From an uncultured Hyphomicrobiales bacterium (GTDB lineage: Bacteria; Pseudomonadota; Alphaproteobacteria; Rhizobiales; Xanthobacteraceae): DNA of 64,000 bases. The notes beneath the pieces are model-generated. The model was not told the DNA's origin. It made no database searches and saw nothing but the letters and a program-made list of their open reading frames with translations. The stretch lies in contig CAIRGJ010000047.1 in assembly GCA_903878085.1 (NCBI GenBank), forward strand, positions 62,001-126,000, in the 5' to 3' direction. Shown one piece after another: positions 1 to 64,000 of the stretch. Within the stretch, counting starts at the first letter, position 1, and each line of letters opens with the position of its first letter. Both the position numbers and the translations under genes were made by a program.

Positions 1-499
1 AGAACTGCTTGCGGATCGGCGAGTTGACGCCCTCGCAGGCGATGGCGATGTCGGCGCGGACGCTGTCGCGATTGCTGAAGTTCAATGTGACACCGGTCTC
101 GTCCTGTTCGGCGCCGGTGCAATCGTGGTCGAGCAGAATGGCGTCCGGCCCAAGCTTGGTCCGCGCCGCTTCGAACAAGATCAGATGCAGCTTGCCGCGG
201 TGAATGCCGACTTCCGGATACTGGTAGCCGGCGAATTTGCCGCGCGGCTCCTTGTAGATGAGCTGGCCGAAGCGGTTGAAGAACGCGCTTTCGCGGTTCT
301 CGATGCCGGCTTTGAGCAAGGCGTCGCCGACGCCGAGCGCGGTGAACTCGCGCATCGCATGCGGCAGCAAAGTGATGCCGACGCCGAGCGGTTTGATCTC
401 CGCGGCACGTTCATAAATACGGGCGGCGATGCCGCGCTGGCGCAGATTGAGCGCCAGCGACAGACCGCAAATTCCGCCACCGATGATTGCAACATTCAT
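1..499 (-). CDS. FAD-dependent monooxygenase, N-terminal part (cut by window edge)
   Basis: The minus strand is open from an ATG at 499 to the left edge, giving about 166 residues with no stop. The N-terminus has a Rossmann FAD-binding fold start (MNVAIIGGGICGLSLALNL, a GxGxxG-type motif). Further on come a VGVGITLLPHA segment, an IHRG segment and a CEGVNSPIRK segment corresponding to the DG motif of class A flavoprotein monooxygenases. The sequence is clearly paralogous to the complete monooxygenase at 48424-49659, matching it in the NRFGQLIY / KFAGY / IHRG blocks. Such enzymes hydroxylate aromatic or heterocyclic rings with NAD(P)H and O2 in the cytoplasm. The substrate is unknown. It is divergent from the decarboxylase-like gene at 607. 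The C-terminal half lies outside the window. Confidence 0.85.
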   Translation of the reverse strand, partial: MNVAIIGGGICGLSLALNLRQRGIAARIYERAAEIKPLGVGITLLPHAMREFTALGVGDALLKAGIENRESAFFNRFGQLIYKEPRGKFAGYQYPEVGIHRGKLHLILFEAARTKLGPDAILLDHDCTGAEQDETGVTLNFSNRDSVRADIAIACEGVNSPIRKQF

Positions 500-606
500 G
501 CGTGATCCTGACTTCAGACTTGCGCCGGGGTGAATGGACGAGATCGGCAAAATCCTGTCAACATGCGCTCAATCGGGAATGACCCGGCAACACGGAGGAA
601 CGACCA

Positions 607-987
607 ATGGACAAGGCACTCTACGACAAGGGTATGGCGATGCGCCGCAAGGTTCTCGGCGACGAGTATGTCGACCGGGCGGTCGCCAATACCGACGATT
701 TCAACCGCAAATTCCAGGAACTGCTCAACGAATTTTGCTGGGGTGCGGTGTGGACCGACGAGGACCTCAAGCCGCGCGACCGCAGCCTGCTCAATCTCGG
801 CATGATCGCCTGTCTCGGCCGTATGCACGAGTTCGAGGCGCATTTCCGGGGCGCGCTGCGCAACGGGCTGACACCCAAGGAGCTCAGCGCCATCCTGCGC
901 CAGGTCGCCATTTATTGCGGGTTCCCGGCGGCGGTCGATTGCCATCGCGTGGCCAAGCAGGTGCTGGCGGAGGCAAAAAAGGCCTGA
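607..987 (+). CDS. Carboxymuconolactone decarboxylase (CMD/AhpD fold) family protein
   Basis: This 126-residue protein matches the CMD family in size and pattern. An acidic/basic N-terminal helix (residues 1-50) is followed by the core LLNLGMIACLGRMHEFEAHF and a second helix pair containing NGLTPKELSAILRQVAIYCGFPA. In protocatechuate catabolism PcaC decarboxylates 4-carboxymuconolactone. Many paralogues have other or unknown roles, and this one lacks the CxxC of AhpD peroxidase relatives. A GGAGG ribosome site lies about 10 nt before the ATG. The divergent FAD monooxygenase supports a ring-degradation role. The stop codon sits inside a perfect 14-bp tandem duplication. The family is confident and the exact reaction is not. 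Confidence 0.85.
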   Translation: MDKALYDKGMAMRRKVLGDEYVDRAVANTDDFNRKFQELLNEFCWGAVWTDEDLKPRDRSLLNLGMIACLGRMHEFEAHFRGALRNGLTPKELSAILRQVAIYCGFPAAVDCHRVAKQVLAEAKKA

Positions 988-1003
988 CCAAAAAGGCCTG
1001 ACC
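976..1003. repeat. Perfect 14-bp tandem duplication over a stop codon
   Basis: Two adjacent copies of AAAAAGGCCTGACC occupy 976-989 and 990-1003. The first copy contains the stop codon of the decarboxylase-like gene, so the second copy is untranslated. It looks like recent slippage or a small duplication. Confidence 0.85.
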
Positions 1004-1133
1004 AAGAGGGCCCAATAATGTGTCCTGCGCGTCACGGCAGAATCACGATACTGAGATAGCCCCATTCTTGTCTTGAATGTGCCTTCATCCCGGGGCAATC
1101 CAAGGCACGGTTTGGCGGCTGTTTCTGCCGTGC

Positions 1134-1182
1134 GCGCATGGTCCCGAGAAGCGGGAACCGGTTTTCGGGGAAGGCCGTGCGC
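1134..1182 (+). repeat. 49-bp palindromic intergenic repeat, family A copy 1
   Basis: The ends GCGCATGG and CCGTGCGC are near inverted complements, and the middle holds CCCGAGAAGCGGG and AACCGGTTTTCGGGG. It is a diverged copy of the element seen at 6024, 7790 and, inverted, at 42968, all of the same length. It lies about 30 bp before the L,D-transpeptidase start, so it could form a hairpin in the leader of that mRNA. REP-type elements of this kind are typical of intergenic DNA. Confidence 0.7.
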
Positions 1183-1213
1183 GACGAAATAATGCCCGAC
1201 AGGTGAACACATT

Positions 1214-2284
1214 ATGCTGCGACGTTTCGGCTTTTTTATGCTGGCAATTCCGGCCCTTGCGGTCGTTCCGGTAACCTCGGCGCTGGCGCAAAATTCTCGT
1301 GCCGCGCCCGAGCCTTATTACCGGGCCGCGCCGCCGCCCGGCGCCTATCAGGACGAGCGCCTGCCGGCCCCCGGCTTTATGACCGATGCAGACGATGACG
1401 ACGCGCCGATCATGCGGCCGCAGCGTCTGCCGCAATTCGGTCAGCAGAGCCAGTTGCCTGCCCCGTCCGCCACTCCCGGCCGCATTCTGCCCTATCCGGA
1501 TTCCGACGCTCCCCTGCCGCCGCTGTCCGGGCATCAACTCGACGCCCAGCCGGCGCCGGCCAATGCCGAGCCGGTGTTGCGCCCGCCGGGCACGATCAAC
1601 ACCGGCAAGGGTCCCGGCACCGCGCCGGCGCCGATTGCGCCATCGGCCGCGTCCGCTCTGCCGCCCGAGGATCAGCCCGAAGTCGGCGCGCCGAAGGAAC
1701 TACCGGCGAACCTGAAAAAGCAGATGGTCGATTACGTGTCCAAGGAGCCGGCCGGCACCATCGTGGTCGATACGCCGAACACTTATCTCTATCTCGTGCT
1801 CGGCAACGGCAAGGCGATCCGCTACGGCATCGGCGTCGGCCGCGAGGGTTTCACTTGGGCCGGCACCGAGCGCGTCAGCAAAATGAAGGAATGGCCAGAC
1901 TGGTTCCCGCCGTCCGAGATGATCGAGCGCCAGCCTTATCTGCCGCGTTTCATGGCGGGCGGTGCGGGCAACCCGCTCGGCGCGCGTGCGCTCTATCTCG
2001 GCAACACGTTGTACCGCATCCACGGTACCAACCAGCCCTCGACCATCGGCACCACGGTGTCCTCAGGCTGCATCCGCTTGATCAACGAGGACATCGAAGA
2101 CCTGTTCAGCCGCGTGCAGACCGGCACCCGCGTCGTCGTGATGCCGGGCAAAGCGCCGGAGACGATGGCCAATTCCGGCGCCGCGCCCGCCGCGGAACCG
2201 GCCAATCCGATGGCGCCGCCGCCGAAGGCCGGCGCAACCGCCGGTACCGCGATCTCGGCGCAGCCGTTGCCGCCGGTGCGGTAA
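1214..2284 (+). CDS. Exported L,D-transpeptidase (YkuD domain)
   Basis: This 356-residue protein begins with a signal peptide (residues 1-26, ending SALAQ). A long Pro/Ala-rich linker (about 27-165) precedes a YkuD catalytic domain (about 175-310). The signature is intact: H270-G-T-N-Q-P, then S-S-G-C286-I-R, where Cys286 is the nucleophile. These periplasmic enzymes make 3-3 cross-links in peptidoglycan or attach proteins to it, and the proline-rich region could span the wall. The C-terminal 45 residues are again Ala/Pro-rich. The gene is monocistronic, with a palindromic repeat before it and hairpins after it. The family is certain; cross-linking versus protein attachment cannot be told. 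Confidence 0.93.
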   Translation: MLRRFGFFMLAIPALAVVPVTSALAQNSRAAPEPYYRAAPPPGAYQDERLPAPGFMTDADDDDAPIMRPQRLPQFGQQSQLPAPSATPGRILPYPDSDAPLPPLSGHQLDAQPAPANAEPVLRPPGTINTGKGPGTAPAPIAPSAASALPPEDQPEVGAPKELPANLKKQMVDYVSKEPAGTIVVDTPNTYLYLVLGNGKAIRYGIGVGREGFTWAGTERVSKMKEWPDWFPPSEMIERQPYLPRFMAGGAGNPLGARALYLGNTLYRIHGTNQPSTIGTTVSSGCIRLINEDIEDLFSRVQTGTRVVVMPGKAPETMANSGAAPAAEPANPMAPPPKAGATAGTAISAQPLPPVR

Positions 2285-2297
2285 ATTCCACTGGCAT

Positions 2298-2364
2298 GAT
2301 CCGGAAATATTTTCCGGATCGGAATATACGGACAAAAGAAGAGGCGCCCCCATAGCGGGGCGCC
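2298..2364. terminator. Two hairpins after the L,D-transpeptidase gene
   Basis: A perfect 10-bp inverted repeat (GATCCGGAAA-TAT-TTTCCGGATC, 2298-2320) is followed by an 8-bp stem GGCGCCCC / GGGGCGCC with loop CATAGC (2343-2364). Both lie between the transpeptidase stop and the next start. Neither is followed by a clear T run, so factor-independent termination is possible but not proven. They may instead protect the mRNA 3' end. Confidence 0.45.
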
Positions 2365-2455
2365 GGTCTCTCCACTAACATCGCGCCAACAAGCCGTTCG
2401 TCCGACGTTGTTCGGGCAAGTTCGGCATCAGGGTTGGAAGCGATAGGAGACCGGC

Positions 2456-4447
2456 ATGATCAACGACGATTCGGCGCGCGACGATTCGCGAACTAAATTC
2501 AATCGACGTAATTTCCTGGCCGGCGTGGCCGTCGCCGGCGCGGCGGTAACCTCCGCACCGGGCGCTAAAGCCGCGACCTCGCCGGACGCTCCGGCTGCGC
2601 CGCCGCCGCGGCCTTCCGCTCTGCCGCCGAACGCCAAAATGGCAGCCGCCGAAACCGGCACGCCGCAGGAAATCAAAGGTCACGAAGGCGGCAAACCCGG
2701 CTCCGACTTCATGGTCGACGTCATCAAGACGCTCGACATCAAATATCTGCCCTGCAATCCGGCCTCGAGTTTCCGCGCTTTGCACGAGTCGCTGATCGAC
2801 TACGGCGCCAACAAGCAGCCCGAATTCCTGACCTGCATGCACGAAGAGTCCGCCGTCGGCATGGCGCACGGCTACTTCAAGGCCTCGGGCAAGCCGCTGA
2901 TGACGCTGGTGCATGGCACCGTCGGCCTGCAGCATGCGGCGATGGGCATCTATAATGCCTGGTGCGACCGCGTCCCGGTGATCGTCATCGGCGGCAACGA
3001 TATGGACGCCGCGCATCGCCCGCCGGGTGTGCCGACATTCCACTCCGCGCAGGACATCAACGCGCTGGTGCGCGATTTCACCAAATGGGACGACACGCCG
3101 ACATCGCCGCAGCATTTCGCGCAATCATTCGTGCGCATGTACAAGACCGCGATGACGCCGCCCTATGGGCCGGTGATGATGTCGCTCGACGCCGGCCTGC
3201 AGCAGGAGCCGATCCGCGATTACGGCGGCGAGAAGCTTTACATCCCGCGTTACGTGCCGAGTTCGCCGCCGCAAGGCGACACCGGCGCGGTGAAGGAAGC
3301 CGCACGGCTGCTCGCCAATGCCGAGCGTCCGGTGATCGTCGTCGATCGCGCCGCGCGGACGCCGAACGGCATCAAGCTGCTGGTCGAGTTGGCCGAAGCG
3401 CTGCAAGCCGCGGTCGTCGACATGGGCGGCCGGATGAACTTTCCGAAGACGCATTATCTCAACCGGCCGCCGAATGTGGTCGGCCAGGCCGACGTCATCA
3501 TCGGCATGGAGTTGTCGGACTTCTGGGGCGTCGTGAACGGCTACGTCGACAATGGCGAACACGGCATCGGCTTCAACGAATCCAAGATCAAGCCGGGCAC
3601 CAAGCTGATCAGCATCAATTCGGTCGAGCTCATCACCAAGTCGAACTACCAGGACTTCCAGCGTTTCCAGGTGGTCGACGTGTCGATGCCGGCCGACGCC
3701 GAGGCGACGCTGCCGGCGCTGATCGAAGCGGTGAAGTCCGCCATTCCCGACAGCCGCAAGGACGCCATCGCCAAGCGCGGCGATGCGTTCCGCAAGGCTT
3801 CCGCCAATGGCCGCGAGAACGTGAAGAAGGCCGCGGCGATTGCCTGGGACGCTTCGCCCATCAGCACCGCGCGTCTCGTCATGGAGACCTGGAACCAGAT
3901 CAAGGACCTCGACTGGTCGCTGGTGGCCTCCGAGGGCAATGTCAGCAACTGGCCGAACCGGCTGTGGCCGATGGAAAAGCATCACCACTGGCTCGGCCGC
4001 TCCGGCGGCTACGGCGTCGGCTATGGCGCGCCGGCCTCGATCGGCGCCGCGCTGGCGAACCGCGACCTCGGACGTTTTTCGGTTTCATTCCAATCCGACG
4101 GCGACCTGATGTACGCGCCCGGCGTGCTGTGGACCGCGGCGCGCCACAAGATTCCGCTGCTCGCCGTGATGCACAACAACCGCGGCTATCATCAGGAAGT
4201 GATGCACATCCAGCGGCTGGCGAATTTCCGCAACCGCGTCGCTTATCTGGGCAACGACATGGCGCCGCTCGGCACCAGCATCGAAAATCCGGACATCGAA
4301 TATCACAAGCTGGCGCAATCGATGGGCTGGTGGGCCAAGGGCCCGATCAAGGACCCGGCCGAACTCGGCCCCGCGATCAAGGAAGCCATTGCCGTGGTCA
4401 AATCCGGCCAGCCGGCTTTGCTCAACGTCTGGACGCAGCCGCGATGA
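2456..4447 (+). CDS. Thiamine-diphosphate enzyme of the acetolactate synthase superfamily with a Tat signal
   Basis: The 663 residues begin with a twin-arginine signal (N-R17-R18-N-F-L, then an Ala/Val-rich h-region to about residue 40) and a Pro-rich linker to about 60. A three-domain ThDP enzyme follows. The N-terminal domain carries the conserved Glu130 of M-H-E-E-S-A. The C-terminal ThDP/Mg2+ motif is S-D-G-D-L-M (about 548) with H-N-N-R-G about 25 residues later. Relatives are acetolactate synthase, pyruvate oxidase and benzoylformate decarboxylase, which are normally cytoplasmic. The start has a good AGGAGA site, so the signal is translated. The stop overlaps the start of a c-type cytochrome gene, suggesting a periplasmic 2-oxoacid-type oxidase or decarboxylase passing electrons to it. 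The substrate is unknown. Confidence 0.88.
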   Translation: MINDDSARDDSRTKFNRRNFLAGVAVAGAAVTSAPGAKAATSPDAPAAPPPRPSALPPNAKMAAAETGTPQEIKGHEGGKPGSDFMVDVIKTLDIKYLPCNPASSFRALHESLIDYGANKQPEFLTCMHEESAVGMAHGYFKASGKPLMTLVHGTVGLQHAAMGIYNAWCDRVPVIVIGGNDMDAAHRPPGVPTFHSAQDINALVRDFTKWDDTPTSPQHFAQSFVRMYKTAMTPPYGPVMMSLDAGLQQEPIRDYGGEKLYIPRYVPSSPPQGDTGAVKEAARLLANAERPVIVVDRAARTPNGIKLLVELAEALQAAVVDMGGRMNFPKTHYLNRPPNVVGQADVIIGMELSDFWGVVNGYVDNGEHGIGFNESKIKPGTKLISINSVELITKSNYQDFQRFQVVDVSMPADAEATLPALIEAVKSAIPDSRKDAIAKRGDAFRKASANGRENVKKAAAIAWDASPISTARLVMETWNQIKDLDWSLVASEGNVSNWPNRLWPMEKHHHWLGRSGGYGVGYGAPASIGAALANRDLGRFSVSFQSDGDLMYAPGVLWTAARHKIPLLAVMHNNRGYHQEVMHIQRLANFRNRVAYLGNDMAPLGTSIENPDIEYHKLAQSMGWWAKGPIKDPAELGPAIKEAIAVVKSGQPALLNVWTQPR

Positions 4448-4806
4448 GAAAGAACCTTATGCAATTTTCCGTTCGCACCCTTGCCGTCGTTGCCGCACTC
4501 GTTCTCGGCAGCGGCGCCGCGTCCGCGGCTTCTGCCGAGAAGGGCCGGAAGGCCTTCGTCACCAACGGCTGCTGGCAGTGTCACGGCTTCGAGGGGCAGG
4601 GCTCGGCCGTGACCAGCAACGGCACCGTGCTTTCCGGCACCGAGCTGCCGCTCGAGGCGTTCGAGGGCTTCGTGCGCGGTAGCAACCGGGCGATGCCGCC
4701 GTACCGCGAAGCCATCCTGTCGAGCGCGGACCTCGCGGATATGTATGCGTTCCTGCAGTCGGTGCCGAAGCCGCCCGCGGTCGAGAGTATTCAGCTGTTG
4801 AAGTAG
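4444..4806 (+). CDS. Small periplasmic c-type cytochrome
   Basis: The ATG overlaps the stop of the preceding ThDP enzyme (ATGA), so the two genes are probably translationally coupled. The 120-residue product has a signal peptide (about residues 1-30, ...GAASAAS). It has one heme c site, C43-W-Q-C46-H47, and a likely axial Met84 in N-R-A-M-P-P-Y. This is the class I cytochrome c layout. It probably accepts electrons in the periplasm, and the pairing points to the upstream exported ThDP enzyme as donor (inference). The longer open frame extending upstream in the same register is a shadow of the ThDP gene. A palindromic repeat follows. Confidence 0.9.
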   Translation: MRKNLMQFSVRTLAVVAALVLGSGAASAASAEKGRKAFVTNGCWQCHGFEGQGSAVTSNGTVLSGTELPLEAFEGFVRGSNRAMPPYREAILSSADLADMYAFLQSVPKPPAVESIQLLK

Positions 4807-4811
4807 TTCTT

Positions 4812-4957
4812 ACCCTCCCCCGCGAAGCGTGGGGAGGGTCGACGCTTGTCGCGTCAGCGACGTGCGTCGGGGTGGGGGGTCTTTCTCTAAGAGCGGAGCT
4901 TTTTGCTCCCCCACCCCCGACCCCTCCCCGCACTCGCTACGCTCGCGGGGGAGGGGA
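4812..4957. repeat. Long imperfect palindrome between convergent genes, family B copy 1
   Basis: The left arm begins ACCCTCCCCCGCGAAGCG and the right arm ends GCTCGCGGGGGAGGGG, with a second complementary pair (GGGTGGGGG / CCCCCACCCC) inside. It fills the gap between the cytochrome stop and the PdxA-family stop. A second copy at 17864-17987 occupies an equivalent convergent junction. It could act as a two-way transcription stop. Confidence 0.75.
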
Positions 4958-4960
4958 GCT

Positions 4961-5950
4961 TCATTCCGCTGACTTAATCCTCGCCAGCCTCGTGATCGCC
5001 TCGATCATCGCGCCGGGGTCGCCCAAGCCCTTGCCTGCGATGTCATGCGCGCTGCCATGCGCCACGGACGAAAACAAAATCGGCGAGCCGATCGACAGGC
5101 CCGCCGTGCGGTTGAAGGCCAAGAGCTTGGCGGCGATGTGGCCCTGGTCGTGCAGCATGACGATGAAGGCGTCGCTGCCCTTTTTGCGGAACATGGTGTC
5201 GGCGCCGAACGGGCCGGTGGCCTCGATGCCGTCTTTCACCGCGCTGGCAATCGCCGGAATGATGATGTCGATTTCTTCCGAGCCGAATATGCCTTCCTCG
5301 CCGGCATGCGGGTTGAGCCCGCTGACGAAGATCTTCGGCCGCGCGATGCCGAGCTTCTTGAGCGACGCATCTGTGACGCGAATGACGCGCTCGACATGCT
5401 CCTGGGTGATCAGGCCGACCGCCTCGCGCACGCTGACATGCAGCGTGGCGTGCACGATGCGCGCGTCGTCGAAGCAGATCATCAGATAGACGTCGTTGAC
5501 CGGCGTGCCTGTCTCGCGTGCGACGAAGGACGGATAGCCGTCGAAATTGATGCCGGCGGCGGCGATGGAACGCTCGGTCTGCGGCGCCGCCACCACGGCG
5601 TCGACCTCGCCGGCCAGCGCCGCCTTGATCGCCGCCCGCGCGCTGGCGAGCGAGGCGCGGCCGTAAGCTGCGTCCACGGTGCCGAGTTTCAACGGCGTAT
5701 TAATGCCGTCGCTGGCATCCAGCAGATTGACCGCGCCGTTCGACCAGCCGGCGTCGGCGGGTTTGGCGATGACGTGCAATTCCGGCCGCAGGCCCGCGGC
5801 GCGGGCATGGATTTGCACCGCCGCAGGATCGCCGACCAAAAGCGGCCGGCACAACGCCGTCACGCGCGGATCGAGCGCGGCCTTCAGCGCGATTTCCGGT
5901 CCGATCCCGGCCGGGTCCCCGGTGGCGATGGCAATCTTGGGCAGAGACAT
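4961..5950 (-). CDS. PdxA-family NAD-dependent dehydrogenase (PdxA2/TphB-like)
   Basis: The 329-residue product begins MSLPKIAIATGDPAGIGPE, the hallmark N-terminus of the 4-hydroxythreonine-4-phosphate dehydrogenase family. It contains metal-site blocks HATLHVSVREA, GLNPHAGEEG and LHDQGHIAAKLL. Canonical PdxA acts in vitamin B6 synthesis. The HDQGH-I-x-x-K-L-L form is the one I associate with PdxA2 and with dihydrodiol dehydrogenases such as TphB of terephthalate breakdown. The gene is divergent from a Rieske ring-hydroxylating oxygenase at 6095, which makes a cis-dihydrodiol dehydrogenase a serious alternative. Family is certain; PdxA versus diol dehydrogenase is undecided, so no symbol is given. 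Confidence 0.85.
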   Translation of the reverse strand: MSLPKIAIATGDPAGIGPEIALKAALDPRVTALCRPLLVGDPAAVQIHARAAGLRPELHVIAKPADAGWSNGAVNLLDASDGINTPLKLGTVDAAYGRASLASARAAIKAALAGEVDAVVAAPQTERSIAAAGINFDGYPSFVARETGTPVNDVYLMICFDDARIVHATLHVSVREAVGLITQEHVERVIRVTDASLKKLGIARPKIFVSGLNPHAGEEGIFGSEEIDIIIPAIASAVKDGIEATGPFGADTMFRKKGSDAFIVMLHDQGHIAAKLLAFNRTAGLSIGSPILFSSVAHGSAHDIAGKGLGDPGAMIEAITRLARIKSAE

Positions 5951-6023
5951 CAGGTCATCTTCCTTACACGCCGCCAGCGCCTATAATGGCACACCCGCGC
6001 CAAGCGGGAACAATAACAAACTA

Positions 6024-6072
6024 GCGCATGATCCCGAAAAGTGGCTACCGGTTTTCGGAAAAGATCATGCGC
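6024..6072 (+). repeat. 49-bp palindromic intergenic repeat, family A copy 2
   Basis: The element runs from GCGCATGATCCCGAAAAG to GATCATGCGC with a central CCGGTTTTCGG. Its outer 10 bases are perfect inverted complements. It lies in the divergent gap between the PdxA-family gene and the Rieske oxygenase gene, ending about 20 bp before the latter's start. Confidence 0.85.
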
Positions 6073-6094
6073 CGGATAAAGGGAAACGTCCGCC

Positions 6095-7375
6095 ATGATG
6101 TCGCGTGAACAGAACGAGCAACTCAGCCGGATCGGCCCCGGCACGCTGATGGGCAAATTGCTGCGCCGCTACTGGGCGCCGTTTTTGCTGTCGAGCGAAA
6201 TCCCGGAGCTGGATTGTCCGCCGGTCCGCGTCAAGCTGATGGGCGAGCCGCTGGTCTGCTTCCGCGACAGCAAAGGCCGCGTCGGGCTGGTCGACGAGTT
6301 CTGCGCGCACCGCGGCGTGTCGCTGTGGTTCGGCCAGAATGAGGAATGCGGCCTGCGCTGCCCCTACCACGGCTGGAAATACGACGTCACCGGGCAGTGC
6401 ATCGATCTGCCGTCGGAGCCGGACGCGAATTTCGCCAAGAACATCAAGCTGAAGTCGTATCCCTGCATCGAGAAGGCCGGCATCGTCTGGGCCTATATGG
6501 GGCCGCCGGAATTGCAGCCGCCGCCGCCGGCGCTGGAATGGACCGACGTCGCGCCGGAGCAGCGCTTCGTCACCAAGCGGCTGCAGGAATGCAATTACCT
6601 GCAGGCGATGGAAGGCGGCATCGATTCCAGCCACGTGACCTGGCTGCATGGCAGCGAGCTCAATAAGGACCCGCTGTTCAAGGGTTCGAAGGGCAACGAG
6701 TACAATGAGAAGGACCGCATGCCGTTGTTCGAGGTCGAGGAGTTCGACGGCGGCCTCCTGATCGGCGCGCGGCGCAATGCCGACGGCGGCAAATATTACT
6801 GGCGCATCACGCCCTGGATCATGCCGTGGTACTCGATCATCCCGCCGCGCGCCGGCCATCCGCTCGGCGCCCATGCCTGGGTCCCGATCGACGACGAGAC
6901 CTGCTGGGCCTGGAGCATCAATTACCATCCCAAGCGTGCGCTTTCGAAATCGGAAGTCTCGGCGATGCAGGACGGCGAGGGCATTCACGTCAAATACGTG
7001 CCCGGCACCTTCATCCCGCAGGCCAACAAGTCGAACAATTACCTGATGGACCGCGAGGCGCAGCGCCACGGCCACTCGTCGACCGGCGTCGACGGCATCG
7101 CCATGCAGGACGCCTCGATCCAGGAAAGCATGGGCGCGATCCAGGACCGCACCAAGGAGCACCTCTGCGCCACCGACGCCGGCATCGTCATGACGCGCAA
7201 GCGGCTGCTCAGCGCGGCGAAGGCGGCGGCGGAAGGCTCCCCGGTGCCGGCGACCGATCAGCAGGCGCAGCGCGTGCGCTCGGTGTCGGTGGAACTCGAC
7301 AAGGATACGCCGTTTACGCAAGGCGCCAAGCATGGTCTATACCGCGACCTCGGCACCGATCCGTTGTCGGTGTAG
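6095..7375 (+). CDS. Rieske non-heme iron ring-hydroxylating oxygenase, alpha subunit
   Basis: The 426-residue product has an N-terminal Rieske domain with C70-A-H72 and C89-P-Y-H92 binding a 2Fe-2S cluster. The catalytic domain has the mononuclear iron site D177-S-S-H180-V-T-W-L-H185. The layout resembles phthalate 4,5-dioxygenase (homomeric class IA). Such enzymes dihydroxylate or demethylate aromatic acids using electrons from a separate reductase, and no reductase gene is visible nearby. Neighbours are a PdxA/TphB-like dehydrogenase (divergent) and, downstream, a MAPEG protein and an aromatic hydroxylase. There are two adjacent ATGs (6095 and 6098); the first is used here. The substrate is not predictable from sequence. 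Confidence 0.92.
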   Translation: MMSREQNEQLSRIGPGTLMGKLLRRYWAPFLLSSEIPELDCPPVRVKLMGEPLVCFRDSKGRVGLVDEFCAHRGVSLWFGQNEECGLRCPYHGWKYDVTGQCIDLPSEPDANFAKNIKLKSYPCIEKAGIVWAYMGPPELQPPPPALEWTDVAPEQRFVTKRLQECNYLQAMEGGIDSSHVTWLHGSELNKDPLFKGSKGNEYNEKDRMPLFEVEEFDGGLLIGARRNADGGKYYWRITPWIMPWYSIIPPRAGHPLGAHAWVPIDDETCWAWSINYHPKRALSKSEVSAMQDGEGIHVKYVPGTFIPQANKSNNYLMDREAQRHGHSSTGVDGIAMQDASIQESMGAIQDRTKEHLCATDAGIVMTRKRLLSAAKAAAEGSPVPATDQQAQRVRSVSVELDKDTPFTQGAKHGLYRDLGTDPLSV

Positions 7376-7401
7376 ACCCGTAAACTCAGAGGCTTTTGCT
7401 C

Positions 7402-7797
7402 ATGCCGAACTACACCGCGCTCGTTACGCTGCTCGCCATCGTACTTTATTTCTCGACCGGGCTGATGGTCGCCAAGGCGCGGCAGAAATTCGGCGTGGTG
7501 GCGCCGGCGACCACCGGGCATACCGATTTCGAGCGCGTGTTCCGCGTGCAGCAGAACACGCTGGAGTGGCTGCCGATCTTTCTGCCGCTGCTGTGGCTGT
7601 TCGCGCTCTACGTCAGCGATTGGGGCGCGGCGGTGCTGGGACTGGTCTGGATCGTCGGCCGGCTGCTCTACATCGTTGGCTACAGTGACGACGCCGACAA
7701 GCGTCATCGCGGTTTTCTGGTGCAGGCAATCGCCTCGGGCGCGCTGTTGATCGGCGCGCTGGCCGGCATCGTGCTGCGCATGATGCACGGCGCATGA
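7402..7797 (+). CDS. MAPEG-family membrane protein
   Basis: The product is about 131 residues with four hydrophobic segments (about 5-22, 55-75, 80-97, 105-128). It has the MAPEG signature FERVFRVQQNTLEWLP in the first loop. MAPEG proteins are inner-membrane enzymes or relatives of microsomal glutathione transferase. The ATG at 7402 follows an AGAGG site; an in-frame TTG two codons upstream is less likely. It may form an operon with the Rieske oxygenase (about 26 nt gap). The stop codon lies inside a family A palindromic repeat. Confidence 0.85.
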   Translation: MPNYTALVTLLAIVLYFSTGLMVAKARQKFGVVAPATTGHTDFERVFRVQQNTLEWLPIFLPLLWLFALYVSDWGAAVLGLVWIVGRLLYIVGYSDDADKRHRGFLVQAIASGALLIGALAGIVLRMMHGA

Positions 7798-7838
7798 TCC
7801 CGAAAAGTGGGAACCGGTTTTCGGGCAAGATCATGCGC
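7790..7838 (+). repeat. 49-bp palindromic repeat, family A copy 3, overlapping a stop codon
   Basis: This is a complete copy with perfect 10-base ends (GCGCATGATC / GATCATGCGC) and the internal CCGAAAAGTGG / AACCGGTTTTCGGG. It starts inside the MAPEG gene, whose TGA stop (7795-7797) is supplied by the repeat. The insertion may have set or replaced the end of that reading frame. A TTG-started hydroxylase begins 26 bp later. Confidence 0.9.
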
Positions 7839-7863
7839 AATAAAATATTAGGGTAATCCGCCT

Positions 7864-9402
7864 TTGCTGCAGCGCCATTACCCTGTCGTCATCGCCGGCG
7901 GCGGCCCAACCGGGCTGACGCTGGCCAATTTGCTCGGCGTCTATGGCGTCGAGTGCCTGCTGCTGGAGCGCAACGCCGCCACGGTGCACGAGCCGCGCGC
8001 GGTGTCGATCGACGACGAATCGCTGCGCACCATGCAGGCCGCCGGCCTTGTCGATGAGGTGATGTCGCAAACCGTCGCCGGTTACGGCTCGCATTATTAT
8101 TCGTCCGCCGGGCGCTGCTTCGCCAAAGTGCAGCCGACCGAACAGCCGTTCGGCTTTCCGCGCCGCAATGCGTTCCGCCAGCCGATTCTGGAGCGGCAAT
8201 TGAGCGATGCGCTCGACCGCTTTCCGCATGTCACCGCCGCATTTCGTCACGAATTGACCTCGTTCGAACAAGCGTCCGACGGCGTGCTGGTGCGCGTGCG
8301 CGATCCTTGGGGCGGCGCCGTCGAGTTGGGCTGCGATTATCTGGTGGCCTGCGACGGCGCCTCGAGCCCGGTGCGCAAGGCGCTCGGCATCGGCATGAGC
8401 GGCTCGACCTTCCGCGAGCGCTGGCTGATCGTCGATCTGGAAAATTCACCGAGCGCGTCGCCGCACACCAAGGTGTTTTCCAATCCGATACGGCCGTGTA
8501 TCGCATTGCCGGGACCGGACAACACCCGCCGCTATGAGTTCATGCTGCACGACCGCGAGACCGATGCGGCAATGCTGGCGCCAAAGATGGTCGAGCATCT
8601 GCTGCGGACCCACGATGCCGCGCCGCAGAGCCGCATTGTGCGCAAGACGGTCTACACCTTTCACGCCCGGCTGGCGGAGCAATGGTCCAAGGACCGCGTG
8701 TTTCTCGCCGGCGACGCCGCGCATCTGACGCCGCCCTTTGCCGGGCAGGGCATGAACAGCGGCCTGCGCGACGCCAACAATCTGGCCTGGAAGCTTGCCG
8801 CCGTGACGCGCGGGCAGCTCGGGCCGAAGCTGCTGGCAAGTTACGAGCCGGAACGCCGCGATCACGCCTGGGCCATGATCGAATTCGCGCTCAACATCGG
8901 GCGGGTGCTGGCGCCGCCCAACGCGGTGGCTGCCTGGGCGATCGAAACTTTGTTCCGCGTGCTGTCGCTGGTGCCGGAGGCGCGCGACTACATTGCGCAG
9001 ATGAAGTTCAAGCCGCCGCCGCGTTTTGCCCAGGGCTTTCTGGTACCGGACGGCCAGAGCGTGCGGCAGACGCTGGTCGGCCGGCTGTTCCCGCAGCCGC
9101 GCGTCAGGGACGCGAATGCCCGCGAGGTCTTGCTCGACGATACGCTGGGGCCGGGCTTTGCGCTGGTGGTGCGCAGTCCGCGCGCCGAGGCGGTATCGGC
9201 GATGCTTAGCCGCGAGCCGTGGACCAGGCTCGGTGCGCGCGTCGTCACGCTGCCGCTCGATAGTGGCGGCCCGCGGCTTGGCCGTTTCAACGACCACGTC
9301 TTCCTGCTGCGGCCGGATCGTTATGTCGCGGCCTGCTTGCGGGTGGACGAGCTGGAGCAGGGCGCGGAGAAGGTGCGCGGACTGGTCGCCGCGACGTTCT
9401 AG
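7864..9402 (+). CDS. FAD-dependent aromatic hydroxylase, MhpA/PheA-like
   Basis: The 512-residue class A flavin monooxygenase has the FAD motif G-G-G-P-T-G (12-17), the DG motif C-D-G-A-S-S (about 161-166) and the FAD-ribityl GD motif G-D-A-A-H-L-T-P-P (about 283-291). The last is followed by GQGMNSGLRDANNLAWKL. This pattern is typical of 3-(3-hydroxyphenyl)propionate hydroxylase and related phenol hydroxylases, which add a hydroxyl ortho to a phenolic group with NADH and O2. The only fitting start is TTG at 7864; no in-frame ATG lies between the family A repeat and the FAD motif. The stop abuts the stop of the convergent luciferase-like gene. Confidence 0.88.
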   Translation: MLQRHYPVVIAGGGPTGLTLANLLGVYGVECLLLERNAATVHEPRAVSIDDESLRTMQAAGLVDEVMSQTVAGYGSHYYSSAGRCFAKVQPTEQPFGFPRRNAFRQPILERQLSDALDRFPHVTAAFRHELTSFEQASDGVLVRVRDPWGGAVELGCDYLVACDGASSPVRKALGIGMSGSTFRERWLIVDLENSPSASPHTKVFSNPIRPCIALPGPDNTRRYEFMLHDRETDAAMLAPKMVEHLLRTHDAAPQSRIVRKTVYTFHARLAEQWSKDRVFLAGDAAHLTPPFAGQGMNSGLRDANNLAWKLAAVTRGQLGPKLLASYEPERRDHAWAMIEFALNIGRVLAPPNAVAAWAIETLFRVLSLVPEARDYIAQMKFKPPPRFAQGFLVPDGQSVRQTLVGRLFPQPRVRDANAREVLLDDTLGPGFALVVRSPRAEAVSAMLSREPWTRLGARVVTLPLDSGGPRLGRFNDHVFLLRPDRYVAACLRVDELEQGAEKVRGLVAATF

Positions 9403-10521
9403 CTACTCCGCCACCGCGCTCGCCGTCTTACCGATCGCCGCGTTGACGCGCGGCATCACCTCTTCGGCCATCAGCTGCATCGAGCGTTTGCCCAGCGCCG
9501 GATAGACCCACTCCATGCCGGCATAGACCAGTTCGCCGAAATCGCCGGTGTCCTCGCGCATCTTGAGGATCTCGTCGACCACCTTGTTGACGGTGCCGTG
9601 GATGACACAGTTGTCCATGATGTAGTCATGGGTGATTTCGTCGTCCGGCTGTTCCTTGTATTTCTTGAACACGTAGACCCGGCCGCCGCGCCGCATCTTG
9701 GCGCCCATCTGCTCGAAATAGAAACGATAGGGGCTGTTGGCGTCGTCGCGGCCGTAACGCTGCGCGGTCTTGTCGTCGTCGGCGACGAAGATGGTGCGCG
9801 CCACGCGCCAGTCCTTGACGTCGGCTTTGGCGCCGGCCTCGGCCTTGCCCTTGGCGTAGTTGGTCCAGTGCGATTTGAGATGGTTCGGCAGCAGGAAGTT
9901 CGCCGACAACGGATGGAAGTCGCGCTTGCCCATCAGGACGACACCCGGCGAAAACGGCGCCACCACGGTGCCGACGATTTCCGGCCGCGGCTTCTGGAAC
10001 GGCTTGCCCATGATGCCGACGCCGAGCTCGAACGCTGCGGTGCGGGCGGTCGAAACCTTGAAGCGGTTGCCCCGAAAATCGATGTTGTAGGGCGGATCGC
10101 GCTCCCAGATCGCGAGAATGACGTCGATGGCCTCGGCGAAGATCTTGTTGCGGTCTTCGTCGAGAATGCCGAGCGCCTCGGCGTCGGAGGTCAAGGCGCC
10201 GGCGCTGATGCCGAAAATGAAACGGCCCTTGGACAGGTGATCGAACATCGCGGCGTTGGCCGCGACGACGACCGGATGGACCTGCGACAGATTGGTGGTG
10301 CCGGTAGCCAGCTTGATGGTCTTGGTGTCGGAGATCAGGGTGGCGAGAAACAGCGAGCTGCTGGTGATGGTTTCGCAGGCGTCGGTGAGATGCTCGCCGA
10401 CAAAGGCGTCGTGGAAGCCGAGCTTGTCGCACAGGATGATCTGCTCGCGGTCCTCCTGAAGCGTCTCCGTCCAGCTCCGGCCCATCGGGTGCACCGGCAT
10501 CGTGAAGTAGCCCAAACGCAT
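9403..10521 (-). CDS. LLM-class (luciferase-like) flavin-dependent oxidoreductase
   Basis: The 372-residue TIM-barrel flavoenzyme begins MRLGYFTMPVHPMGRSW and contains family blocks GFHDAFVGEHL, IKLATGTTNLSQVHPVVVAA and GRFIFGISAGAL. Members use reduced FMN from a partner reductase for oxygenation of alkanes, sulfonates or chelators, or use F420. The subtype with EHLTDACETI and a long C-terminal region resembles limonene/alkanal-type monooxygenases. It is convergent with the aromatic hydroxylase, with the two stop codons directly adjacent and no room for a terminator. The substrate is unknown. Confidence 0.85.
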   Translation of the reverse strand: MRLGYFTMPVHPMGRSWTETLQEDREQIILCDKLGFHDAFVGEHLTDACETITSSSLFLATLISDTKTIKLATGTTNLSQVHPVVVAANAAMFDHLSKGRFIFGISAGALTSDAEALGILDEDRNKIFAEAIDVILAIWERDPPYNIDFRGNRFKVSTARTAAFELGVGIMGKPFQKPRPEIVGTVVAPFSPGVVLMGKRDFHPLSANFLLPNHLKSHWTNYAKGKAEAGAKADVKDWRVARTIFVADDDKTAQRYGRDDANSPYRFYFEQMGAKMRRGGRVYVFKKYKEQPDDEITHDYIMDNCVIHGTVNKVVDEILKMREDTGDFGELVYAGMEWVYPALGKRSMQLMAEEVMPRVNAAIGKTASAVAE

Positions 10522-10549
10522 TGTCGTCTCCGCCCCTGCTCTTGCGCCC

Positions 10550-10590
10550 GCAAACTAGCGCATGATGCCGAAATAGGAACGCTTTTCCTT
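10550..10590. repeat. Degenerate half copy of the family A repeat
   Basis: The sequence CAAACTAGCGCATGATGCCGAAAT shares its first 15 bases with the left edge of copy 2 (6017 onward) but loses the right half. It lies upstream of the luciferase-like gene. The rest of the 10522-10776 gap shows nothing recognisable apart from the ribosome site of the next gene. Confidence 0.4.
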
Positions 10591-10776
10591 GATCGGCCGC
10601 AATTTTGAGAGCGTGAAAATCCGCACTGCCGCAAGGCTTTGTTGACGGCGATGCGCCGGCGTCCCGCGAGTTGTACCCAATGTACCCACAGCCCTGGCGA
10701 CCCCGGTTTCGGGTCGGCGCGGCAACGGATTAGGTTGAGCCCGATACGCGACCGATTCGGTTCCGGAGGTTCCGCC

Positions 10777-11421
10777 ATGATGCGCTGGTTTCACGCTTTG
10801 ATGCCGAAGGAGGAGCGCTTCTTCGAGCTTTTCGCCCGCCATTCAAAGGCGGTGCTGGCGGGCGCCGAGGCCTTGCGCGCCATGCTGGAGGGCGGCGACG
10901 CCGTCCAGGGCAACTATCAGATCGTGATGGACCGCGAGCAGGACGCCGACGACGTCACCCGCGAGGTGCTGATCGCGGTGCGCCGCACTTTCATCACGCC
11001 GTTCGATCGCGGCAATATCCGCGGCCTGATCACCTCGATGGACGACACCATCGACCAGATGCAGAAGACCGCCAAGGGCGTCAAGCTGTTCGACGTCGCC
11101 GAATTCACGCCGGAGATGAAGAGCATGGCGGACGCCATCGTGAAGTGTGCGCAGCTGATGCAGGAGGCCGTGCCGCTGCTGCGCTCGATCAGTACGCACG
11201 CCGTCCGTATCAGCGACCTGACCGCGCAGATGTCGGCGCTCGAAGGCCGCGCCGACGAGCTGCACGATATCGGCCTCAAGGCGCTCTATCAGACCAGCGG
11301 CAAGACCAATTCGATGGCCTTCTTCATCGGCCATGAAATCTACGATCACCTCGAGAAGGTCGTGGACCGTTTCGACGACGTCGCCAACGAGCTGCACGGC
11401 ATCGTCATCGAGCACGTTTAA
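10777..11421 (+). CDS. DUF47 (PhoU-like) family protein partnering a Pit transporter
   Basis: The 214-residue all-helical protein starts at an ATG 7 nt after a strong GGAGG site; the open frame further upstream is not used. The N-terminus MMRWFHALMPKEERFFELF and the later segments FDRGNIRGLI and MDDTIDQMQ are characteristic of DUF47/COG1392. These are PhoU relatives almost always encoded beside low-affinity phosphate (Pit) transporters and thought to control them. Here the pit gene follows 24 nt downstream on the same strand, so the two form an operon. It has no signal peptide and is cytoplasmic. Confidence 0.92.
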   Translation: MMRWFHALMPKEERFFELFARHSKAVLAGAEALRAMLEGGDAVQGNYQIVMDREQDADDVTREVLIAVRRTFITPFDRGNIRGLITSMDDTIDQMQKTAKGVKLFDVAEFTPEMKSMADAIVKCAQLMQEAVPLLRSISTHAVRISDLTAQMSALEGRADELHDIGLKALYQTSGKTNSMAFFIGHEIYDHLEKVVDRFDDVANELHGIVIEHV

Positions 11422-11445
11422 GAGTTTTCCCGGAGACGAACGATC

Positions 11446-12450
11446 ATGGATGCCGTGCTGTCTTTGCCGGTCCTGTTCGGCCTGATCGCGGTCGCGCTGG
11501 CGTTCGATTTCCTGAACGGCCTGCACGACGCGGCCAACTCGATCGCGACCATCGTCTCGACCCGGGTGCTGCGGCCGCAATACGCCGTGGCCTGGGCGGC
11601 GTTCTTCAATTTCATTGCCTTTTTGTTTTTCGGCCTGCACGTCGCCAATACGCTCGGCACCGGCATCATCGAGGCGTCCGTGATCGACCCCTGCGTGGTG
11701 TTCGGCGCGCTGATGGGCGCCATCCTGTGGAACCTGATCACCTGGGGCCTCGGCATTCCGTCGAGCTCCTCGCACGCGCTGGTCGGCGGCCTGGTTGGCG
11801 CCGGCATGGCCAAGGCCGGCGTCTCGGCCATCGTCTGGCATGGCCTGGTCCCGACCACCGCCGCGATCGTGGCGTCGCCGCTGCTCGGATTTATCCTGGC
11901 GATCTTGCTGGTGCTGGGGCTGTCGTGGCTCTTGATGCGCCGGACGCCGTTCGCGGTCGACCGCAACTTCCGGCATCTGCAGTTTATCTCCGCCTCGCTG
12001 TATTCGCTCGGCCACGGCGGCAACGACGCGCAGAAGACCATGGGCATCATCGCCGTGCTGCTCTATTCGCAGGGCCAACTGGGCGGCGAATTCCACGTGC
12101 CGTTCTGGGTGGTTATCTCTTGCCAGGTGGCGATGGCGCTGGGCACGCTGATCGGCGGCTGGCGCATCGTGCGCACCATGGGCTCCAAGATCACGCGGCT
12201 GACGCCGATGCAGGGCTTCTGCGCGGAAACCGGCGGCGCCATCACGCTGTTCGCCGCCACTTGGCTCGGCATTCCAGTGTCGACCACCCACACCATCACC
12301 GGCGCGATCATCGGCGTCGGCGCTGCGCGCCGGATGTCGGCGGTGCGCTGGGGTGTGGCCAATAACATTGTCGTCGCCTGGATCATCACGATCCCGGCCA
12401 GCGCCGCCATCGCCGCGGTGTTTTATGGGCTGAGCGGGTTGCTGGGCTGA
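11446..12450 (+). CDS. pit: Low-affinity inorganic phosphate transporter, Pit family
   Basis: The 334-residue polytopic membrane protein carries the duplicated Pit signature. FDFLNGLHDAANSIATIVSTRV is in the N-terminal half, and GHGGNDAQKTMGII with IPVSTTHTITGAIIGVG in the C-terminal half. These form the PD001131-type repeats of PiT transporters, which take up metal-phosphate using the proton gradient. About nine or ten membrane segments are visible. It follows a DUF47 regulator gene, as is usual for the family. The TGA stop forms a TGATCA palindrome with the stop of the convergent chemoreceptor-like gene, so the two genes share no spacer. Confidence 0.93.
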   Translation: MDAVLSLPVLFGLIAVALAFDFLNGLHDAANSIATIVSTRVLRPQYAVAWAAFFNFIAFLFFGLHVANTLGTGIIEASVIDPCVVFGALMGAILWNLITWGLGIPSSSSHALVGGLVGAGMAKAGVSAIVWHGLVPTTAAIVASPLLGFILAILLVLGLSWLLMRRTPFAVDRNFRHLQFISASLYSLGHGGNDAQKTMGIIAVLLYSQGQLGGEFHVPFWVVISCQVAMALGTLIGGWRIVRTMGSKITRLTPMQGFCAETGGAITLFAATWLGIPVSTTHTITGAIIGVGAARRMSAVRWGVANNIVVAWIITIPASAAIAAVFYGLSGLLG

Positions 12451-13896
12451 TCAGGCCGCGACGCGCGCGAGGAAGCCCTCGACCTCGTGGCGCAATTCAG
12501 CCGCGGCGGCTTCGACCTCCTGCGACGCGGTCAGCACGCTCTGCGCCGACTGCCGCGTCTCGGTCGCGGCGCCGGCGACGTCGGCAAGCACCGAAACCAC
12601 CAGCTTGGCGCCTTCCGACGCGCCGGCGACGTTATGCGAAATCTCGGCGGTGGCGGCGCTTTGCTGTTCGACCGCGCCGGAGACCGCGTTGGCGTAGCCG
12701 TCGATCTCCTCCATGCGGGCCGCAATGCGGCCGATCGCCGACACCGCGCCGCCGGTCGCGCCCTGCACCGACGTGATCAGCGTCGCGATATCCTCGGTCG
12801 CCTTGGCGGTCTGCACCGCCAGCGATTTGACTTCCGACGCCACCACCGCGAAGCCGCGGCCGGCATCGCCGGCGCGCGCGGCCTCGATGGTGGCGTTGAG
12901 CGCCAGCAAATTGGTTTGGCCGGCGATGGAGCGGATCAGCTTGATGACGTCGCCGATCTTCTGCGCGGCTTTCGCCAGCGCATCGATCTGGCCATTGGTG
13001 CTCTTGGCTTCGTCGACCGCGGCGCGCACGACGCCGGTGGCCAGGTTGAGCTGGCTGCCGATCTCGGCGATCGAGCCGCTGAGCTGGTCGGCGGCGATCG
13101 CCGCGGTTTCGACATTCACCGAAGCTTCATTCGAGGCCGACACCGCGCTCTCGGCGCCTTTCGAGGTACGCGCGGAATTGCCGAGCAGCGTGGCGGCGGT
13201 GGTGCGCATCGCCAGCGCGCCTTCGGTCACCATGCGCAGATGATCCTCGACGCGCTGACGGAACGCGACGATCGCCTGATCGATCATGGCGCGCTGCTGC
13301 TGCTGCTGGTTCATCGCGGCGCGCTCGCGCTCGGCGTCGCGCCGGTCGGTGATGTCCTCGTGGCTGCCGACCCAGCCGCCCTGCGGCATCGCGCGGTTGA
13401 TGACGGAGATAATCCGTCCTTCCGTGGATTTCACTTCGGCGGTCGTGATCTTGCCTTGCGCCATCGAGGCGACCAGCTCGCGCCGGTACTCGTCAGGATT
13501 GCGCAGGAAGGTGCCGTTCGTAGCGCGGTATTTGAGCATCTCCGCTATCGACACGCCGGGTGCGCTGACCTCGGGAGAAAGCTTGTAGAGCTCGATGTAA
13601 CGTTGGTTGCAAATAACCAGGCGCTCGTTCTTATCGAACATGCACAGGCCCTGCGACATGTTGTTGAGAGCCACCGCCATGAGAACGTTCTTGGTGCGAA
13701 TGCGGCGGGCCATGACGAGCGCCGTCAGCGCCATTGCCGCCATCGTCATCAAGACGGCCGTGAGGACTGCGATCAAGTGTGTGGACGGCGTGAGAAATTC
13801 GAATATGGCGAAACTCGCCACGAACGCCGCGGCTCCGACCAGTGTGATGGGCCGCCGGTCATGGTGGTGGCCGCGTGCAGAATTGGCGTCATTCAT
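12451..13896 (-). CDS. Membrane-anchored PAS plus methyl-accepting chemotaxis signalling protein
   Basis: The 481-residue protein has two N-terminal membrane segments (about 17-35 and 41-62) with no large periplasmic domain. A PAS domain follows (about 70-190; [19 protein letters not shown], then [17 protein letters not shown]), then a Gln-rich linker and a C-terminal MCP signalling domain (about 220-480). The kinase-coupling tip reads [20 protein letters not shown] followed by [11 protein letters not shown], as in classical receptors. It probably senses a cytoplasmic or membrane cue such as redox state through PAS and feeds a CheA array or an Acf-like pathway. No che genes are nearby. Confidence 0.9.
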
Positions 13897-14000
13897 GTGG
13901 TGAATCCGGGCCAGGCAAAGCTATTCCCCAACCGGTTGTTTTGCGGTTAATGTCGGGTCACCAAGTTGTAAATAAAATATAAAAAGGCGGGGGATCAGAG

Positions 14001-14981
14001 ATGCGGGGAGTGCGGCCGGTCTGGATTTGTGGGGTTTTGCTGACGTTATTCGTGCCGAACCTGGCCCAGGCGCAAGCCGACTATCCGTCCAAGCCGGTTC
14101 ACGTCATCGTCGGCTTCGGGCCGGGCTCCGCCGCCGATCTGACGGCGCGCGTGGTGGCGCAGCGGCTGTCGACGACGCTGGGCCAGCCATTTCTGGTGGA
14201 AATCAAGCCCGGCGGCGGCAGCACGATAGCCGCCGAGCAGGTCGCACGTGCGCCGAAGGACGGCTACACGCTGTTCATCGGAACGGTGGCCGTCATCATC
14301 AACGGTTTGCTGCAGGCCAACCCGCGGGTCAATCTGGCCACCGACTTTGCGCCGATCGCCTTGGCGACCTCGTCGCCGAACATCCTGGTGGTCAATCCCG
14401 CCACCGGCGTCACCAACGTGAAGGAATTGATCGCGCTGGCGAAGTCGAAGCCCGGGCAATTGAACTTCGGTACATCCGGTTTCGGCACCTCGCCGCATCT
14501 GACCGGCGAGTTGTTCAATCTCATGGCCGGCACCGAGATCGTGAGCGTGCATTATCAGGGCAGCGCCCAGGCGCTCACCGACCTGCTCGGCGGCCGCATC
14601 CAGGTCATGTTCTCGCCGGCTTCGACCGTGCTGTCGCAAGCGGAGGCGGGTCAACTCCGCGCGCTCGCCACCTCCGAGCTCACGCGCACCGCGGCAGCGC
14701 CGAAGCTGCCGACCGTCGCCGAATCGGGTCTACCCGGTTTCAACACCAGCCTGTGGTTCGGCGTGGTGGCGCCGGCCGGGACGCCGCGCGCCATCGTCGA
14801 CAAGCTCGCGGGCGCGATCAACGAGGCGCTCAAGAACGAGGATGTCGTCAAGCCGCTGGTCGCAGCCGGGCTCGATGTCAAAGGCGGCACGCCCGACGAA
14901 TTTGCCGCCTACATCGCCAGCGAAACGGAAAAATACAGCAGCGTCGTCACCGCCGGCGGGCTGCGCGGTAAAGGACCCTAA
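14001..14981 (+). CDS. Bug-family (TctC-type) periplasmic solute receptor
   Basis: The 326-residue product has a signal peptide (about 1-26, ...NLAQAQ) followed by the Bug/TctC opening YPSKPVHVIVGFGPGSAADL. The later family blocks IAAEQVARAPKDGYTLFIG and LNFGTSGFGTSPHL are present. Bug proteins bind carboxylates or related small molecules for tripartite tricarboxylate transporters, and many are orphans without TctA/TctB, as here. It is preceded by an AT-rich stretch (13967-13986) that may hold the promoter. It is followed 3 nt later by a GlcG-like gene and then a molybdenum hydroxylase, probably as one operon. Confidence 0.93.
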   Translation: MRGVRPVWICGVLLTLFVPNLAQAQADYPSKPVHVIVGFGPGSAADLTARVVAQRLSTTLGQPFLVEIKPGGGSTIAAEQVARAPKDGYTLFIGTVAVIINGLLQANPRVNLATDFAPIALATSSPNILVVNPATGVTNVKELIALAKSKPGQLNFGTSGFGTSPHLTGELFNLMAGTEIVSVHYQGSAQALTDLLGGRIQVMFSPASTVLSQAEAGQLRALATSELTRTAAAPKLPTVAESGLPGFNTSLWFGVVAPAGTPRAIVDKLAGAINEALKNEDVVKPLVAAGLDVKGGTPDEFAAYIASETEKYSSVVTAGGLRGKGP

Positions 14982-14984
14982 GCG

Positions 14985-15506
14985 ATGACGAAACTGCGCG
15001 CGGTCGAGTGCCGCGAATTCATCAAGGCGGTGATCGAGAAGGCCGACGAGATGGGCGTGCCGGTGTCGATCGCCGTGGTCGGCCCGGAAGGTCATCTGAT
15101 CGCGCTCGAACGCATGGACGACGCCGGCTTCATCACGCCCGACACCGCCATCGCCAAGGCCTATACGGTGGCCGCGTTCCGCTCGATGAGCCCGCGCTTT
15201 CCGGACGGGCTGACGATCCAGCACTGGTTCAAGGAGCGCAATCCGCAACTGCTGATCGGGCTCGCCGCGCTCACCAACGGCAAGATCGCGGCGTCGGGCG
15301 GCGGCGCGCCGGTGTTTCGCGGGCCTGAGATGGTCGGCGCTTACGGCATTTCCGGCGGCACTTCGCAGCAGGACGAGGTGATGGCGCAATATGCCCGGGC
15401 CAAAGTCGGCTGGGCGCATGAGTCCAGTGTCGAGCCGAACGACGAGGTGAAGAAGCACATCAACGAGCTCTACGCCAAAGCCGGCATCACCGACCGCAAG
15501 CTCTAG
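14985..15506 (+). CDS. GlcG/HbpS-family (DUF336) protein
   Basis: The 173-residue product has the GlcG/HbpS pattern. An N-terminal helix is followed by VPVSIAVVGPEGHLIALERMD, then TAIAKAYTVAAF, and finally GGGAPVF and AYGISGGTSQQDE. Members bind heme or act in glycolate or diol metabolism; for most the role is unsettled. The gene is 3 nt from the Bug receptor before it and 2 nt from the molybdenum hydroxylase after it, so an operon is nearly certain. This arrangement suggests an accessory role to the hydroxylase or its substrate uptake (inference). It is cytoplasmic, with no signal peptide. Confidence 0.85.
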   Translation: MTKLRAVECREFIKAVIEKADEMGVPVSIAVVGPEGHLIALERMDDAGFITPDTAIAKAYTVAAFRSMSPRFPDGLTIQHWFKERNPQLLIGLAALTNGKIAASGGGAPVFRGPEMVGAYGISGGTSQQDEVMAQYARAKVGWAHESSVEPNDEVKKHINELYAKAGITDRKL

Positions 15507-15508
15507 GA

Positions 15509-17851
15509 ATGTCCATGAACCAGCCTTCCCGCACCGCTGACTTCTCAGCCTGGACCGGCCGCGTCGAGGACGACGCGCTGCTGCGCGGGCAGGGCCGCTA
15601 TGGCGACGACGTCAAGCCGGAGGGCGCGCTCGCCGCGCATTTCGTGCGCTCGCCGCACGCCTTCGCCAAGATCGTGCGTATTGACACCGCGGCGGCGAAG
15701 TCGGTGAAGGGCGTGATCGCGGTGCTGACCGCCGCCGATCTCGAAGCCGCGCATTACCACTCGATCTCGCATCCGCATCCGATCCCCGGCCGCGGCGGCA
15801 ACAAGCCGGCATCGCCGCATCGTCCGGCGCTGGCGGAGAACCGTGTCATGCATGTCGGCGAGCCGGTCGCGATGGTGATCGCGACCAGCGCCGCGATCGC
15901 GCAGGATGCCGCCGACGCCGTCATTGTCGACTACCAGCAGCTCGATGCCGTCACCGACGCGCGTGACGCCATCACGCCCGGCGCGCCGCAGCTGTGGCCG
16001 GACGCGCCCGGCAATGTCGGCTTCGACTGGACCGCGCCCGGCGATGCCGATGGCAAAAATCAGGCGGCGCTCGACCGCGCCTTCAAGGACGCCGCTCATG
16101 TGGTGAAGGTCGAACTGGTCAACCAGCGTCTGGTGGTCGCGGCGCTCGAACCGCGCACCGCCTCGGCGAGCTATGACGCGGCGACCGGGCAGTTCACGCT
16201 GCGTTGCGCCTCGCAAGCCGTCGCCGCGGTGCGCGCCCAGGTCGCCGGCAGCATGAACATCAAGCCGGAAGAACTGCGCGTCGTCACCGAGGATCTCGGC
16301 GGCGCCTTCGGCATGAAGGGCTGGTGCTATCCGGAATACGTCGCGATGCTGCATGCCGCGCGCGACCTCAAGCGCCCGATCCATTGGGTCTCGAGCCGCT
16401 CGGAAGCTTTCGTCACCGACAACCAGGGCCGCGACTCGTTCTGGACCGCCGAGCTGGCGCTCAACAAGCGCGGCCGTTTTCTCGGCATGCGCGTCGATTG
16501 CATCGGCAACATGGGCGCCTACTTCACCGGCGTCGCGCATTTCTGCGTGACCACGCATGTCTCCGGCTGCCTGCCGACGGTCTATGACGTGCCGGTGGCG
16601 CAGTTGAATTCGCGCTGCGTCTTCACCAACACGCTGCCGACCGGCCCCTATCGCGGCGCCGGACGTCCCGAGGCGAGCTATCTGATGGAGCGCCTGGTCG
16701 ACGCCGCGGCCGACGCCACCGGCATCGACGCCGCCGAACTGCGCCGGCGCAATCTGATTGCGCCCGATAAAATCCCTTACACCACCGCCTTCGGCAACAC
16801 ATACGACAGCGGCGATTTCCCGGCGATGTTCGAGCGGGCGCTTGAAGCGGTTGACTATGCCGGTTTTGTCGCGCGCAAGAAGGCGGCCAAGAAGCAGGGC
16901 AAACTGCGCGGCATCGGCATCGGCTGTTATCTGGAAATCGCCGGCGCTTTTCCGATGGAGGACGCGCGCATCACATTTCCCGGCAACAAAAAAATCGTCG
17001 TCAGCGTCGGCGCCGGCGGCAGCGGCCAGGGCCATCCGACCGTGTTTCCCAAAGTCGCGGCGCGCCTTCTCGGCATCGATGCCGCTTCGGTGACGCTGTC
17101 ATCGGGCGATTCGGCTCGCGACGTGCCGGGCTTCGGCGCGGTCGCCTCGCGCTCGGCGATGATGACCGGCGGCGCCATCGCGCGCTGCGCCGAGCTGGTG
17201 ATCGAGAAGGGCAAGCGCGTCGCCGCTTTGCTGCTGCAGGCGCCGGAGGCCGATGTCGGCTATCGTGACGGCAAGTTCAGCGTCAAAGGTTCGGCGCGCG
17301 AAGTGTCGCTGTTCGACGTCGCCGAACGCGCCACGGAGCTGGCGCGCACCGGCGTCATTCCGGAAAGTCTCGACACCCAGGCCGGCATCAAGGTGCCGTC
17401 GTCGTTCCCCAATGGCTGCCATATCGCTGAGGTCGAAATCGACCCCGACACCGGCGCCATCGCGATCGTGACCTATGTCGCGGTCGGCGATTCGGGAAAC
17501 CTGCTCGATGAGGTCATCGTCGAGGGCCAGGTTCATGGCGGCGTGGCGCAGGGGCTCGGCCAGGCGCTGATCGAAAACACCGTCTACGATGCCGGCGGCC
17601 AGCTCGTCTCCGGCTCGTTCATGGATTACGCCATGCCGCGTGCGCACGACATGCCGGACATGACGGTCGAACACCGCCCGGTGGCCTGCACCACCAATCC
17701 GCTCGGCGTGAAGGGCACTGGCGAGGCCGGCACCACCGCGGCGCCGCCGGCGCTGCTCAACGCCATCCTCGACGCGCTGCCAAAGGGCGCCGTGCTCGAC
17801 ATGCCGGCGACGCCGGATCGGATTTGGAAGGCGCTCAACGCGGTGAAGTAG
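15509..17851 (+). CDS. Molybdenum hydroxylase large subunit (xanthine dehydrogenase / aldehyde oxidase family)
   Basis: The 780-residue product has an N-terminal ald_Xan_dh domain (about 20-135; FSAWTGRVEDDALLRGQGRY) and a molybdopterin-cytosine-dinucleotide-binding region. The latter shows EDLGGAFGMKGW, PTGPYRGAGRPEASYLMERL and, near the C-terminus, GVKGTGEAGTT with the catalytic Glu at about residue 736. The Cox-specific Cys loop is absent, so it is not a form I CO dehydrogenase. Partner FeS (small) and FAD (medium) subunits are normally adjacent but are not visible in this window. They may be encoded elsewhere, or it may use another electron acceptor. A Bug receptor and a GlcG-like protein precede it. 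Confidence 0.9.
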   Translation: MSMNQPSRTADFSAWTGRVEDDALLRGQGRYGDDVKPEGALAAHFVRSPHAFAKIVRIDTAAAKSVKGVIAVLTAADLEAAHYHSISHPHPIPGRGGNKPASPHRPALAENRVMHVGEPVAMVIATSAAIAQDAADAVIVDYQQLDAVTDARDAITPGAPQLWPDAPGNVGFDWTAPGDADGKNQAALDRAFKDAAHVVKVELVNQRLVVAALEPRTASASYDAATGQFTLRCASQAVAAVRAQVAGSMNIKPEELRVVTEDLGGAFGMKGWCYPEYVAMLHAARDLKRPIHWVSSRSEAFVTDNQGRDSFWTAELALNKRGRFLGMRVDCIGNMGAYFTGVAHFCVTTHVSGCLPTVYDVPVAQLNSRCVFTNTLPTGPYRGAGRPEASYLMERLVDAAADATGIDAAELRRRNLIAPDKIPYTTAFGNTYDSGDFPAMFERALEAVDYAGFVARKKAAKKQGKLRGIGIGCYLEIAGAFPMEDARITFPGNKKIVVSVGAGGSGQGHPTVFPKVAARLLGIDAASVTLSSGDSARDVPGFGAVASRSAMMTGGAIARCAELVIEKGKRVAALLLQAPEADVGYRDGKFSVKGSAREVSLFDVAERATELARTGVIPESLDTQAGIKVPSSFPNGCHIAEVEIDPDTGAIAIVTYVAVGDSGNLLDEVIVEGQVHGGVAQGLGQALIENTVYDAGGQLVSGSFMDYAMPRAHDMPDMTVEHRPVACTTNPLGVKGTGEAGTTAAPPALLNAILDALPKGAVLDMPATPDRIWKALNAVK

Positions 17852-17863
17852 TGCTGCTCTTTT

Positions 17864-17987
17864 CCCCTCCCCCGCGAAGCGCGGGGAGGGGTCAGGGGTG
17901 GGGGCGCTAAGCGCGCCAAAGATTTCCCCCACCCCGGCGCTGACGCGCCGACCCTCCCCACCCTCGCTTCGCTCGCGGGGGAGGGTG
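17864..17987. repeat. Long imperfect palindrome between convergent genes, family B copy 2
   Basis: The left arm CCCCTCCCCCGCGAAGCG and the right arm GCTTCGCTCGCGGGGGAGG match those of the copy at 4812-4957, as does the inner GGGTGGGGG / CCCCCACCCC pair. It fills the gap between the molybdenum hydroxylase stop and the stop of the convergent Bug receptor. Confidence 0.8.
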
Positions 17988-17993
17988 AGAAAC

Positions 17994-18996
17994 CTACTGC
18001 GGCACTTCGATCTTCACCTGGCTGGTGATGGTTTCCCAGTGCTTCATCTCGCCGCCGAGCCAGGTCTGGGCTTCGGCCAGCGATTTGCTCGGTACGATGT
18101 TGAAGTTCTGCTTGTTGAGCTTCTCGACCGTCTGCGGATCTTTCAGCGTCTTGTTGATGGCGTCGAACAGCGCCTGCAGCACCGGTTTCGGCGTATCCGC
18201 CGAGGCGAACAACCCGTTCCAGGCGATGGTGCCGACGTCGGGGAAGCCTGCTTCTTTCATGGTCGGCACGTTGGGGTAGTCCGGCAACCGCTCGCGGGCG
18301 ACGATCGTCAGCGCACGGATTTTCCCCGCTTGCACCTGGCCGGCGGCGCTGGCGACGTTCATGAACGCGGTTTGGATGTCGCCGCGCAGCAGGTCCTGCA
18401 CCATGCCTGAGGCGCCGTTCTTGTTCGGCAGGTGGACCATGTCGAGGTCGCCCGCCTTTTTGGCGAAATAGGCCACGTCGTAATGCGGATAGGAGCCGAC
18501 GCCGACGCTGCCGTAGTGAATCTTGCCGGGATTTTTCTTGGCGTAGTCGATCAACTCGGGAAGGGGTCTTGATCGGGAAATCATTGGCCGTCGTCACCAC
18601 CAGGAATTCCGGCACGTCGATCAGATTGGTCACCGCGACCACGCTCTTGAGATAATCGGCCGACAACTTCTTGGGATACAGCACCGGCGTGATGGCATTG
18701 GTCGAGACGTTGCCGACCATCACAGTGTAGCCGTCGGGCGCGCCGTGGAGCAGTTCCTCGATCGCCAGCAAGCCGTAAGCGCCCGGCTTGTTGATCACCA
18801 GCATCGGCTGGCCGGTGATGCGCTGGAAGCCGTCGGAGATGATGCGCGCGGTAATGTCGGTGGCGCCGCCCGGCGCATAAGGCACCATGACCCGGACCGG
18901 CCGGTTCGGATATTTCTCCTGCGCCGATGCCGTCGCGATGGCGAACGACGCGGCAAAGCAGGCGGCGGACAGCAAGATATGGCCTAGACGCTTCAT
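17994..18996 (-). pseudogene. Bug-family (TctC-type) receptor interrupted by a +1 frameshift
   Basis: The N-terminal part, from an ATG at 18996 with an AGGAGGAT-type ribosome site, encodes a signal peptide and the Bug opening YPNRPVRVMVPYAPGGATDI. It continues through VVTTANDFPIKT. From about 18570 the reading continues in another frame (LPELIDYAKKNPGKIHYGSVG) and ends ...EVPQ at 17994. Removing one base from the four-C run (GGGG at 18563-18566 on the plus strand) restores one continuous receptor of about 333 residues. The unshifted frame would run on into the family B repeat and beyond. This is either a recent inactivating mutation or a sequencing error; the rest of the gene is intact. Confidence 0.85.
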
Positions 18997-19055
18997 CGGG
19001 ATCCTCCTTGGATTTGATTGTAACGCCGGTGCTCTTTTGGCCCGTGCGTCGTATG

Positions 19056-19469
19056 TCAGGTCGCTTTGATGCCGTGCAGGCTGTGCGAGGTGTCCTTGCA
19101 GGTAAAGAACACGACGTCGCCGTCCGCGGTCGCCTTGCCGTTATGCAGCGTGTTGGCCGGAACGTAGATCACCGAGCCCGGCTTGGCCTCGATCGGCTTG
19201 CCGCCGATGGTGGCCTGGAACGTGCCCTCCATGATGTAGATCCATTGCTCGTTGGGGTGCGAATGTGGCTCGGCGCCGGTGCCGGCCTTCATGCGCATCA
19301 GCGCGACCATCATGCGGTCGCCCTCGACGCAGGGACCATGCGCGGTCGAATAGGCCGGGCCGCCCATGATCTTGGCGACGGTGCCGAGATCGAACACATA
19401 TTCGCCCGCCCCGGCGCGCTTGGCGCCTTCGGTGCGAGCTTGAGTTTGGGCGGCGGCTTGTTCGGACAT
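19056..19469 (-). CDS. Small cupin-domain protein
   Basis: This 137-residue single-domain cupin has motif 1 PHSHPNEQWIYIMEG (two His, one Glu) and motif 2 PGSVIYVPANTLHNGKA (third His). These residues usually bind Fe, Mn or Zn. Such small cupins act as dioxygenases, isomerases or metabolite sensors in catabolic clusters. It lies upstream of the frameshifted Bug receptor on the same strand, about 60 nt away, with a good ribosome site (AGGAGGAT), so they may share a transcript. No specific reaction can be assigned. Confidence 0.85.
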   Translation of the reverse strand: MSEQAAAQTQARTEGAKRAGAGEYVFDLGTVAKIMGGPAYSTAHGPCVEGDRMMVALMRMKAGTGAEPHSHPNEQWIYIMEGTFQATIGGKPIEAKPGSVIYVPANTLHNGKATADGDVVFFTCKDTSHSLHGIKAT

Positions 19470-19625
19470 TCGGTATCCTCCTGACGATTAACGGCTTGTT
19501 GTTGGCCGAATGTTAGTGGAGCGGCGCGGGCCGCGCTAGTGCGGCGGCTGCGTGTTTTATCATCGTTCGGCCACGGTCTGCGGCCAAGGTCCGGCGCAAG
19601 TTTCCCCGATTCGGAGATCGACCTC

Positions 19626-20150
19626 ATGACGTCAGCCCGCGCCTCCGCCATCGGGCTGCTCGCCGCGTTGCTGGCGCTGGCCGGCTGTGCCGGTACCGAA
19701 CCTTATGCGCCGAAGGCCGAGCCTAGTTTCTATCGCAGCCTGGCGCAGCCCGGCGCGCAGCTCGACGAAGCCGCCGCCGCTTCGATGATCTCCGGCTACC
19801 GGGCCAACAATGGCCTGCCGGCGGTGACCAACGATCCTGCGCTGACGCGGCTCGCCGCGCAGCAGGCCGACATCATGGCCAAGCGCGACAAGCTCGACCA
19901 CAGCGCCGGCAAGCCTTTCGTCGCGCGGCTCAAGGCGTCCGGTTACGACGCCAAGGGCGCGGCGGAAAACATCAGCGCCGGCTATCACACCTTGGCCGAG
20001 GCGTTTTCCGGCTGGCGCGATTCAGCCCCGCACCGCGCCAACATGCTGCTCAAGGGCGCGACCCGCATGGGCATCGCCGCGGTCTATACGCCGGCGTCCA
20101 AATACAAAGTGTACTGGGCGCTGATCCTGGCCGAGCCGGACGTGAAGTAG
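19626..20150 (+). CDS. CAP-domain (SCP/PR-1-like) lipoprotein
   Basis: The start chosen (ATG 19626) gives 174 residues beginning with a lipoprotein signal whose lipobox is L-A-G-C21, so the mature protein is acylated and envelope-bound. The CAP domain (about 50-170) shows LTRLAAQQADIMAKRDKLDHS, AENISAGY, and W-R-D-S-A-P-H-R-A-N-M-L. The conserved His and Glu residues of the family are retained. Bacterial CAP proteins are extracytoplasmic and may bind lipids or peptidoglycan; their biochemical role is mostly unproven. The longer open frame from 19539 would bury the signal and is rejected. Confidence 0.88.
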   Translation: MTSARASAIGLLAALLALAGCAGTEPYAPKAEPSFYRSLAQPGAQLDEAAAASMISGYRANNGLPAVTNDPALTRLAAQQADIMAKRDKLDHSAGKPFVARLKASGYDAKGAAENISAGYHTLAEAFSGWRDSAPHRANMLLKGATRMGIAAVYTPASKYKVYWALILAEPDVK

Positions 20151-20181
20151 TTCTCCGCTCATGCCCGCGAGTCCTCTTACT

Positions 20182-20297
20182 GTCATGCCCGGGCTTGACC
20201 CGGGCATCCATGACTTAGTTACGGCATCGAAGGTCATACGTAAGATTACCGACGGCGCGCCTGCTCATGGATTGCCGGGTCAAGCCCGGCAATGACA
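20182..20297. repeat. Pair of hairpins forming a larger inverted repeat (family D)
   Basis: A 9-bp stem ATGCCCGGG-CTTGA-CCCGGGCAT (20185-20207) is followed by a second 9-bp stem ATTGCCGGG-TCAAG-CCCGGCAAT (20271-20293). The loops are complementary (CTTGA / TCAAG), and flanking GTCATG / CAATGAC motifs frame the pair. A fragment of the same repeat (GTCATGCCCGGCAATGAC) recurs at 20810-20827, beyond the proposed RNA gene. It may end transcription of the CAP lipoprotein gene. Confidence 0.7.
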
Positions 20298-20340
20298 GCG
20301 GGGAGACTCGGCTCCTCAGGATGAGGCGGGTTAAAGGCTC

Positions 20341-20370
20341 TTGACAATAATCCACAACTAGGACTATATA
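20341..20370 (+). promoter_or_regulatory. Consensus-type housekeeping promoter
   Basis: A perfect -35 TTGACA (20341-20346) is separated by 18 nt from TATATA (20365-20370). The surroundings are unusually A/T-rich for this genome. The -10 region overlaps an inverted repeat ACTAG-N9-CTAGT (20357-20375), which could be an operator. No convincing protein frame follows; a strongly hairpin-rich GC stretch does. Confidence 0.65.
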
Positions 20371-20376
20371 CTAGTC

Positions 20377-20720
20377 GTCCTGCTCATCGAGGGCGCTCTC
20401 ATGAGGCGTCGTGATGGTGGAGCAGGGCGCGGCGCTCGCGGGCTTGGGGGTACGCACCCCGGGCTCCCGAGCGGGGCCGAAACCGCCCGGGTACACAAGG
20501 GTACCCTGCGAGGAGCTCGCTGACGGGATGTGGCCGGTGGCCTGCCCGAAAGCGCGGACCGGACCCTGGACAACGCCGCGATGGAGCGCCGAGAGGCGCC
20601 GCACACCCGGTCGGTGTGCGCACATAAGAAATGGATGCGCCGCTCGGTGCTCCATCCCCTCGGCTTTCGAGGGAAAAAACGAAGTCCGCCTACCCGGGGC
20701 GATAAAGAATGCGGGCGATG
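20377..20720 (+). ncRNA. Candidate structured non-coding RNA (about 340 nt)
   Basis: Downstream of the consensus promoter lies a stretch with closely spaced hairpins, five of them unbroken. The stems are GGGGT/ACCCC (20447-20460); GGGTAC/GTACCC with a 6-nt loop (20489-20506); GCGCC-GAGA-GGCGC with a GNRA tetraloop (20586-20599); an 8-bp stem CGCACACC/GGTGTGCG (20600-20620); a 10-bp stem ATGGA(T)GCGCC/GGTGCTCCAT with one bulge (20631-20655); and CCCTCG-GCTTT-CGAGGG (20657-20673). A Shine-Dalgarno-led protein frame is absent; the open frames here are Pro/Arg/Ser-rich shadows on both strands. It lacks the RNase P, tmRNA and 6S hallmarks I know. The 3' end is uncertain; the gap to 20834 continues without a gene. 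The identity is unknown. Confidence 0.5.
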
Positions 20721-20834
20721 ACGCTTGCCTACTCAAGTCTTGCCCACTCAAAGTCTTGGCTGTTTGAAAACTGAATCTGTGGCGGGAGCGCGCGCAACAA
20801 ACGCGGTGTCATGCCCGGCAATGACGGCAAGTTT

Positions 20835-21818
20835 CTAATTCGCCTTCGCGCCCGAGCTTTGGATCACCTCGGTCCACTTCTTGGTTTCGATCTTGAGCAT
20901 GACGCCGAATTTTGCACCGGACAAAGCGCCCGGCTCGGCGCCGAGTTCGCGATAGTGGGCAACGAGCGCCGGATTCTTCAGCGCCTTCTCGACCGCGGCG
21001 GTCAGCCGCGTCAGCACCGGCGCTGGCGTCTGCGAAGGTGCCACCAGGCCGAACCAGGCCTCGGCGTCGAAACCGGGCAATCCCGATTCCGCGACCGTCG
21101 GCACGTCGGGCAGCGACGCCGCGCGCTTGGCGCCGGCGACCGCGAGCGCTCGCACCGTGCCGGCTTTGACCTGCGGCAGCGCCGCCGGCATGTTGTCGAA
21201 CATCATCGGCACGTGGCCGCCGAGCAGATCGTTCATCGCCGGCGCAGCTCCTCGATAGGGCACGTGCACGATGTCGATATGCGCCATGCTCTTGAGCAAT
21301 TCGCCGGCCAGATGATTGGTCGAGCCGACGCCCGACGAGGCGTAGTTGATCTTGCCCGGCTCCTTCTTGGCCAGTGCGATCAGCTCCTTGACGTTGTTGG
21401 CGGCGACGCCCGGATGCACCATCAGCACGATCGGCACCGAGGCGACCAGCGCGATCGGCGCGAAATCCTTTTCCGGATCGAACGGCAGCTTGCCGTACAG
21501 CGCCGGGTTGATCGCCAGCGGGCCCGGCGCGGTCAGCAGCAGCGTGTAGCCATCGGCGGACGCGCGGGCGACCGACTCGGCGCCGGTATTGCCGCCGGCG
21601 CCGGCACGGTTCTCGACGATGAATTGCTGGCCGAGATCCTCCGACAGGCTCTGCGCCAGAATGCGCGCCAGCACGTCGTTCGAGCCGCCGGCCGGAAACG
21701 GCACAACGATGCGGACGGGGCGGTCGGGATATGTCTGCGCAGTGGATGGCTGCACGAATGCGGCGACAGCGAGCGCGGCCATGCCAAGCATCAATACAGC
21801 GCGTTTGGAAACAGCCAT
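20835..21818 (-). CDS. Bug-family (TctC-type) periplasmic solute receptor
   Basis: From an ATG at 21818 (GGGGGA site just upstream) the product is 327 residues, with a signal peptide ending ...PSTAQ at about 27. The Bug opening YPDRPVRIVVPFPAGGSNDV follows. Later blocks include GGNTGAESVARASADGYTLL and INYASSGVGSTNHLAGELL. It is the third Bug receptor in 8 kb and, like the others, has no tctA/tctB partner nearby. It is divergent from an acyl-CoA synthetase gene about 110 nt away, so it may import a carboxylate that the synthetase activates (inference). The 23 residues upstream of the chosen start are Arg-rich and unlike a signal. Confidence 0.92.
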   Translation of the reverse strand: MAVSKRAVLMLGMAALAVAAFVQPSTAQTYPDRPVRIVVPFPAGGSNDVLARILAQSLSEDLGQQFIVENRAGAGGNTGAESVARASADGYTLLLTAPGPLAINPALYGKLPFDPEKDFAPIALVASVPIVLMVHPGVAANNVKELIALAKKEPGKINYASSGVGSTNHLAGELLKSMAHIDIVHVPYRGAAPAMNDLLGGHVPMMFDNMPAALPQVKAGTVRALAVAGAKRAASLPDVPTVAESGLPGFDAEAWFGLVAPSQTPAPVLTRLTAAVEKALKNPALVAHYRELGAEPGALSGAKFGVMLKIETKKWTEVIQSSGAKAN

Positions 21819-21930
21819 CGATCCCCCCGTGCGCGGCTCTATCGGCCGCCTTCGTTGTATCCTGCCTTCGTCGCGCCGCCGCCACAAGCGGCTGGACCTC
21901 GCGCCCGCGACTGACTAGCCTCGCCGTCCC

Positions 21931-23565
21931 ATGCCGGGACCGACTGCTATTCGCGACTACGATCAGCTCTATCGCCAATTTCGCTGGGACATCCCGGCGC
22001 GATACAATATCGGCGTGGACTGCTGCGACAAATGGGCGGCGCAAGACGCGAACCGCCTCGCCATTCTCCACGTTCATCCCGACGGGCGCGAAGACAAGAT
22101 CACCTTCGGCTGGCTGCGCGACACCTCCAACCGGCTCGCCAATGCGCTGCGCGCGCAGGGCGTCGGCCGCGGCGACCGCGTCGCGATTTTTCTGCCGCAG
22201 GCGCCGGAAGTCGCGGCCGCGCATGTCGCCATCTACAAGCTCGGCGCGGTGGCGTTGCCGATTGCGATTTTGTTCGGGCCCGACGCGCTGTGCTACCGGC
22301 TGCAGAATTCCGGCGCCAAGGCGCTGCTGACCAACGCGCAGGGTCTCGGCAAGCTGGCGCAAGTGCGCGACCAGACGCCGGACCTGACCTGCGTGCTGTC
22401 GATCGACGGCAAGTCCAAAGATTTGGCGGACGGCGCCGAAGGCTTCCACGATCTGCTGCAGCGCGCCTCGTCGGATTTCGTAGCCATCGACACCGGCGCC
22501 GACGATCCGGCGATGATGATCTATACTTCGGGCACCACCGGCCAACCGAAAGGCGCGCTGCATGGTCATCGTGTGCTGCTCGGCCATCTGCCCGGCGCCG
22601 AGCTGCCGCATTATCCGTTTCCGCAAGACGGCGACCGCTTCTGGACACCGGCCGACTGGGCCTGGGCCGGCGGCCTGCTCGACGCGCTGCTGCCTAGCCT
22701 GCATCACGGCGTTCCTGTCGTCGCGCGCAGATTCGAAAAATTCGATCCGGACGAGGCTTTCGCGTTGATGGCGCAGGCGGAAGTCCGCAACGCCTTCATT
22801 CCGCCGACCGCGTTGCGCATGATGCGCGCGGCGCAAAATCCGCGCGGCCGCTACGATTTCAAATTGCGCAGCATTGGGTCGGGCGGCGAGCAGCTTGGGC
22901 AAGAAGCGCTGGAATGGGGCCAGTCCGCCTTCGGCATAACCATCAACGAGTTCTACGGCCAGACCGAATGCAATCTGGTCATCGGGTCTTGCGCGGAACT
23001 CGGGCTGTTGAAGGTCGGCTCGATGGGCAAGCCGGTGCCGGGCCACGTCGTCGCGGTGATCGGCCCCGACGGCGAACCGCTGAAAGCCGGCGAGGTCGGA
23101 CAAATTGCTGTGCAGCGTCCCGACCCGGTGATGTTCCTGCAATATTGGGGCAAGCCGGAAGCGACGCGCGACAAGTTCATCGGCGACTGGATGACGACCG
23201 GCGATCAGGGCGTGATGGACGAGGACGGCTATTTCACCTTTGTCGGTCGCGACGACGACGTCATCACGTCATCGGGTTTCCGCATCGGTCCCGGCGAGAT
23301 CGAGGATTGTCTGATCCGCCACCCGGCGGTGGCGCTGGCCGCGGCGGTCGGCAAACCCGATCCGCTACGCACCGAAATCGTCAAAGCCTTCATCGTGCTG
23401 AAGAAGGATTATGCGCCGTCCGAGGAACTCGCCGCCGAGATCCAGGGCTTCGTCAAGACGCGGCTGTCGGGCCACGAATATCCGCGCGAGGTGGCGTTCA
23501 TCGACGACATGCCGATGACGACGACCGGCAAGGTGATCAGGCGACTGCTGCGTGAGAAAGCTTAG
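21931..23565 (+). CDS. AMP-forming acyl-CoA synthetase (acetyl/medium-chain type)
   Basis: The 544-residue ANL-superfamily enzyme has the P-loop-like motif MIYTSGTTGQPKGALHGHR (about 194-212), the adenylate motif NEFYGQTECN, the hinge GYFTFVGRDDDVITSSGFRI and the C-terminal lysine motif MTTTGKVIRRLL. The fold and the aromatic/Gly-rich WTPADWAWAGGL segment resemble medium-chain or acetyl-type acyl-CoA ligases rather than FadD. It activates a carboxylate to its CoA ester via an acyl-AMP in the cytoplasm. It is divergent from a Bug receptor. Its stop overlaps by 4 nt that of the convergent flippase gene. Confidence 0.9.
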   Translation: MPGPTAIRDYDQLYRQFRWDIPARYNIGVDCCDKWAAQDANRLAILHVHPDGREDKITFGWLRDTSNRLANALRAQGVGRGDRVAIFLPQAPEVAAAHVAIYKLGAVALPIAILFGPDALCYRLQNSGAKALLTNAQGLGKLAQVRDQTPDLTCVLSIDGKSKDLADGAEGFHDLLQRASSDFVAIDTGADDPAMMIYTSGTTGQPKGALHGHRVLLGHLPGAELPHYPFPQDGDRFWTPADWAWAGGLLDALLPSLHHGVPVVARRFEKFDPDEAFALMAQAEVRNAFIPPTALRMMRAAQNPRGRYDFKLRSIGSGGEQLGQEALEWGQSAFGITINEFYGQTECNLVIGSCAELGLLKVGSMGKPVPGHVVAVIGPDGEPLKAGEVGQIAVQRPDPVMFLQYWGKPEATRDKFIGDWMTTGDQGVMDEDGYFTFVGRDDDVITSSGFRIGPGEIEDCLIRHPAVALAAAVGKPDPLRTEIVKAFIVLKKDYAPSEELAAEIQGFVKTRLSGHEYPREVAFIDDMPMTTTGKVIRRLLREKA

Positions 23566-24980
23566 CTTCGTCCGCCGCCCAGGATGAAGACGTGGAAGCC
23601 CAGCCGGCGCTTGGCGACTAAGTAGAGCATGATCGATTCGATGACCAGCGCGGTCGAGGTGGCGATACCGGCGCCCTCGATGCCGAAGCGCGGGATCAGC
23701 GCCACGCACAAAGCGAGATTGATCGAGAAGGCGCCGGCATAGATCGCGGCGCATTGCTTGCGCTCGCCGAGCATGTTGAGCAGGCGCTCGGCGGGCCCGA
23801 CCGCGGCGCGCGCCAGCATGCCGACCGATAGAATGAACATCACGGCGTAGCCGCTCTCGAAATTCGCGCCGAACAGGCCGAGCAGCGGTTTGCCGAAGGC
23901 GAGGATCGCGGCGCAGACCGCGAGCGACGGCCAGAACGTCCACTTGATGGTTTCGGCGAAGAACGACGCCAGGCGGTCGCTGTTGCCGCTGACATGATAC
24001 TCGGTGAACTTGTGCGTGGTGGCGCCGGCGATCGCGAAATAGACGAAGGCAACGATCGCCAGCAGCCGCGCGCCGGCATAGTAGACCGCGACTTCATCAG
24101 GGGAGCGGTAATGCTCGAGCGCGAGAATGTCGACATAGGTCAGCAGCAGATAGAAGCCCTCGACGACGAAAATCGGAATCGAAGTGGCGAGCCAGGTGCG
24201 AGCCTCGTAATGCCTCGGTCCGGCCGGCACTTTGGCGTGCAGCCGACGATTGAGCACCACCATCTGGCCGATGGTCACCGCCCAGGTGGTGACGGCGGCG
24301 ACGATCATGGCGATCACCGCGCCGGTCGGCGCGCCCATGAGATAGACGGCGCCCATCAGCACGGTCATGGCAAGCTGACGCCAAACGAAGAACGGCATCA
24401 GCGCGAGATTCGGCCAGTCAAAGGATTGTGCGATGCCGGCTTGCGACTGCACCAGTCCGTAAATCGGTATCACCGCACAGGCGAGATAGAGCGGCGCCAC
24501 CGCAAACGTGTCGAGCTGCGCTGACAGCAGCCAGACGCCGAGTGCACCAAAGGCGCCGATGCTCGTGGCGATCGCCACCGAGAGCCAGCGCGCGCCGGAG
24601 AGAAATCCACGCAGCCGGTCGAGCTGTTTGAGTTCGATATATTCCGGAATGAAACGCCGCGCCGCCGACGACAGGCCGAGGTCGGACAAAGCGCCGATCA
24701 TCAGCACCCAGGTCCAGGCGTAGATGAAGATGCCGAACTCGAAGGCGCCCATCCAGCGCGCCAGCAGCACCTGGCTGACCAGCGCGAGGCCGGCGCTGGC
24801 GACGCGCACCAGGAACGCTTTTCCGGCGACCAGTTGCGCCAGCCGCGAGTCGCTCTTCTCGGCAAGGATGGCCTTGATGCGCGCGATCGTGCGCCGGAAC
24901 GGCGTCGCCGCGGCGTTCTCGGAGCCGGTCACGGGTTCATTCCGCGCCGGCGGCGGAGATGCAAGCGACGGCAGGGCCAT
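23562..24980 (-). CDS. Polysaccharide flippase-like membrane protein (MATE/Wzx superfamily)
   Basis: The 472-residue protein has about 12-14 hydrophobic segments and the family opening GKAFLVRVASAGLALVSQVLLARWMGAFEFGIFIYAW, which I cite only by its pattern of a loop between the first two helices. It has the typical LGLSSAARRFIPEY segment after it. Wzx-type flippases move lipid-linked oligosaccharides across the inner membrane. No glycosyltransferase cluster surrounds it. It lies 57 nt after the DHDPS-family gene on the same strand and could be the last gene of the upstream ABC operon. Its stop overlaps the stop of the convergent acyl-CoA synthetase. Confidence 0.85.
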   Translation of the reverse strand: MALPSLASPPPARNEPVTGSENAAATPFRRTIARIKAILAEKSDSRLAQLVAGKAFLVRVASAGLALVSQVLLARWMGAFEFGIFIYAWTWVLMIGALSDLGLSSAARRFIPEYIELKQLDRLRGFLSGARWLSVAIATSIGAFGALGVWLLSAQLDTFAVAPLYLACAVIPIYGLVQSQAGIAQSFDWPNLALMPFFVWRQLAMTVLMGAVYLMGAPTGAVIAMIVAAVTTWAVTIGQMVVLNRRLHAKVPAGPRHYEARTWLATSIPIFVVEGFYLLLTYVDILALEHYRSPDEVAVYYAGARLLAIVAFVYFAIAGATTHKFTEYHVSGNSDRLASFFAETIKWTFWPSLAVCAAILAFGKPLLGLFGANFESGYAVMFILSVGMLARAAVGPAERLLNMLGERKQCAAIYAGAFSINLALCVALIPRFGIEGAGIATSTALVIESIMLYLVAKRRLGFHVFILGGGRS

Positions 24981-25037
24981 GCCGCCGAATTAGCAAGGAT
25001 TCGTTAAGAATCGGTGGCCGGTGGTATTGGCGCGGAT

Positions 25038-25910
25038 TTACGGCAGCGCGGCCAAGATCGCCTCGACCGTCTTGCGGTCGTCGCTGCTCAAGGCAGCCTG
25101 CGGCGGCACCGGGTCGCCAACGTCATAGCCCTGGATCTGCAAGCCGGCCTTGATGCAGGCCGCCAGGTTGAAGCGGGCGAAAGCCTCGTTGATGCGCCAC
25201 AGCTCGCGCTGCAGCGTCATGGCCTCGGGCCATTTTTCGGCACGGCACAGCTCGTACAGTTTCACGCTCTGGCGCGGCACGATGTTGGCCGGTCCGGCCA
25301 TCCAGCCGACACCGCCGATCAACATCACCGCGGCGGGAATATGTGCCGACGCCGAAAACACTTTCATGGCTGGCGCGCGATTCATGATCGAGAGCAAACG
25401 CCCGGTATTGGTCGAGGCGTCTTTGATATAGCGAATGCGCGGATGCTCAGAGAGCCGCGCGATGACGTCAAGCGTCAGATCGCTGCGCTGGAAATTCGGA
25501 TTGGTGTAGAGCACGACCGGAATATCGACGGCGTCGGCGATGGCGCGGAAATAGGCTTCGACCTGCGAATCTTTCAGCGGGAAGTAGGCCTCGCAGATCG
25601 CCAGGATGCCATCGGCGCCGAGCTTCTGATAGGTCTTCGCCTGCGCGACCGCGTCGGCGGTCGAGGTCGAGGCGACGCCGGCAATCACCGGCACGCGCTT
25701 GTTCGCCGCCTCGATGGTGGTTCGCACCACGGTTTCGCGTTGCTCGCGATTGAGATAGGCGAACTCGCCGGTCGAGCCGAGCGGCGTCAGGCCATGCACG
25801 CCGGCCTTGATGAGATCGTCCGACAAGCGCCCGAGCACATCGGTCTTGATGTGGCCCTGCGCGTCGATCGGCGAGACGAGGTAGGGGAAGACGCCGTGGA
25901 GGTCTGCCAT
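25038..25910 (-). CDS. DHDPS/NAL-family class I aldolase (DapA-like)
   Basis: The 290-residue TIM-barrel has the DapA-family marks: T-P-L-G45-S-T-G-E, Y135-T-N-P and the Schiff-base lysine in Y-I-K163-D-A-S. Members add or release pyruvate (dihydrodipicolinate synthase, N-acetylneuraminate lyase, keto-deoxy-sugar aldolases). The position 3 nt after an Fe3+/phosphonate-type ABC ATPase argues against the housekeeping DapA and for a catabolic aldolase acting on the imported compound (inference). The N-terminus [16 protein letters not shown] is complete. The reaction cannot be fixed from sequence alone. Confidence 0.87.
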
Positions 25911-25913
25911 CGA

Positions 25914-26969
25914 TCAAAACACCCACAACGCGTCTTGCGGAAACTCGACATAGTGCTCGCCCGGCTGCAGCGGCGCCGAGGCGTAGGCGCGCACCGTGAG
26001 ATGCTCGCGCGCGAACACCAGCTCCCAGCGCTCGCCCAGATACATTGGCGCCTTGAGCTCCATCTTCAGCCGGTTGGGGCCGGGTCCGGAGGCGCAACGC
26101 ACGTGCTCGAGCCTTGTGATGCCGACGGCCTTCGCACCGGCGGCGGCCTTGGTGCGGGCGAGGCCGGTAATGCGCTCGCCGAACACCTCCATGGTGGCAT
26201 TGCCAGCCGATACGCCAACAAGCGTGCCGTCGAGGCGGTTGTTGCTGCCCATGAATTCCGCAGCAAATAAAGACTGCGGATCGTTATACAGCGCGGTCGG
26301 CGCGCCTTCCTGGGCGATGGTGCCGGCGTTGAGCAGCACGATCTTGTCGGCGATCGCCATGGCTTCGACCTGGTCGTGGGTGACATGGATCGCCGATAGT
26401 CCCAGCGTAACAATAAGCGTGCGCAGCCAGGCGCGCGCTTCCTCGCGCAATTTGGCGTCGAGATTGGAGAGCGGTTCGTCGAGCAGGATCACCGGCGGCT
26501 CGTAGACCAATGCGCGCGCGATGGCGACGCGCTGCTGCTGGCCGCCGGAGAGCTGATGCGGGAAGCGCTCGGCGAGATGGCCGAGGCCGATCTGGTTGAG
26601 CGTTTTCTCGACCCGGGTCTTGATTTCGGCGGCCGGCGTGCCGCGCAGCTTCAGGCCATAGGCGACATTGTCGAACACGGTGCGGTGCGGCCACAGCGCA
26701 TAGGACTGGAACACCAGGCCGAGGCCGCGCTTTTCCGCCGGCAGTTCGATCTTGCTGGCGGCGTCGAAGAACACCTTGTCGCCGATCGCGATCGAGCCGC
26801 CATGCGGAATTTCGAGGCCGGCGACCGCGCGCAGCAGCGTGGTCTTGCCGCTGCCGGACGGTCCGAGCAAAGCCACCACCTGTCCGGGCGTGACGCTGAC
26901 CGAGACGCCTTTGAGAATCTCGTTGTCGCCAAGCCGCAGCTTGAGATCCTTGACGATAAGGTCAGCCAT
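25914..26969 (-). CDS. ABC transporter ATP-binding protein, FbpC/PotA-type
   Basis: The product from ATG 26969 is 351 residues. Walker A is GPSGSGKTT (36-44), the signature is LSGGQQQRVAIARAL, Walker B is VILLDEP, and a C-terminal TOBE-like regulatory domain (about 240-350) ends in a PGEHYVEFP segment. This combination is typical of Fe3+, spermidine/putrescine or 2-aminoethylphosphonate importers. Its start lies 8 nt inside the upstream permease gene, and the aldolase gene follows after 3 nt, so the operon order is receptor, permease, ATPase, aldolase. An ATG five codons upstream is less well placed. Confidence 0.93.
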   Translation of the reverse strand: MADLIVKDLKLRLGDNEILKGVSVSVTPGQVVALLGPSGSGKTTLLRAVAGLEIPHGGSIAIGDKVFFDAASKIELPAEKRGLGLVFQSYALWPHRTVFDNVAYGLKLRGTPAAEIKTRVEKTLNQIGLGHLAERFPHQLSGGQQQRVAIARALVYEPPVILLDEPLSNLDAKLREEARAWLRTLIVTLGLSAIHVTHDQVEAMAIADKIVLLNAGTIAQEGAPTALYNDPQSLFAAEFMGSNNRLDGTLVGVSAGNATMEVFGERITGLARTKAAAGAKAVGITRLEHVRCASGPGPNRLKMELKAPMYLGERWELVFAREHLTVRAYASAPLQPGEHYVEFPQDALWVF

Positions 26970-28641
26970 GCAAACGCACTCCAAGCCGGATGGCGACGGC
27001 CAGGCCGGCGCCGATCATGACGACATTGACGACGGAAAGGGCGGACACCAGATCGATCGCACCGGTGCCCCACAGCGACACCAGCAGCGAGCCGATCACT
27101 TCGGTGCCGGGCCCGAGCAGATAGATGCCGGTCGAATATTCGCGCACGAAAATCAGGAAGATCAGCAGCCAGCTCGCCAGCATGCCGTATTTGATCAGCG
27201 GCAGCGTGACGTCGCGTTTGACGCGCAGATCGCTGGCGCCGCTGACGCGCGCGGCTTCTTCCAGTTCCGGTCCGACCTGCAGCAGCGTGCCCGACACCAG
27301 CCGCATGCCGTAAGCGAGCCAGACGATGGTGTAGGCCAGCCAGATCGAGACCATGGTCGATCGCAGCGGCGACAAGAACGGCACGAACAGGAACACCCAC
27401 AACAGGGCGAGGCCCGCGATCAAGCCCGGCATGGCGCGCGGCACCATCACGATGTAATCGACCAGCCGCGTCCAGCCCGAATTCCAGCGATGTACCGCGA
27501 GCGCGATGGCCGTGTAGCAGGCCACCGCGATGGCGCCGCCGATGACGCCGATGCCGAAGGTGTTGACGATACCGCGGATCACGTTGGGGTAGTCCAACAG
27601 CTCGCGGTAATGGTCGAGAGTCAGCACGTCCAAGAGCTTGACGCCCTCGCCCCAGCTCACGACGAAGGAGCGCAGCGTGATGCCGAACAACGGCACCACG
27701 ACAGTAATGATCAGCCACAGGGTGATGGCGGCGAAGGCGAACCAGCGCCAGCCATGCAGCCGCAGCGGCTGGGTCTTCAGGCCCTTGCCGCGCACCGAGA
27801 CGTAGCGCTGCGCCTGGCGCAGCAACAGGCGTTGCATGAACACCAGCGGCGCGGTCACCGCGATGATGACGACCACGACAACGGCCATCAGTTGGTAGGA
27901 CGGCACGCCGAGCTTGTTGGTGAGTTTGTAGAGATAGGTCGACAGCACCAAGACGTCCTGCGGATCGCCGAGCACCAGCGGCAGGCCGAACAATTCGAAG
28001 CCTAAGAAGAACACCAGCACGCCGGCAAACAGAATCGCCGGCAGGATCATCGGCAGGCTGACATTGATGGCGACCTGAAACGGATTGGCGCCGGACACGC
28101 GGGCGGCTTCTTCCAGGTCGGTGGAGAGGCCGCGCAACGCCGCCGCGCTGTAGAGATAGACGTGCGGCACGTGAGTGAGGCCCGCGATCACGATCAGCGA
28201 GAACAACGAATAGAGATTCCACGGCACGAAGCCGAGCAGGTCCTTGGCCATGGTCGAGAAGATGCCGACCGGGCCGACGGCGACCACGTAGCCGAAGGCG
28301 ATCACCACCGCTGAGACGAAAATGGGGATCAGCAGCAGCGGTTCGAGGTAGCGCTTGCCCGGCACGTCGGTGCGCACCATCAGGAAGGCGAGCAGGGCGC
28401 CGAGCGGCACGGCAATGGCGGCCATGCCCCCGGCTATGGTGATGGTGGTCCAGAACGCCTGCCAGAAGTCGTCGTCGGCAAAGACGAAGGAGTAGGCGGC
28501 AAAGCTGGCTTTTGCCGAATGATCGAAGAACGGCGCGGTCAGGAAGCTCTGGTAGATGACCAGCGACAGCGGCATCGCCACGGCGAGCGTGGTGATGCCG
28601 ATGACCAGGAAGCGGTACACAACAATGGGTACAATGGGCAT
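26962..28641 (-). CDS. ABC transporter permease with two fused membrane domains, FbpB-type
   Basis: The 559-residue protein holds two BPD_transp_1 domains in tandem (about 60-265 and 335-545). Each has an EAA-type loop: DLEEAARVSGANPFQVAINV in the first half and ELEEAARVSGASDLRVKRDV in the second. About twelve membrane segments are visible. Fused permeases of this sort serve ferric-ion (FbpB) and 2-aminoethylphosphonate (PhnV-like) uptake. The extreme N-terminus contains a short duplication (PIVPIV) encoded by a tandem 9-bp repeat. A palindromic repeat separates it from the receptor gene upstream. Confidence 0.92.
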   Translation of the reverse strand: MPIVPIVVYRFLVIGITTLAVAMPLSLVIYQSFLTAPFFDHSAKASFAAYSFVFADDDFWQAFWTTITIAGGMAAIAVPLGALLAFLMVRTDVPGKRYLEPLLLIPIFVSAVVIAFGYVVAVGPVGIFSTMAKDLLGFVPWNLYSLFSLIVIAGLTHVPHVYLYSAAALRGLSTDLEEAARVSGANPFQVAINVSLPMILPAILFAGVLVFFLGFELFGLPLVLGDPQDVLVLSTYLYKLTNKLGVPSYQLMAVVVVVIIAVTAPLVFMQRLLLRQAQRYVSVRGKGLKTQPLRLHGWRWFAFAAITLWLIITVVVPLFGITLRSFVVSWGEGVKLLDVLTLDHYRELLDYPNVIRGIVNTFGIGVIGGAIAVACYTAIALAVHRWNSGWTRLVDYIVMVPRAMPGLIAGLALLWVFLFVPFLSPLRSTMVSIWLAYTIVWLAYGMRLVSGTLLQVGPELEEAARVSGASDLRVKRDVTLPLIKYGMLASWLLIFLIFVREYSTGIYLLGPGTEVIGSLLVSLWGTGAIDLVSALSVVNVVMIGAGLAVAIRLGVRLHG

Positions 28642-28659
28642 GCGCCCGGCCCCTTACTC

Positions 28660-28762
28660 GTCATTCCGGGGCGCGCCGCAGGCGTGAACCCGGAATCCAG
28701 AAATACTAATTGAACTCGCCCCTGGATTCCGGGCCCGCCACTTCGTGGCGTCCCGGAATGAC
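28660..28762. repeat. Palindromic repeat inside an ABC operon (family E)
   Basis: The left arm GTCATTCCGGGGCG ... GAACCCGGAATCCAG is complementary to the right arm CTGGATTCCGGGCCC ... CGTCCCGGAATGAC. The whole element spans about 103 bp and would fold into a long hairpin in the transcript. It occupies nearly all of the 144 nt between the receptor gene (upstream) and the permease gene (downstream). Confidence 0.8.
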
Positions 28763-28785
28763 CAAGATCATCGGCGAAGTGACGC

Positions 28786-29880
28786 TCATTCCCCTTTTTT
28801 CGCCTTCTGCCATTTCGACAGGAACGCGAGCCGCTTGGTCTGATCGAGATTTTCCAACAGCGTCTGGTCGATCGGTACTGGGCGGGCCTTGTCGCCGATC
28901 AGTTTGGTGACTTGCGTCAGGGTCGCTTCGCCTTCGACGTCGGAACGCAGGGTGTAGAGGTCGGCCTTGTTGGCGACGATCTCCTGGCCGCGCTTCGACA
29001 GCAGATAGTCGAGGAACAGTTTGGCGGCGTTCGGATTCTTGGCGCTCTTGGAGATGAAGGCGACCCGCGACGTTATCATGGTGAAGTCTGAAGGCAGCAC
29101 GATGCCGAGGTTCGGATCCTTCTTCGAGCGCGACAGCGCGTAGGAACCGAAAATGCCGTAGGCGATGGTGTGCTCGCCGGAGGTGACGCGCTCCATCATG
29201 GCCCCGGCGCTGGTGTAGAGTTTGACCTGCGCCTTGCCCATGGCCTTGAACAGGTCCCAGGCGGCCGGGAAGTTCTTGATGTCCTCGTTGCAGAACAGAT
29301 AGCCGACGCCGGAACGCTCGGGGTCGTAAGCCGTGATCTTGCCTTTGTAGAGCTCGGGCTTGGACTCGAGCAGCTTCATCAACGCGGTGTGGTCCTTCGG
29401 CACGTCGGCTTCGGGCACCAGACGCTTGTTGTAGACGAAAGCGATCGGCTCGTAGGTGGTGCCGTAGGCGGCATCCTTCCACACCGCCCATTTCGGCAGC
29501 GCCTTGATTTCCGGCGAGGCATAAGTGAGCGCGAGGCCGTCCGCGACCAGCTTGACCTGCAGGTCCATCGCCGAGGACCAGATCAGGTCGCCGGTGCCGT
29601 TGTTGGAGGCGGATTCGGCGATGAAGCGGTTGTACAGTTCAGTGGAATTGAGGTCGGAATATTCGACCTTCACGCTCGGATAAAGCGCCTCGAAATCCTT
29701 GACCAGCGGATTGGCGGAAACCGCGTCGGTGGTCGAATAGATCACCACCTTGCCTTCCTTCTTCGCGGCATCGACGATCTTGCTGTAGTCGGCCGGGTAG
29801 CCGGCCGGAACTTGGGCTTGCGCGCCGGCACAAAAGGCCAAGGCTGCGGCGAATACGGTGGCGGATAGAACCTGTCGCAT
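28786..29880 (-). CDS. Periplasmic receptor of an Fe3+/phosphonate-type ABC transporter
   Basis: From ATG 29880 the product has 364 residues with a signal peptide (about 1-22, ...CAGAQAQ). The mature type 2 periplasmic-binding fold begins PADYSKIVDAAKKEGKVVIYST and continues with VEYSDLNSTELYNRFIAE and GDLIWSSAMD. This is the SBP_bac_6/AfuA-FbpA pattern used for ferric ion or 2-aminoethylphosphonate. The initial 14 codons of the longer frame lack signal character and are excluded; a GGGAG site precedes the chosen ATG. It is the first gene of the operon with permease, ATPase and aldolase, separated from the permease by a hairpin-forming repeat. Confidence 0.92.
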   Translation of the reverse strand: MRQVLSATVFAAALAFCAGAQAQVPAGYPADYSKIVDAAKKEGKVVIYSTTDAVSANPLVKDFEALYPSVKVEYSDLNSTELYNRFIAESASNNGTGDLIWSSAMDLQVKLVADGLALTYASPEIKALPKWAVWKDAAYGTTYEPIAFVYNKRLVPEADVPKDHTALMKLLESKPELYKGKITAYDPERSGVGYLFCNEDIKNFPAAWDLFKAMGKAQVKLYTSAGAMMERVTSGEHTIAYGIFGSYALSRSKKDPNLGIVLPSDFTMITSRVAFISKSAKNPNAAKLFLDYLLSKRGQEIVANKADLYTLRSDVEGEATLTQVTKLIGDKARPVPIDQTLLENLDQTKRLAFLSKWQKAKKGE

Positions 29881-29998
29881 GGCGACTCCCTGCTTGCTCA
29901 ACCTGAATATCGTTGCGGCCATTCTCGCCCCCGCGGCGGCCGTTCGGGCGGGATGCTACTCCAGGGCTTTGCAGTGCGGCTAGAGCAAGGCCGTAATA

Positions 29999-30036
29999 AA
30001 TAAAAAACGCCCCGCAGCGTTGAGCCGCGGGGCGCT
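29999..30036 (-). terminator. Factor-independent terminator of the heme-propeller gene
   Basis: Read on the minus strand, an 8-bp GC stem (CGCCCCGC / GCGGGGCG, arms 30027-30034 and 30008-30015) with an 11-nt loop is followed by six T (30002-30007) and further A/T. It lies 20 nt past the stop of the 30056-32200 gene. It is the clearest intrinsic terminator in the window. Confidence 0.85.
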
Positions 30037-30055
30037 CGGGTGTTGTTGCAGCGCG

Positions 30056-32200
30056 TCAGTTCGCCAGCGGATCGGGCCGAAGCTGAATGTGCACGGCGCG
30101 CGGTTTTGAGCCCTTGCCGCCTTCCTTGAGCCAAGGCGTGCGGTCGCCGTTCGTGCTCCACAGCCCGCGGCCTTTCCAGCCGGCGTTCGCATCGTCGATA
30201 CGCCCGTCGAAGCCCTTGGCATAGAAGCTGAGCGGATACGGGACACGGATCGTGATCATCTTGCCGTCCTTCAACGCCACGAAACCGTCATTGAGATTGG
30301 CGGTAGACATCGGAATGTTCTCGCCAAGCCCGAGCGTATTGTGCTGATCGACCCAGGTGTAATAGCTCGACTCGGCGCTGTTCTCGCCGATGCCGTCGAA
30401 GCCGGGGCCGGGATACTGATAGATCGCCCAGCCTTCCGGACAATGATTGCCGGTGGCGTTCGGCCCGTTGAGCGGGCCTTTGCACTTGCGGCGGTCGAAA
30501 CTGCCGAGGTGGCCGCTCGCTAGCGACGCCCAGACCACGCCGTTCTTGTCGATATCGCCGCCGCGGATGCCGTAAGCGGGCGCCGGGACGTTGAACACTT
30601 CCGACAGTCCGGTGGCCGGGTCGAAACGCAGGAACGCCGGCGGCCCGCCGAACACGCCGACGGTGTACCAGATCGAGCCGTCGACCGGTGACGGCATCAC
30701 CGCGTAAGGTCCCGACCCCGGGACGATCCGCTTGTCCTTGGCCGGATCGAGCGGCGCGTTGGGCTCGACATAGTCGTCACGCTTGCCGTTGCCGTTGGTG
30801 TCGAGCACGAACGGCGACCAGCCTTGCGACTTCGCCGCATCGCCGGTCTCGTCGAACATCTTGGTGTTGACCCAGCCGGCCACCGGGCCGGTGCCGCTGA
30901 GCCACAACGTGTCATTGGCGTCGTAGCCGAACTGCGGGTGATGGGTGGCAAAGCAGGTGTCGATGAAGCTGTACTTCATCGTCTTGGGATCGAGCATCGC
31001 CACTTGGCGCGCCGACTTTTCCAACGGGAACGCCTTGGCCGACGGATGGTCGGAACCCTGTTTGCAGAACGCCGGGTTATCCATGCCGCGCACGGTGGCG
31101 GCGAGCCAGATCCGGCCCTTCTTGTCGAACATGGAGTTGTGGTTGTTCGCTCGCGTATCCCAGAGTTTTTGCTCGCCCCAGTAGGCCGACGGCTGCAATG
31201 GCTTCACGCTGCCGGCATGTCCGGGACCGAGCGATTCCGGCATTTCCGTATCCATGACCGGCATCTTGAAGAACGACACTTTGTTCGTCTTCGGATCCAG
31301 AATCGGCATGTTGTCGGTCGAATATTCCGGCGAGCCGTACAGCGGGCCGTAGGCATTGACCGTCGGATTGCGCCGGTCCGACGAAATCAGATCGTGCAGG
31401 TACTTGTCGGGCGTCGACCATTCCCAAGACGTGACCACGATATTGCGCTCGACGCCTTGCGGGCGTGGCGGTTTGGCTTTGGGCAGCTCGCCCTTGGCGA
31501 TGCGGTCGGTCCAATCCCCGAGATATTTAAAGGGCACGCCGCCGAAACCCCCGGCAAGCTGGTTGACCATCTGCTCGCCGGACTGGCCCGATTGAACGCG
31601 CCGCATCCAGGCGTCTTCGCCGGAATCGAATTTACCGAAAGCTGCGGGAATCGTGCGCGTGGATTCCTGGCCGATCTGATGACAACCGATGCAGCCGATA
31701 TTCTTCATCTGTTTCAGCCAGTCGTTCTGCGTCAGCTTTTCCGGAATGTTGCTTTTGCCGCCGAACTCGCTGGCGGGCGGAATCTTCATCATCGCGTACC
31801 AGTAGATAGCCGGATAATAATGCGCCGCCGCCGCTTCGTTCGGCGCCGGCACCGCGGTGTGATTGAGAGGTTGTCCCGGTTTGGCGGTGAGCTTGGCCGA
31901 ATCCACCAGACCGTAGCCGCGCACCCAGACGCTGTAATTGGCTGCCGGTAGATCGGGCACCAGGTAGCGGCCGGAATCGTCGGTGACGACGATGCGCGCG
32001 AATTTGGTCGGAAGGTCGGTGGTCTCGGCGATCACCCAGACGCCGGCTTCAGGTCCGTTGGCGCCGGTGACGACGCCGCCGATATCGGTGGCGCCAATTT
32101 TCACGCCCTGCTGAGCATGGAGGCCGCCGGGAAAAGTCATCGCCAGCACGATAAAACTGGCGAGCGTCAGCAAGCGCCGTAGCGCTCTGGTCATTAGCAT
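30056..32200 (-). CDS. Periplasmic beta-propeller protein with a carboxypeptidase-regulatory domain and a heme c motif
   Basis: The 714-residue protein has a signal peptide (about 1-30, ...GLHAQ). A carboxypeptidase-regulatory-like beta-sandwich follows (about 38-120; GGVVTGANGPEAGVWVIAET, then SGRYLVPDLPAANYSVWVRG). Next comes a linker with a single covalent-heme site C170-I-G-C173-H174. A large C-terminal region then shows repeated G-x-I/V-W strands typical of SMP-30/virginiamycin-B-lyase-like propellers (WLAATVRGMD, LWLSGTGPVAGW, GSIWYTVGVFG, VWASLASGHLG). It probably acts in the periplasm as a redox or lyase-type enzyme; the activity is unknown. It is monocistronic with a strong terminator. 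Confidence 0.82.
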   Translation of the reverse strand: MLMTRALRRLLTLASFIVLAMTFPGGLHAQQGVKIGATDIGGVVTGANGPEAGVWVIAETTDLPTKFARIVVTDDSGRYLVPDLPAANYSVWVRGYGLVDSAKLTAKPGQPLNHTAVPAPNEAAAAHYYPAIYWYAMMKIPPASEFGGKSNIPEKLTQNDWLKQMKNIGCIGCHQIGQESTRTIPAAFGKFDSGEDAWMRRVQSGQSGEQMVNQLAGGFGGVPFKYLGDWTDRIAKGELPKAKPPRPQGVERNIVVTSWEWSTPDKYLHDLISSDRRNPTVNAYGPLYGSPEYSTDNMPILDPKTNKVSFFKMPVMDTEMPESLGPGHAGSVKPLQPSAYWGEQKLWDTRANNHNSMFDKKGRIWLAATVRGMDNPAFCKQGSDHPSAKAFPLEKSARQVAMLDPKTMKYSFIDTCFATHHPQFGYDANDTLWLSGTGPVAGWVNTKMFDETGDAAKSQGWSPFVLDTNGNGKRDDYVEPNAPLDPAKDKRIVPGSGPYAVMPSPVDGSIWYTVGVFGGPPAFLRFDPATGLSEVFNVPAPAYGIRGGDIDKNGVVWASLASGHLGSFDRRKCKGPLNGPNATGNHCPEGWAIYQYPGPGFDGIGENSAESSYYTWVDQHNTLGLGENIPMSTANLNDGFVALKDGKMITIRVPYPLSFYAKGFDGRIDDANAGWKGRGLWSTNGDRTPWLKEGGKGSKPRAVHIQLRPDPLAN

Positions 32201-32289
32201 GGTCGCCTCCCTGGCATGAACCGGCTCTGTGGCCGATTTTTTGTTGCCGCAACTCTAGCGAGAACGTGGGCGGCGTCCAGTGGGTCCGA

Positions 32290-32841
32290 TCAGCCGCTAA
32301 AGCCGCCGCCGTTGAGGAAGGCTTGTTCCTCCGGCGTGGTCGAGCGCCCAAGCAAAATGTTGCGGTGCGGAAACCGGCCGAAACGCCTGATGATGTCGGC
32401 GTGGAGTTCCGCCCATTTCAAACCGTCGGCATCGCCGGCGGCTTTATAGAACGCGACGGCGCGTTCCTGATCGGCGAGGTCTTCCGAATGCTCGAACGGC
32501 AGATAGAAGAATCCACGCATCTGTGGCGCGACCTGGGCATCGAAGCCGCGCACCAGCGCGCCGGCCGCAATCGCGCGCGCCATCGGATCGGTGGCGAAAG
32601 CGCGCGCGTCATCGCGAAACATATTGCGCGGAAACTGGTCGAGCAGGATCAATAGCGCCAATGCGCCTTCGGCGCTCCGCTCCCAGCCCGCGAGTTTGCC
32701 GTCGGCGGCCGCATAGTGCAGGTCGAAGAACCGCATGCGGATTTCTTCGTCGAACGCGAAATCTTTCTCGAACCAGCGCTTCGGGCCGGCCTCGCGCCAG
32801 AACGCGACGACATCGGCCGCGGGCGGCATCGGCGTGCTCAT
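32290..32841 (-). CDS. DUF924 family protein
   Basis: The 183-residue product matches the DUF924 family: an opening D-V-V-A-F-W-R-E-A-G, then W-F-x-K-D-x-x-F-D, then ALALLILLDQFPRNMFRD, and PFEHSEDLADQERAV. The family is predicted all-helical (TPR-like) and has no established function. The start overlaps the stop of fadD by 4 nt, so it is co-translated with the acyl-CoA ligase. It is cytoplasmic. Confidence 0.88.
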   Translation of the reverse strand: MSTPMPPAADVVAFWREAGPKRWFEKDFAFDEEIRMRFFDLHYAAADGKLAGWERSAEGALALLILLDQFPRNMFRDDARAFATDPMARAIAAGALVRGFDAQVAPQMRGFFYLPFEHSEDLADQERAVAFYKAAGDADGLKWAELHADIIRRFGRFPHRNILLGRSTTPEEQAFLNGGGFSG

Positions 32842-34508
32842 GCGCCGTCGCGCAGCGCGCGCCGCAGGATCTTGCCGACATTGGTTTTCGGCAACTCGGT
32901 CCTGAACTCGATATATTTCGGCAACTTATAGCCGGCGAGCTTGCCGTGCAGGTAGTCGCGCAGATCCTGTTCGCTTAGTGCCGGCGTTTTCTTCACTGCG
33001 AACAATTTGACGGCCTCGCCGGAATGGGCATCCGGTACGCCGACGGCGGCGCATTCGACAACGTCGCCTTGCAACATCGCGATGTCCTCGACCTCGTTGG
33101 GGAACACCTTGAAGCCCGAGACCGAGATCATGTCCTTCTTGCGGTCGACGATCTTGACCAAGCCCTGCTCGTCCATCACGCCGATGTCGCCAGTGCGGAA
33201 GAAGCCGTCGGGAGTCATCACCTGCACGGTTTCCTCGGGCCGGTTCCAGTAGCCGACCATGACTTGCGGTCCGCGCGCGCAGATCTCGCCGCGCTCGCCA
33301 TAGGGCACTTCGTTGTTGGCCTCATCGCGGATCGAAATATCGGTCGATGGAAACGGCAGTCCGATGGTGCCGGTCCATTCGGCGATGTCGAAGCGGTTGG
33401 CGGTCAGTCCCGGCGAGGTTTCCGACAGGCCATAGGCCTCGATGATCGGCGTGCCGGTCGCCTTGAGCCAGCGCTCGGCCACCGCCTGCTGGACCGCCAT
33501 GCCGCCGCCGATCGACGACCGCAAATGACTCCAGTTCAATTTTGCGAAATCGCGGTGATTGAGCAGGGCGTTGAACAGCGTGTTCACGGCGGGGAAATAG
33601 TTCACCGGATATTTCGACAGTTCGGAAATCAGATTTGGGATGTCGCGCGGATTGGGAATCAACAGGCTGACGCCGCCGTTGCGAACGCCGATCATCGCGC
33701 AGGCGGTCAAGGCGAAGATGTGATAGAGCGGCAACGCCACCACCAGGAACAGTTGCTCGACGTGCGGCTCGCGCATCAGCGCCGGTTTCAGCCAGGCATC
33801 GGCCTGCAAGGTGTTGGCGACCACGTTGCGATGCGACAGCACCGCGCCTTTGGAAACGCCGGTGGTGCCGCCGGTATATTGCAGAAACGCGATATCGTCG
33901 GGTCCGATGGCCGGCGTCGTCAGCGTCAGGCCGCGTCCGGCCGACACCGCCCGATTGAACGATATGGCGCCGGGAATTGAGTAGGGCGGCACCAGCTTCT
34001 TGATCCGCCGCACCACCAGATTGACGATCACGCCCTTGAGCCCGAGGAGATCGCCCAGGCTGGCGACGATGACGTGCTTGACGGCGGTTCGCGCGACCAC
34101 GTCCGCGACGGTATGGGCGAAATTCTCCAGCACGACGATGACTTCGGCGCCGCAATCCTTGAGCTGGGATTCCAGTTCGCGCGGCGTGTACAGCGGATTG
34201 ACGTTCACCACCGTCATGCCGGCGCGCAAGGCGGCGATCATCGCGATCGGGTTCTGCAGGACGTTCGGCAGCATGATCGCGACCCGCGAGCCGCGCGGCA
34301 GGCCCTTGCTCTGCAGCCACGCGGCCAGCGCGCGCGACATATCGTCGACCTCGCCATAGGTCAGCGCCCCGCCCATGCAGATGTAGGCTTTTCGCTCGCG
34401 ATATTTGACCAGGCTTTCGGCGAATAGATCCACCACCGACGCATATTGCGACGGGTCGATCTCGGCAGGCACGCCCGGCGGATAGTTGCGCAGCCAAGGT
34501 CGTTCCAT
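32838..34508 (-). CDS. fadD: Long-chain fatty-acid CoA ligase, FadD-type
   Basis: From ATG 34508, preceded by a GAGGGGGAC site, the product is 556 residues beginning MERPWLRNYPPGVPAEI, as is typical of FadD. Motifs are FLQYTGGTTGVSKGAVLSHRN (P-loop), EAYGLSETSPG, and GFFRTGDIGVMDEQGLVKIVDRKKD with FKVFPNEVED. A C-terminal LPKTNVGKILRRAL closes it. It activates long-chain fatty acids to acyl-CoA at the membrane for beta-oxidation. The 74 residues further upstream in the open frame are low-complexity repeat DNA and not part of the protein. It is followed by an overlapping DUF924 gene. Confidence 0.92.
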   Translation of the reverse strand: MERPWLRNYPPGVPAEIDPSQYASVVDLFAESLVKYRERKAYICMGGALTYGEVDDMSRALAAWLQSKGLPRGSRVAIMLPNVLQNPIAMIAALRAGMTVVNVNPLYTPRELESQLKDCGAEVIVVLENFAHTVADVVARTAVKHVIVASLGDLLGLKGVIVNLVVRRIKKLVPPYSIPGAISFNRAVSAGRGLTLTTPAIGPDDIAFLQYTGGTTGVSKGAVLSHRNVVANTLQADAWLKPALMREPHVEQLFLVVALPLYHIFALTACAMIGVRNGGVSLLIPNPRDIPNLISELSKYPVNYFPAVNTLFNALLNHRDFAKLNWSHLRSSIGGGMAVQQAVAERWLKATGTPIIEAYGLSETSPGLTANRFDIAEWTGTIGLPFPSTDISIRDEANNEVPYGERGEICARGPQVMVGYWNRPEETVQVMTPDGFFRTGDIGVMDEQGLVKIVDRKKDMISVSGFKVFPNEVEDIAMLQGDVVECAAVGVPDAHSGEAVKLFAVKKTPALSEQDLRDYLHGKLAGYKLPKYIEFRTELPKTNVGKILRRALRDGA

Positions 34509-34903
34509 GAGGTCCCCCTCCGCCGATTCTGATCCGGCATGCCGGCGGTTCACGATGAGCATCAGACAAGTCGGCAAGGGGCGCAAGAGCGTCCCCGTTC
34601 CGCTCATTGCCGCGGACGCGGGAATCCAGTCTTGCCTTCCTGGGTTCCCGCTGGAGCCTGCGGCTCGGGCCGGCGAAGCCGGAGCCGAATATAGGGGCGA
34701 AGGGAGCGGCGAACTATCGCGCGTCCTCACAAGCCGAAGTTAGGTGGCTGCGGTCAGGTCATGTCCGCATTGCCCCCAAAAGCCGACGCTCGTCGGCGTG
34801 ATGGGGATGTCGGCTCTGGGCTATATCCAGACATTTCGCGACTCGCACCGCTCAAGCGATCCCCTGCCGCGTGTCGGCTGCGTGGAAAAGCGGCGCGCTC
34901 CGG
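34509..34903. other. 395-bp intergenic region with repeat remnants, no gene
   Basis: The fadD ribosome site is at its left end. At about 34603-34655 there are degraded arms of the family C repeat (GCTCATTGCCGCGGACGCGGGAATCC ... GGTTCCCGCT). At 34757-34830 a CCGACGCTCGTCGG hairpin sits among sequence of intergenic-repeat character. Short open frames here have no ribosome site or family resemblance. Confidence 0.6.
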
Positions 34904-36304
34904 CTATGCCGCGCGTGTCGGTGCCGACAACGAGACGACCGCGGCCGCTTCTTCGGCCAGATGGGTGAGGCCCGCCGTATCGGAGGCGAGCGTCATCCGG
35001 TTCCGCCCGTCGTGTTTCGAGCGGTAGAGGGCTTTGTCGGCGATACTGATTAAATCATCACGATCGACGGCGTGGAGCGGATAAACGGCGAAGCCGCCGG
35101 ATATCGTCAACGGCGGAAGCAACTGGCCATGATGCTCGATCGCGGTTGTTTCAATTGTCTTCCGCAGCGATTCGAGGCGCTCGAACGCCAGATCGGCGGG
35201 CGTATCGGGAAGAACAATTGCAAACTCTTCGCCGCCATAGCGGGCGACAATATCTTCGCCACGCTTCCATTCGCGCAGAATGATGCCGAATCTGGCCAAC
35301 ACCGCGTCGCCGGCCGCGTGACCGAAGGTGTCGTTGAACCGCTTGAAATGATCCATGTCCAACATGGCCATCGTCAAGTGTTGATCGCGCGCGGCGGCGC
35401 GATGGAGCTCGCGCTCTAGCGTCTCAAGCAGGTAACGTCGGTTGTACAGGCCGGTCAATTGATCGCGAATGGCCTGATTACGCAGCATCTCACGCAAGCG
35501 CAGATTGGAAATAGCGAGGGCGAGGCTCTCGGCTACAGCGGCGTAGAATGCTTCTCGGTCGCCGCTTCGTCGGTCGCCATTATCGCCACCGCCGTCAAGC
35601 GCCGCCGGGAGGTGAAGACAGAGCGTCCCAAGAATCTCACCGTGCGCGGACAATGGCAGACAAATATGGCGATGGCTTTCAACTGAGGATAAATGGCGAC
35701 AAGGAGCCATGCCGTCAGATCCGCCGGTCTTATGCGGTTTGCCACGGCGCAAAGCCCAGCACTCGTCGGGCATGTGACATGGCTCCACGTCGTAGGGCTG
35801 CCCCCATGCGGCCGCTTTCTCCAGGAGATTACGTGAGGCCTTCATGAGGAAAAGCGTGCCCGACAGGCCGGGAAACATCGATTGCCATTGAGACTTCGCC
35901 AGAACGAGCGCTTCGTCCAGATCGCGGCAGGCTTGGAAGAAATTCACCATCTCGCTGAGCCGAGCCATTTCCACCCGGCGGATGTTCAGCCGCGCCACGG
36001 TCTGCTTGAGTTCGCCATTGGTTGCCGCGATCTCGTTGGTGCGCTCCTCAATCCGTTGCTCTAGTTCTTCCTTTGCCGTCAACAACTGCTGCTGCGTCGC
36101 GGTCAGGTCCTTGTTCTTCTGCATCGTGCTTTTAAAAATAAAGAAATAGAGAAACGGAAAGACAATGACGACCAGTGCGGTTGCATCCACAATATTTGCG
36201 ACGATCTCGTTTTCGATATGGGCGTAGTTCAAGGCGACCATGATCGCCATCTCGCCGCAGAAAATCGTCAGCGACAGCAATATTAAAAGACGCAATGCAC
36301 TCAT
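34904..36304 (-). CDS. Membrane-anchored diguanylate cyclase with GAF-like sensor (GGDEF domain)
   Basis: The 466-residue protein has two N-terminal membrane segments (about 5-25, 38-57), a coiled coil (about 62-112) and a GAF-like domain (about 120-275) with several Cys (PCHMPDECW, APCRHL). The C-terminal GGDEF domain (about 285-450) has its active site G357-G-E-E-F361 and the allosteric I-site R348-G-E-D351 five residues before it; both are intact. It should make cyclic di-GMP from two GTP with product inhibition. No EAL domain is present. The Cys/His cluster may bind a metal or heme (inference). An inverted repeat lies 79 nt upstream of the start. Confidence 0.93.
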   Translation of the reverse strand: MSALRLLILLSLTIFCGEMAIMVALNYAHIENEIVANIVDATALVVIVFPFLYFFIFKSTMQKNKDLTATQQQLLTAKEELEQRIEERTNEIAATNGELKQTVARLNIRRVEMARLSEMVNFFQACRDLDEALVLAKSQWQSMFPGLSGTLFLMKASRNLLEKAAAWGQPYDVEPCHMPDECWALRRGKPHKTGGSDGMAPCRHLSSVESHRHICLPLSAHGEILGTLCLHLPAALDGGGDNGDRRSGDREAFYAAVAESLALAISNLRLREMLRNQAIRDQLTGLYNRRYLLETLERELHRAAARDQHLTMAMLDMDHFKRFNDTFGHAAGDAVLARFGIILREWKRGEDIVARYGGEEFAIVLPDTPADLAFERLESLRKTIETTAIEHHGQLLPPLTISGGFAVYPLHAVDRDDLISIADKALYRSKHDGRNRMTLASDTAGLTHLAEEAAAVVSLSAPTRAA

Positions 36305-36382
36305 AATTCAGGCCCCCACGCCCGTCGGAAAATCGAAGCGCTGACCGGAATTCTAAAGATCACATCAAAAAGATTAGACTAA

Positions 36383-36406
36383 TTGAAACAGTTAATGATG
36401 TTTCAA
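36383..36406. promoter_or_regulatory. Perfect 8-bp dyad upstream of the diguanylate cyclase gene
   Basis: TTGAAACA and TGTTTCAA are perfect inverted arms around an 8-nt spacer (GTTAATGA). They lie in the only A/T-rich part of the 36305-36502 gap, 79 nt before the cyclase start. The size fits an operator for a dimeric regulator. Confidence 0.4.
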
Positions 36407-36502
36407 CCGCTGCAACCTGGCGTCGGCGTCCGTACGACAATTCACCACCGCCCGTCGTGCCGCCCGCGCCTGCATTTGGCTGGCCGCTCATGAGCCCGCG
36501 CG

Positions 36503-37633
36503 CTACCGGTCCACGCCGCCGAAAGGAATCAGCGGATTATCGGTCAGGGCGGCGCGATCCGGCCGGTCCGAGGCGGCGCTGCCGGTAAACGCGTCGAACA
36601 ACTCGCGGACCGTGCGCTCGGGCAGGTCGCGGGTGATGAACACCAGCCGGGTGCGGTGGTCGTCGTCGGGCCAGCGCTCGAGCCGTGCGGTCGGATGGAA
36701 GACGTGCTGCACGCCGTGCACCACCACGGGCGTATCGGGCATTTCGGCAAGCTTCACGATGCCTTTGACGCGCAGCAGCTTGTTGCCGTGGGTCGCGCGC
36801 AGCAGTTCGAGGAACATCTCCAGCGTGCCGGCTGGGATCGCGGCGTCGCTGGCGATCACGAACGAGCCGATATGCTCGTCATGGCGGTTGACGTCGTGAT
36901 GGTGGTGACCGTGGTGCGCATGGGCGTCGGCATAGGCCTCGGCTGCCAGCCATTTCTTGACGTCGGGGATTTTGCGCTCGGGATCGTAGAGCCCGCAATT
37001 GAGCAGTTTGTCCGGCGTCGCTTCGCCTTTCGCGGCGTCGAGAATGATCGCGGCCGGATTGAGCGCGCGCAAGCGCGCCACGAGGCGCTGTTGTTGCGCT
37101 TCGTCTGCCAGATCGGTCTTGGTCAGCACGATGCGGTCCGCGACCGCAGCTTGCTTGACCGCTTCGGCATGCTCGTTGAGCGTGGTTTCGCCATTCACCG
37201 CATCGACCACGGTCACCACGCCATCGAGCCGGTAGCGCTGCACCAGATAAGGATGCGCCATCATCGTGTGCAGCACCGGCGCCGGATCGGCAAGGCCGGT
37301 GGTTTCCAGCAACACGCGTTTGAACGTGCAGCGGCGGTTGTCGAGATCGCGCAACAGCGTTTCCAGGCCGTCGACCAGGTCGCCGCGCATCGTGCAGCAC
37401 AGGCAGCCGCTTTGCAGCAGCACCATGTTGTCGCCGACATATTCCACCAGCAGGTGGTCGAGCGAAACTTCGCCGAATTCGTTGATGATGACGGCGGTGT
37501 CGCCGAGCGCCGGATCTTTCAGCAACCGGTTGAGCAAGGTGGTCTTGCCGGCGCCGAGGAAGCCGGTCAGCACGGTCAGCGGAATAGGGACCGCCGGCTG
37601 GCGTCGGCTGGCGCTTGTGCCGGGCTCGCTCAT
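36503..37633 (-). CDS. CobW/COG0523-family GTP-binding metallochaperone
   Basis: The 376-residue G3E GTPase has Walker A GFLGAGKTT (24-32), the metal motif C77-L-C79-C80, the switch region with E-T-T-G-L-A-D-P and the TKTDL nucleotide-specificity motif. A histidine-rich stretch (about 238-254, HAHHGHHHHD and neighbours) precedes the C-terminal CobW_C domain. COG0523 proteins deliver Zn or Co to client enzymes. Its start overlaps by 4 nt the stop of the D-Ala-D-Ala carboxypeptidase gene upstream. This may be simple co-transcription or a clue to envelope or zinc homeostasis. No Zur-type box was recognised. Confidence 0.92.
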   Translation of the reverse strand: MSEPGTSASRRQPAVPIPLTVLTGFLGAGKTTLLNRLLKDPALGDTAVIINEFGEVSLDHLLVEYVGDNMVLLQSGCLCCTMRGDLVDGLETLLRDLDNRRCTFKRVLLETTGLADPAPVLHTMMAHPYLVQRYRLDGVVTVVDAVNGETTLNEHAEAVKQAAVADRIVLTKTDLADEAQQQRLVARLRALNPAAIILDAAKGEATPDKLLNCGLYDPERKIPDVKKWLAAEAYADAHAHHGHHHHDVNRHDEHIGSFVIASDAAIPAGTLEMFLELLRATHGNKLLRVKGIVKLAEMPDTPVVVHGVQHVFHPTARLERWPDDDHRTRLVFITRDLPERTVRELFDAFTGSAASDRPDRAALTDNPLIPFGGVDR

Positions 37634-38892
37634 TGGGCCGCCGACGAGACTTTCGGCTTTGCGAGCTTGGCAGGCTTGGCAGTCTTTTGAGCCTTGGCTG
37701 GCTTATCGCCGGCAGGCTTGTCCGCGGCCGTTTTGGCGACCCTCTTTTTCTTTTTCGTCGCGGCGCTGGCGACCGGCGCGGCGTCGGGATGATCGGCCGG
37801 TCCGGTGAAGACAACGGTCGGCGCCGAGGTATCGACCGGCGGCCCGAGCACGAACTTGCCGTTCGCCGGCTTCAGGTTCGACAGCATATAGGCCTGACCG
37901 CTCTGATCGCTCTCGCCATTGCCGGCCACGGGCGTATCGGGGTTCGGCTCTTCTTCCTCGTTGTCCTCGGACGCCGGCTTGCGGCGATGGCCGCCGCACA
38001 TCTCGTCGCGCAGATTGGGCGGCTGCGCATCGACCGGCGCCAGCGAATCGACGGTGCCCAGCGACGGCGTCAGCCAGGACAGCCCGCCGCTGTTGAAACC
38101 GCGCTCGAGCAGCGCTCCGGCTTTCTGCGCGCGCACCGCGCCGGAATAGGCGCCGAGCACGATGGCGATCAGCCGCCGTCCGTTGCGCGTCGCCGATGCC
38201 ACGACGTTATAGCCGGAGGCGCAGATGAACCCGGTCTTCATGCCGTCGGCGCCGGGATAGCGGTCGATCAGCGAATTATAGTTGTGATAGACGCGATTGC
38301 CGTAGCGCATCGACGAGATGTGCCAGAAGCCGTCGCTCTCCGGAAACTCGCGGATCAGCGCGCGCGCCAGGATGCCAAGGTCGCGCGCCGAGGTGACGTG
38401 ATTTTCCGCCGGCAGCCCGTTCGGGTTGACGAAATTGGATTGCGACATGCCGAGCCGGCGCGCATTGGCGTTCATCATGTCGGCGAAGCCTTCGATCGAG
38501 CCGCCGACGCCTTCGGCAATCGCGACCGCGATATCGTTGGCCGACTTGACCATCAGCATCTTCAGCGCGTTGTCGATGGTGACGGTGGTGCCGAGCTTGA
38601 AGCCCATCTTGGTCGGCTGCTGCGCCACCGCGTTGCGCGACATCGTCAGCAAGGTGTTGAACGAGACTTTGCCGTCGCGCACGGCGCGCAGCGTGGTGTA
38701 GGCGGTCATCAACTTGGTGACGGATGCCGGATACCACGGATAGGTCGCGTTCTCGGCGTGCAGCACCTTGCCGGTGGCGGCCTCAATCAACAGTTGGGCT
38801 TCGGCCTGGGCGCGGTTGACGGCGGACAGCGACAGCAGCGCGGCTGCGGCCAGGCCGAGGCAAAAGGCACGGGGGCTCGAACAAAGGGTCAA
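37630..38892 (-). CDS. D-alanyl-D-alanine carboxypeptidase (serine PBP, DacA/DacC type)
   Basis: The 420-residue protein has a signal peptide (about 1-30, ...NRAQA) and all three active-site motifs of the S11 family: S57-V-T-K60, S117-A-N119 and K219-T-G221. The catalytic domain spans about 33-270. It is followed by an extension rich in Asp/Glu and then a Lys/Ala/Pro-rich tail (about 375-420), replacing the usual C-terminal membrane anchor. It trims the terminal D-Ala of peptidoglycan pentapeptides in the periplasm. The gene overlaps the downstream CobW gene. Confidence 0.92.
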   Translation of the reverse strand: MTLCSSPRAFCLGLAAAALLSLSAVNRAQAEAQLLIEAATGKVLHAENATYPWYPASVTKLMTAYTTLRAVRDGKVSFNTLLTMSRNAVAQQPTKMGFKLGTTVTIDNALKMLMVKSANDIAVAIAEGVGGSIEGFADMMNANARRLGMSQSNFVNPNGLPAENHVTSARDLGILARALIREFPESDGFWHISSMRYGNRVYHNYNSLIDRYPGADGMKTGFICASGYNVVASATRNGRRLIAIVLGAYSGAVRAQKAGALLERGFNSGGLSWLTPSLGTVDSLAPVDAQPPNLRDEMCGGHRRKPASEDNEEEEPNPDTPVAGNGESDQSGQAYMLSNLKPANGKFVLGPPVDTSAPTVVFTGPADHPDAAPVASAATKKKKRVAKTAADKPAGDKPAKAQKTAKPAKLAKPKVSSAAQ

Positions 38893-39110
38893 GATTGCGG
38901 TCCGGTCTGTTGTTCGGGCCCAAAGAACGACCCAAGGAGCGACCCATGCAAAGGGGTGAGTTCCATAGGCTGCGATGTTAGGCTATCGAAGCGTGCGGCG
39001 GGAGGCAAAGCCCGCCGTTCTCCAGCTGATTTTATGGTGACTGACCACGGTGACTCGGCCAGCGTCAATCGCCGATTAATGCGACCAAAGTTCGGCAACA
39101 GGAGGCATCG

Positions 39111-40277
39111 ATGACCGCAGCCATTGTCGGTTGGGCCCACACCCCCTTCGGTAAGCTTAACGGCGAGACCGTCGAAAGCCTGATCGTGCGCGTCGCCGGC
39201 GAGGCGCTGAGCCATGCCGGGATCGCAGCCAAGGACGTGGACGAGATCGTGCTCGGCCACTTCAATGCGGGGTTTTCCGCGCAGGATTTCACCGCGTCGC
39301 TGGTGTTGCAGGCCTCGCCCGACCTGCGCTTCAAGCGCGCGACCCGCGTCGAAAACGCCTGCGCCACGGGATCGGCGGCGGTGCATATGGGGATCAGGGC
39401 GATCGAGGCGCGCGCCGCGCGCATCGTTCTGGCGGTTGGCGTCGAGCAGATGACGACAACACCTGGGCCGGAGGTCGGCCGGAACCTGTTGAAGGCTTCT
39501 TATGTGCGCGACGAGGCCGAGATTGACGGCGGCTTCGCCGGTATTTTCGGCCAGATCGCCGGTCTCTATTTCCAGAAATACGGCGACCAATCCGACGCGC
39601 TGGCCATGATCGCGGCCAAGAATCACAAGAATGGCGTCGGCAATCCTTATGCACAGATGCGCAAGGATTTGGGTTTCGACTTCTGCCGCACCGAGAGCGA
39701 GAAGAATCCGTTCGTCGCGGGTCCGCTCAAGCGCACCGACTGTTCGCTGGTATCCGACGGCGCGGCCGCGGTGGTGCTGGCCGACGTGGAAACCGCGCTC
39801 CAGCTCGACAGAGCGGTGGCGTTCCGCGCCGCCGAGCACGTGCAGGACTTCCTGCCGATGGCCAAGCGCGACATCCTCAAGTTCGACGGCTGTGCACTAG
39901 CCTGGCAGCGGGCGCTGGCCAAATCCGGACTGACCCTGGACGATCTGTCATTCGTCGAGACCCACGACTGCTTCACCGTCGCGGAGTTGATCGAATACGA
40001 AGCCATGGGCCTGACCCCGGAGGGCCAGGGTGCCCGCGCCATCAAGGAAGGCTGGACTCAGAAAGACGGCAGACTGCCGGTCAATCCGTCCGGCGGCCTC
40101 AAGGCCAAGGGCCACCCCATCGGCGCCACCGGGGTGTCGATGCATGCGCTCACCGCAATGCAGCTCACCGGTTCAGCAGGGGACTTGCAGATCAAGAACG
40201 CCCGGTTGGGCGGAATTTTTAATATGGGCGGAACCGCTGTCGCCAATTACGTCAGCATTCTCGAGCGCATTAAGTAG
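39111..40277 (+). CDS. Thiolase-family acetyl-CoA acetyltransferase, SCP2-like
   Basis: The 388-residue product begins MTAAIVGWAHTPFGKLNGET and has the acyl-accepting Cys84 in E-N-A-C-A-T-G-S and H285-D-C-F. The motif K-A-K-G-H335-P-I-G-A-T-G is also present. The usual second catalytic Cys (C-x-G near the C-terminus) is replaced by M-G-G-T-A-V-A, as in SCP2-type thiolases. Such enzymes cleave or form 3-ketoacyl-CoA; many catabolic SCP2 thiolases pair with a DUF35 protein, which is not seen here. It is followed about 165 nt later by a LysR regulator on the same strand. The pathway is unknown. Confidence 0.88.
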   Translation: MTAAIVGWAHTPFGKLNGETVESLIVRVAGEALSHAGIAAKDVDEIVLGHFNAGFSAQDFTASLVLQASPDLRFKRATRVENACATGSAAVHMGIRAIEARAARIVLAVGVEQMTTTPGPEVGRNLLKASYVRDEAEIDGGFAGIFGQIAGLYFQKYGDQSDALAMIAAKNHKNGVGNPYAQMRKDLGFDFCRTESEKNPFVAGPLKRTDCSLVSDGAAAVVLADVETALQLDRAVAFRAAEHVQDFLPMAKRDILKFDGCALAWQRALAKSGLTLDDLSFVETHDCFTVAELIEYEAMGLTPEGQGARAIKEGWTQKDGRLPVNPSGGLKAKGHPIGATGVSMHALTAMQLTGSAGDLQIKNARLGGIFNMGGTAVANYVSILERIK

Positions 40278-40441
40278 TCTCGGCCTAAACATTTCGGGAT
40301 TTTCCGTCGCTCCAGCGGTTACTTGTGCAACGATAGGGCGTCCAACCATAAAATTGATCGTGATGCGGGACGTGGTACAGTTTGGGCGGAGCCGGTGTTG
40401 GTACACATATGATACGCCAATGCCCGGGGGGAGAAGGCAGG

Positions 40442-41386
40442 ATGATCAATATTCCGACCGATCTGTTACGGACGCTCGTTGCCGTCGTCGATTTGCGCAG
40501 TTTCACCAAGGCTGCGGCGTTGCTGGGCGTGACCCAACCGGCGGTGAGCGCTCAAATCAAGCGGCTGCAATACCTGCTCGGCAAAGACGTGTTTGACCGC
40601 AGCGCGCAAGGGATCAGCCTGGCCCCGCATGGCGAGATGATCGTCAGCTATGCCCGGCGGCTGTTGTCGATCAACGACCAGATCATGGAAATTGGCGGTA
40701 CGAGCCGCCGTGCCGACCAGGTCATCCGCATCGGCGTCCCCGGCGATTTTGTCTCGGCCATCCTGTCGCATACTTTGGCGCAGTTTCGCAGCCAGTGGCC
40801 GGGCGTGCGGTTCAATGTCCGCATGGGCTTGTTCGAGCCGCTGCTACGCGACCTGCGCCAAGGCGACATCGACCTGGTCGTGAGCCTGTCGGCCACGGCG
40901 CCGGTCGATGCACGGCATTATTGGAAGGAAGAGTGTGTTTGGGCCCGCGGGGAAAACACAATCATCGATCTCAACCGGCCGATCCCGCTGGTGTCGTACG
41001 GCGAAAAGACCCTGAACCGCCAATTGGCCACGACCTCGCTCAAGAAGGCCGGCCTCGAATGGGAGGATGTTTTCGTCGGGCCCAGCCTGCTCAGCCTGTC
41101 CGGGGCCGTCGCGTCCGGGCTCGGCATCATGGCGCTGGCGCGCCGGCGCGTGGTTCAATTCGGGCTCGTCGGCTGGAATGGTGCGAGCTTGGTTTGGGAC
41201 GACGCGTCGCTACCGGAGTTGGACAGCATATTTTGCGGCATCTATGTCCGTGAAGGCGCCGGCCGCGATATGCTCGAGCATCTCGCCGACCTGATTGCGC
41301 AAGTACTGCACCCCACTGCCGTCATAGCGGATGCGGATAATTTAGCGCCGTTAAGCCGGATGCGGGCGAAGCCCTCCGCGGCCTAG
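40442..41386 (+). CDS. LysR-type transcriptional regulator
   Basis: From ATG 40442, after a GGGGGAGAAGG region, the product is 314 residues. It has an N-terminal winged HTH (about 3-62; LRTLVAVVDLRSFTKAAALL, then VTQPAVSAQIKRLQ) and a C-terminal effector domain (about 90-295) beginning RIGVPGDFVSAILS. LysR proteins usually respond to a pathway intermediate. Candidate targets are the thiolase gene just upstream or the convergent ABC operon. An A/T-containing candidate promoter (TTGATC, 16 nt, TACAGT) lies at about 40347-40374. The 20 codons upstream of the chosen start do not look like an HTH lead-in. Confidence 0.9.
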   Translation: MINIPTDLLRTLVAVVDLRSFTKAAALLGVTQPAVSAQIKRLQYLLGKDVFDRSAQGISLAPHGEMIVSYARRLLSINDQIMEIGGTSRRADQVIRIGVPGDFVSAILSHTLAQFRSQWPGVRFNVRMGLFEPLLRDLRQGDIDLVVSLSATAPVDARHYWKEECVWARGENTIIDLNRPIPLVSYGEKTLNRQLATTSLKKAGLEWEDVFVGPSLLSLSGAVASGLGIMALARRRVVQFGLVGWNGASLVWDDASLPELDSIFCGIYVREGAGRDMLEHLADLIAQVLHPTAVIADADNLAPLSRMRAKPSAA

Positions 41387-41400
41387 CGGCCGCCTGGGCG

Positions 41401-42174
41401 TCAGCTCTGCGCAAAGCCGGAGCGCTGCGCCCAGCCGGTCATCCGCCGCTCCAGCATCGCCATCGCGGCGTACATGGCAATGCCCTCGATCGCCAGCGCC
41501 ACGAGTCCGGCGAAAATCAACGGCACCTGGAATTGCGCCTGCGCCTGCAGCATCAGATTGCCGATGCCGTTATTGGACGCGACGCTTTCCGAAATCACCG
41601 AGCCGACGAAAGCCAGCGTGATCGCGACTTTCAGCGAGCCGAAGAAATACGGCAACGTGCGCGGAATGCCGACTTTTTGCATGATGTCGAACTTTGAGGC
41701 GCCCAGCGCCTTGAGTACGTCTTCCAGTTCCGGCTCGATGGTGGCTAGTCCGGTCGCCACGTTCACAACAATCGGGAAGAATGAAATCAGGAACGCGGTG
41801 AGCACCGCTGGAATGAATCCGATGCCGAACCACAGCACCAGAATCGGCACCACCGCGACTTTCGGAATGGCGTTGAAGCCAATCATCAGCGGATAGAGCC
41901 CGGCATAGATCGCGCGCGACCAGCCGACCAGAAGTCCGAGCAGCAGCCCGAAACCGACCGCCAGGGCGAAACCGATCAGTGTGGTTTCCAGCGTGACCCA
42001 GGAATTGCGCGCCAGTGGCCCGGAATATTCGATGAAGGCCTGCGCCACTGCGGTCGGCGGCGGCAGGAAAAACATCGGAATTTTGAAAAACCGGACGGCC
42101 CCTTCCCACACCGCCAGCAGGGCGACGGTGAACAGCCAAGGCGAAAGCCGGATCAGCACCGCGGTCCGCGTCAT
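41401..42174 (-). CDS. ABC transporter permease, SsuC/TauC family
   Basis: The 257-residue protein has six membrane segments. Its EAA loop region ELEDVLKALGASKFDIMQKV is followed by GIPRTLPYFFGSLKVAITLA, the typical SsuC/TauC/NrtB pattern. It is the membrane component of an importer for sulfonates, nitrate, pyrimidine precursors or similar compounds. The start overlaps by 4 nt the stop of the ATPase gene upstream. Order of transcription is receptor, ATPase, permease. It is convergent with the LysR gene, 14 nt apart. Confidence 0.92.
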   Translation of the reverse strand: MTRTAVLIRLSPWLFTVALLAVWEGAVRFFKIPMFFLPPPTAVAQAFIEYSGPLARNSWVTLETTLIGFALAVGFGLLLGLLVGWSRAIYAGLYPLMIGFNAIPKVAVVPILVLWFGIGFIPAVLTAFLISFFPIVVNVATGLATIEPELEDVLKALGASKFDIMQKVGIPRTLPYFFGSLKVAITLAFVGSVISESVASNNGIGNLMLQAQAQFQVPLIFAGLVALAIEGIAMYAAMAMLERRMTGWAQRSGFAQS

Positions 42175-42956
42175 TGGCGTGCCTTTACGATGTGGGCGCG
42201 CAGCTCGTGCACGATGTCCTGGAAGCCTTGCGTGAAGGTCACTTCGAGGTCGCGCGGTCGCGGCAACTCGATGCGGCGCTCGGCGACGATGCGGCCCGGC
42301 CGCGACGACATCACGAACACGCGATCGGCGAGGAACACAGCTTCGCGCAAATCATGCGTCACCAGGATCACAGTGATCTTGCGCGCGGCGTGCAGATCGC
42401 GGATCACGCACCACAGTTCTTCGCGGGTGAAAGCGTCGAGCGCGCCGAATGGCTCGTCCAGCATCAACAATTGCGGCGAATGGATCAACGCGCGGCACAG
42501 CGACGTGCGTTGCTGCATGCCGCCGGACAGTTCCCAAGGGTATTTGTCGCCCTGGTCGCGAAGTCCGACCGAGGTCAGCAGGTTCTTTGCACGGGCGACA
42601 TATTCGTTGCGCCGGCGCCGCAATTCGCTGCGATGCGGCTGCACGATCTCGAGCGGCAGCAGTAGATTTTCCAGCGTCGTGCGCCACGGCAGCAAGGTCG
42701 GCGCCTGGAACGCCATGCCGGCGATTTTCACCGGCTTGGTGACAGGCTCGCCGGCGACCTGGACGCTGCCCTTGAACGGAAATTGCAGGCCGGTGGCGAG
42801 TTTCATCAAGGTGGACTTGCCGCAGCCAGACGGGCCGACGACCGCGGCGAACTCGCCTTCCTCCACCGCGATCGAAAGCCCCTCGATGGCAAGCGTGCCG
42901 CCGGCGGCGCCGCCATAGGCATGGCTGACGCCATCAAGGGCAACGAAGGCGGACAT
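42171..42956 (-). CDS. ABC transporter ATP-binding protein, SsuB/TauB family
   Basis: The 261-residue ATPase has Walker A GPSGCGKST (41-49), the signature LSGGMQQRTSLCRAL, Walker B LLMLDEPFGALD and the switch His in ILVTHDLREAVFLAD. The absence of a C-terminal TOBE domain and the MAFQAPTLLPWRT Q-loop segment place it with SsuB/TauB/NrtD-type importers. It overlaps the permease gene downstream. A family A palindromic repeat fills the 66-nt gap to the receptor gene upstream. Confidence 0.93.
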   Translation of the reverse strand: MSAFVALDGVSHAYGGAAGGTLAIEGLSIAVEEGEFAAVVGPSGCGKSTLMKLATGLQFPFKGSVQVAGEPVTKPVKIAGMAFQAPTLLPWRTTLENLLLPLEIVQPHRSELRRRRNEYVARAKNLLTSVGLRDQGDKYPWELSGGMQQRTSLCRALIHSPQLLMLDEPFGALDAFTREELWCVIRDLHAARKITVILVTHDLREAVFLADRVFVMSSRPGRIVAERRIELPRPRDLEVTFTQGFQDIVHELRAHIVKARQ

Positions 42957-42967
42957 TAAGTTCGCTC

Positions 42968-43016
42968 GCGCATGATCTTATCCGAAAACCGGTTGCCACT
43001 TTTCGGGATCATGCGG
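42968..43016 (-). repeat. 49-bp palindromic repeat, family A copy 4 (inverted), inside an ABC operon
   Basis: The element reads GCGCATGATC ... CCGAAAACCGGTT ... CTTTTCGGGATCATGCGG and is the reverse orientation of the copies at 6024 and 7790. It occupies 49 of the 66 nt between the receptor stop (43023) and the ATPase start (42956). Confidence 0.88.
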
Positions 43017-43022
43017 CGGCCG

Positions 43023-44051
43023 CTAAAACTTGCGATCGGCGGCAGCGGGCAGATACGAAGCGTCGAAGACGTCTTCCGGCTTCGGCTTCTCCGCCTTCCA
43101 TTTATAGGTGAGACCGATCTGGTCGATGGCTTTGGCGAAACGCGCGCTGTCGATGGCGCCGTAGCCGTTGGCCTTCACTTCCGCCGTCACGATATTGTCG
43201 CGGATCGCCATGTTGAGCCGCTCCAGCTCGGTCGGCTTCTTGGAGACGTCATTGCGCTTGATGACCGAATCGACGGCGGCATCTGGCGACTTCACCGCTT
43301 CCTTCAAGCCCTTGGTGAAAGCGCGCAGGAAACCCTTCACTGCGTCGGGATGCTCGGCGGCGAATTTCGGGCTCACGATCACGGCATTGCCGTAGAGATT
43401 GACGCCATAGTCGGCCATCAGCAGCACCACAATGTCGTCAACCGGAACGCCGCGGTCCTTGAGGTTGATGAATGACGAGAACGAGAAGCCGGTGATGGCG
43501 TCGACCTGGCCTGCGGCCAGCATCGGCTCGCGCACTGGGAAGCCGACGTTCTCGATCGTCACCTTGGAGGCGTCGATGCCATTGGCCTGCACGAAGATCG
43601 GCCACTGGGCATAGGCACCGTCGGGCGCGGGCGCGCCGAGCTTCTTGCCTTCGAGATCCTTCGGCGCCGAAATGCCGCGGCTCTTGCGGCCGACCACCGC
43701 GAAAGGCGGCCGGTTATAGACCATGAACACGGCCTTGATCGGCAATGACGGATTGGCATCGCGGAACTTCATCAGCGAATTGACGTCGGCAAAGCCCATA
43801 TCGTAGGTGCCGGAAGCGACACGGTTGATCGGTTCCACCGAGCCGGCGGCCGAGTCGATGGTGACGTCGAGGCCCTCGGCTTTGTAATAGCCCTTGTCGA
43901 GCGGCAGCAGGAACGGCGCCGACGGCCCTTCGAACTTGAAGTCGAGGCTGAACTTGATGGCGGTTTCGGCGGCGCTTGCCGCGGATACCAGCAACAGCCC
44001 TGCGAAAATTCCGGCGGCTGCCGACCGGCTGGCGGTGCGAACGCTCATCAT
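43023..44051 (-). CDS. ABC transporter substrate-binding protein, NMT1/SsuA-like
   Basis: From ATG 44051 (a second ATG is adjacent) the product is 342 residues, with a signal peptide (about 1-28, ...SAASAAE). The NMT1/THI5-like fold opens ETAIKFSLDFKFEGPSAPFL, followed by LDKGYYKAEGLDVTIDSAAG. This family captures sulfonates, taurine, nitrate, riboflavin or pyrimidine precursors. The blocks GTYDMGFADVNSLMKF and AVFMVYNRPPFAVV resemble those of hydroxymethylpyrimidine-like receptors, but a ligand cannot be assigned. No TPP riboswitch features were seen in its leader. The 99 upstream codons of the longer open frame have no signal and are excluded. Confidence 0.9.
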   Translation of the reverse strand: MMSVRTASRSAAAGIFAGLLLVSAASAAETAIKFSLDFKFEGPSAPFLLPLDKGYYKAEGLDVTIDSAAGSVEPINRVASGTYDMGFADVNSLMKFRDANPSLPIKAVFMVYNRPPFAVVGRKSRGISAPKDLEGKKLGAPAPDGAYAQWPIFVQANGIDASKVTIENVGFPVREPMLAAGQVDAITGFSFSSFINLKDRGVPVDDIVVLLMADYGVNLYGNAVIVSPKFAAEHPDAVKGFLRAFTKGLKEAVKSPDAAVDSVIKRNDVSKKPTELERLNMAIRDNIVTAEVKANGYGAIDSARFAKAIDQIGLTYKWKAEKPKPEDVFDASYLPAAADRKF

Positions 44052-44556
44052 ACTCGATCCTTTGGTGGTGGCCCGCGCACCCGGCGATGCGGTTTGGCCG
44101 TGGCGTAAATTTAATCTCTGCTCAGCAAAGAACATGCCGTTACAAAGGGCAAGATTTCGACCGCAAAGGCAGGACATTGCACGCGGATTGATCAAGGTTG
44201 CCGCGCACTTAGGCAGAGCCGGCGCAGCACCGTCCCGGCTGGTGAGAATCGTGCGGTTTGGCTGATAATATTGTGCGGCGACTGCGGAGGCGCGAACCAT
44301 GCCGGCGGTTCCGCCTGTCTTCGCCCGAGGTGACATCAAGCGCGACATATTGTCCTTCCGGACGCCCTATGCGCCGTTGGACGAATCCATTGTCGCGCGC
44401 ACAAGAACGCGTCCGCCGCATCGCCATCATTATCGGCATCGCTGGCGCTAGAGGCAGCATGCGAATGGCCGCCGGCGGCAACAATACCGCCCGTTTCGGC
44501 TGGTCTGGCCACGCTTCGTTAACCGGTTCGCCACCCGGGTCGGCTATGGTCGCTGG
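44052..44556. other. 505-bp divergent intergenic region, no gene recognised
   Basis: This gap separates the receptor gene (minus) from hisE (plus). Its left part (44095-44150) is relatively A/T-rich and may hold the receptor promoter. An open frame at 44258-44560 that overlaps the hisE start has no ribosome site, is Arg/Ser-rich and resembles no family. No conserved RNA element was identified. Confidence 0.5.
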
Positions 44557-44946
44557 ATGACTGATTCGGTCGCCCGGCTCTTTAAAGCCGTGATCGCCGT
44601 CCGGGGCACGGACCCGACGAAATCGCGGACGGCCAGGCTATTGGCCTCCGGCCGCGTCAAGATGGCGAAAAAGCTTGCCGAGGAAGCCGTCGAGGTCGTC
44701 ATCGACGCGCTGGACGGCCAGACCGACGCTGTGGTCCGGGAAAGCGCCGATCTGCTCTATAATCTTGTGGTGCTCTGGGTTCACGCCGGGGTCCATCCCG
44801 ACGATGTCTGGGCCGAAATGCGCCGCCGCGAGGACATGTTCGGCATTGCCGAGAAGCTCCCGAAGATGGCAAAAGGCGTGGCGCCCGCCATGCCGCGACG
44901 TAAGGTCGTAGCTCTGGAAAGTGGGCGCATTCGCAAGCGCCGCTGA
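44557..44946 (+). CDS. hisE: Phosphoribosyl-ATP pyrophosphatase (HisE)
   Basis: The 129-residue product has the all-alpha MazG/HisE fold. The metal and substrate residues lie in KMAKKLAEEAVEVVIDAL and in ESADLLYNLVVLW. The final part, DDVWAEMRRREDMFGIAEK, is followed by a basic C-terminal tail. HisE performs the second step of histidine synthesis, hydrolysing phosphoribosyl-ATP to phosphoribosyl-AMP and pyrophosphate. It stands alone here, not beside hisF as in many alphaproteobacteria, and the tail is longer than a minimal HisE of about 107 residues. It could be a second hisE copy. The ribosome site is weak. Confidence 0.88.
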   Translation: MTDSVARLFKAVIAVRGTDPTKSRTARLLASGRVKMAKKLAEEAVEVVIDALDGQTDAVVRESADLLYNLVVLWVHAGVHPDDVWAEMRRREDMFGIAEKLPKMAKGVAPAMPRRKVVALESGRIRKRR

Positions 44947-44988
44947 TGCGCCTCTTTCCCTTCTTCGAGTAGCCCCGAGTTATCAATC

Positions 44989-45600
44989 ATGACCGTTCAG
45001 GCGTCCGAACCGCGTTCTTTGCTCCGTCGCCTTTATGACTGGTGCATCGACGCCGCCCACAAGCCGCACGCGATGTGGACCCTGGGCGCCATCGCCTTTG
45101 CCGAGAGTTCCTTTTTCCCGATCCCGCCGGACGTGATGCTGATCCCGATGGCGCTGGCGCGGCCGCAGCGGGCCTATGTCATGGCGGCCTGGTGCACGCT
45201 GGCTTCGGTCGCCGGCGGGCTGGTGGGCTACGCCATCGGCGCGCTGCTTTATGACTCGGTCGGCGCCTGGCTGATCCATCTTTACGGCTACGGCGCCAAG
45301 GTCGAGACCTTCCGCGCGGCTTACGCGCAGTGGGGCGCCTGGATCATCCTGCTCAAGGGCCTGACGCCGATCCCCTATAAGATCGTCACAATCACGTCGG
45401 GCTTCGCCGGTTATAATCTCGCGCTGTTTATCGTGTTTTCGATCATCGCCCGCGCCGGCCGCTTCTTCGTGCTGGCCTTCCTGCTGCACCGCTACGGCGA
45501 GCAGGCCCGCCACATCATCGAAAAACGTCTGGGTCTCTGGGTCACGCTGGGCGCCGCGGTTGTCGTCATCGGCATCGTGATTGCAGTATACTTGATCTAG
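44989..45600 (+). CDS. YqaA/DedA-like (VTT-domain) inner-membrane protein
   Basis: The 203-residue polytopic protein has about five membrane segments. Its conserved loops are FAESSFFPIPPDVMLIPMAL and LKGLTPIPYKIVTITSGFAG, the paired re-entrant motifs of the VTT/SNARE-associated family; the YqaA subtype carries PPD and TPIPYK. DedA-family proteins help flip undecaprenyl phosphate or phospholipids and maintain the proton-motive force. The substrate of YqaA relatives is unproven. It follows hisE by 42 nt on the same strand. C-terminal helices end VVVIGIVIAVYLI. Confidence 0.85.
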   Translation: MTVQASEPRSLLRRLYDWCIDAAHKPHAMWTLGAIAFAESSFFPIPPDVMLIPMALARPQRAYVMAAWCTLASVAGGLVGYAIGALLYDSVGAWLIHLYGYGAKVETFRAAYAQWGAWIILLKGLTPIPYKIVTITSGFAGYNLALFIVFSIIARAGRFFVLAFLLHRYGEQARHIIEKRLGLWVTLGAAVVVIGIVIAVYLI

Positions 45601-45657
45601 CCGAATCGGCATTTTCCTTTTGCCGCGCGGCGGACCTGAAAGATCAGTTTGGCGGCG

Positions 45658-46173
45658 ATGCGCACCGAACCAACATTGCTCTATCATCCAAGACGACGCG
45701 CGGTGCGCGCGGCCGGCGTTTGCCTGTTCGCGGTCGTCGTCATGATGTCGGCAATGGCCGCGGCGCAGGATAGTGCGCAACCGCGTGAGGAGCCTGGCTT
45801 TTTCGAGGGCATCGCGCGCTGGTTCGACCAGACGTTTTCCGGCGCCGGCCAGCAGGTCGAGAATTTTGGCCACGAGGCCGGCGTTGCCGCCAAGACCACG
45901 GTTAATACTGCCAAGGATGCCGCCGGCGCGGTGGCGCGGATTCCAAGCGCCCGTGTGGTTTCCGGTCACACGAAATGCGTCAACGCGCCGAACGGCGCGC
46001 CCGATTGCGTCGCCGCGGCCAACACGCTCTGCAAGGACAAGGGCTTCGAATCCGGCAAGAGCCTCGACATGACCACGGCCGAGGTCTGCTCCGCCAAAGC
46101 TCTGATTTCGGGCCGCAGCGCTCCGGGCGAGTGCAGGGACGAGACCTTCGTTTCCCGCGTGCTCTGCCAGTAG
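45658..46173 (+). CDS. Exported hypothetical protein with a Cys-rich C-terminus
   Basis: The start at ATG 45658 gives 171 residues with an N-terminal signal-type segment (about 18-38, VCLFAVVVMMSAMAAAQ). An amphipathic region follows (FFEGIARWFDQTFSGAGQQV, then HEAGVAAKTTVNTAKDAAG). A C-terminal domain with six Cys comes last (C107, C117, C125, C144, C158 and the penultimate C170 are approximate), probably forming disulfides in the periplasm. I do not recognise a named family. A TTG three codons upstream is a weaker start. It follows the YqaA-like gene after 57 nt. Confidence 0.7.
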   Translation: MRTEPTLLYHPRRRAVRAAGVCLFAVVVMMSAMAAAQDSAQPREEPGFFEGIARWFDQTFSGAGQQVENFGHEAGVAAKTTVNTAKDAAGAVARIPSARVVSGHTKCVNAPNGAPDCVAAANTLCKDKGFESGKSLDMTTAEVCSAKALISGRSAPGECRDETFVSRVLCQ

Positions 46174-46289
46174 ATTTCCTGCACTGGCGATACTGCGGTC
46201 AAAGTCCGCCGTGAGATGGAAGCGGCTTTCGGCCGGCGGAATGTCCGTGCCGACGCGGTGTTATAGTGTAAACGACAAACGCCTCATCC

Positions 46290-46351
46290 CGCTCGTCCCC
46301 GCGAAAGCGGGGACCCAGGGCCCTGGATTCCCGCTTGCGCGGGAATGAGCG
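46290..46351. repeat. Palindromic repeat, family C copy 1
   Basis: CGCTCGTCCCCGCGAAAGCGGGGAC, CCAGGGCCCTGG and ATTCCCGCTTGCGCGGGAATGAGCG form two hairpins nested in an overall CGCTC / GAGCG palindrome. It lies 50 bp before the orphan substrate-binding protein gene. A second copy is at 56957-57026 and worn arms are seen near 34603. Confidence 0.82.
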
Positions 46352-46401
46352 GAGGAGGCAACATCGACAACAACAATAACTGGTTCCGGGGGAACTCGAG
46401 T

Positions 46402-47364
46402 ATGAAAAGCCTGCTCGCAGCCGCCATCGCGGCCGTCACACTCGTCGCGACGCCGCACGACGCGCGCGCTGAGGACACCAAGCTCGCGGTGATCGTGTTC
46501 CCGGGGGTGCAGAATCTGCCGATGTTCGCGGCGCAGGCCAAGGGCTTTTACGCCAAGCGCGGTCTCGCCGTCGATCTCAAGTTCACGGTGAACTCGGATG
46601 AGCTGCGCGGCGGCCTCGCCGACGGCAAATATCAGATCGCGCACTCGGCGATCGATAATGCTTTCGCGCTCAAGGATAAGGCTAATGCCGATATCGCGGC
46701 CGTGCTCGGCGGCGACAACAGCTTCAATCATCTGCTGGTGCAGCCCGAGATCAAATCGCTCGCCGACGTCAAGGGCAAGATCGTCGTCGTCGACGCCATC
46801 AACACCGCCTACGCCTTCCAGCTTTACGAGATGCTGAAGCAGAAGGGCGTCAACAAAGGCGACTACGAGATCAAGCTGGCCGGCGGCACGGCGTTGCGGC
46901 TCGACGCCATGCTCAAGGACAAGACAAACGTCGCGGCGATGATGAACCCACCGTTCTCGACCCGGGCCGTGAAGGAAGGGCTCAAGGACATGGGCACCGC
47001 GGCCGCCGCGCTCGGCGCCTATCAGGGCACGTCGGCCTTCGTGCTGCGGCCCTGGGCGCAGGCCAATTCCGATACGGTGGTGAAATATATTCAGGCCTAT
47101 ATCGAAGGCTGGCGCTGGGCCTTCGATCCGAACAACAAGGCCGAGGTGGTCAAGCTCCTGGTCGAGCGGCTCAAGCTGACGGAAGACGTGGCGACGCAGT
47201 CTTTCGACGACACCAAGAACGATTCCGCCAAGGACGGCGCCATCGACATGGAAGGCGTCAAGAACGTGCTGAAGCTGCGTGCGCAATACGAAGGCGGCGC
47301 GCCGGCCTCGCCGGACAAGTATCTCGACCTGTCTTATTACAAGAAGGCGCTCGCTGGCCTCTAA
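46402..47364 (+). CDS. Orphan ABC transporter substrate-binding protein (NMT1/TauA-like)
   Basis: From ATG 46402, after a GGGGGAAC site, the product is 320 residues with a signal peptide (about 1-24, ...HDARAED). The mature part KLAVIVFPGVQNLPMFAAQA and GFYAKRGLAVDLKFTVNSDE shows the NMT1/TauA-type periplasmic-binding fold. Later come GGLADGKYQIAHSAIDNAFA and LVQPEIKSLADVKGKIVVVD. No permease or ATPase gene is adjacent, so its partners must be elsewhere. The ligand is unknown. Its TAA stop overlaps the TAG stop of the convergent small gene by 4 nt in total. Confidence 0.88.
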   Translation: MKSLLAAAIAAVTLVATPHDARAEDTKLAVIVFPGVQNLPMFAAQAKGFYAKRGLAVDLKFTVNSDELRGGLADGKYQIAHSAIDNAFALKDKANADIAAVLGGDNSFNHLLVQPEIKSLADVKGKIVVVDAINTAYAFQLYEMLKQKGVNKGDYEIKLAGGTALRLDAMLKDKTNVAAMMNPPFSTRAVKEGLKDMGTAAAALGAYQGTSAFVLRPWAQANSDTVVKYIQAYIEGWRWAFDPNNKAEVVKLLVERLKLTEDVATQSFDDTKNDSAKDGAIDMEGVKNVLKLRAQYEGGAPASPDKYLDLSYYKKALAGL

Positions 47365-47567
47365 GCCAGTTCGATGGTGCCGTCGACCTGATGGGTGAGG
47401 CCGACGCTGCCGATGGTCAGCACCATCTTGGCCTCGACCTTTTCGGTGCCCTTGAGACGGCCGTCGGCCACCGCGGTGCGGATGGCCTTCTCGATTTCCT
47501 GCTGCGAGGTCACGCCCACGACCTTGAGGAACTTGCGCAACGACATATTGAGGGCTTCTTCGTTCAT
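47361..47567 (-). CDS. Small DUF6494-like protein
   Basis: From ATG 47567 with an AAGGAG site, the product is 68 residues: MNEEALNMSLRKFLKVVGVT, then a helical stretch SQQEIEKAIRTAVADGRL and a beta-rich end VLTIGSVGLTHQVDGTIEL. The N-terminal MNEE-x-x-N-M-S-L-R-K-F-L-K-x-V-G-V-T pattern is that of a small conserved family (DUF6494) of unknown role, seen widely in Proteobacteria. The upstream extension in the open frame is excluded. The stop overlaps that of the convergent receptor gene. Confidence 0.78.
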   Translation of the reverse strand: MNEEALNMSLRKFLKVVGVTSQQEIEKAIRTAVADGRLKGTEKVEAKMVLTIGSVGLTHQVDGTIELA

Positions 47568-47744
47568 CGCGGGCTCCTTGCAACCGGAATCGTGGCCGCA
47601 ATCATAGGCCCGCCGGGACGGCCCTGAAAGCGCCATATCCGCCCGCGAAAACGCTGGGCGACCGTACTTGGCAGACCCTGAGTTGACCCTTGGCTTTCCG
47701 TGGCTATTATCCCGCCGTCGGCGCCAAACCACGCGCCGGTAAAT

Positions 47745-47829
47745 GCCCCTGTGGCGGAATTGGTAGACGCGCCTGACTCAAAATCAGGTACCGCAAGGTG
47801 TGCTGGTTCGAGTCCGGCCAGGGGCACCA
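47745..47829 (+). tRNA. tRNA-Leu, anticodon CAA
   Basis: An 85-nt cloverleaf. The acceptor GCCCCTG pairs with CAGGGGC before A-CCA, and the CCA end is encoded. The anticodon stem CCTGA / TCAGG encloses loop CTCAAAA with anticodon CAA, which reads UUG codons. A long variable arm (TACCGCAAGGTGT) and the TTCGAGT T-loop fit a class II leucine tRNA. It lies 36 nt upstream of dsbB. Confidence 0.96.
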
Positions 47830-47865
47830 CCCTCACGACAGTCCAGACCGGCGTTCGGAGACCTG

Positions 47866-48417
47866 ATGAACGATTATCTGGCCCGAACCTGCGAGTTTGC
47901 CCGTAAAGACCCCCCGCTCACCGCGGCGGCGATCGTGGTGGTGGTCGGCCTGCTCACCCTCGGCTTCGTTTACTTCTATCAATACGTCATGCTGCTGGCG
48001 CCGTGCCCGCTCTGCCTGGAGCAGCGCCTGGCCTATTATGTCATTGTGCCGCTGGCGTTCCTGCTGTTGCTCGGCGCCAACCATGGCGCCGCGCGCAAGG
48101 TCTTGCTGCTGGGTTTTCTGGCGATCGCAGCCATCATGTTGTGGAACACCGGCTTGTCGATCTTTCACGCTGGCGTCGAATGGAAGCTGTGGCAGGGGCC
48201 GACCGATTGTTCCGGTCCGATCGACAAATTCGGTTCCGTGACCAACATACTCAATCAATTGCAGCGCATCAGCCTGGTGCGTTGCGACGAGGCGGCCTGG
48301 CGCTTTCTCGGCATTTCGATGGCTGGATACGACGTCGTGGTGTCGTTCGGTCTTGCCGTGGTCGCCGCCTGGGGCGCCAAGGCCGTGTGGGCGCGGCAAG
48401 AATCATCGGAAGAGTAA
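47866..48417 (+). CDS. dsbB: Disulfide bond formation protein B (DsbB family)
   Basis: From ATG 47866, with CGGAG upstream, the product is 183 residues and has four membrane segments. The quinone-side redox pair is C47-P-L-C50. The second periplasmic pair is C115 (T-D-C-S-G) and C140 (L-V-R-C-D), matching DsbB. It reoxidises a DsbA-type thiol oxidase and passes electrons to quinone. No dsbA is adjacent. It starts just after tRNA-Leu and is followed 6 nt later by a FAD monooxygenase gene on the same strand. Confidence 0.9.
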   Translation: MNDYLARTCEFARKDPPLTAAAIVVVVGLLTLGFVYFYQYVMLLAPCPLCLEQRLAYYVIVPLAFLLLLGANHGAARKVLLLGFLAIAAIMLWNTGLSIFHAGVEWKLWQGPTDCSGPIDKFGSVTNILNQLQRISLVRCDEAAWRFLGISMAGYDVVVSFGLAVVAAWGAKAVWARQESSEE

Positions 48418-48423
48418 GGAAAC

Positions 48424-49659
48424 ATGGAAATTCTTATCATCGGTGGCGGTATCGGCGGCCTGACGCTCGGCCTGATGCTGCATCGCGCCGGCATACCCTG
48501 CCGCGTGTTCGAAGCGACCTCCGAACTCAAGGCGGTCGGCGTCGGCATCAACATCCTGCCGCATGCCTCGCGCGAACTCTGCGCGCTCGGGCTGGAGGAC
48601 GCGCTGGCCAAGGTGGCCGTCACCACAAAGGAATATTGCTTCTACAATCGCTACGGCCAGTTCATCTACAGCGAGCCGGCCGGCAAATTCGCCGGCTACG
48701 ACGTGCCGCAGTTCTCGATTCACCGCGGCGATCTGCAGATGGTGCTGCTCGATGCCTTCATCGCGCGCGCCGGCGCCGACAAGGTCCTCACCGGCTGGCG
48801 CTGCACCCGCGTCGACTACGATGGCGACGAGGCGGTCGCGCATTTCGAGGACGTCAACGGCAATCCGTTGCCGCCGCAGCGCGGCGCCGCCGCGATCAGC
48901 TGCGAAGGCATCCATTCGAGCTTGCGCAAGACGCTTTATCCCGACGAGGGCCCGCCGAAATATTCCGGCGTCAACATGTGGCGCGGCGTCACCCGCTGGA
49001 AGCCGTTTTTGTCCGGCGCCAGCATGATCCGCATCGGTTGGCATCATCCGGCGAAGCTTTTGATCTATCCGATCCGCAACAATATCGACGCGCAAGGCCG
49101 CCAGCTCATCAACTGGGTCTGCGATATCGAGACGCCGCAGCATCTGTCGCGCGACTGGAACCGGCCCGGGCGTCTGGAGGATTTCCTCCCCGCGATGGCG
49201 GACTGGAAATTCGACTGGCTCGATGTGCCGGAGTTCATCCGCAGCGCCGACGCCATCCTGGAATTTCCAATGGTCGATCAGGACCCGCTGCCGCAATGGA
49301 CGTTCGGCCGGCTGACGCTGCTCGGCGACGCCGCACACCCGATGTATCCGCGCGGCGCCAACGGTTCGGCACAGGCCATTCTCGATTGCCGCGCGCTGAC
49401 GGACGCGCTCGTCGCCAATCCGGATCCGGTCGCCGCGCTCAAGGCCTATGAGGCCAAGCGCCTGCCGGAAACCAGTCAGGTGGTGCTGGCCAACCGCAAA
49501 GCGCCGCCCGACGCCATCCTGCACGAGGTCTTCCGCCGCACCGGCGACAAGCCGTTCAGGCACATCGACGACGTCATCAGCCACGACGAACTGGTCGCGC
49601 TGTCGGAGAGCTACAAGCGCGTCGCCGGCTATGACAAAGCAAGATTGGCCGCAAAATGA
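48424..49659 (+). CDS. FAD-dependent monooxygenase, complete paralogue of the left-edge gene
   Basis: The 411-residue class A flavoprotein has an FAD-binding start MEILIIGGGIGGLTLGLMLH, a VGVGINILPHASREL block and an FSIHRGDLQMVLLDAF block. It also has the DG-type motif SCEGIHSSLRK and the GD motif L-L-G-D-A-A-H-P-M-Y-P-R-G-A-N-G-S. It hydroxylates an aromatic or related ring using NAD(P)H and O2 in the cytoplasm. It closely parallels the truncated gene at 1-499 (same GVGI, NRxGQxIY, KFAGY and IHRG blocks). It follows dsbB by 6 nt, probably by chance of arrangement. The substrate is unknown. Confidence 0.88.
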   Translation: MEILIIGGGIGGLTLGLMLHRAGIPCRVFEATSELKAVGVGINILPHASRELCALGLEDALAKVAVTTKEYCFYNRYGQFIYSEPAGKFAGYDVPQFSIHRGDLQMVLLDAFIARAGADKVLTGWRCTRVDYDGDEAVAHFEDVNGNPLPPQRGAAAISCEGIHSSLRKTLYPDEGPPKYSGVNMWRGVTRWKPFLSGASMIRIGWHHPAKLLIYPIRNNIDAQGRQLINWVCDIETPQHLSRDWNRPGRLEDFLPAMADWKFDWLDVPEFIRSADAILEFPMVDQDPLPQWTFGRLTLLGDAAHPMYPRGANGSAQAILDCRALTDALVANPDPVAALKAYEAKRLPETSQVVLANRKAPPDAILHEVFRRTGDKPFRHIDDVISHDELVALSESYKRVAGYDKARLAAK

Positions 49660-49809
49660 TGACGGCCACGAATAGGGAGGCGCGGGTACATCCGCCGTCG
49701 CCTGCTTATCGTGACCGATCACTGCGTGGCTTGCGCCGCCGCAACTGACAATGGAGCCTGCTTCGGCTCGACATCGTCACTGAAGCCTATATGGGGAACG
49801 TTTGTTCCA

Positions 49810-50373
49810 ATGCAAGAGTTAAAGGCCATGGCAAATTCAAACGGCATTTCCGGCTACACCGGTACGGCGAAAGCCTTGCACTGGACCGTCGTCGTCCTGT
49901 TGATCGCGCAGTTCATTCTCGCCTGGATCATGCCGGAAATTCACCGCGATACGCCGGTGACGGCGCTCATCAGCCTGCATTTCACCTTCGGCGTGATCAT
50001 CCTCGCCGTGGCGATCGTCCGGCTCGGCTGGCGGGCGACGCACGGCGAACCGGCGCCGCTGGACGGCATGCCGCCGTGGCAGGCGCAGAGCGCGCGCATC
50101 GTGCACTGGCTGCTGTATGGGCTGCTGTTCGTGGTGCCGATCCTCGGCCTGATCAATGCCTCGTGGCGCGGCATGCCGGTCGTCATGTTCGGGCTTGAAC
50201 TACCAGCGCTGATTGCCAAGCGCGCACCCGGCTGGGGCTGGACCGGCGACGTCCATGGCCTGCTGGCGAATTACCTGATGCTGGCGCTGGTGGCGCTCCA
50301 TGTCGCGGCCGGGCTGTATCATTACTTCGTTCGCCACGACGGCGTGCTGCAACGAATGCTGCCGGGCAAATAA
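49810..50373 (+). CDS. Cytochrome b561-type membrane cytochrome
   Basis: The product has about 187 residues from ATG 49810 (GGGGAA about 10 nt upstream; an alternative start is ATG 49828). It has four membrane helices with the paired heme-ligand histidines of bacterial cytochrome b561/CybB: A-L-H-W in helix 1, S-L-H-F in helix 2, DVHGLLANYLMLALVALHVA in the last helices and GLYHYFVRHDGVLQRMLPG at the end. It probably oxidises quinol or moves electrons across the inner membrane. The TAA stop is one base from the stop of the convergent MacB gene. Confidence 0.88.
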   Translation: MQELKAMANSNGISGYTGTAKALHWTVVVLLIAQFILAWIMPEIHRDTPVTALISLHFTFGVIILAVAIVRLGWRATHGEPAPLDGMPPWQAQSARIVHWLLYGLLFVVPILGLINASWRGMPVVMFGLELPALIAKRAPGWGWTGDVHGLLANYLMLALVALHVAAGLYHYFVRHDGVLQRMLPGK

Positions 50374-50374
50374 T

Positions 50375-52498
50375 CTACTCGTAACGCAGCGCTTCGATCG
50401 GATCGAGGTTCGCCGCTTTGCGCGCCGGATAATAGCCGAAGAAGATGCCGACCGCGGCGGAGAACAGGAAGCCGCTGGCAATGGCCACCCCTGAAATCGG
50501 TGCCGGCCATCCGGCAATCAGCGAAATTGCGGCGGAAAAAACGACGCCCATGATGATGCCGGCGACGCCGCCGGTCACGCTCAGCAACACCGCCTCGGCG
50601 AGGAATTGCAGCAGCACATGCAGGCGGCGCGCGCCGATCGCCATGCGCAGACCGATCTCGCGGGTTCGTTCGGTCACCGATACCAGCAGAATATTCATGA
50701 TGCCGATGCCGCCGACCACCAGCGAGATCGAGGCGACGGCGGCGAGCAACAGCGCCATGATGCGGCTGCTGCCTTCGGCGGTCTCCGCGATCTGACTTAA
50801 ATTGCGCACAGAGAAATCGTTGGTGTCGCCGGCCTTGATGCGATGGCGGCGCGCCAGCGTTTCGGTCACTTGCCTGATCGCCGGCTGCACCTGCGTGCTG
50901 CTGGCCGCCTGGACGAAGATTTGATTGACGAATCCGACCAGCCGCGGCGTGAGCCCATAGGGATTGGGCGGCGTCGGATAAATCCAGTTGAGCGCGACCT
51001 GCTGCTGGCTTGGCGCCGCGACGCCAAGCACTTTGCGTTGCGCGGTATCAAATGGAATCATAACCAGGTCGTCCTGGTCCTGTCCGAATTGCGTCTGCCC
51101 CTTTGACGCCAGCACGCCGATCACCCGCAACGGTACGTTCTTGACCTCGATAAGCGCCCCGACTGGATTTTCCGATTCGCCGAACAGCTGACGGGAAACC
51201 GTTTGCCCGAGGACGACGACGAGCGCCGCGGCATCGTCGTCGTCGCGTGTGATTTCCCGCCCCGCGGCGATCTTCCAGTTGGTCATCGGCGGATAATTGG
51301 CGCTGATGCCTTGGATGCTGGTGGACCAGTTCTGGTTGCCGAATTCCACCTGACCGGACTGGCGGATGAGATAGCTGACCGCGCCGACGGATGGGTTTTC
51401 CCGCCGAATCGCCTGGGCGTCGCTGACGGTGAGCGTGGACGCGCTGCCGGATCCAGCCCGCATGCCGCCCATTGTGCGCGCTCCCGGCAGCACCACGACG
51501 AGATTAGTTCCGAGACTTTCGATCTGCTTGCGAACCGCCTCGTTCGCGCCTTGGCCGACCGCGACCATGGCGATCAAGGCGGCGACGCCGATGAAGACGC
51601 CGAGCATGGTCAAAGACGAGCGCATCATATTGCGGCCGATGGCCTGCACCGCTGCCGCCACGATCATGCGGCCGAAGCCCCAGACGGCATGGGCCCCTGT
51701 CGCGGGCAAAGGCGCCGCGCCCTGCGGCCGGCGCAACTGCTCGGCGACCGCCGGATCGATGCGCGGCACCGTCTCCGCCTTTTTCGGGTTGTTTACATCC
51801 GAGATCACTTCGCCATCGCGCATGGTCAGAACGCGGTCGGCGTAGGCGGCGATGTCCTGCTCATGGGTGACGAGCATGATGGTGACGCCGCGTTCGCGGT
51901 TGAGCCGGATCAGCGTCTCCATGATTTCATGCGACGTGCGGGTATCGAGATTGCCGGTCGGCTCGTCGGCCAGCAGCAAAGCCGGTTCGTTGATCAGCGC
52001 GCGCGCAATCGCCACCCGCTGTTGCTGACCGCCGGACAACTGCCCCGGCGTGTTGCGTTCGCGATCGCTCAAACCCAAGAGCTTGAGCGCCGCTTTGGCG
52101 CGGTCGGTGCGCGAAGCGGCGCCGGCCGGTCCCGCCGCCGCGTAGAACAATGGCAGTGCGACGTTCTCGATGGCGCTGGTGCGCGCCAGCAGGTTGAAGC
52201 TCTGAAACACGAAGCCCAGCCGCTCACTGCGAAGCCGCGCGCGATCGGGCTCGGCTAGTCCAGCGACGTCGGCGCCTTCGAAGAAATATCGGCCGCTGGT
52301 GGGCCGGTCGAGGCAGCCGATAATGGCCATCAGCGTCGATTTGCCGGAGCCGGACGAACCCATGATGGCGACGAATTCGCCGGCATTCACGGTGAGGCTG
52401 ACTTCGCGCAACGCAAAGACGTCGACGTCGCCGACGTGGTACGTCCGCTTTACCTTTTCCAATTTGATAATCGGACTTGCCATGATCAGACTTGCCAT
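50375..52498 (-). CDS. macB: MacB-type ABC export ATPase/permease
   Basis: From ATG 52498 (AGAGG nearby) the product is about 707 residues. It has an N-terminal ATPase domain (about 7-230) with Walker A GSSGSGKST, signature LSGGQQQRVAIARAL and Walker B LLLADEPTGNLD. A membrane helix then leads to a MacB periplasmic core and a C-terminal FtsX domain with three helices (GRRLHVLLQFLAEAVLLS). MacB with MacA and an outer-membrane TolC exports macrolides, peptides or siderophores. A 15-bp tandem duplication at the start encodes a repeated M-A-S-x-I and supplies a second in-frame ATG at 52483. It is 20 nt after macA. Confidence 0.93.
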   Translation of the reverse strand: MASLIMASPIIKLEKVKRTYHVGDVDVFALREVSLTVNAGEFVAIMGSSGSGKSTLMAIIGCLDRPTSGRYFFEGADVAGLAEPDRARLRSERLGFVFQSFNLLARTSAIENVALPLFYAAAGPAGAASRTDRAKAALKLLGLSDRERNTPGQLSGGQQQRVAIARALINEPALLLADEPTGNLDTRTSHEIMETLIRLNRERGVTIMLVTHEQDIAAYADRVLTMRDGEVISDVNNPKKAETVPRIDPAVAEQLRRPQGAAPLPATGAHAVWGFGRMIVAAAVQAIGRNMMRSSLTMLGVFIGVAALIAMVAVGQGANEAVRKQIESLGTNLVVVLPGARTMGGMRAGSGSASTLTVSDAQAIRRENPSVGAVSYLIRQSGQVEFGNQNWSTSIQGISANYPPMTNWKIAAGREITRDDDDAAALVVVLGQTVSRQLFGESENPVGALIEVKNVPLRVIGVLASKGQTQFGQDQDDLVMIPFDTAQRKVLGVAAPSQQQVALNWIYPTPPNPYGLTPRLVGFVNQIFVQAASSTQVQPAIRQVTETLARRHRIKAGDTNDFSVRNLSQIAETAEGSSRIMALLLAAVASISLVVGGIGIMNILLVSVTERTREIGLRMAIGARRLHVLLQFLAEAVLLSVTGGVAGIIMGVVFSAAISLIAGWPAPISGVAIASGFLFSAAVGIFFGYYPARKAANLDPIEALRYE

Positions 52499-52518
52499 GA
52501 TCGGCCTCTTGCCGCCGG

Positions 52519-53778
52519 TCAAAGCCGGGGCCGCGGCACGCTGGTTTTGGCGGCGTCGCGCTGTTCGGAGACAATAACGCGATCGTCCGGTTTCAGATCG
52601 GCCTTGACGATCTCGGCGAAGCTGTCGTCGTCGAGACCGGCGACGATTGGAATTGCCACGGGTTTGCCATCGCGCAATGCCCAGAGGCGCGTTTCGGCTT
52701 TGCCAGCGGTGGCGTTGCGTAAACCATTTGGCGTGTAACGCAGCGCCTGGCTCGGCACGCGCAGCACGTCCTTGCGCTGATCCAGAATGACCCGGTTTGC
52801 CGCGGTCATCCCGGGCTTGAGCGCGAGGTCCGGATTATCGACGCTGACCACGACATCGTAGGTCACGACGTTTTGCACGGTCTGCGGCGACTGCCGCACC
52901 TGCGAAACGGTGCCTTCGAAACTGCGTTTCGGATAGGCATCGACGGTAAAGAGCGCCTTGTTGCCCTCTTTGATGTCACCAATGTCGCTTTCGCTGACGT
53001 TGGTGTCGACCTGCATCTTGGTGAGATCGGTCGCGATCAAAAATAAGGTAGGGGTCTGGAAGCTCGCCGCCACGGTCTGCCCCATGGTGACGTTGCGCGA
53101 CACCACGGTGCCGTCCACCGGCGAGGCGATGCTGGTGTAGTCAAGATTGACCTGGGCGGTGGCGAGCTGCGCCTCGTGCAGCGCAATGTCGGCCTCGTCG
53201 ACGCCGACCTGCGCGCGTGCCTGATCGAAGAGGTTCTTGGCGTTGTCGACGGCATCCTTGGAAACCGCATTGGTCTGTCCCAGCCGTGCCATGCGGTCGT
53301 AAGTGAGCTGGGCATAGACGAGGCCCACCTTGGACTTTTCGACTTGCGCCTTGGCCGCTGCGAGATTGGCTTTGTTCTGATCGACCACCGTCTGATACGG
53401 CCGCGGATCGATCTTGGCGCAGACCTGGCCGCGTTTGACTTGGGTGTTGTAGTCGCAGCTCAGATCCTGAATGACACCGGACACGTAAGTGCCGACGATG
53501 ATCGTGAGCACCGGGTTGACGGTGCCGGTCGCGGTCACCGCCCGAATGATCGCGCCTTTGGTGACGGGCGCGGTTGTGTATTGGACCGTGCCGCCGGCGC
53601 TGGACAGCCACCACACGATACCGACGGCGGCGAGCGCCGCCAGCGACACAAGACTGCCGATCAGCCAATAATTTCGAGGATGGGTGGTGGTTGGCGCTGC
53701 GGGCTGCGGCTGAGCCACCAGCGCCGTGGGCGCCGGCGGTTCGGTTCGCACCGAACTCAACTCCACAGGTTTGTTCAT
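52519..53778 (-). CDS. macA: MacA-type periplasmic adaptor (membrane fusion protein)
   Basis: From ATG 53778 the product is 419 residues. It has a Pro-rich cytoplasmic start, one membrane anchor (about 38-58, WLIGSLVSLAALAAVGIVWW), a lipoyl/barrel-sandwich half (GTVNPVLTIIVGTYVSGVIQ) and a coiled-coil hairpin (about 110-200). The second lipoyl half (SPVDGTVVSRNVTMGQTVAA) and a beta-barrel with membrane-proximal domain complete it. It links MacB to an outer-membrane channel. Two Cys (DLSCDYNTQVKRGQVCAKI) near the lipoyl domain are uncommon and may form a disulfide. No tolC is nearby. An upstream in-frame alternative start is less likely. Confidence 0.92.
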   Translation of the reverse strand: MNKPVELSSVRTEPPAPTALVAQPQPAAPTTTHPRNYWLIGSLVSLAALAAVGIVWWLSSAGGTVQYTTAPVTKGAIIRAVTATGTVNPVLTIIVGTYVSGVIQDLSCDYNTQVKRGQVCAKIDPRPYQTVVDQNKANLAAAKAQVEKSKVGLVYAQLTYDRMARLGQTNAVSKDAVDNAKNLFDQARAQVGVDEADIALHEAQLATAQVNLDYTSIASPVDGTVVSRNVTMGQTVAASFQTPTLFLIATDLTKMQVDTNVSESDIGDIKEGNKALFTVDAYPKRSFEGTVSQVRQSPQTVQNVVTYDVVVSVDNPDLALKPGMTAANRVILDQRKDVLRVPSQALRYTPNGLRNATAGKAETRLWALRDGKPVAIPIVAGLDDDSFAEIVKADLKPDDRVIVSEQRDAAKTSVPRPRL

Positions 53779-53905
53779 GACGCGGGCTCCGCCTTCGTGC
53801 CCCCCGAAAGGCACAGTAGCGGGTTCCGCTGCGGCTCAATTGATCGACGTCAAACTCGAAGAAGGCGATATAAACAGGCCTGAATCGCTTTGAAGGCGAG
53901 CCGCC

Positions 53906-53992
53906 TCAGGGCTCCAGTTCGCTATCCCAATAGAGATAATCGAGCCGGCTTTCGTGCAGGTAGTTCGACGGGAACAGCCGTCCGTCGCGATG
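53906..53992 (-). pseudogene. Duplicated 3' fragment of the HNH endonuclease gene
   Basis: The minus strand encodes ...HRDGRLFPSNYLHESRLDY then LYWDSELEP and a stop. The C-terminus of the intact HNH nuclease at 54873 reads HRNGRLFPPNYLHESWLDY then LYWDTELEP and a stop, so 24 of 28 residues match. The match ends abruptly on the upstream side, and no HNH domain is left. The secreted aldolase gene lies exactly between the fragment and the intact gene. Confidence 0.85.
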
Positions 53993-54010
53993 CGACTTGG
54001 CCGTTGACGC

Positions 54011-54838
54011 TCAGGGTTTCGCCATGGCTTTGCGCTTCCAGGCTTCCCACGAGCGAGCGAGCCCGTAACCTTCCCGGGCCTCGATCTTTCGCGCTTCCTC
54101 GGCGTCGAGGTACGTGACCTGGCCGCCAAGCGCGGCCGCCTGCAACTGCAATGTCGCACTGAGCGGAAGGAAAATGCTGCGGCCGACCACGCGTTGGATC
54201 GAGGGGCCGACGATCACCGCGCCGTGGCCGCGCATCAGTGCGGCGGGGTGGTCGCCCAGCGCATCGGCGAGCGCATGGCCGAGCGCCCGGTCGCGAATCA
54301 GCATGTCCGTCATGCCCCCGCGTTCGCGAATTTCAAACACCGGCACGCCGGCGCTGATGAAGGCAGAGCGGTGATAGACCGGCTGGAGCGGGGTCTTGGT
54401 AATGCCAAACGGAATCAGCGCCGGTGCGTGGCTGTGCACGACCGCCATCACGTCGGGGCGCGTCTTGTAGATTTCGCCGTGAATGAAGCGTTCGGAGTAG
54501 AGGTCGCGCCCCTTGGCATCGACAGGATTGCTGTCGAGGTCGAACTCCATGATGTCATCGGCGGTGACCAACTCGGGCGCGCGCGAGCGCGACAGCAGAT
54601 AGCGATTGGGGTCGAGCGGGTGTCGCACGCTGACGTGCCCCCAGCCGTCGAGTACGCCTTGGTCGGCGAGGATACGATTGGCGGCGACCAGATCGTCGAT
54701 CAACTGCTGGCTAACCGGTCCGGCGGAGGCGGGCGCTTGTTGCGCAGGTGCCGCTCGCGCGGCGAAGACGCTGATCGCGATGCCGATGACGAGCAGTATT
54801 ATTCGTCCGCCGCGACGAATGTGCAGCGTGTGGGCCAT
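54011..54838 (-). CDS. Exported class II aldolase/adducin-family protein
   Basis: The 275-residue product has an N-terminal signal-type helix (about 11-33, IILLVIGIAISVFAARAAPA) ahead of a class II aldolase domain (about 40-255). The active-site set is present: Glu116 (Y-S-E-R-F), H135-S-H137 and H205 (R-G-H-G), the usual Zn ligands and acid. Family members (fuculose-1-phosphate aldolase, ribulose-5-phosphate epimerase) are normally cytoplasmic because substrates are phosphorylated. Export is therefore unusual and suggests a non-phosphorylated substrate such as a carboxylated aromatic (as in class II decarboxylases) or a binding role. It is flanked by an intact HNH gene and a copy of its 3' end. 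Confidence 0.85.
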   Translation of the reverse strand: MAHTLHIRRGGRIILLVIGIAISVFAARAAPAQQAPASAGPVSQQLIDDLVAANRILADQGVLDGWGHVSVRHPLDPNRYLLSRSRAPELVTADDIMEFDLDSNPVDAKGRDLYSERFIHGEIYKTRPDVMAVVHSHAPALIPFGITKTPLQPVYHRSAFISAGVPVFEIRERGGMTDMLIRDRALGHALADALGDHPAALMRGHGAVIVGPSIQRVVGRSIFLPLSATLQLQAAALGGQVTYLDAEEARKIEAREGYGLARSWEAWKRKAMAKP

Positions 54839-54872
54839 GGCATACTCCGATGCGCGAAATAACGAGGGGCGC

Positions 54873-55430
54873 CTAGGGCTCCAGCTCGGTGTCCCAATAG
54901 AGATAATCGAGCCAGCTTTCGTGCAGGTAGTTCGGCGGGAACAACCGGCCGTTCCTGTGCAAATGGTGCACCGTCGGCTGGAACGGCAGTTGCGCCGGGA
55001 ACATCCGCGCTTCCGCCATCGTCAGGCTGCCCTTGCGCAGATTGCATGGCGAGCAGGCGGCGACGACATTGTCCCAGGACGTGATGCCGCCGCGCGAACG
55101 CGGAATCAGATGATCGAAGGTGAGGTCGTCGCGGTCGCCGCAATACTGGCAGGAGAAGCGGTCGCGCAGGAAGACGTTGAACCGGGTGAAGGCCGGATGG
55201 GTCGAAGGCTTCACGTAGGTTTTGAGCGACACTACGCTCGGCAGCTTCATTTCGAAGGTCGGGCTATGCACCGCGCGGTCGTAATTGGCGACGATGTTCA
55301 CCCGCTCAAGAAAAACGGCCTTGATCGCGTCCTGCCAGGACCACAGCGACAAAGGATAGTAGCTCAACGGCCTGAAATCCGCGTTGAGAACCAGGGCGGG
55401 GAAACCGCTCGACGAAACGTGCACGTTCAA
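54873..55430 (-). CDS. HNH endonuclease family protein
   Basis: The 185-residue protein carries a central HNH domain (about 85-140). The motif C-Q-Y-C-G precedes D-D-L-T-F-D-H-L-I-P-R-S-R-G-G and a second zinc pair C-S-P-C-N-L-R-K-G. The N-terminal third (VNADFRPLSYYPLSLWSWQD and neighbours) is conserved in a widespread bacterial HNH subfamily of unknown role, not an obvious restriction or homing enzyme. The intact C-terminus is partially duplicated at 53906-53992. The ATG at 55430 has AGGAGG about 15 nt upstream. Confidence 0.88.
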   Translation of the reverse strand: MNVHVSSSGFPALVLNADFRPLSYYPLSLWSWQDAIKAVFLERVNIVANYDRAVHSPTFEMKLPSVVSLKTYVKPSTHPAFTRFNVFLRDRFSCQYCGDRDDLTFDHLIPRSRGGITSWDNVVAACSPCNLRKGSLTMAEARMFPAQLPFQPTVHHLHRNGRLFPPNYLHESWLDYLYWDTELEP

Positions 55431-55542
55431 ATCGACGCTCCTAACCTCCTAGGAACGCTGCCGCCACGCAGCTGACGCCCTAGTATAAGGGCAGCGTGAC
55501 AAGCTTGTGAAGTAGAGGTGGAACGTTACCCAAAAGCTGGGA

Positions 55543-56211
55543 TCAGAGCCTGGCGAACTGCTTGGCGAGGAATTCGCCCCCGTGGCGCAGCCCTTCCTGA
55601 TCGATACCGTGGCCGATGCCCGGCGAAACATGCCATTCCGCCGGCACCTCCAGCGCAGCCAAGCCCTGCGCCGCATGCATGAGAGCCTGGACGGGGATCA
55701 TCTGGTCCTGGTCGCCATGAGTCAGCAGTACCGGCGGCCGGCTGGTCACCTCGGCGGCGAAGGCGTCGGGGTCGACGGTTTCCGGCACCACCAGCATGCC
55801 GGAGTAGCCGACGATTCCGGCCGGCGCGACGGCGCGGCGCAGCCCGACATGGAGCGCCATCATGGTGCCCTGGGAAAATCCGACCAGTGCCAAAGCCTGC
55901 GGCGGCAGATTGCGCCGCTCGAGTTCGGCATCGAGGAAGGCATTGAGCGCGGGCGCCGCGGCCTGCACGCCGACCCAGCGTTCGTTCGGGTCGCGGAAGG
56001 TCAGCGGAAACCATTCGCGGCCCATCGGCGATTGGCCGCACGGCCGTGGCGCATGCGGCGACACGAAGGCGGCGTTCGGTAGCAGGCCCTGCCAGGCCCG
56101 GCCGATCTCGATCAGGTCGTTGCCGTCGGCGCCATAGCCGTGCAGGAAAACCACGAGTTGTTTTGCGGTGCCGGAGCGCGGCTCGATGCGTGGGCCGTCG
56201 AGTTCAGGCAT
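55543..56211 (-). CDS. Alpha/beta-hydrolase carboxylesterase (YpfH / phospholipase-carboxylesterase family)
   Basis: The 222-residue hydrolase has an oxyanion segment V-F-L-H-G-Y-G-A-D-G-N-D-L near residue 24. The nucleophile is G-F-S113-Q-G-T-M, the acid is in T-H-G-D-Q-D-Q-M-I-P and the catalytic His is in P-G-I-G-H-G-I-D. This is the Abhydrolase_2 family (esterase/lysophospholipase-like, cytoplasmic). The start overlaps the end of the alkA-type gene by 8 nt, so they are co-transcribed, alkA first. The substrate is unknown. Confidence 0.9.
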   Translation of the reverse strand: MPELDGPRIEPRSGTAKQLVVFLHGYGADGNDLIEIGRAWQGLLPNAAFVSPHAPRPCGQSPMGREWFPLTFRDPNERWVGVQAAAPALNAFLDAELERRNLPPQALALVGFSQGTMMALHVGLRRAVAPAGIVGYSGMLVVPETVDPDAFAAEVTSRPPVLLTHGDQDQMIPVQALMHAAQGLAALEVPAEWHVSPGIGHGIDQEGLRHGGEFLAKQFARL

Positions 56212-56935
56212 TTCTCGTCTTCCTTTTGACCGTTTTTTTGAATGACTTTTTGACGGCCGGCCTTTTTGTGCCAGCCTTTTTCGAGCTTTGCTGAATGGGC
56301 ACGACGTCGCGCTTCTTCACAGCGTGATAATAGGCCCAGAGCAGATGCGCCGCTACGCCGCGCCACGGCCGCCAGGCCTCGGCGATTTTGGTCAGCGCCT
56401 TGGCGTCCGGCCGCTTGCGCATGTTGAGCGCGATGCGGGCGGCTTCCTGCACGGCGAGATCGCCGGCCGGAAAGGCGTCGGCGTGGCCGAGGCAGAACAG
56501 CAGATAAATGTCGGCGGTCCACGGTCCGATGCCGTGCAGCGCGGTCAGCGCGGCGTGCGCCACGTCGGCGTCCATGTTGCCGACGGCGTCGAGGTCGATA
56601 TGGCCGCCGGCGACGGCCTTGCCAATTTCCTTGATCGACTTGATCTTGGCGGCAGACAAGCCGAGCCGCTTGAGCTTGTCGGCACGGGCAGCGCGCACCG
56701 ATTCATGACCGAAGGGCATGAATGCGGCAAACAGCCGGTCGCGGATCGCCGCCGCGCTCGCGACCGACAATTGCTGGCCGCAGACGATGGCGCATAGCCC
56801 GGCATAGCCGCCCTCGCGCCGCCGCAGACCGAAGGCGCCGGCCTTTTCCGCCACCGGCACCAGGCGCGGGTCGGCGAGGATCAGTTGTGCGAGCCCGGCT
56901 TTTAGGTCGGCTTCGGTATGGAGAAAATGGGTCAT
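56204..56935 (-). CDS. AlkA-like DNA-3-methyladenine glycosylase II
   Basis: The 243-residue protein has the HhH-GPD fold. Helix-hairpin-helix residues 131-150 read L-T-A-L-H-G-I-G-P-W-T-A-D-I-Y, and the catalytic Asp159 is in A-G-D-L-A. The upstream block CGQQLSVASAAAIRDRL matches the AlkA family. It lacks the iron-sulfur Cys cluster of EndoIII/MutY. It excises alkylated bases to start base-excision repair. The C-terminal 30 residues are very Lys/Arg-rich and may add DNA affinity. It overlaps the esterase gene downstream. Confidence 0.9.
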   Translation of the reverse strand: MTHFLHTEADLKAGLAQLILADPRLVPVAEKAGAFGLRRREGGYAGLCAIVCGQQLSVASAAAIRDRLFAAFMPFGHESVRAARADKLKRLGLSAAKIKSIKEIGKAVAGGHIDLDAVGNMDADVAHAALTALHGIGPWTADIYLLFCLGHADAFPAGDLAVQEAARIALNMRKRPDAKALTKIAEAWRPWRGVAAHLLWAYYHAVKKRDVVPIQQSSKKAGTKRPAVKKSFKKTVKRKTRNA

Positions 56936-56956
56936 TCACCCTTTGCTATTACACCA

Positions 56957-57026
56957 CTCGTCCCCGCGAAAGCGGGGACCCAGCTATATTGCCTTGGCTA
57001 AATTCCCGCTTGCGCGGGAATGAGCG
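56957..57026. repeat. Palindromic repeat, family C copy 2
   Basis: CTCGTCCCCGCGAAAGCGGGGACCCAG and ATTCCCGCTTGCGCGGGAATGAGCG match the two hairpins of the copy at 46290-46351, with a different central spacer. It lies in the divergent gap between alkA and gluQ. Confidence 0.82.
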
Positions 57027-57050
57027 GGGAATGTAGTGCAGCAATCGCCC

Positions 57051-57932
57051 ATGAACAGGCCACCCGTTTTCCGCTTTGCGCCGTCGCCGAACGGTTTCAT
57101 GCACCTCGGTCATGAACTGTCGGCGCTGCTGAATGCCGATATGGCCCGGGCGGCGGGCGGGCGCCTGCTGTTGCGGATCGAGGACATCGACGCCACCCGT
57201 TGTCGGCCGGAATACGAGGCCGCGATTTATGAGGATCTCGCCTGGATCGGGCTGCAGTGGGAACGGCCGGTGCGCCGGCAGTCGGAACATTTCGACGATT
57301 ATCGCGCCGCGCTGGCCAAGCTCGACGCGCTCGGGCTGATCTATCCGAGCTTCGAGAGCCGCGCCGAGATCGCACGACTCGTGGCCGAACGCGGCAGCGA
57401 TTGGCCGCGCGATCCGGATGGCGCGCCGCTCTATCCGGGCGACGCCAAATCGATGAAGCCGGCCGAGCGCGCCCAACGCATCGCGGCCGGCGAGCCCCAT
57501 GCGCTGCGCCTCGATATGGTCGCCGCGATCGCGCGCACCGGCCCTCTCTCCTGGATGGAAAGCGGCGCCGGCCCTTCGGGCGAAACCGGCACCATCGCCG
57601 CCGAACCCGCCGCAAATCCGGCAATTTGGGGCGACGTCATCCTGGCGCGCAAGGAAACGCCGACCAGCTATCACCTCGCGGTGGTGGTGGACGACGCGTC
57701 ACAGGGCGTGACCGACGTGGTGCGCGGCCGCGACCTGTTTCATGCCACCGGCGTGCACCGCCTGCTGCAAGCGCTGCTCGGACTGCCGCAGCCGCGCTAC
57801 CATCATCACCGGCTGATCCTCGACGCCGACGGCCGCAAACTGTCGAAATCGACCGCGGCCACGGCCTTGCGCGAGCTGCGGGCCAAGGGCGTCACCCCTG
57901 CCGAGATACGGACCATGGCCGGCCTCGATTGA
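57051..57932 (+). CDS. gluQ: Glutamyl-Q tRNA(Asp) synthetase (GluQ/YadB)
   Basis: From ATG 57051 the product is 293 residues and corresponds to the catalytic half of GluRS: F-A-P-S-P-N-G, the HIGH-equivalent H18-L-G-H21, R-I-E-D-I-D and the KMSKS-equivalent K-L-S-K-S at about 263-267. No anticodon-binding domain is present, as expected for GluQ, which glutamylates queuosine in tRNA(Asp). The zinc-site Cys positions of known GluQ are replaced (Y-P-S-F-E-S-R and Y-P-G-D-A-K), so it is probably zinc-free. A GTG five codons upstream is less likely. Confidence 0.9.
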   Translation: MNRPPVFRFAPSPNGFMHLGHELSALLNADMARAAGGRLLLRIEDIDATRCRPEYEAAIYEDLAWIGLQWERPVRRQSEHFDDYRAALAKLDALGLIYPSFESRAEIARLVAERGSDWPRDPDGAPLYPGDAKSMKPAERAQRIAAGEPHALRLDMVAAIARTGPLSWMESGAGPSGETGTIAAEPAANPAIWGDVILARKETPTSYHLAVVVDDASQGVTDVVRGRDLFHATGVHRLLQALLGLPQPRYHHHRLILDADGRKLSKSTAATALRELRAKGVTPAEIRTMAGLD

Positions 57933-57975
57933 GCCCGGCTTCCGTGCCATGGTTTGCGTCAGGCTGAGGGGGTCA

Positions 57976-59157
57976 ATGGCGAAGCTGACGCGCAACAAGC
58001 GCAAGGTGAAGCGCAAAGTCGTGCGCAAAATCAAAGCCGAGGCGCCGGGCCGGCGTGCGGTCGAGGCCGCGCTCGCCGGCATCGCGCACGACATCCGCAC
58101 GCCGCTGACCGGCATCGTCGCGCTGGCCGAACTGCTGGCAGCCTCCAATATCGGCCCGCGCGAGCGCCAATGGGCCAACGCCATCAAGAGCGGCGCCGAC
58201 CATCTCGCCGTATTGTCGAGCCTTATCGTCGATGCCGCCCGCGCCGATAGCGCCAAGCTCGTGCTGCGCCCCGAGCCGTTCTCGCCGCGTGCGCTCGCCG
58301 AAACCGTGGGGCAGGCGCTGGTCGCGCGCGCCGGCAATCGCAACGTCACCGCCAAGGTCGAGATTACCGGCGGCCTGCCGGCGCTGGTGTCGGGCGATGC
58401 CGTGCGGCTGCGCGCGGCGCTGGAAAATCTCGCCGACAACGCGGTGAAATTCACCCATCGGGGCGGCGTCACCTTCAGCGCCGCTGCCGAGCCTGCCGCA
58501 CGCCGCCGCGTGCGATTGATCTATACGGTCACCGACAGCGGCATCGGCATGAGTCCGGCCGAGTTGAAATTATTGTTCCGGCCGTTCGCGCAGGCGAGCG
58601 AGCAGATCGCGCGGCGCTACGGCGGCGCCGGTCTCGGGCTGGTATTTGTCAAACGTATCGCCAAGGCGATGGGCGGCGACCTCAAGGTCGTCAGCAAGAA
58701 AGGCAGCGGCAGCACGTTCCGGCTGACCGTGCTGGTTGAGCGTTTCACGGCGCAGGCTTCGGCGCGGACGAAACTTGGTGCGCCATTGCGGCCGCTGTCG
58801 ATCCTGTGCGCCGAGGACAACCCTTACGGCCGCGCCGTGATGAACACGGTCATCACCGAACTTGGCCACACCATCGATTTCGTCGAGAGCGGCGAGGCTG
58901 CGGTCGAGGCGGCCGCGCGCGGCGGCTACGACGCGCTGCTGATCGACATCACACTGTCCGGTCTCGACGGCATAGAAGCGACCCGGCGTATCCGCGCGCT
59001 GGCGGGAAAAGCAGGTCAAGTCACAGTGATCGGACTTTCCGGGCGCGGCGATGCCGCCACCGAACAGGCGGCGCGCGACGCCGGCATGAACTTCTATTTC
59101 GCCAAGCCGGTGAGCCCGGGGAAGCTGGCGGAGGCGCTCGATAGTGTCGGAGATTAA
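57976..59157 (+). CDS. Cytosolic hybrid histidine kinase with a receiver domain
   Basis: From ATG 57976 (GAGGGGG site) the product is 393 residues. A very basic N-terminus (KRKVKRKVVRKIK) leads into HisKA with H38 in I-A-H38-D-I-R-T-P-L. The ATPase follows (N box N-L-A-D-N-A-V-K-F, G1 D-S-G-I-G-M, G2 G-G-A-G-L-G-L). A linker then joins a receiver domain (about 275-390) with the acceptor D324 in L-L-I-D-I-T-L-S-G and K in F-A-K-P-V. There is no sensor domain or membrane segment, so input must come from a partner. The final output, probably an Hpt protein, is not in this window. Confidence 0.92.
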   Translation: MAKLTRNKRKVKRKVVRKIKAEAPGRRAVEAALAGIAHDIRTPLTGIVALAELLAASNIGPRERQWANAIKSGADHLAVLSSLIVDAARADSAKLVLRPEPFSPRALAETVGQALVARAGNRNVTAKVEITGGLPALVSGDAVRLRAALENLADNAVKFTHRGGVTFSAAAEPAARRRVRLIYTVTDSGIGMSPAELKLLFRPFAQASEQIARRYGGAGLGLVFVKRIAKAMGGDLKVVSKKGSGSTFRLTVLVERFTAQASARTKLGAPLRPLSILCAEDNPYGRAVMNTVITELGHTIDFVESGEAAVEAAARGGYDALLIDITLSGLDGIEATRRIRALAGKAGQVTVIGLSGRGDAATEQAARDAGMNFYFAKPVSPGKLAEALDSVGD

Positions 59158-59160
59158 TGC

Positions 59161-61143
59161 CTAAGCGTTACTCACGCCATTCGCCCGTTCCACGATCCGC
59201 ACCACGTCCGACATGATGCGGTTCAATTCGAAATCCTTCGGCGTATAGACCGCGGCGACGCCGGACTTCTCCATCGCCGCGGCGTCTTCCGGCGGAATGA
59301 TGCCGCCGACCACCAGCGGCATGGTCATGCCGGCGGCCTTCATGCGCGCGACCACGTCGGCGACCAGCGGCATATGGCTGCCCGATAGCACCGACAGGCC
59401 GATGACATGGGCCTTTTGCTCGCGCGCGGCATCGACGATTTCTTCCGGCGTCAGGCGGATGCCTTCGTAGACCACTTGCATGCCGGCATCGCGCGCCCGC
59501 GCCGCGATCTGCTCGGCGCCGTTGGAATGGCCATCGAGGCCGGGCTTGCCGACTAGGAAGGTCAGGCGGCGGCCAAGCTTGCGCGACACGCGGTCGACCT
59601 CGCCGCGGATATCGTCGAGGCCATCGACATCGTTGCGCATGGCATTGCCGACGCCGGTCGGCGCGCGGTATTCGCCGAAGGCTTGGCGCAGTGTCCAGCC
59701 CCATTCGCCGGTGGTGACGCCGGCTTTGGCGCAGGCAATCGAGGGCGGCATGATGTTGGCGCCGGTGACGGCGGCGCGTTTGAGGTCGGCCAAGGTCGCT
59801 GCAACCGCCTTGCTGTCGCGCGACGCACGCCAGGCGGCGAGGCGCTCAAGCTGGTCGCGCTCGGCGTCTTCCGACACTGTCATGATCGAATCGATGCCAC
59901 CGGTCAGCGGCGAAGCTTCTGTTTCGAGATAGCGATTGACGCCGACCACGATCTGGTCGCCGCGCTCGATGGCCTCCAGCCGCGCGGTGTTGGATTCCAC
60001 CAGCCGCTGCTTCATGTAGCCGCTCTCGACCGCCACCACGGCGCCGCCCATCTCGTCGATGCGCTTGAGCTCTTCCATCGCCTCGGCCTTGAGCGCGTCG
60101 ACTTTGCGCGTCATCACTTCGGAGCCGGCGAACAGATCGCCGTATTCCAAAAGGTCGGTCTCGTAGGCGAGAATCTGCTGCATGCGCAGCGACCATTGCT
60201 GATCCCATGGCCGCGGCAGGCCGAGCGCCTCGTTCCAGGCCGGCAACTGCACGGCGCGGGCGCGCGCGTTCTTCGACAGCGTCACCGCCAGCATTTCAAT
60301 GAGAATGCGCGCGACGTTGTTTTCGGCTTGCTGCTCGGTCAGGCCCAGCGAATTCACCTGCACGCCGTAACGGAACAGCCGCTGCTTGGGATCGGTGATG
60401 CCGTAACGTTCGCGCGTGATCTCGTCCCACAATTCGACGAAGGCGCGCATCTTGCAGATCTCGGTGACGAAGCGCATGCCGGCGTTGACGAAGAACGAAA
60501 TGCGCCCGACCACTTCGCCGAATTTTTCCTGGGTGACCTCGCCCGACGCCTTCACGGTATCGAGCACCGCCACCGCGGTGGCGAGTGCGAAGGCGAGTTC
60601 CTGCACCGGCGTCGCGCCTGCTTCCTGCAAATGGTAGGAGCAGATGTTCATCGGATTCCACTTCGGCAGCTCGGTCGTAGTGAAGATCGCCACGTCCTTG
60701 ATCAGTCGCATCGACGGCGCCGGCGGAAATACGTAAGTGCCGCGCGACAGATATTCCTTGATGATGTCGTTCTGGATGGTGCCGGTCAGCGCCGTGCGCG
60801 GCGCGCCCTGTTCGTCGGCGACCGCGATGTAGAGCGCCATCAGCCACGCCGCGGTGGCGTTGATGGTCATCGACGTGTTCATGGTGCCGAGCGGGATCTG
60901 GTCGAACAGCGCCCGCATGTCGCCGAGATGGTTGACCGGCACGCCGACCTTGCCCACCTCGCCTTTGGCCAGGATGTGGTCCGAGTCGTAGCCGGTCTGG
61001 GTCGGCAGATCGAAGGCAACGGATAAGCCGGTCTGCCCCTTCGCCAGGTTCTTGCGATAGAGCGCGTTGGAGTCCGCCGCGGTCGAGTGACCGGCATAGG
61101 TGCGGAAGATCCAGGGTTTGTCGCGCTTCGGTGTGTCGGCCAT
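59161..61143 (-). CDS. ecm: Ethylmalonyl-CoA mutase (MeaA/Ecm-type B12 enzyme)
   Basis: From ATG 61143 the product is 660 residues. It has a substrate-binding barrel starting W-I-F-R-T-Y-A-G-H-S-T-A-A-D-S-N-A-L-Y and a C-terminal cobalamin domain with the base-off motif G-L-D537-G-H539-S-N-G. The opening TYAGHSTAADSNALYRKNLA and TQTGYDSDHILAKGEVGKVG are those of the MeaA/ethylmalonyl-CoA mutase subfamily rather than of the large subunit of methylmalonyl-CoA mutase. It converts (2R)-ethylmalonyl-CoA to methylsuccinyl-CoA in the glyoxylate-independent acetyl-CoA assimilation pathway. A 30-nt box 17 nt before the ATG is shared with the right-edge gene. Confidence 0.9.
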   Translation of the reverse strand: MADTPKRDKPWIFRTYAGHSTAADSNALYRKNLAKGQTGLSVAFDLPTQTGYDSDHILAKGEVGKVGVPVNHLGDMRALFDQIPLGTMNTSMTINATAAWLMALYIAVADEQGAPRTALTGTIQNDIIKEYLSRGTYVFPPAPSMRLIKDVAIFTTTELPKWNPMNICSYHLQEAGATPVQELAFALATAVAVLDTVKASGEVTQEKFGEVVGRISFFVNAGMRFVTEICKMRAFVELWDEITRERYGITDPKQRLFRYGVQVNSLGLTEQQAENNVARILIEMLAVTLSKNARARAVQLPAWNEALGLPRPWDQQWSLRMQQILAYETDLLEYGDLFAGSEVMTRKVDALKAEAMEELKRIDEMGGAVVAVESGYMKQRLVESNTARLEAIERGDQIVVGVNRYLETEASPLTGGIDSIMTVSEDAERDQLERLAAWRASRDSKAVAATLADLKRAAVTGANIMPPSIACAKAGVTTGEWGWTLRQAFGEYRAPTGVGNAMRNDVDGLDDIRGEVDRVSRKLGRRLTFLVGKPGLDGHSNGAEQIAARARDAGMQVVYEGIRLTPEEIVDAAREQKAHVIGLSVLSGSHMPLVADVVARMKAAGMTMPLVVGGIIPPEDAAAMEKSGVAAVYTPKDFELNRIMSDVVRIVERANGVSNA

Positions 61144-61160
61144 CGGGCTGCCTATTATGG

Positions 61161-61190
61161 CAGTGTGACGCAACCGTTGCTGCAATGCAA
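61161..61190 (-). promoter_or_regulatory. Shared 30-nt upstream box, copy at ecm
   Basis: On the minus strand it reads TTGC-AT-TGCA-GCAACGG then TTGCGTCACACTG, ending 17 nt before the ecm ATG. The copy at 63902-63931 has the same spacing, an identical 13-nt 3' half and 23 of 30 bases in common. This suggests a common regulator. Confidence 0.6.
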
Positions 61191-61345
61191 CATAGAACCG
61201 GGTGCGCTGGGGCGATTAGGCCCCGCAAAGCCTGCCGCCGGGCCAGGCGGGAGCGGGCTGGCAAGCCAGCCACTGAGCCAAACAACAAAGTTTCCTTAAT
61301 ACCCGGGCCTTAACGTCGGTTTCGGTCACACCCCGAGTCTTGCGC

Positions 61346-62347
61346 ATGATGACGAATTCCGCCGGCGGTCCGCGCTACAGCATCGTCGTTCCCGTTTTTA
61401 ACGAGCAGGCGGTGCTGCCGGTTTTGCTGCATCGCCTCGATTTGATGATGCAGGACGTCGACGGCGTCATCGAGACCATCTTTGTCGACGACGGCAGCAG
61501 CGATTGCAGTGCCATCGTGCTCCGCGCCAAGGCCAAGGAAGATCCGCGCTACCGCTTCATCGGGCTGTCGCGAAATTTCGGCCATCAGGCCGCGATCACC
61601 GCCGGCATGGAAGCGGCGAGCGGCGACGCCGTCATCGTCATGGATGCCGATTTGCAGGACCCGCCCGAAGTCGTCGGGCAGATGATCGAGAAGTGGAAGG
61701 AAGGCTACGAGGTGGTCTATGGCCGCCGTCTGTCGCGCGAAGGCGACAGCACCTTCAAGAAATGGACCGCCAGCCTATTCTACAAATTCCTCGGCCGGCT
61801 GTCGTCGGTCGACATTCCGCGCGACGCCGGCGACTTCCGGCTGATCGACCGCAAGGTGCTCGACGCTTTTCTCGCCATGCCGGAGCAGGATCGCTTTGTG
61901 CGCGGCATGTTCGCCTGGCTTGGTTTCCGCCAGACCGAAGTCGCGTTCCATCGCCTGCCGCGGCTCGCCGGCGAAACCAAATATCCGCTGCTGAAGATGC
62001 TGCGCCTGGCCGCCAACGGCGTCATCGGCTTTTCCGACGCGCCGCTGCGGCTGGCGATCTGGTGCGGTTTTGCGGTGTCGGCCTTCGCTGCGCTCTATGC
62101 GCTCTATGTCGTCGGACACTGGCTGGCGGGCGACACGAGTCTGGTGGCCGGCTGGGCCTCGACCATCATCATCGTGTCGTTCCTGTCCGGCATGAACATG
62201 ATCATGACCGGAATCATGGGCCTCTATGTCGGCCGCATCTATGCCGAAGTGAAGCGCCGCCCGCTTTATGTCGTGTCGGAAAAGGCGGGCTTCGATCGCG
62301 CCGTACAATCACCGGCGCAATCGTCACGGACCATCGACGCGGCCTGA
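61346..62347 (+). CDS. GT2 glycosyltransferase, GtrB/DPM1-like
   Basis: From ATG 61346 the product is 333 residues with a GT-A domain (about 10-225): YSIVVPVFNEQAVLP, the acidic loop F-V-D-D-G-S-S-D and the metal motif M-D-A-D-L-Q-D-P-P. Two C-terminal membrane helices (about 235-255 and 265-290) follow. This is the polyprenyl-phosphate-sugar synthase family (bactoprenol glucosyl/mannosyl transferase). It makes a lipid-linked sugar donor at the inner membrane for glycan modification. It is convergent with a polytopic protein 3 nt away, which may use the donor (inference). Confidence 0.9.
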   Translation: MMTNSAGGPRYSIVVPVFNEQAVLPVLLHRLDLMMQDVDGVIETIFVDDGSSDCSAIVLRAKAKEDPRYRFIGLSRNFGHQAAITAGMEAASGDAVIVMDADLQDPPEVVGQMIEKWKEGYEVVYGRRLSREGDSTFKKWTASLFYKFLGRLSSVDIPRDAGDFRLIDRKVLDAFLAMPEQDRFVRGMFAWLGFRQTEVAFHRLPRLAGETKYPLLKMLRLAANGVIGFSDAPLRLAIWCGFAVSAFAALYALYVVGHWLAGDTSLVAGWASTIIIVSFLSGMNMIMTGIMGLYVGRIYAEVKRRPLYVVSEKAGFDRAVQSPAQSSRTIDAA

Positions 62348-62350
62348 CCT

Positions 62351-63805
62351 CTACGGCGCAGTCCGCCGCGTGTGCACCACCGCGACATCGTCGGCATAAA
62401 CCCGCTTCCATTCCGGCAGGCGGTCGAGCAGTGCAACCGCCGGCGTCGACGGCGTCAGCAAGGTCGCGCCGATCTTGTATTGCTCGAGCAGCGCCAGGAA
62501 ATCCGGCAGGTTCTGCAGGTCCAGCGCGCGGCTGTGCCGCATGATGAAGGCGGTGCCGTAGAGTTCGGCGCGGCCGTCGACAAAGGCGGGAATGCCGGCG
62601 AAATCGAGATAACCGCCGAAGTCGTAGGCATTGAGAATCGGCCCGGCTTTGGTGGCATCGAACGAGCGCAGGGCCCTCGCTGGCGTGATGTTTTCCGCCG
62701 GCGCGACCGAGCGCGATGCGCCGACCGCCGCAGTAACGCCAATCAGCAGCACAACGGCCATCGGCGGCATCCAGGCGCCATAACGCGGGATGGCGATATT
62801 GCGAGCGGCGGCGATTGTCGCGAATTGCTGCGCCAGCGGCCGCGCCAGAAACAGCGGCGCCAGCAAAGCGAGCAGCTCGGCGTGTCGCGATTGCGACAGG
62901 CTAAGATGCAGAAGGCCGAACACGATGAAAATGCGCAGCGGCGGCAGCTTGACGCCGCGATAGAGCGCAAAGCCGAACGCGCCCAACATGATCATTTCGA
63001 ACGGGCCGAGATGGGTGAAATCCTGCGCGCGCCATTCGGTGACGATGGTCAGCACTTCGCCGAGCGCGATGGTGCGGGTCGTCACCAAAATCGCTTCCGG
63101 GCCGTAAGGGTTGATGCAGGCGGCGCCGAGCGCCAAGACGCCGAATACCGCCCACTGCCGCGCCACGCGCAGCCGCTCATTAGCTGGCGCGTTCCACAGT
63201 GCGTCGCAGGCGATTGCCGCGGCGATCGCCAGACCGAAGGTGAAACTGCCGTGCAGGTTCGCCCACAGGATCATCAGCGGCAGCAAGTGCCACGGCGGCG
63301 CGCGCCGTTCGTCGGCGGCGCGGATCAGTGTGCCGACCCACAGCACGATCAAGGGCAGTGCCAGGATATGCGGCCGCGCCAGAATATGCGGTGACACCAG
63401 CACGACGGCGGCGAGCACCGCGATCAGAGCCGGCAGCGGCTGCCAGTGCCGCAGCAAGAATCGCGTCAGCAAACCGAATGACGCCGCCGCCGCCGTTGCG
63501 GCGAGCGCGACGACGCCGAGCCAGCCGCCGAGCGATAGCGCCGTCGCGTAAGCGACCTGCGACAGCCACTCGAAGGCGACCCAGTGTTCGCCGCGCATGG
63601 TCAGCGAGAACGGATCGCCGCTCGGCACGGTATGATGGTCGAGGATCCAGCGTCCTAGCGCGATGTGCGAGTATGTATCGGGATCGGCAAGCAGCCGCGG
63701 CGCCAGGGTCAGGAGGAGCACGTAGACGCCCGCGGCCACGAGCCACGGCATCGCCGCCTGAGAATCGGCAATGCGGGCGCTGCGCTGGACAATCTGTTCG
63801 GACAT
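62351..63805 (-). CDS. Polytopic membrane protein of unknown function (possible glycosyltransferase-like)
   Basis: The 484-residue protein has about 10-11 membrane segments. The first loop LLADPDTYSHIALGRWILDH contains acidic and His residues, placed after the first helix as in GT-C-type lipid-dependent glycosyltransferases (GT39/GT87-like). A soluble C-terminal part (about 385-484; GGYLDFAGIPAFVDGRAELY) ends the protein. I do not recognise a named family with confidence. Convergent partner is a GtrB-like enzyme that makes a lipid-linked sugar, fitting but not proving a glycosyltransferase role. Confidence 0.65.
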   Translation of the reverse strand: MSEQIVQRSARIADSQAAMPWLVAAGVYVLLLTLAPRLLADPDTYSHIALGRWILDHHTVPSGDPFSLTMRGEHWVAFEWLSQVAYATALSLGGWLGVVALAATAAAASFGLLTRFLLRHWQPLPALIAVLAAVVLVSPHILARPHILALPLIVLWVGTLIRAADERRAPPWHLLPLMILWANLHGSFTFGLAIAAAIACDALWNAPANERLRVARQWAVFGVLALGAACINPYGPEAILVTTRTIALGEVLTIVTEWRAQDFTHLGPFEMIMLGAFGFALYRGVKLPPLRIFIVFGLLHLSLSQSRHAELLALLAPLFLARPLAQQFATIAAARNIAIPRYGAWMPPMAVVLLIGVTAAVGASRSVAPAENITPARALRSFDATKAGPILNAYDFGGYLDFAGIPAFVDGRAELYGTAFIMRHSRALDLQNLPDFLALLEQYKIGATLLTPSTPAVALLDRLPEWKRVYADDVAVVHTRRTAP

Positions 63806-63901
63806 CGGGTCTGCCTGGAAAAGTCCAAGCTAGGGCCGCGGCCTTGTTAAACCCTTAAAAAGCGGGGTTTTTTGGCTAAGCCGTGGCCGCCGTTATCGAT
63901 A

Positions 63902-63931
63902 TTGCGCTGCAACATAAATTGCGTCACACTG
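63902..63931 (+). promoter_or_regulatory. Shared 30-nt upstream box, copy at the right-edge gene
   Basis: The sequence TTGC-GC-TGCA-ACATAAA then TTGCGTCACACTG lies 25 nt before the ATG at 63957. It matches the ecm copy at 61161-61190 in the same orientation relative to its gene. Confidence 0.6.
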
Positions 63932-63956
63932 ATGACAGTTCGTAGGGAGGCTGCCG

Positions 63957-64000
63957 ATGCCGGCTGTTGCGAAGGTGAGGAGCGTTGCTCCTCACAAGGA
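63957..64000 (+). CDS. Start of a gene cut by the right edge (possible crotonyl-CoA carboxylase/reductase)
   Basis: An ATG at 63957 follows an AGGGAGG site with 7 nt spacing and opens a frame MPAVAKVRSVAPHK that runs out of the window. Only 14 residues are visible. The ending A-P-H-K would fit the N-terminus of crotonyl-CoA carboxylase/reductase, and the shared box with ecm supports an ethylmalonyl-CoA pathway gene, but this is a guess from very little sequence. A gene start is likely; its identity is not established. Confidence 0.5.
   Translation, partial: MPAVAKVRSVAPHK

Follow-up and report, generated by a model that had tools for sequence, protein, structure and literature searches.

A large folded RNA gene is dispersed in some two dozen copies over the genome of a soil bacterium of the genus Pseudolabrys (Hyphomicrobiales), and most copies carry a promoter of their own. 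One copy of this dispersed family lies at 20341–20724 of the window, by which we mean the whole stretch of 64,000 nucleotides that was analysed, and comprises a promoter and a structured RNA of approximately 350 nt. An initial annotation had proposed a candidate structured RNA behind a promoter at this place, and its main point is borne out by the fold, by covariation and by the conserved promoter position. There is good support for a family of structured RNA genes in which the promoter position is conserved and evolution is partly concerted, and the family is probably transcribed. Our best reading is a free-standing RNA gene family that would act in trans (probability approximately 0.6).

The element extends from approximately 20339 to 20724, perhaps to 20777, and is flanked by convergent genes for a CAP-like protein (end 20150) and a TctC-like protein (end near 20835), names that were read from the translations. 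Its plus-strand promoter (20341–20370) is the one annotated initially, with TTGACA at 20341–20346, an 18-nt spacer, TATATA at 20365–20370 and a TCC...GGA inverted repeat reaching the -10 box, and its position is conserved across the family. It is missing from the list of an automatic promoter scan, as the scan demands a T at the last -10 position. Among 158 copies with 55 nt of upstream sequence, 106 have an exact TTGAC, which in 105 of these sits 33–36 nt before the RNA start; TTATCC is found instead in 21 copies and neither sequence in 31. One promoter variant is present at 12 sites in five genomes, each of them upstream of a family copy. The promoter of the window copy is of the housekeeping type and would start transcription near 20376. 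The inverted repeat over the -10 box, taken earlier as a sign of regulation, is a family feature only in part: WTCCYA stands in the spacer of 67 of the 106 TTGAC copies, and the full repeat TCCYA...AGG[AT] is present in 17 of them, compared with 0.2 in shuffles. Other copies (L236, L243, L245, L258, L030, L035) have, in place of the TTGAC promoter, a second type of 5' sequence, TTATCCCCGC, and near the -10 position a stretch that is TTA-rich or resembles TATA.

The stretch folds at -191.5 kcal/mol compared with -165.3 kcal/mol for shuffled sequences (z -4.24), and none of 100 shuffles was as good. The predicted fold of the RNA opens with a 5' hairpin and a branched domain, continues through two short hairpins to a central domain, and closes with a long 3' helix followed by a pseudoknot; all features given here are on the plus strand. 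Base pairs were counted in three alignments: A1, from which the structure came; A2, with 38 copies of the 3' domain; and A4, with 92 model matches (87 distinct rows) fitted to the covariance model R1, at least 17 copies of which are also in A1. For R1, 44 of a set of 53 diverse copies supplied the 5' domain; A2 was drawn from the same 53, and R1 matches the window at 20376–20523. The predicted 5' end of the RNA and hairpin P1 (CCTGCTC/GAGCAGG), with an inner helix GGCGC.../...GGCGTC, occupy 20376–20429, and 8 of the 10 outer P1 pairs changed on both sides in A4. That the inner helix (GGCGCT/GGCGTC) hardly varies in A4 is uninformative, because the A4 loci were fetched by the sequence of this helix. 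The P2 domain with its covarying apical hairpin follows at 20430–20476, both sides having changed in 5 of 9 pairs of helix 3 and 8 of 8 pairs of helix 4. Next come the hairpins GGGTACACAAGGGTACCC (20489–20506; helix 5, 98.0% of cells paired) and GCGAGGAGCTCGC (20508–20520; helix 6, 98.3%), in each of which all five pairs changed on both sides. The central domain (20524–20580), with pairing assigned by eye and uncounted, is homogeneous among copies of its own genome, at an identity of 0.84–0.98 in nine full type A copies.

In the 3' part, a long helix (20581–20599 with 20637–20655) and its apical hairpin (20600–20620) span 20581–20655. The helix has 18 pairs in A2, with 98.5% of cells paired and 5 pairs changed on both sides, and it covaries at alignment columns 1, 5 and 11–13. 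The apical hairpin had been annotated as an 8-bp stem, and other copies, compared by eye, retain it with substitutions. Two other annotated stems give way to the long helix: a 10-bp bulged stem at 20631–20655 is incompatible with it, and a GNRA hairpin at 20586–20599 cannot form alongside it. The bases of the GNRA hairpin hardly vary, so this hairpin may be a passing alternative to the long helix. Further downstream lie the hairpin CCCTCG GCTTT CGAGGG (20657–20673; compared by eye among copies, pairs uncounted) and an H-type pseudoknot (20687–20715), in which 20687–20690 pair with 20698–20701 and CCCG (20693–20696) with CGGG (20712–20715). The second pseudoknot stem is 98.0% paired in A2 and the first 84.1% paired in an imperfect alignment; one pair is G-C in 19 of 38 rows and C-G in 18, which could go back to few events. 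Three repeats of the same genome (L051, L052, L054) share only this 3' pseudoknot end, behind a different 5' sequence. A terminal mini-hairpin, GCGATGACGC (20715–20724, by eye), forms the 3' edge common to the copies, and beyond it lies an optional motif, TTGGCTGTTTGAAAACTGAATC (20756–20777). With up to four errors, GCTGTTTGAAAATTGAATC was found in the 120-nt 3' flanks of 19 of 67 copies compared with 0.05 in shuffled flanks, and GGCTGTTTGA was seen by eye 3' of some copies in other genera. Support from covariation is good for the 5' domain and for the long helix and moderate for the pseudoknot, and the remaining parts were assigned by eye.

Compensatory changes go beyond shuffled and slid controls, as taken to mark a structured RNA. 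RNAalifold placed 43 pairs on A1, 20 of them changed on both sides, and 22 pairs on A2, with 6 changed on both sides. Over the 87 distinct rows of A4, 96.2% of cells are paired and both partners changed in 31 of 43 pairs; A4 has a covariation score of 0.400 (reached by 0 of 500 shuffles), compared with 0.157 after shuffling and 0.058–0.095 after sliding. A2 including the pseudoknot scores 0.244 compared with 0.110 shuffled, again reached by 0 of 500; on two further measures of A2, 22 and 10 of the 500 shuffles did as well, a point against the reading. Mutations that break the stems had been named at the outset as evidence against the RNA; they compensate instead. No frame is open in more than 12 of 67 full copies, in agreement with the annotated non-coding character, and in pairwise comparison of 40 of these copies 13% of indels are divisible by three. 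A protein-coding gene was rejected, as no conserved open frame was found in the 67 copies.

The wobble cells in variable pairs of A4 are 305 G·U and 27 A·C, a count that omits two G·U pairs, both invariant, in the helix by which the loci were fetched, and in which G·U is somewhat favoured, as the structure was predicted on the promoter strand. The promoter strand is therefore the structured strand. This bears on the alternative of a DNA-level repeat of the REP type, serving as binding site, cruciform or terminator and not as RNA. Even though the multi-copy, intergenic habit fits such a repeat and a REP-like repeat adjoins the element at 20163–20306, the strand asymmetry, albeit counted on the strand used for prediction, and a pseudoknot and promoter at fixed distance make this reading extremely improbable. 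A REP element in the sense of a short palindrome acting as DNA was likewise rejected, given the multi-domain fold of approximately 350 nt and the strand-specific wobble cells. The adjoining repeat, TGTCATGCCCGGGCTTGACCCGGGCATCCATG and its mirror at 20163–20306, is a separate REP-like inverted repeat that is also dispersed in its own genome. Elsewhere in the window, a TctC-like gene at 17994–18996 (minus strand) is split into two frames and is possibly a pseudogene or an assembly error.

The initial annotation had excluded RNase P, tmRNA, 6S and SRP RNA by their motifs, and no Rfam 15 family matches the element at gathering score. The sole Rfam 15 match in the window is a tRNA at 47745–47826, and 20 loci with near and distant copies gave 0 matches. 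Rfam identities at loose thresholds were rejected as chance-level matches. No paper was recognised as describing this RNA in the literature searched, the scope of which fell short of most subscription journals.

Within its own genome (G000) the element has 40 blastn matches at E ≤ 0.001, many of them at contig ends, and 33 of 60 relatives have a blastn match. R1 has 24 matches in this genome, 17 in the single-contig genome G004 and 13 in the single-contig genome G011. Conservation outside close strains, an early check on the annotation, was found: with filters that were stricter here and in the order and class samples, and that lose weak matches, R1 matches 36 of 43 congeners, 15 of them with 10–24 matches each. 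The other 7 congeners have no R1 match, four of them being at least 90% complete, and hence the family is not essential to the genus. Among 297 genomes sampled from the order, 11 have matches, representing 10 of 123 genera (in both cases including its own), and among 385 genomes sampled from the class there is no match except in its own. Scanning a contig collection with one exact pattern gave at least 110 stretches, the matches listed being from Pseudolabrys, Pseudorhodoplanes, Tardiphaga, Rhodopseudomonas, Bradyrhizobiaceae and unclassified Hyphomicrobiales, as well as from records labelled Rhizobium sp. Q54, the genomes of which fall in the genus of the window. An Actinoplanes match (L176) is presumably due to chance. 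Of the 110 listed loci 91 entered the model search; the 19 left out were duplicates of collected copies, one 99-nt stretch (L125) and the Actinoplanes match. An isolate, Pseudolabrys sp. Root1462, carries the RNA family. Plasmid and phage collections gave no family match, and viral contigs gave 0 matches to one exact pattern. A truncated copy of the 5' domain (L045:1376–1550) lies upstream of a gene that reads, by eye, like rpsB.

The surroundings of the copies bear on whether the element is a cis-acting leader, attenuator or insulator of neighbouring genes. After removal of duplicates and of matches under 120 nt, 184 matches left 160 unique copies. They are mostly intergenic (147 overlap no called gene and 13 do), the median distance to the next gene being 144.5 nt on the 5' side and 202 nt on the 3' side, and some copies end, by eye, just before a start codon (L030, L103), all of which would suit a cis-acting element. 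However, the orientations of neighbours are near-equal (17 ++, 15 -+, 14 +- and 11 -- among 57 copies with both neighbours called), no Pfam family matches more than 3 of 95 promoter-side neighbours, and the window copy sits between convergent genes, so that a cis-acting role is very unlikely. Because neither its neighbours nor its orientation are fixed and it lacks a reading frame, we infer that action in trans is the most likely mode of this RNA, which would work as a ribonucleoprotein scaffold or as a dosage-dependent regulator.

In 4 of 20 loci from ten distant genomes the promoter-side protein is a UG13a reverse transcriptase, a PNP-nSTAND protein, a C5 methyltransferase or an AAA_21 ATPase (L265, L266, L267 and L275; ten proteins picked by eye). 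PADLOC gave no family with more than 3 members at E ≤ 1e-15 among the 95 promoter-side neighbours (30 families in all), and at most 2 members per family (5 families) among 75 control proteins drawn from 251. No general enrichment of defence genes beside the copies was found in these 95 neighbours, a weak test in that the gene caller was trained on the window and missed three of the four genes above.

The copies evolve partly in concert. Of 129 copies, 77 have their closest relative within their own genome, compared with 6.0 expected, and 52 have it elsewhere. Nine copies of G000, chosen as full type A with type B left out, which raises identity within the genome, are 0.84–0.99 identical in the core (20471–20600) but only 0.43–0.63 in the promoter and 0.19–0.34 in the flanks, and between species the core is 0.49–0.85 identical (13 copies, 12 genomes). 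A uniform core between divergent promoters and flanks is the pattern of gene conversion, and on this identity profile we attribute the uniformity of the core to recombination. Many loci would thus make the same RNA, recombination between copies would keep the transcribed core uniform within a genome, and each locus would keep its own promoter despite homogenisation of the core. Flanking proteins define 21 groups of shared location, by an automatic grouping that may merge unrelated places. When 216 comparisons were made with the counterpart at the shared position, a copy from the same genome proved closer in 94; in the other 122 none was closer, and homogenisation is therefore partial. The place before an acyl-CoA synthetase gene has a copy in the orientation of the gene in at least 9 of 43 genomes (G000, G002, G023, G024, G029, G031, G035, G062 and G065, read by eye from the listed matches); the copy of G031 is truncated, and in the window the TctC-like gene lies between. 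At this place G066 has approximately 24 bp between the flanking matches, but its site is too diverged to mark the exact boundary of an insertion, and other genes were inserted here.

The main rival of a trans-acting RNA is a selfish, non-autonomous mobile element, kept by its own copying, whose RNA helps its spread through an unrecognised enzyme. One genome has 24 model matches, and the family's copies are randomly oriented to their neighbours; many copies in random orientation, which count against the trans-acting reading, fit a selfish repeat as well. So do the clustering of copies by genome (77 of 129), the patchy presence in the order sample, where 10 of 123 genera including its own have matches, and the frequent coincidence of contig ends with copies. 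A published pipeline sorts motifs that are multi-copy and inconsistently oriented among its mobile or repeat candidates (PMC11109978). Direct repeats across the ends of 52 copies reach at least 7 nt in 33% compared with 21% of mismatched controls, and at least 8 nt in 13% compared with 7%, but this excess is small. The same 52 copies lack the terminal inverted repeat of a MITE, with 5.2 nt compared with 5.4 nt in shuffles.

The mobilising proteins sought were reverse transcriptase, TnpB, RRXRR and Y1 transposase. Reverse transcriptase is absent from G000 and present in 12 of 43 genomes, and a retron, DGR or group II element was rejected on its absence from G000. TnpB is over the cut-off in 0 of 43 genomes (3 below it), which likewise argues against an omega RNA of TnpB. 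RRXRR (IscB) was found in 0 of 43 genomes, though the positive control also gave no match, and Y1 transposase in none of the G000 proteins and over the cut-off in 4 of 43 genomes. Positions are shared between species, and near-identical cores stand behind different promoters, an arrangement not produced by whole-element transposition. Weighing both sides, we regard a selfish element as unlikely, and the trans-acting RNA gene family remains our preferred reading.

Among known RNAs, the Soda Lake RNA (smtA motif, HRC-65-1) is similarly large (>350 nt), complex and covarying, narrowly distributed among bacteria and of unknown function; it is confined to Thioalkalivibrio and was found beside smtA (PMC11109978). 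The present family belongs to the Hyphomicrobiales, lacks a fixed neighbour and has 10–24 model matches in 15 of 43 congeners. It may be identical with the Rhizobiales-1 motif, a candidate RNA from the same order that is tabulated without an Rfam accession (PMC2864571). Like OLE, GOLLD and ROOL, large ornate RNAs (PMC12286853), it is a large folded bacterial RNA. Unlike them, it matches no Rfam family at gathering score. To our knowledge, OLE, GOLLD and ROOL are not dispersed multi-copy families. HEARO and the omega RNAs of IscB and TnpB are structured RNAs linked to dispersed elements, and a pseudoknot near the 3' edge recalls the TnpB RNAs, but Rfam scans gave no HEARO match and none of the 43 genomes has TnpB over the cut-off. 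rRNA and other multi-copy RNA genes have their own promoters, dispersed loci and homogenisation within genomes. The family shares all three features with rRNA genes and differs in having no match in 7 of 43 congeners and in being restricted to a lineage and of unknown function.

Few large ornate RNAs are known from bacteria, and for most of them the function is open. We put slightly less than even odds on the family being a large bacterial RNA of a new, trans-acting class, which in many genomes would be made from 10–24 dispersed loci evolving in concert much like rRNA genes, and would scaffold an undescribed ribonucleoprotein of the Hyphomicrobiales. The many copies per genome and the carrier isolate Root1462 make expression, partners and loss testable. 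Concerted evolution of RNA loci that are dispersed but show no recognised mobility would be unusual for bacteria.
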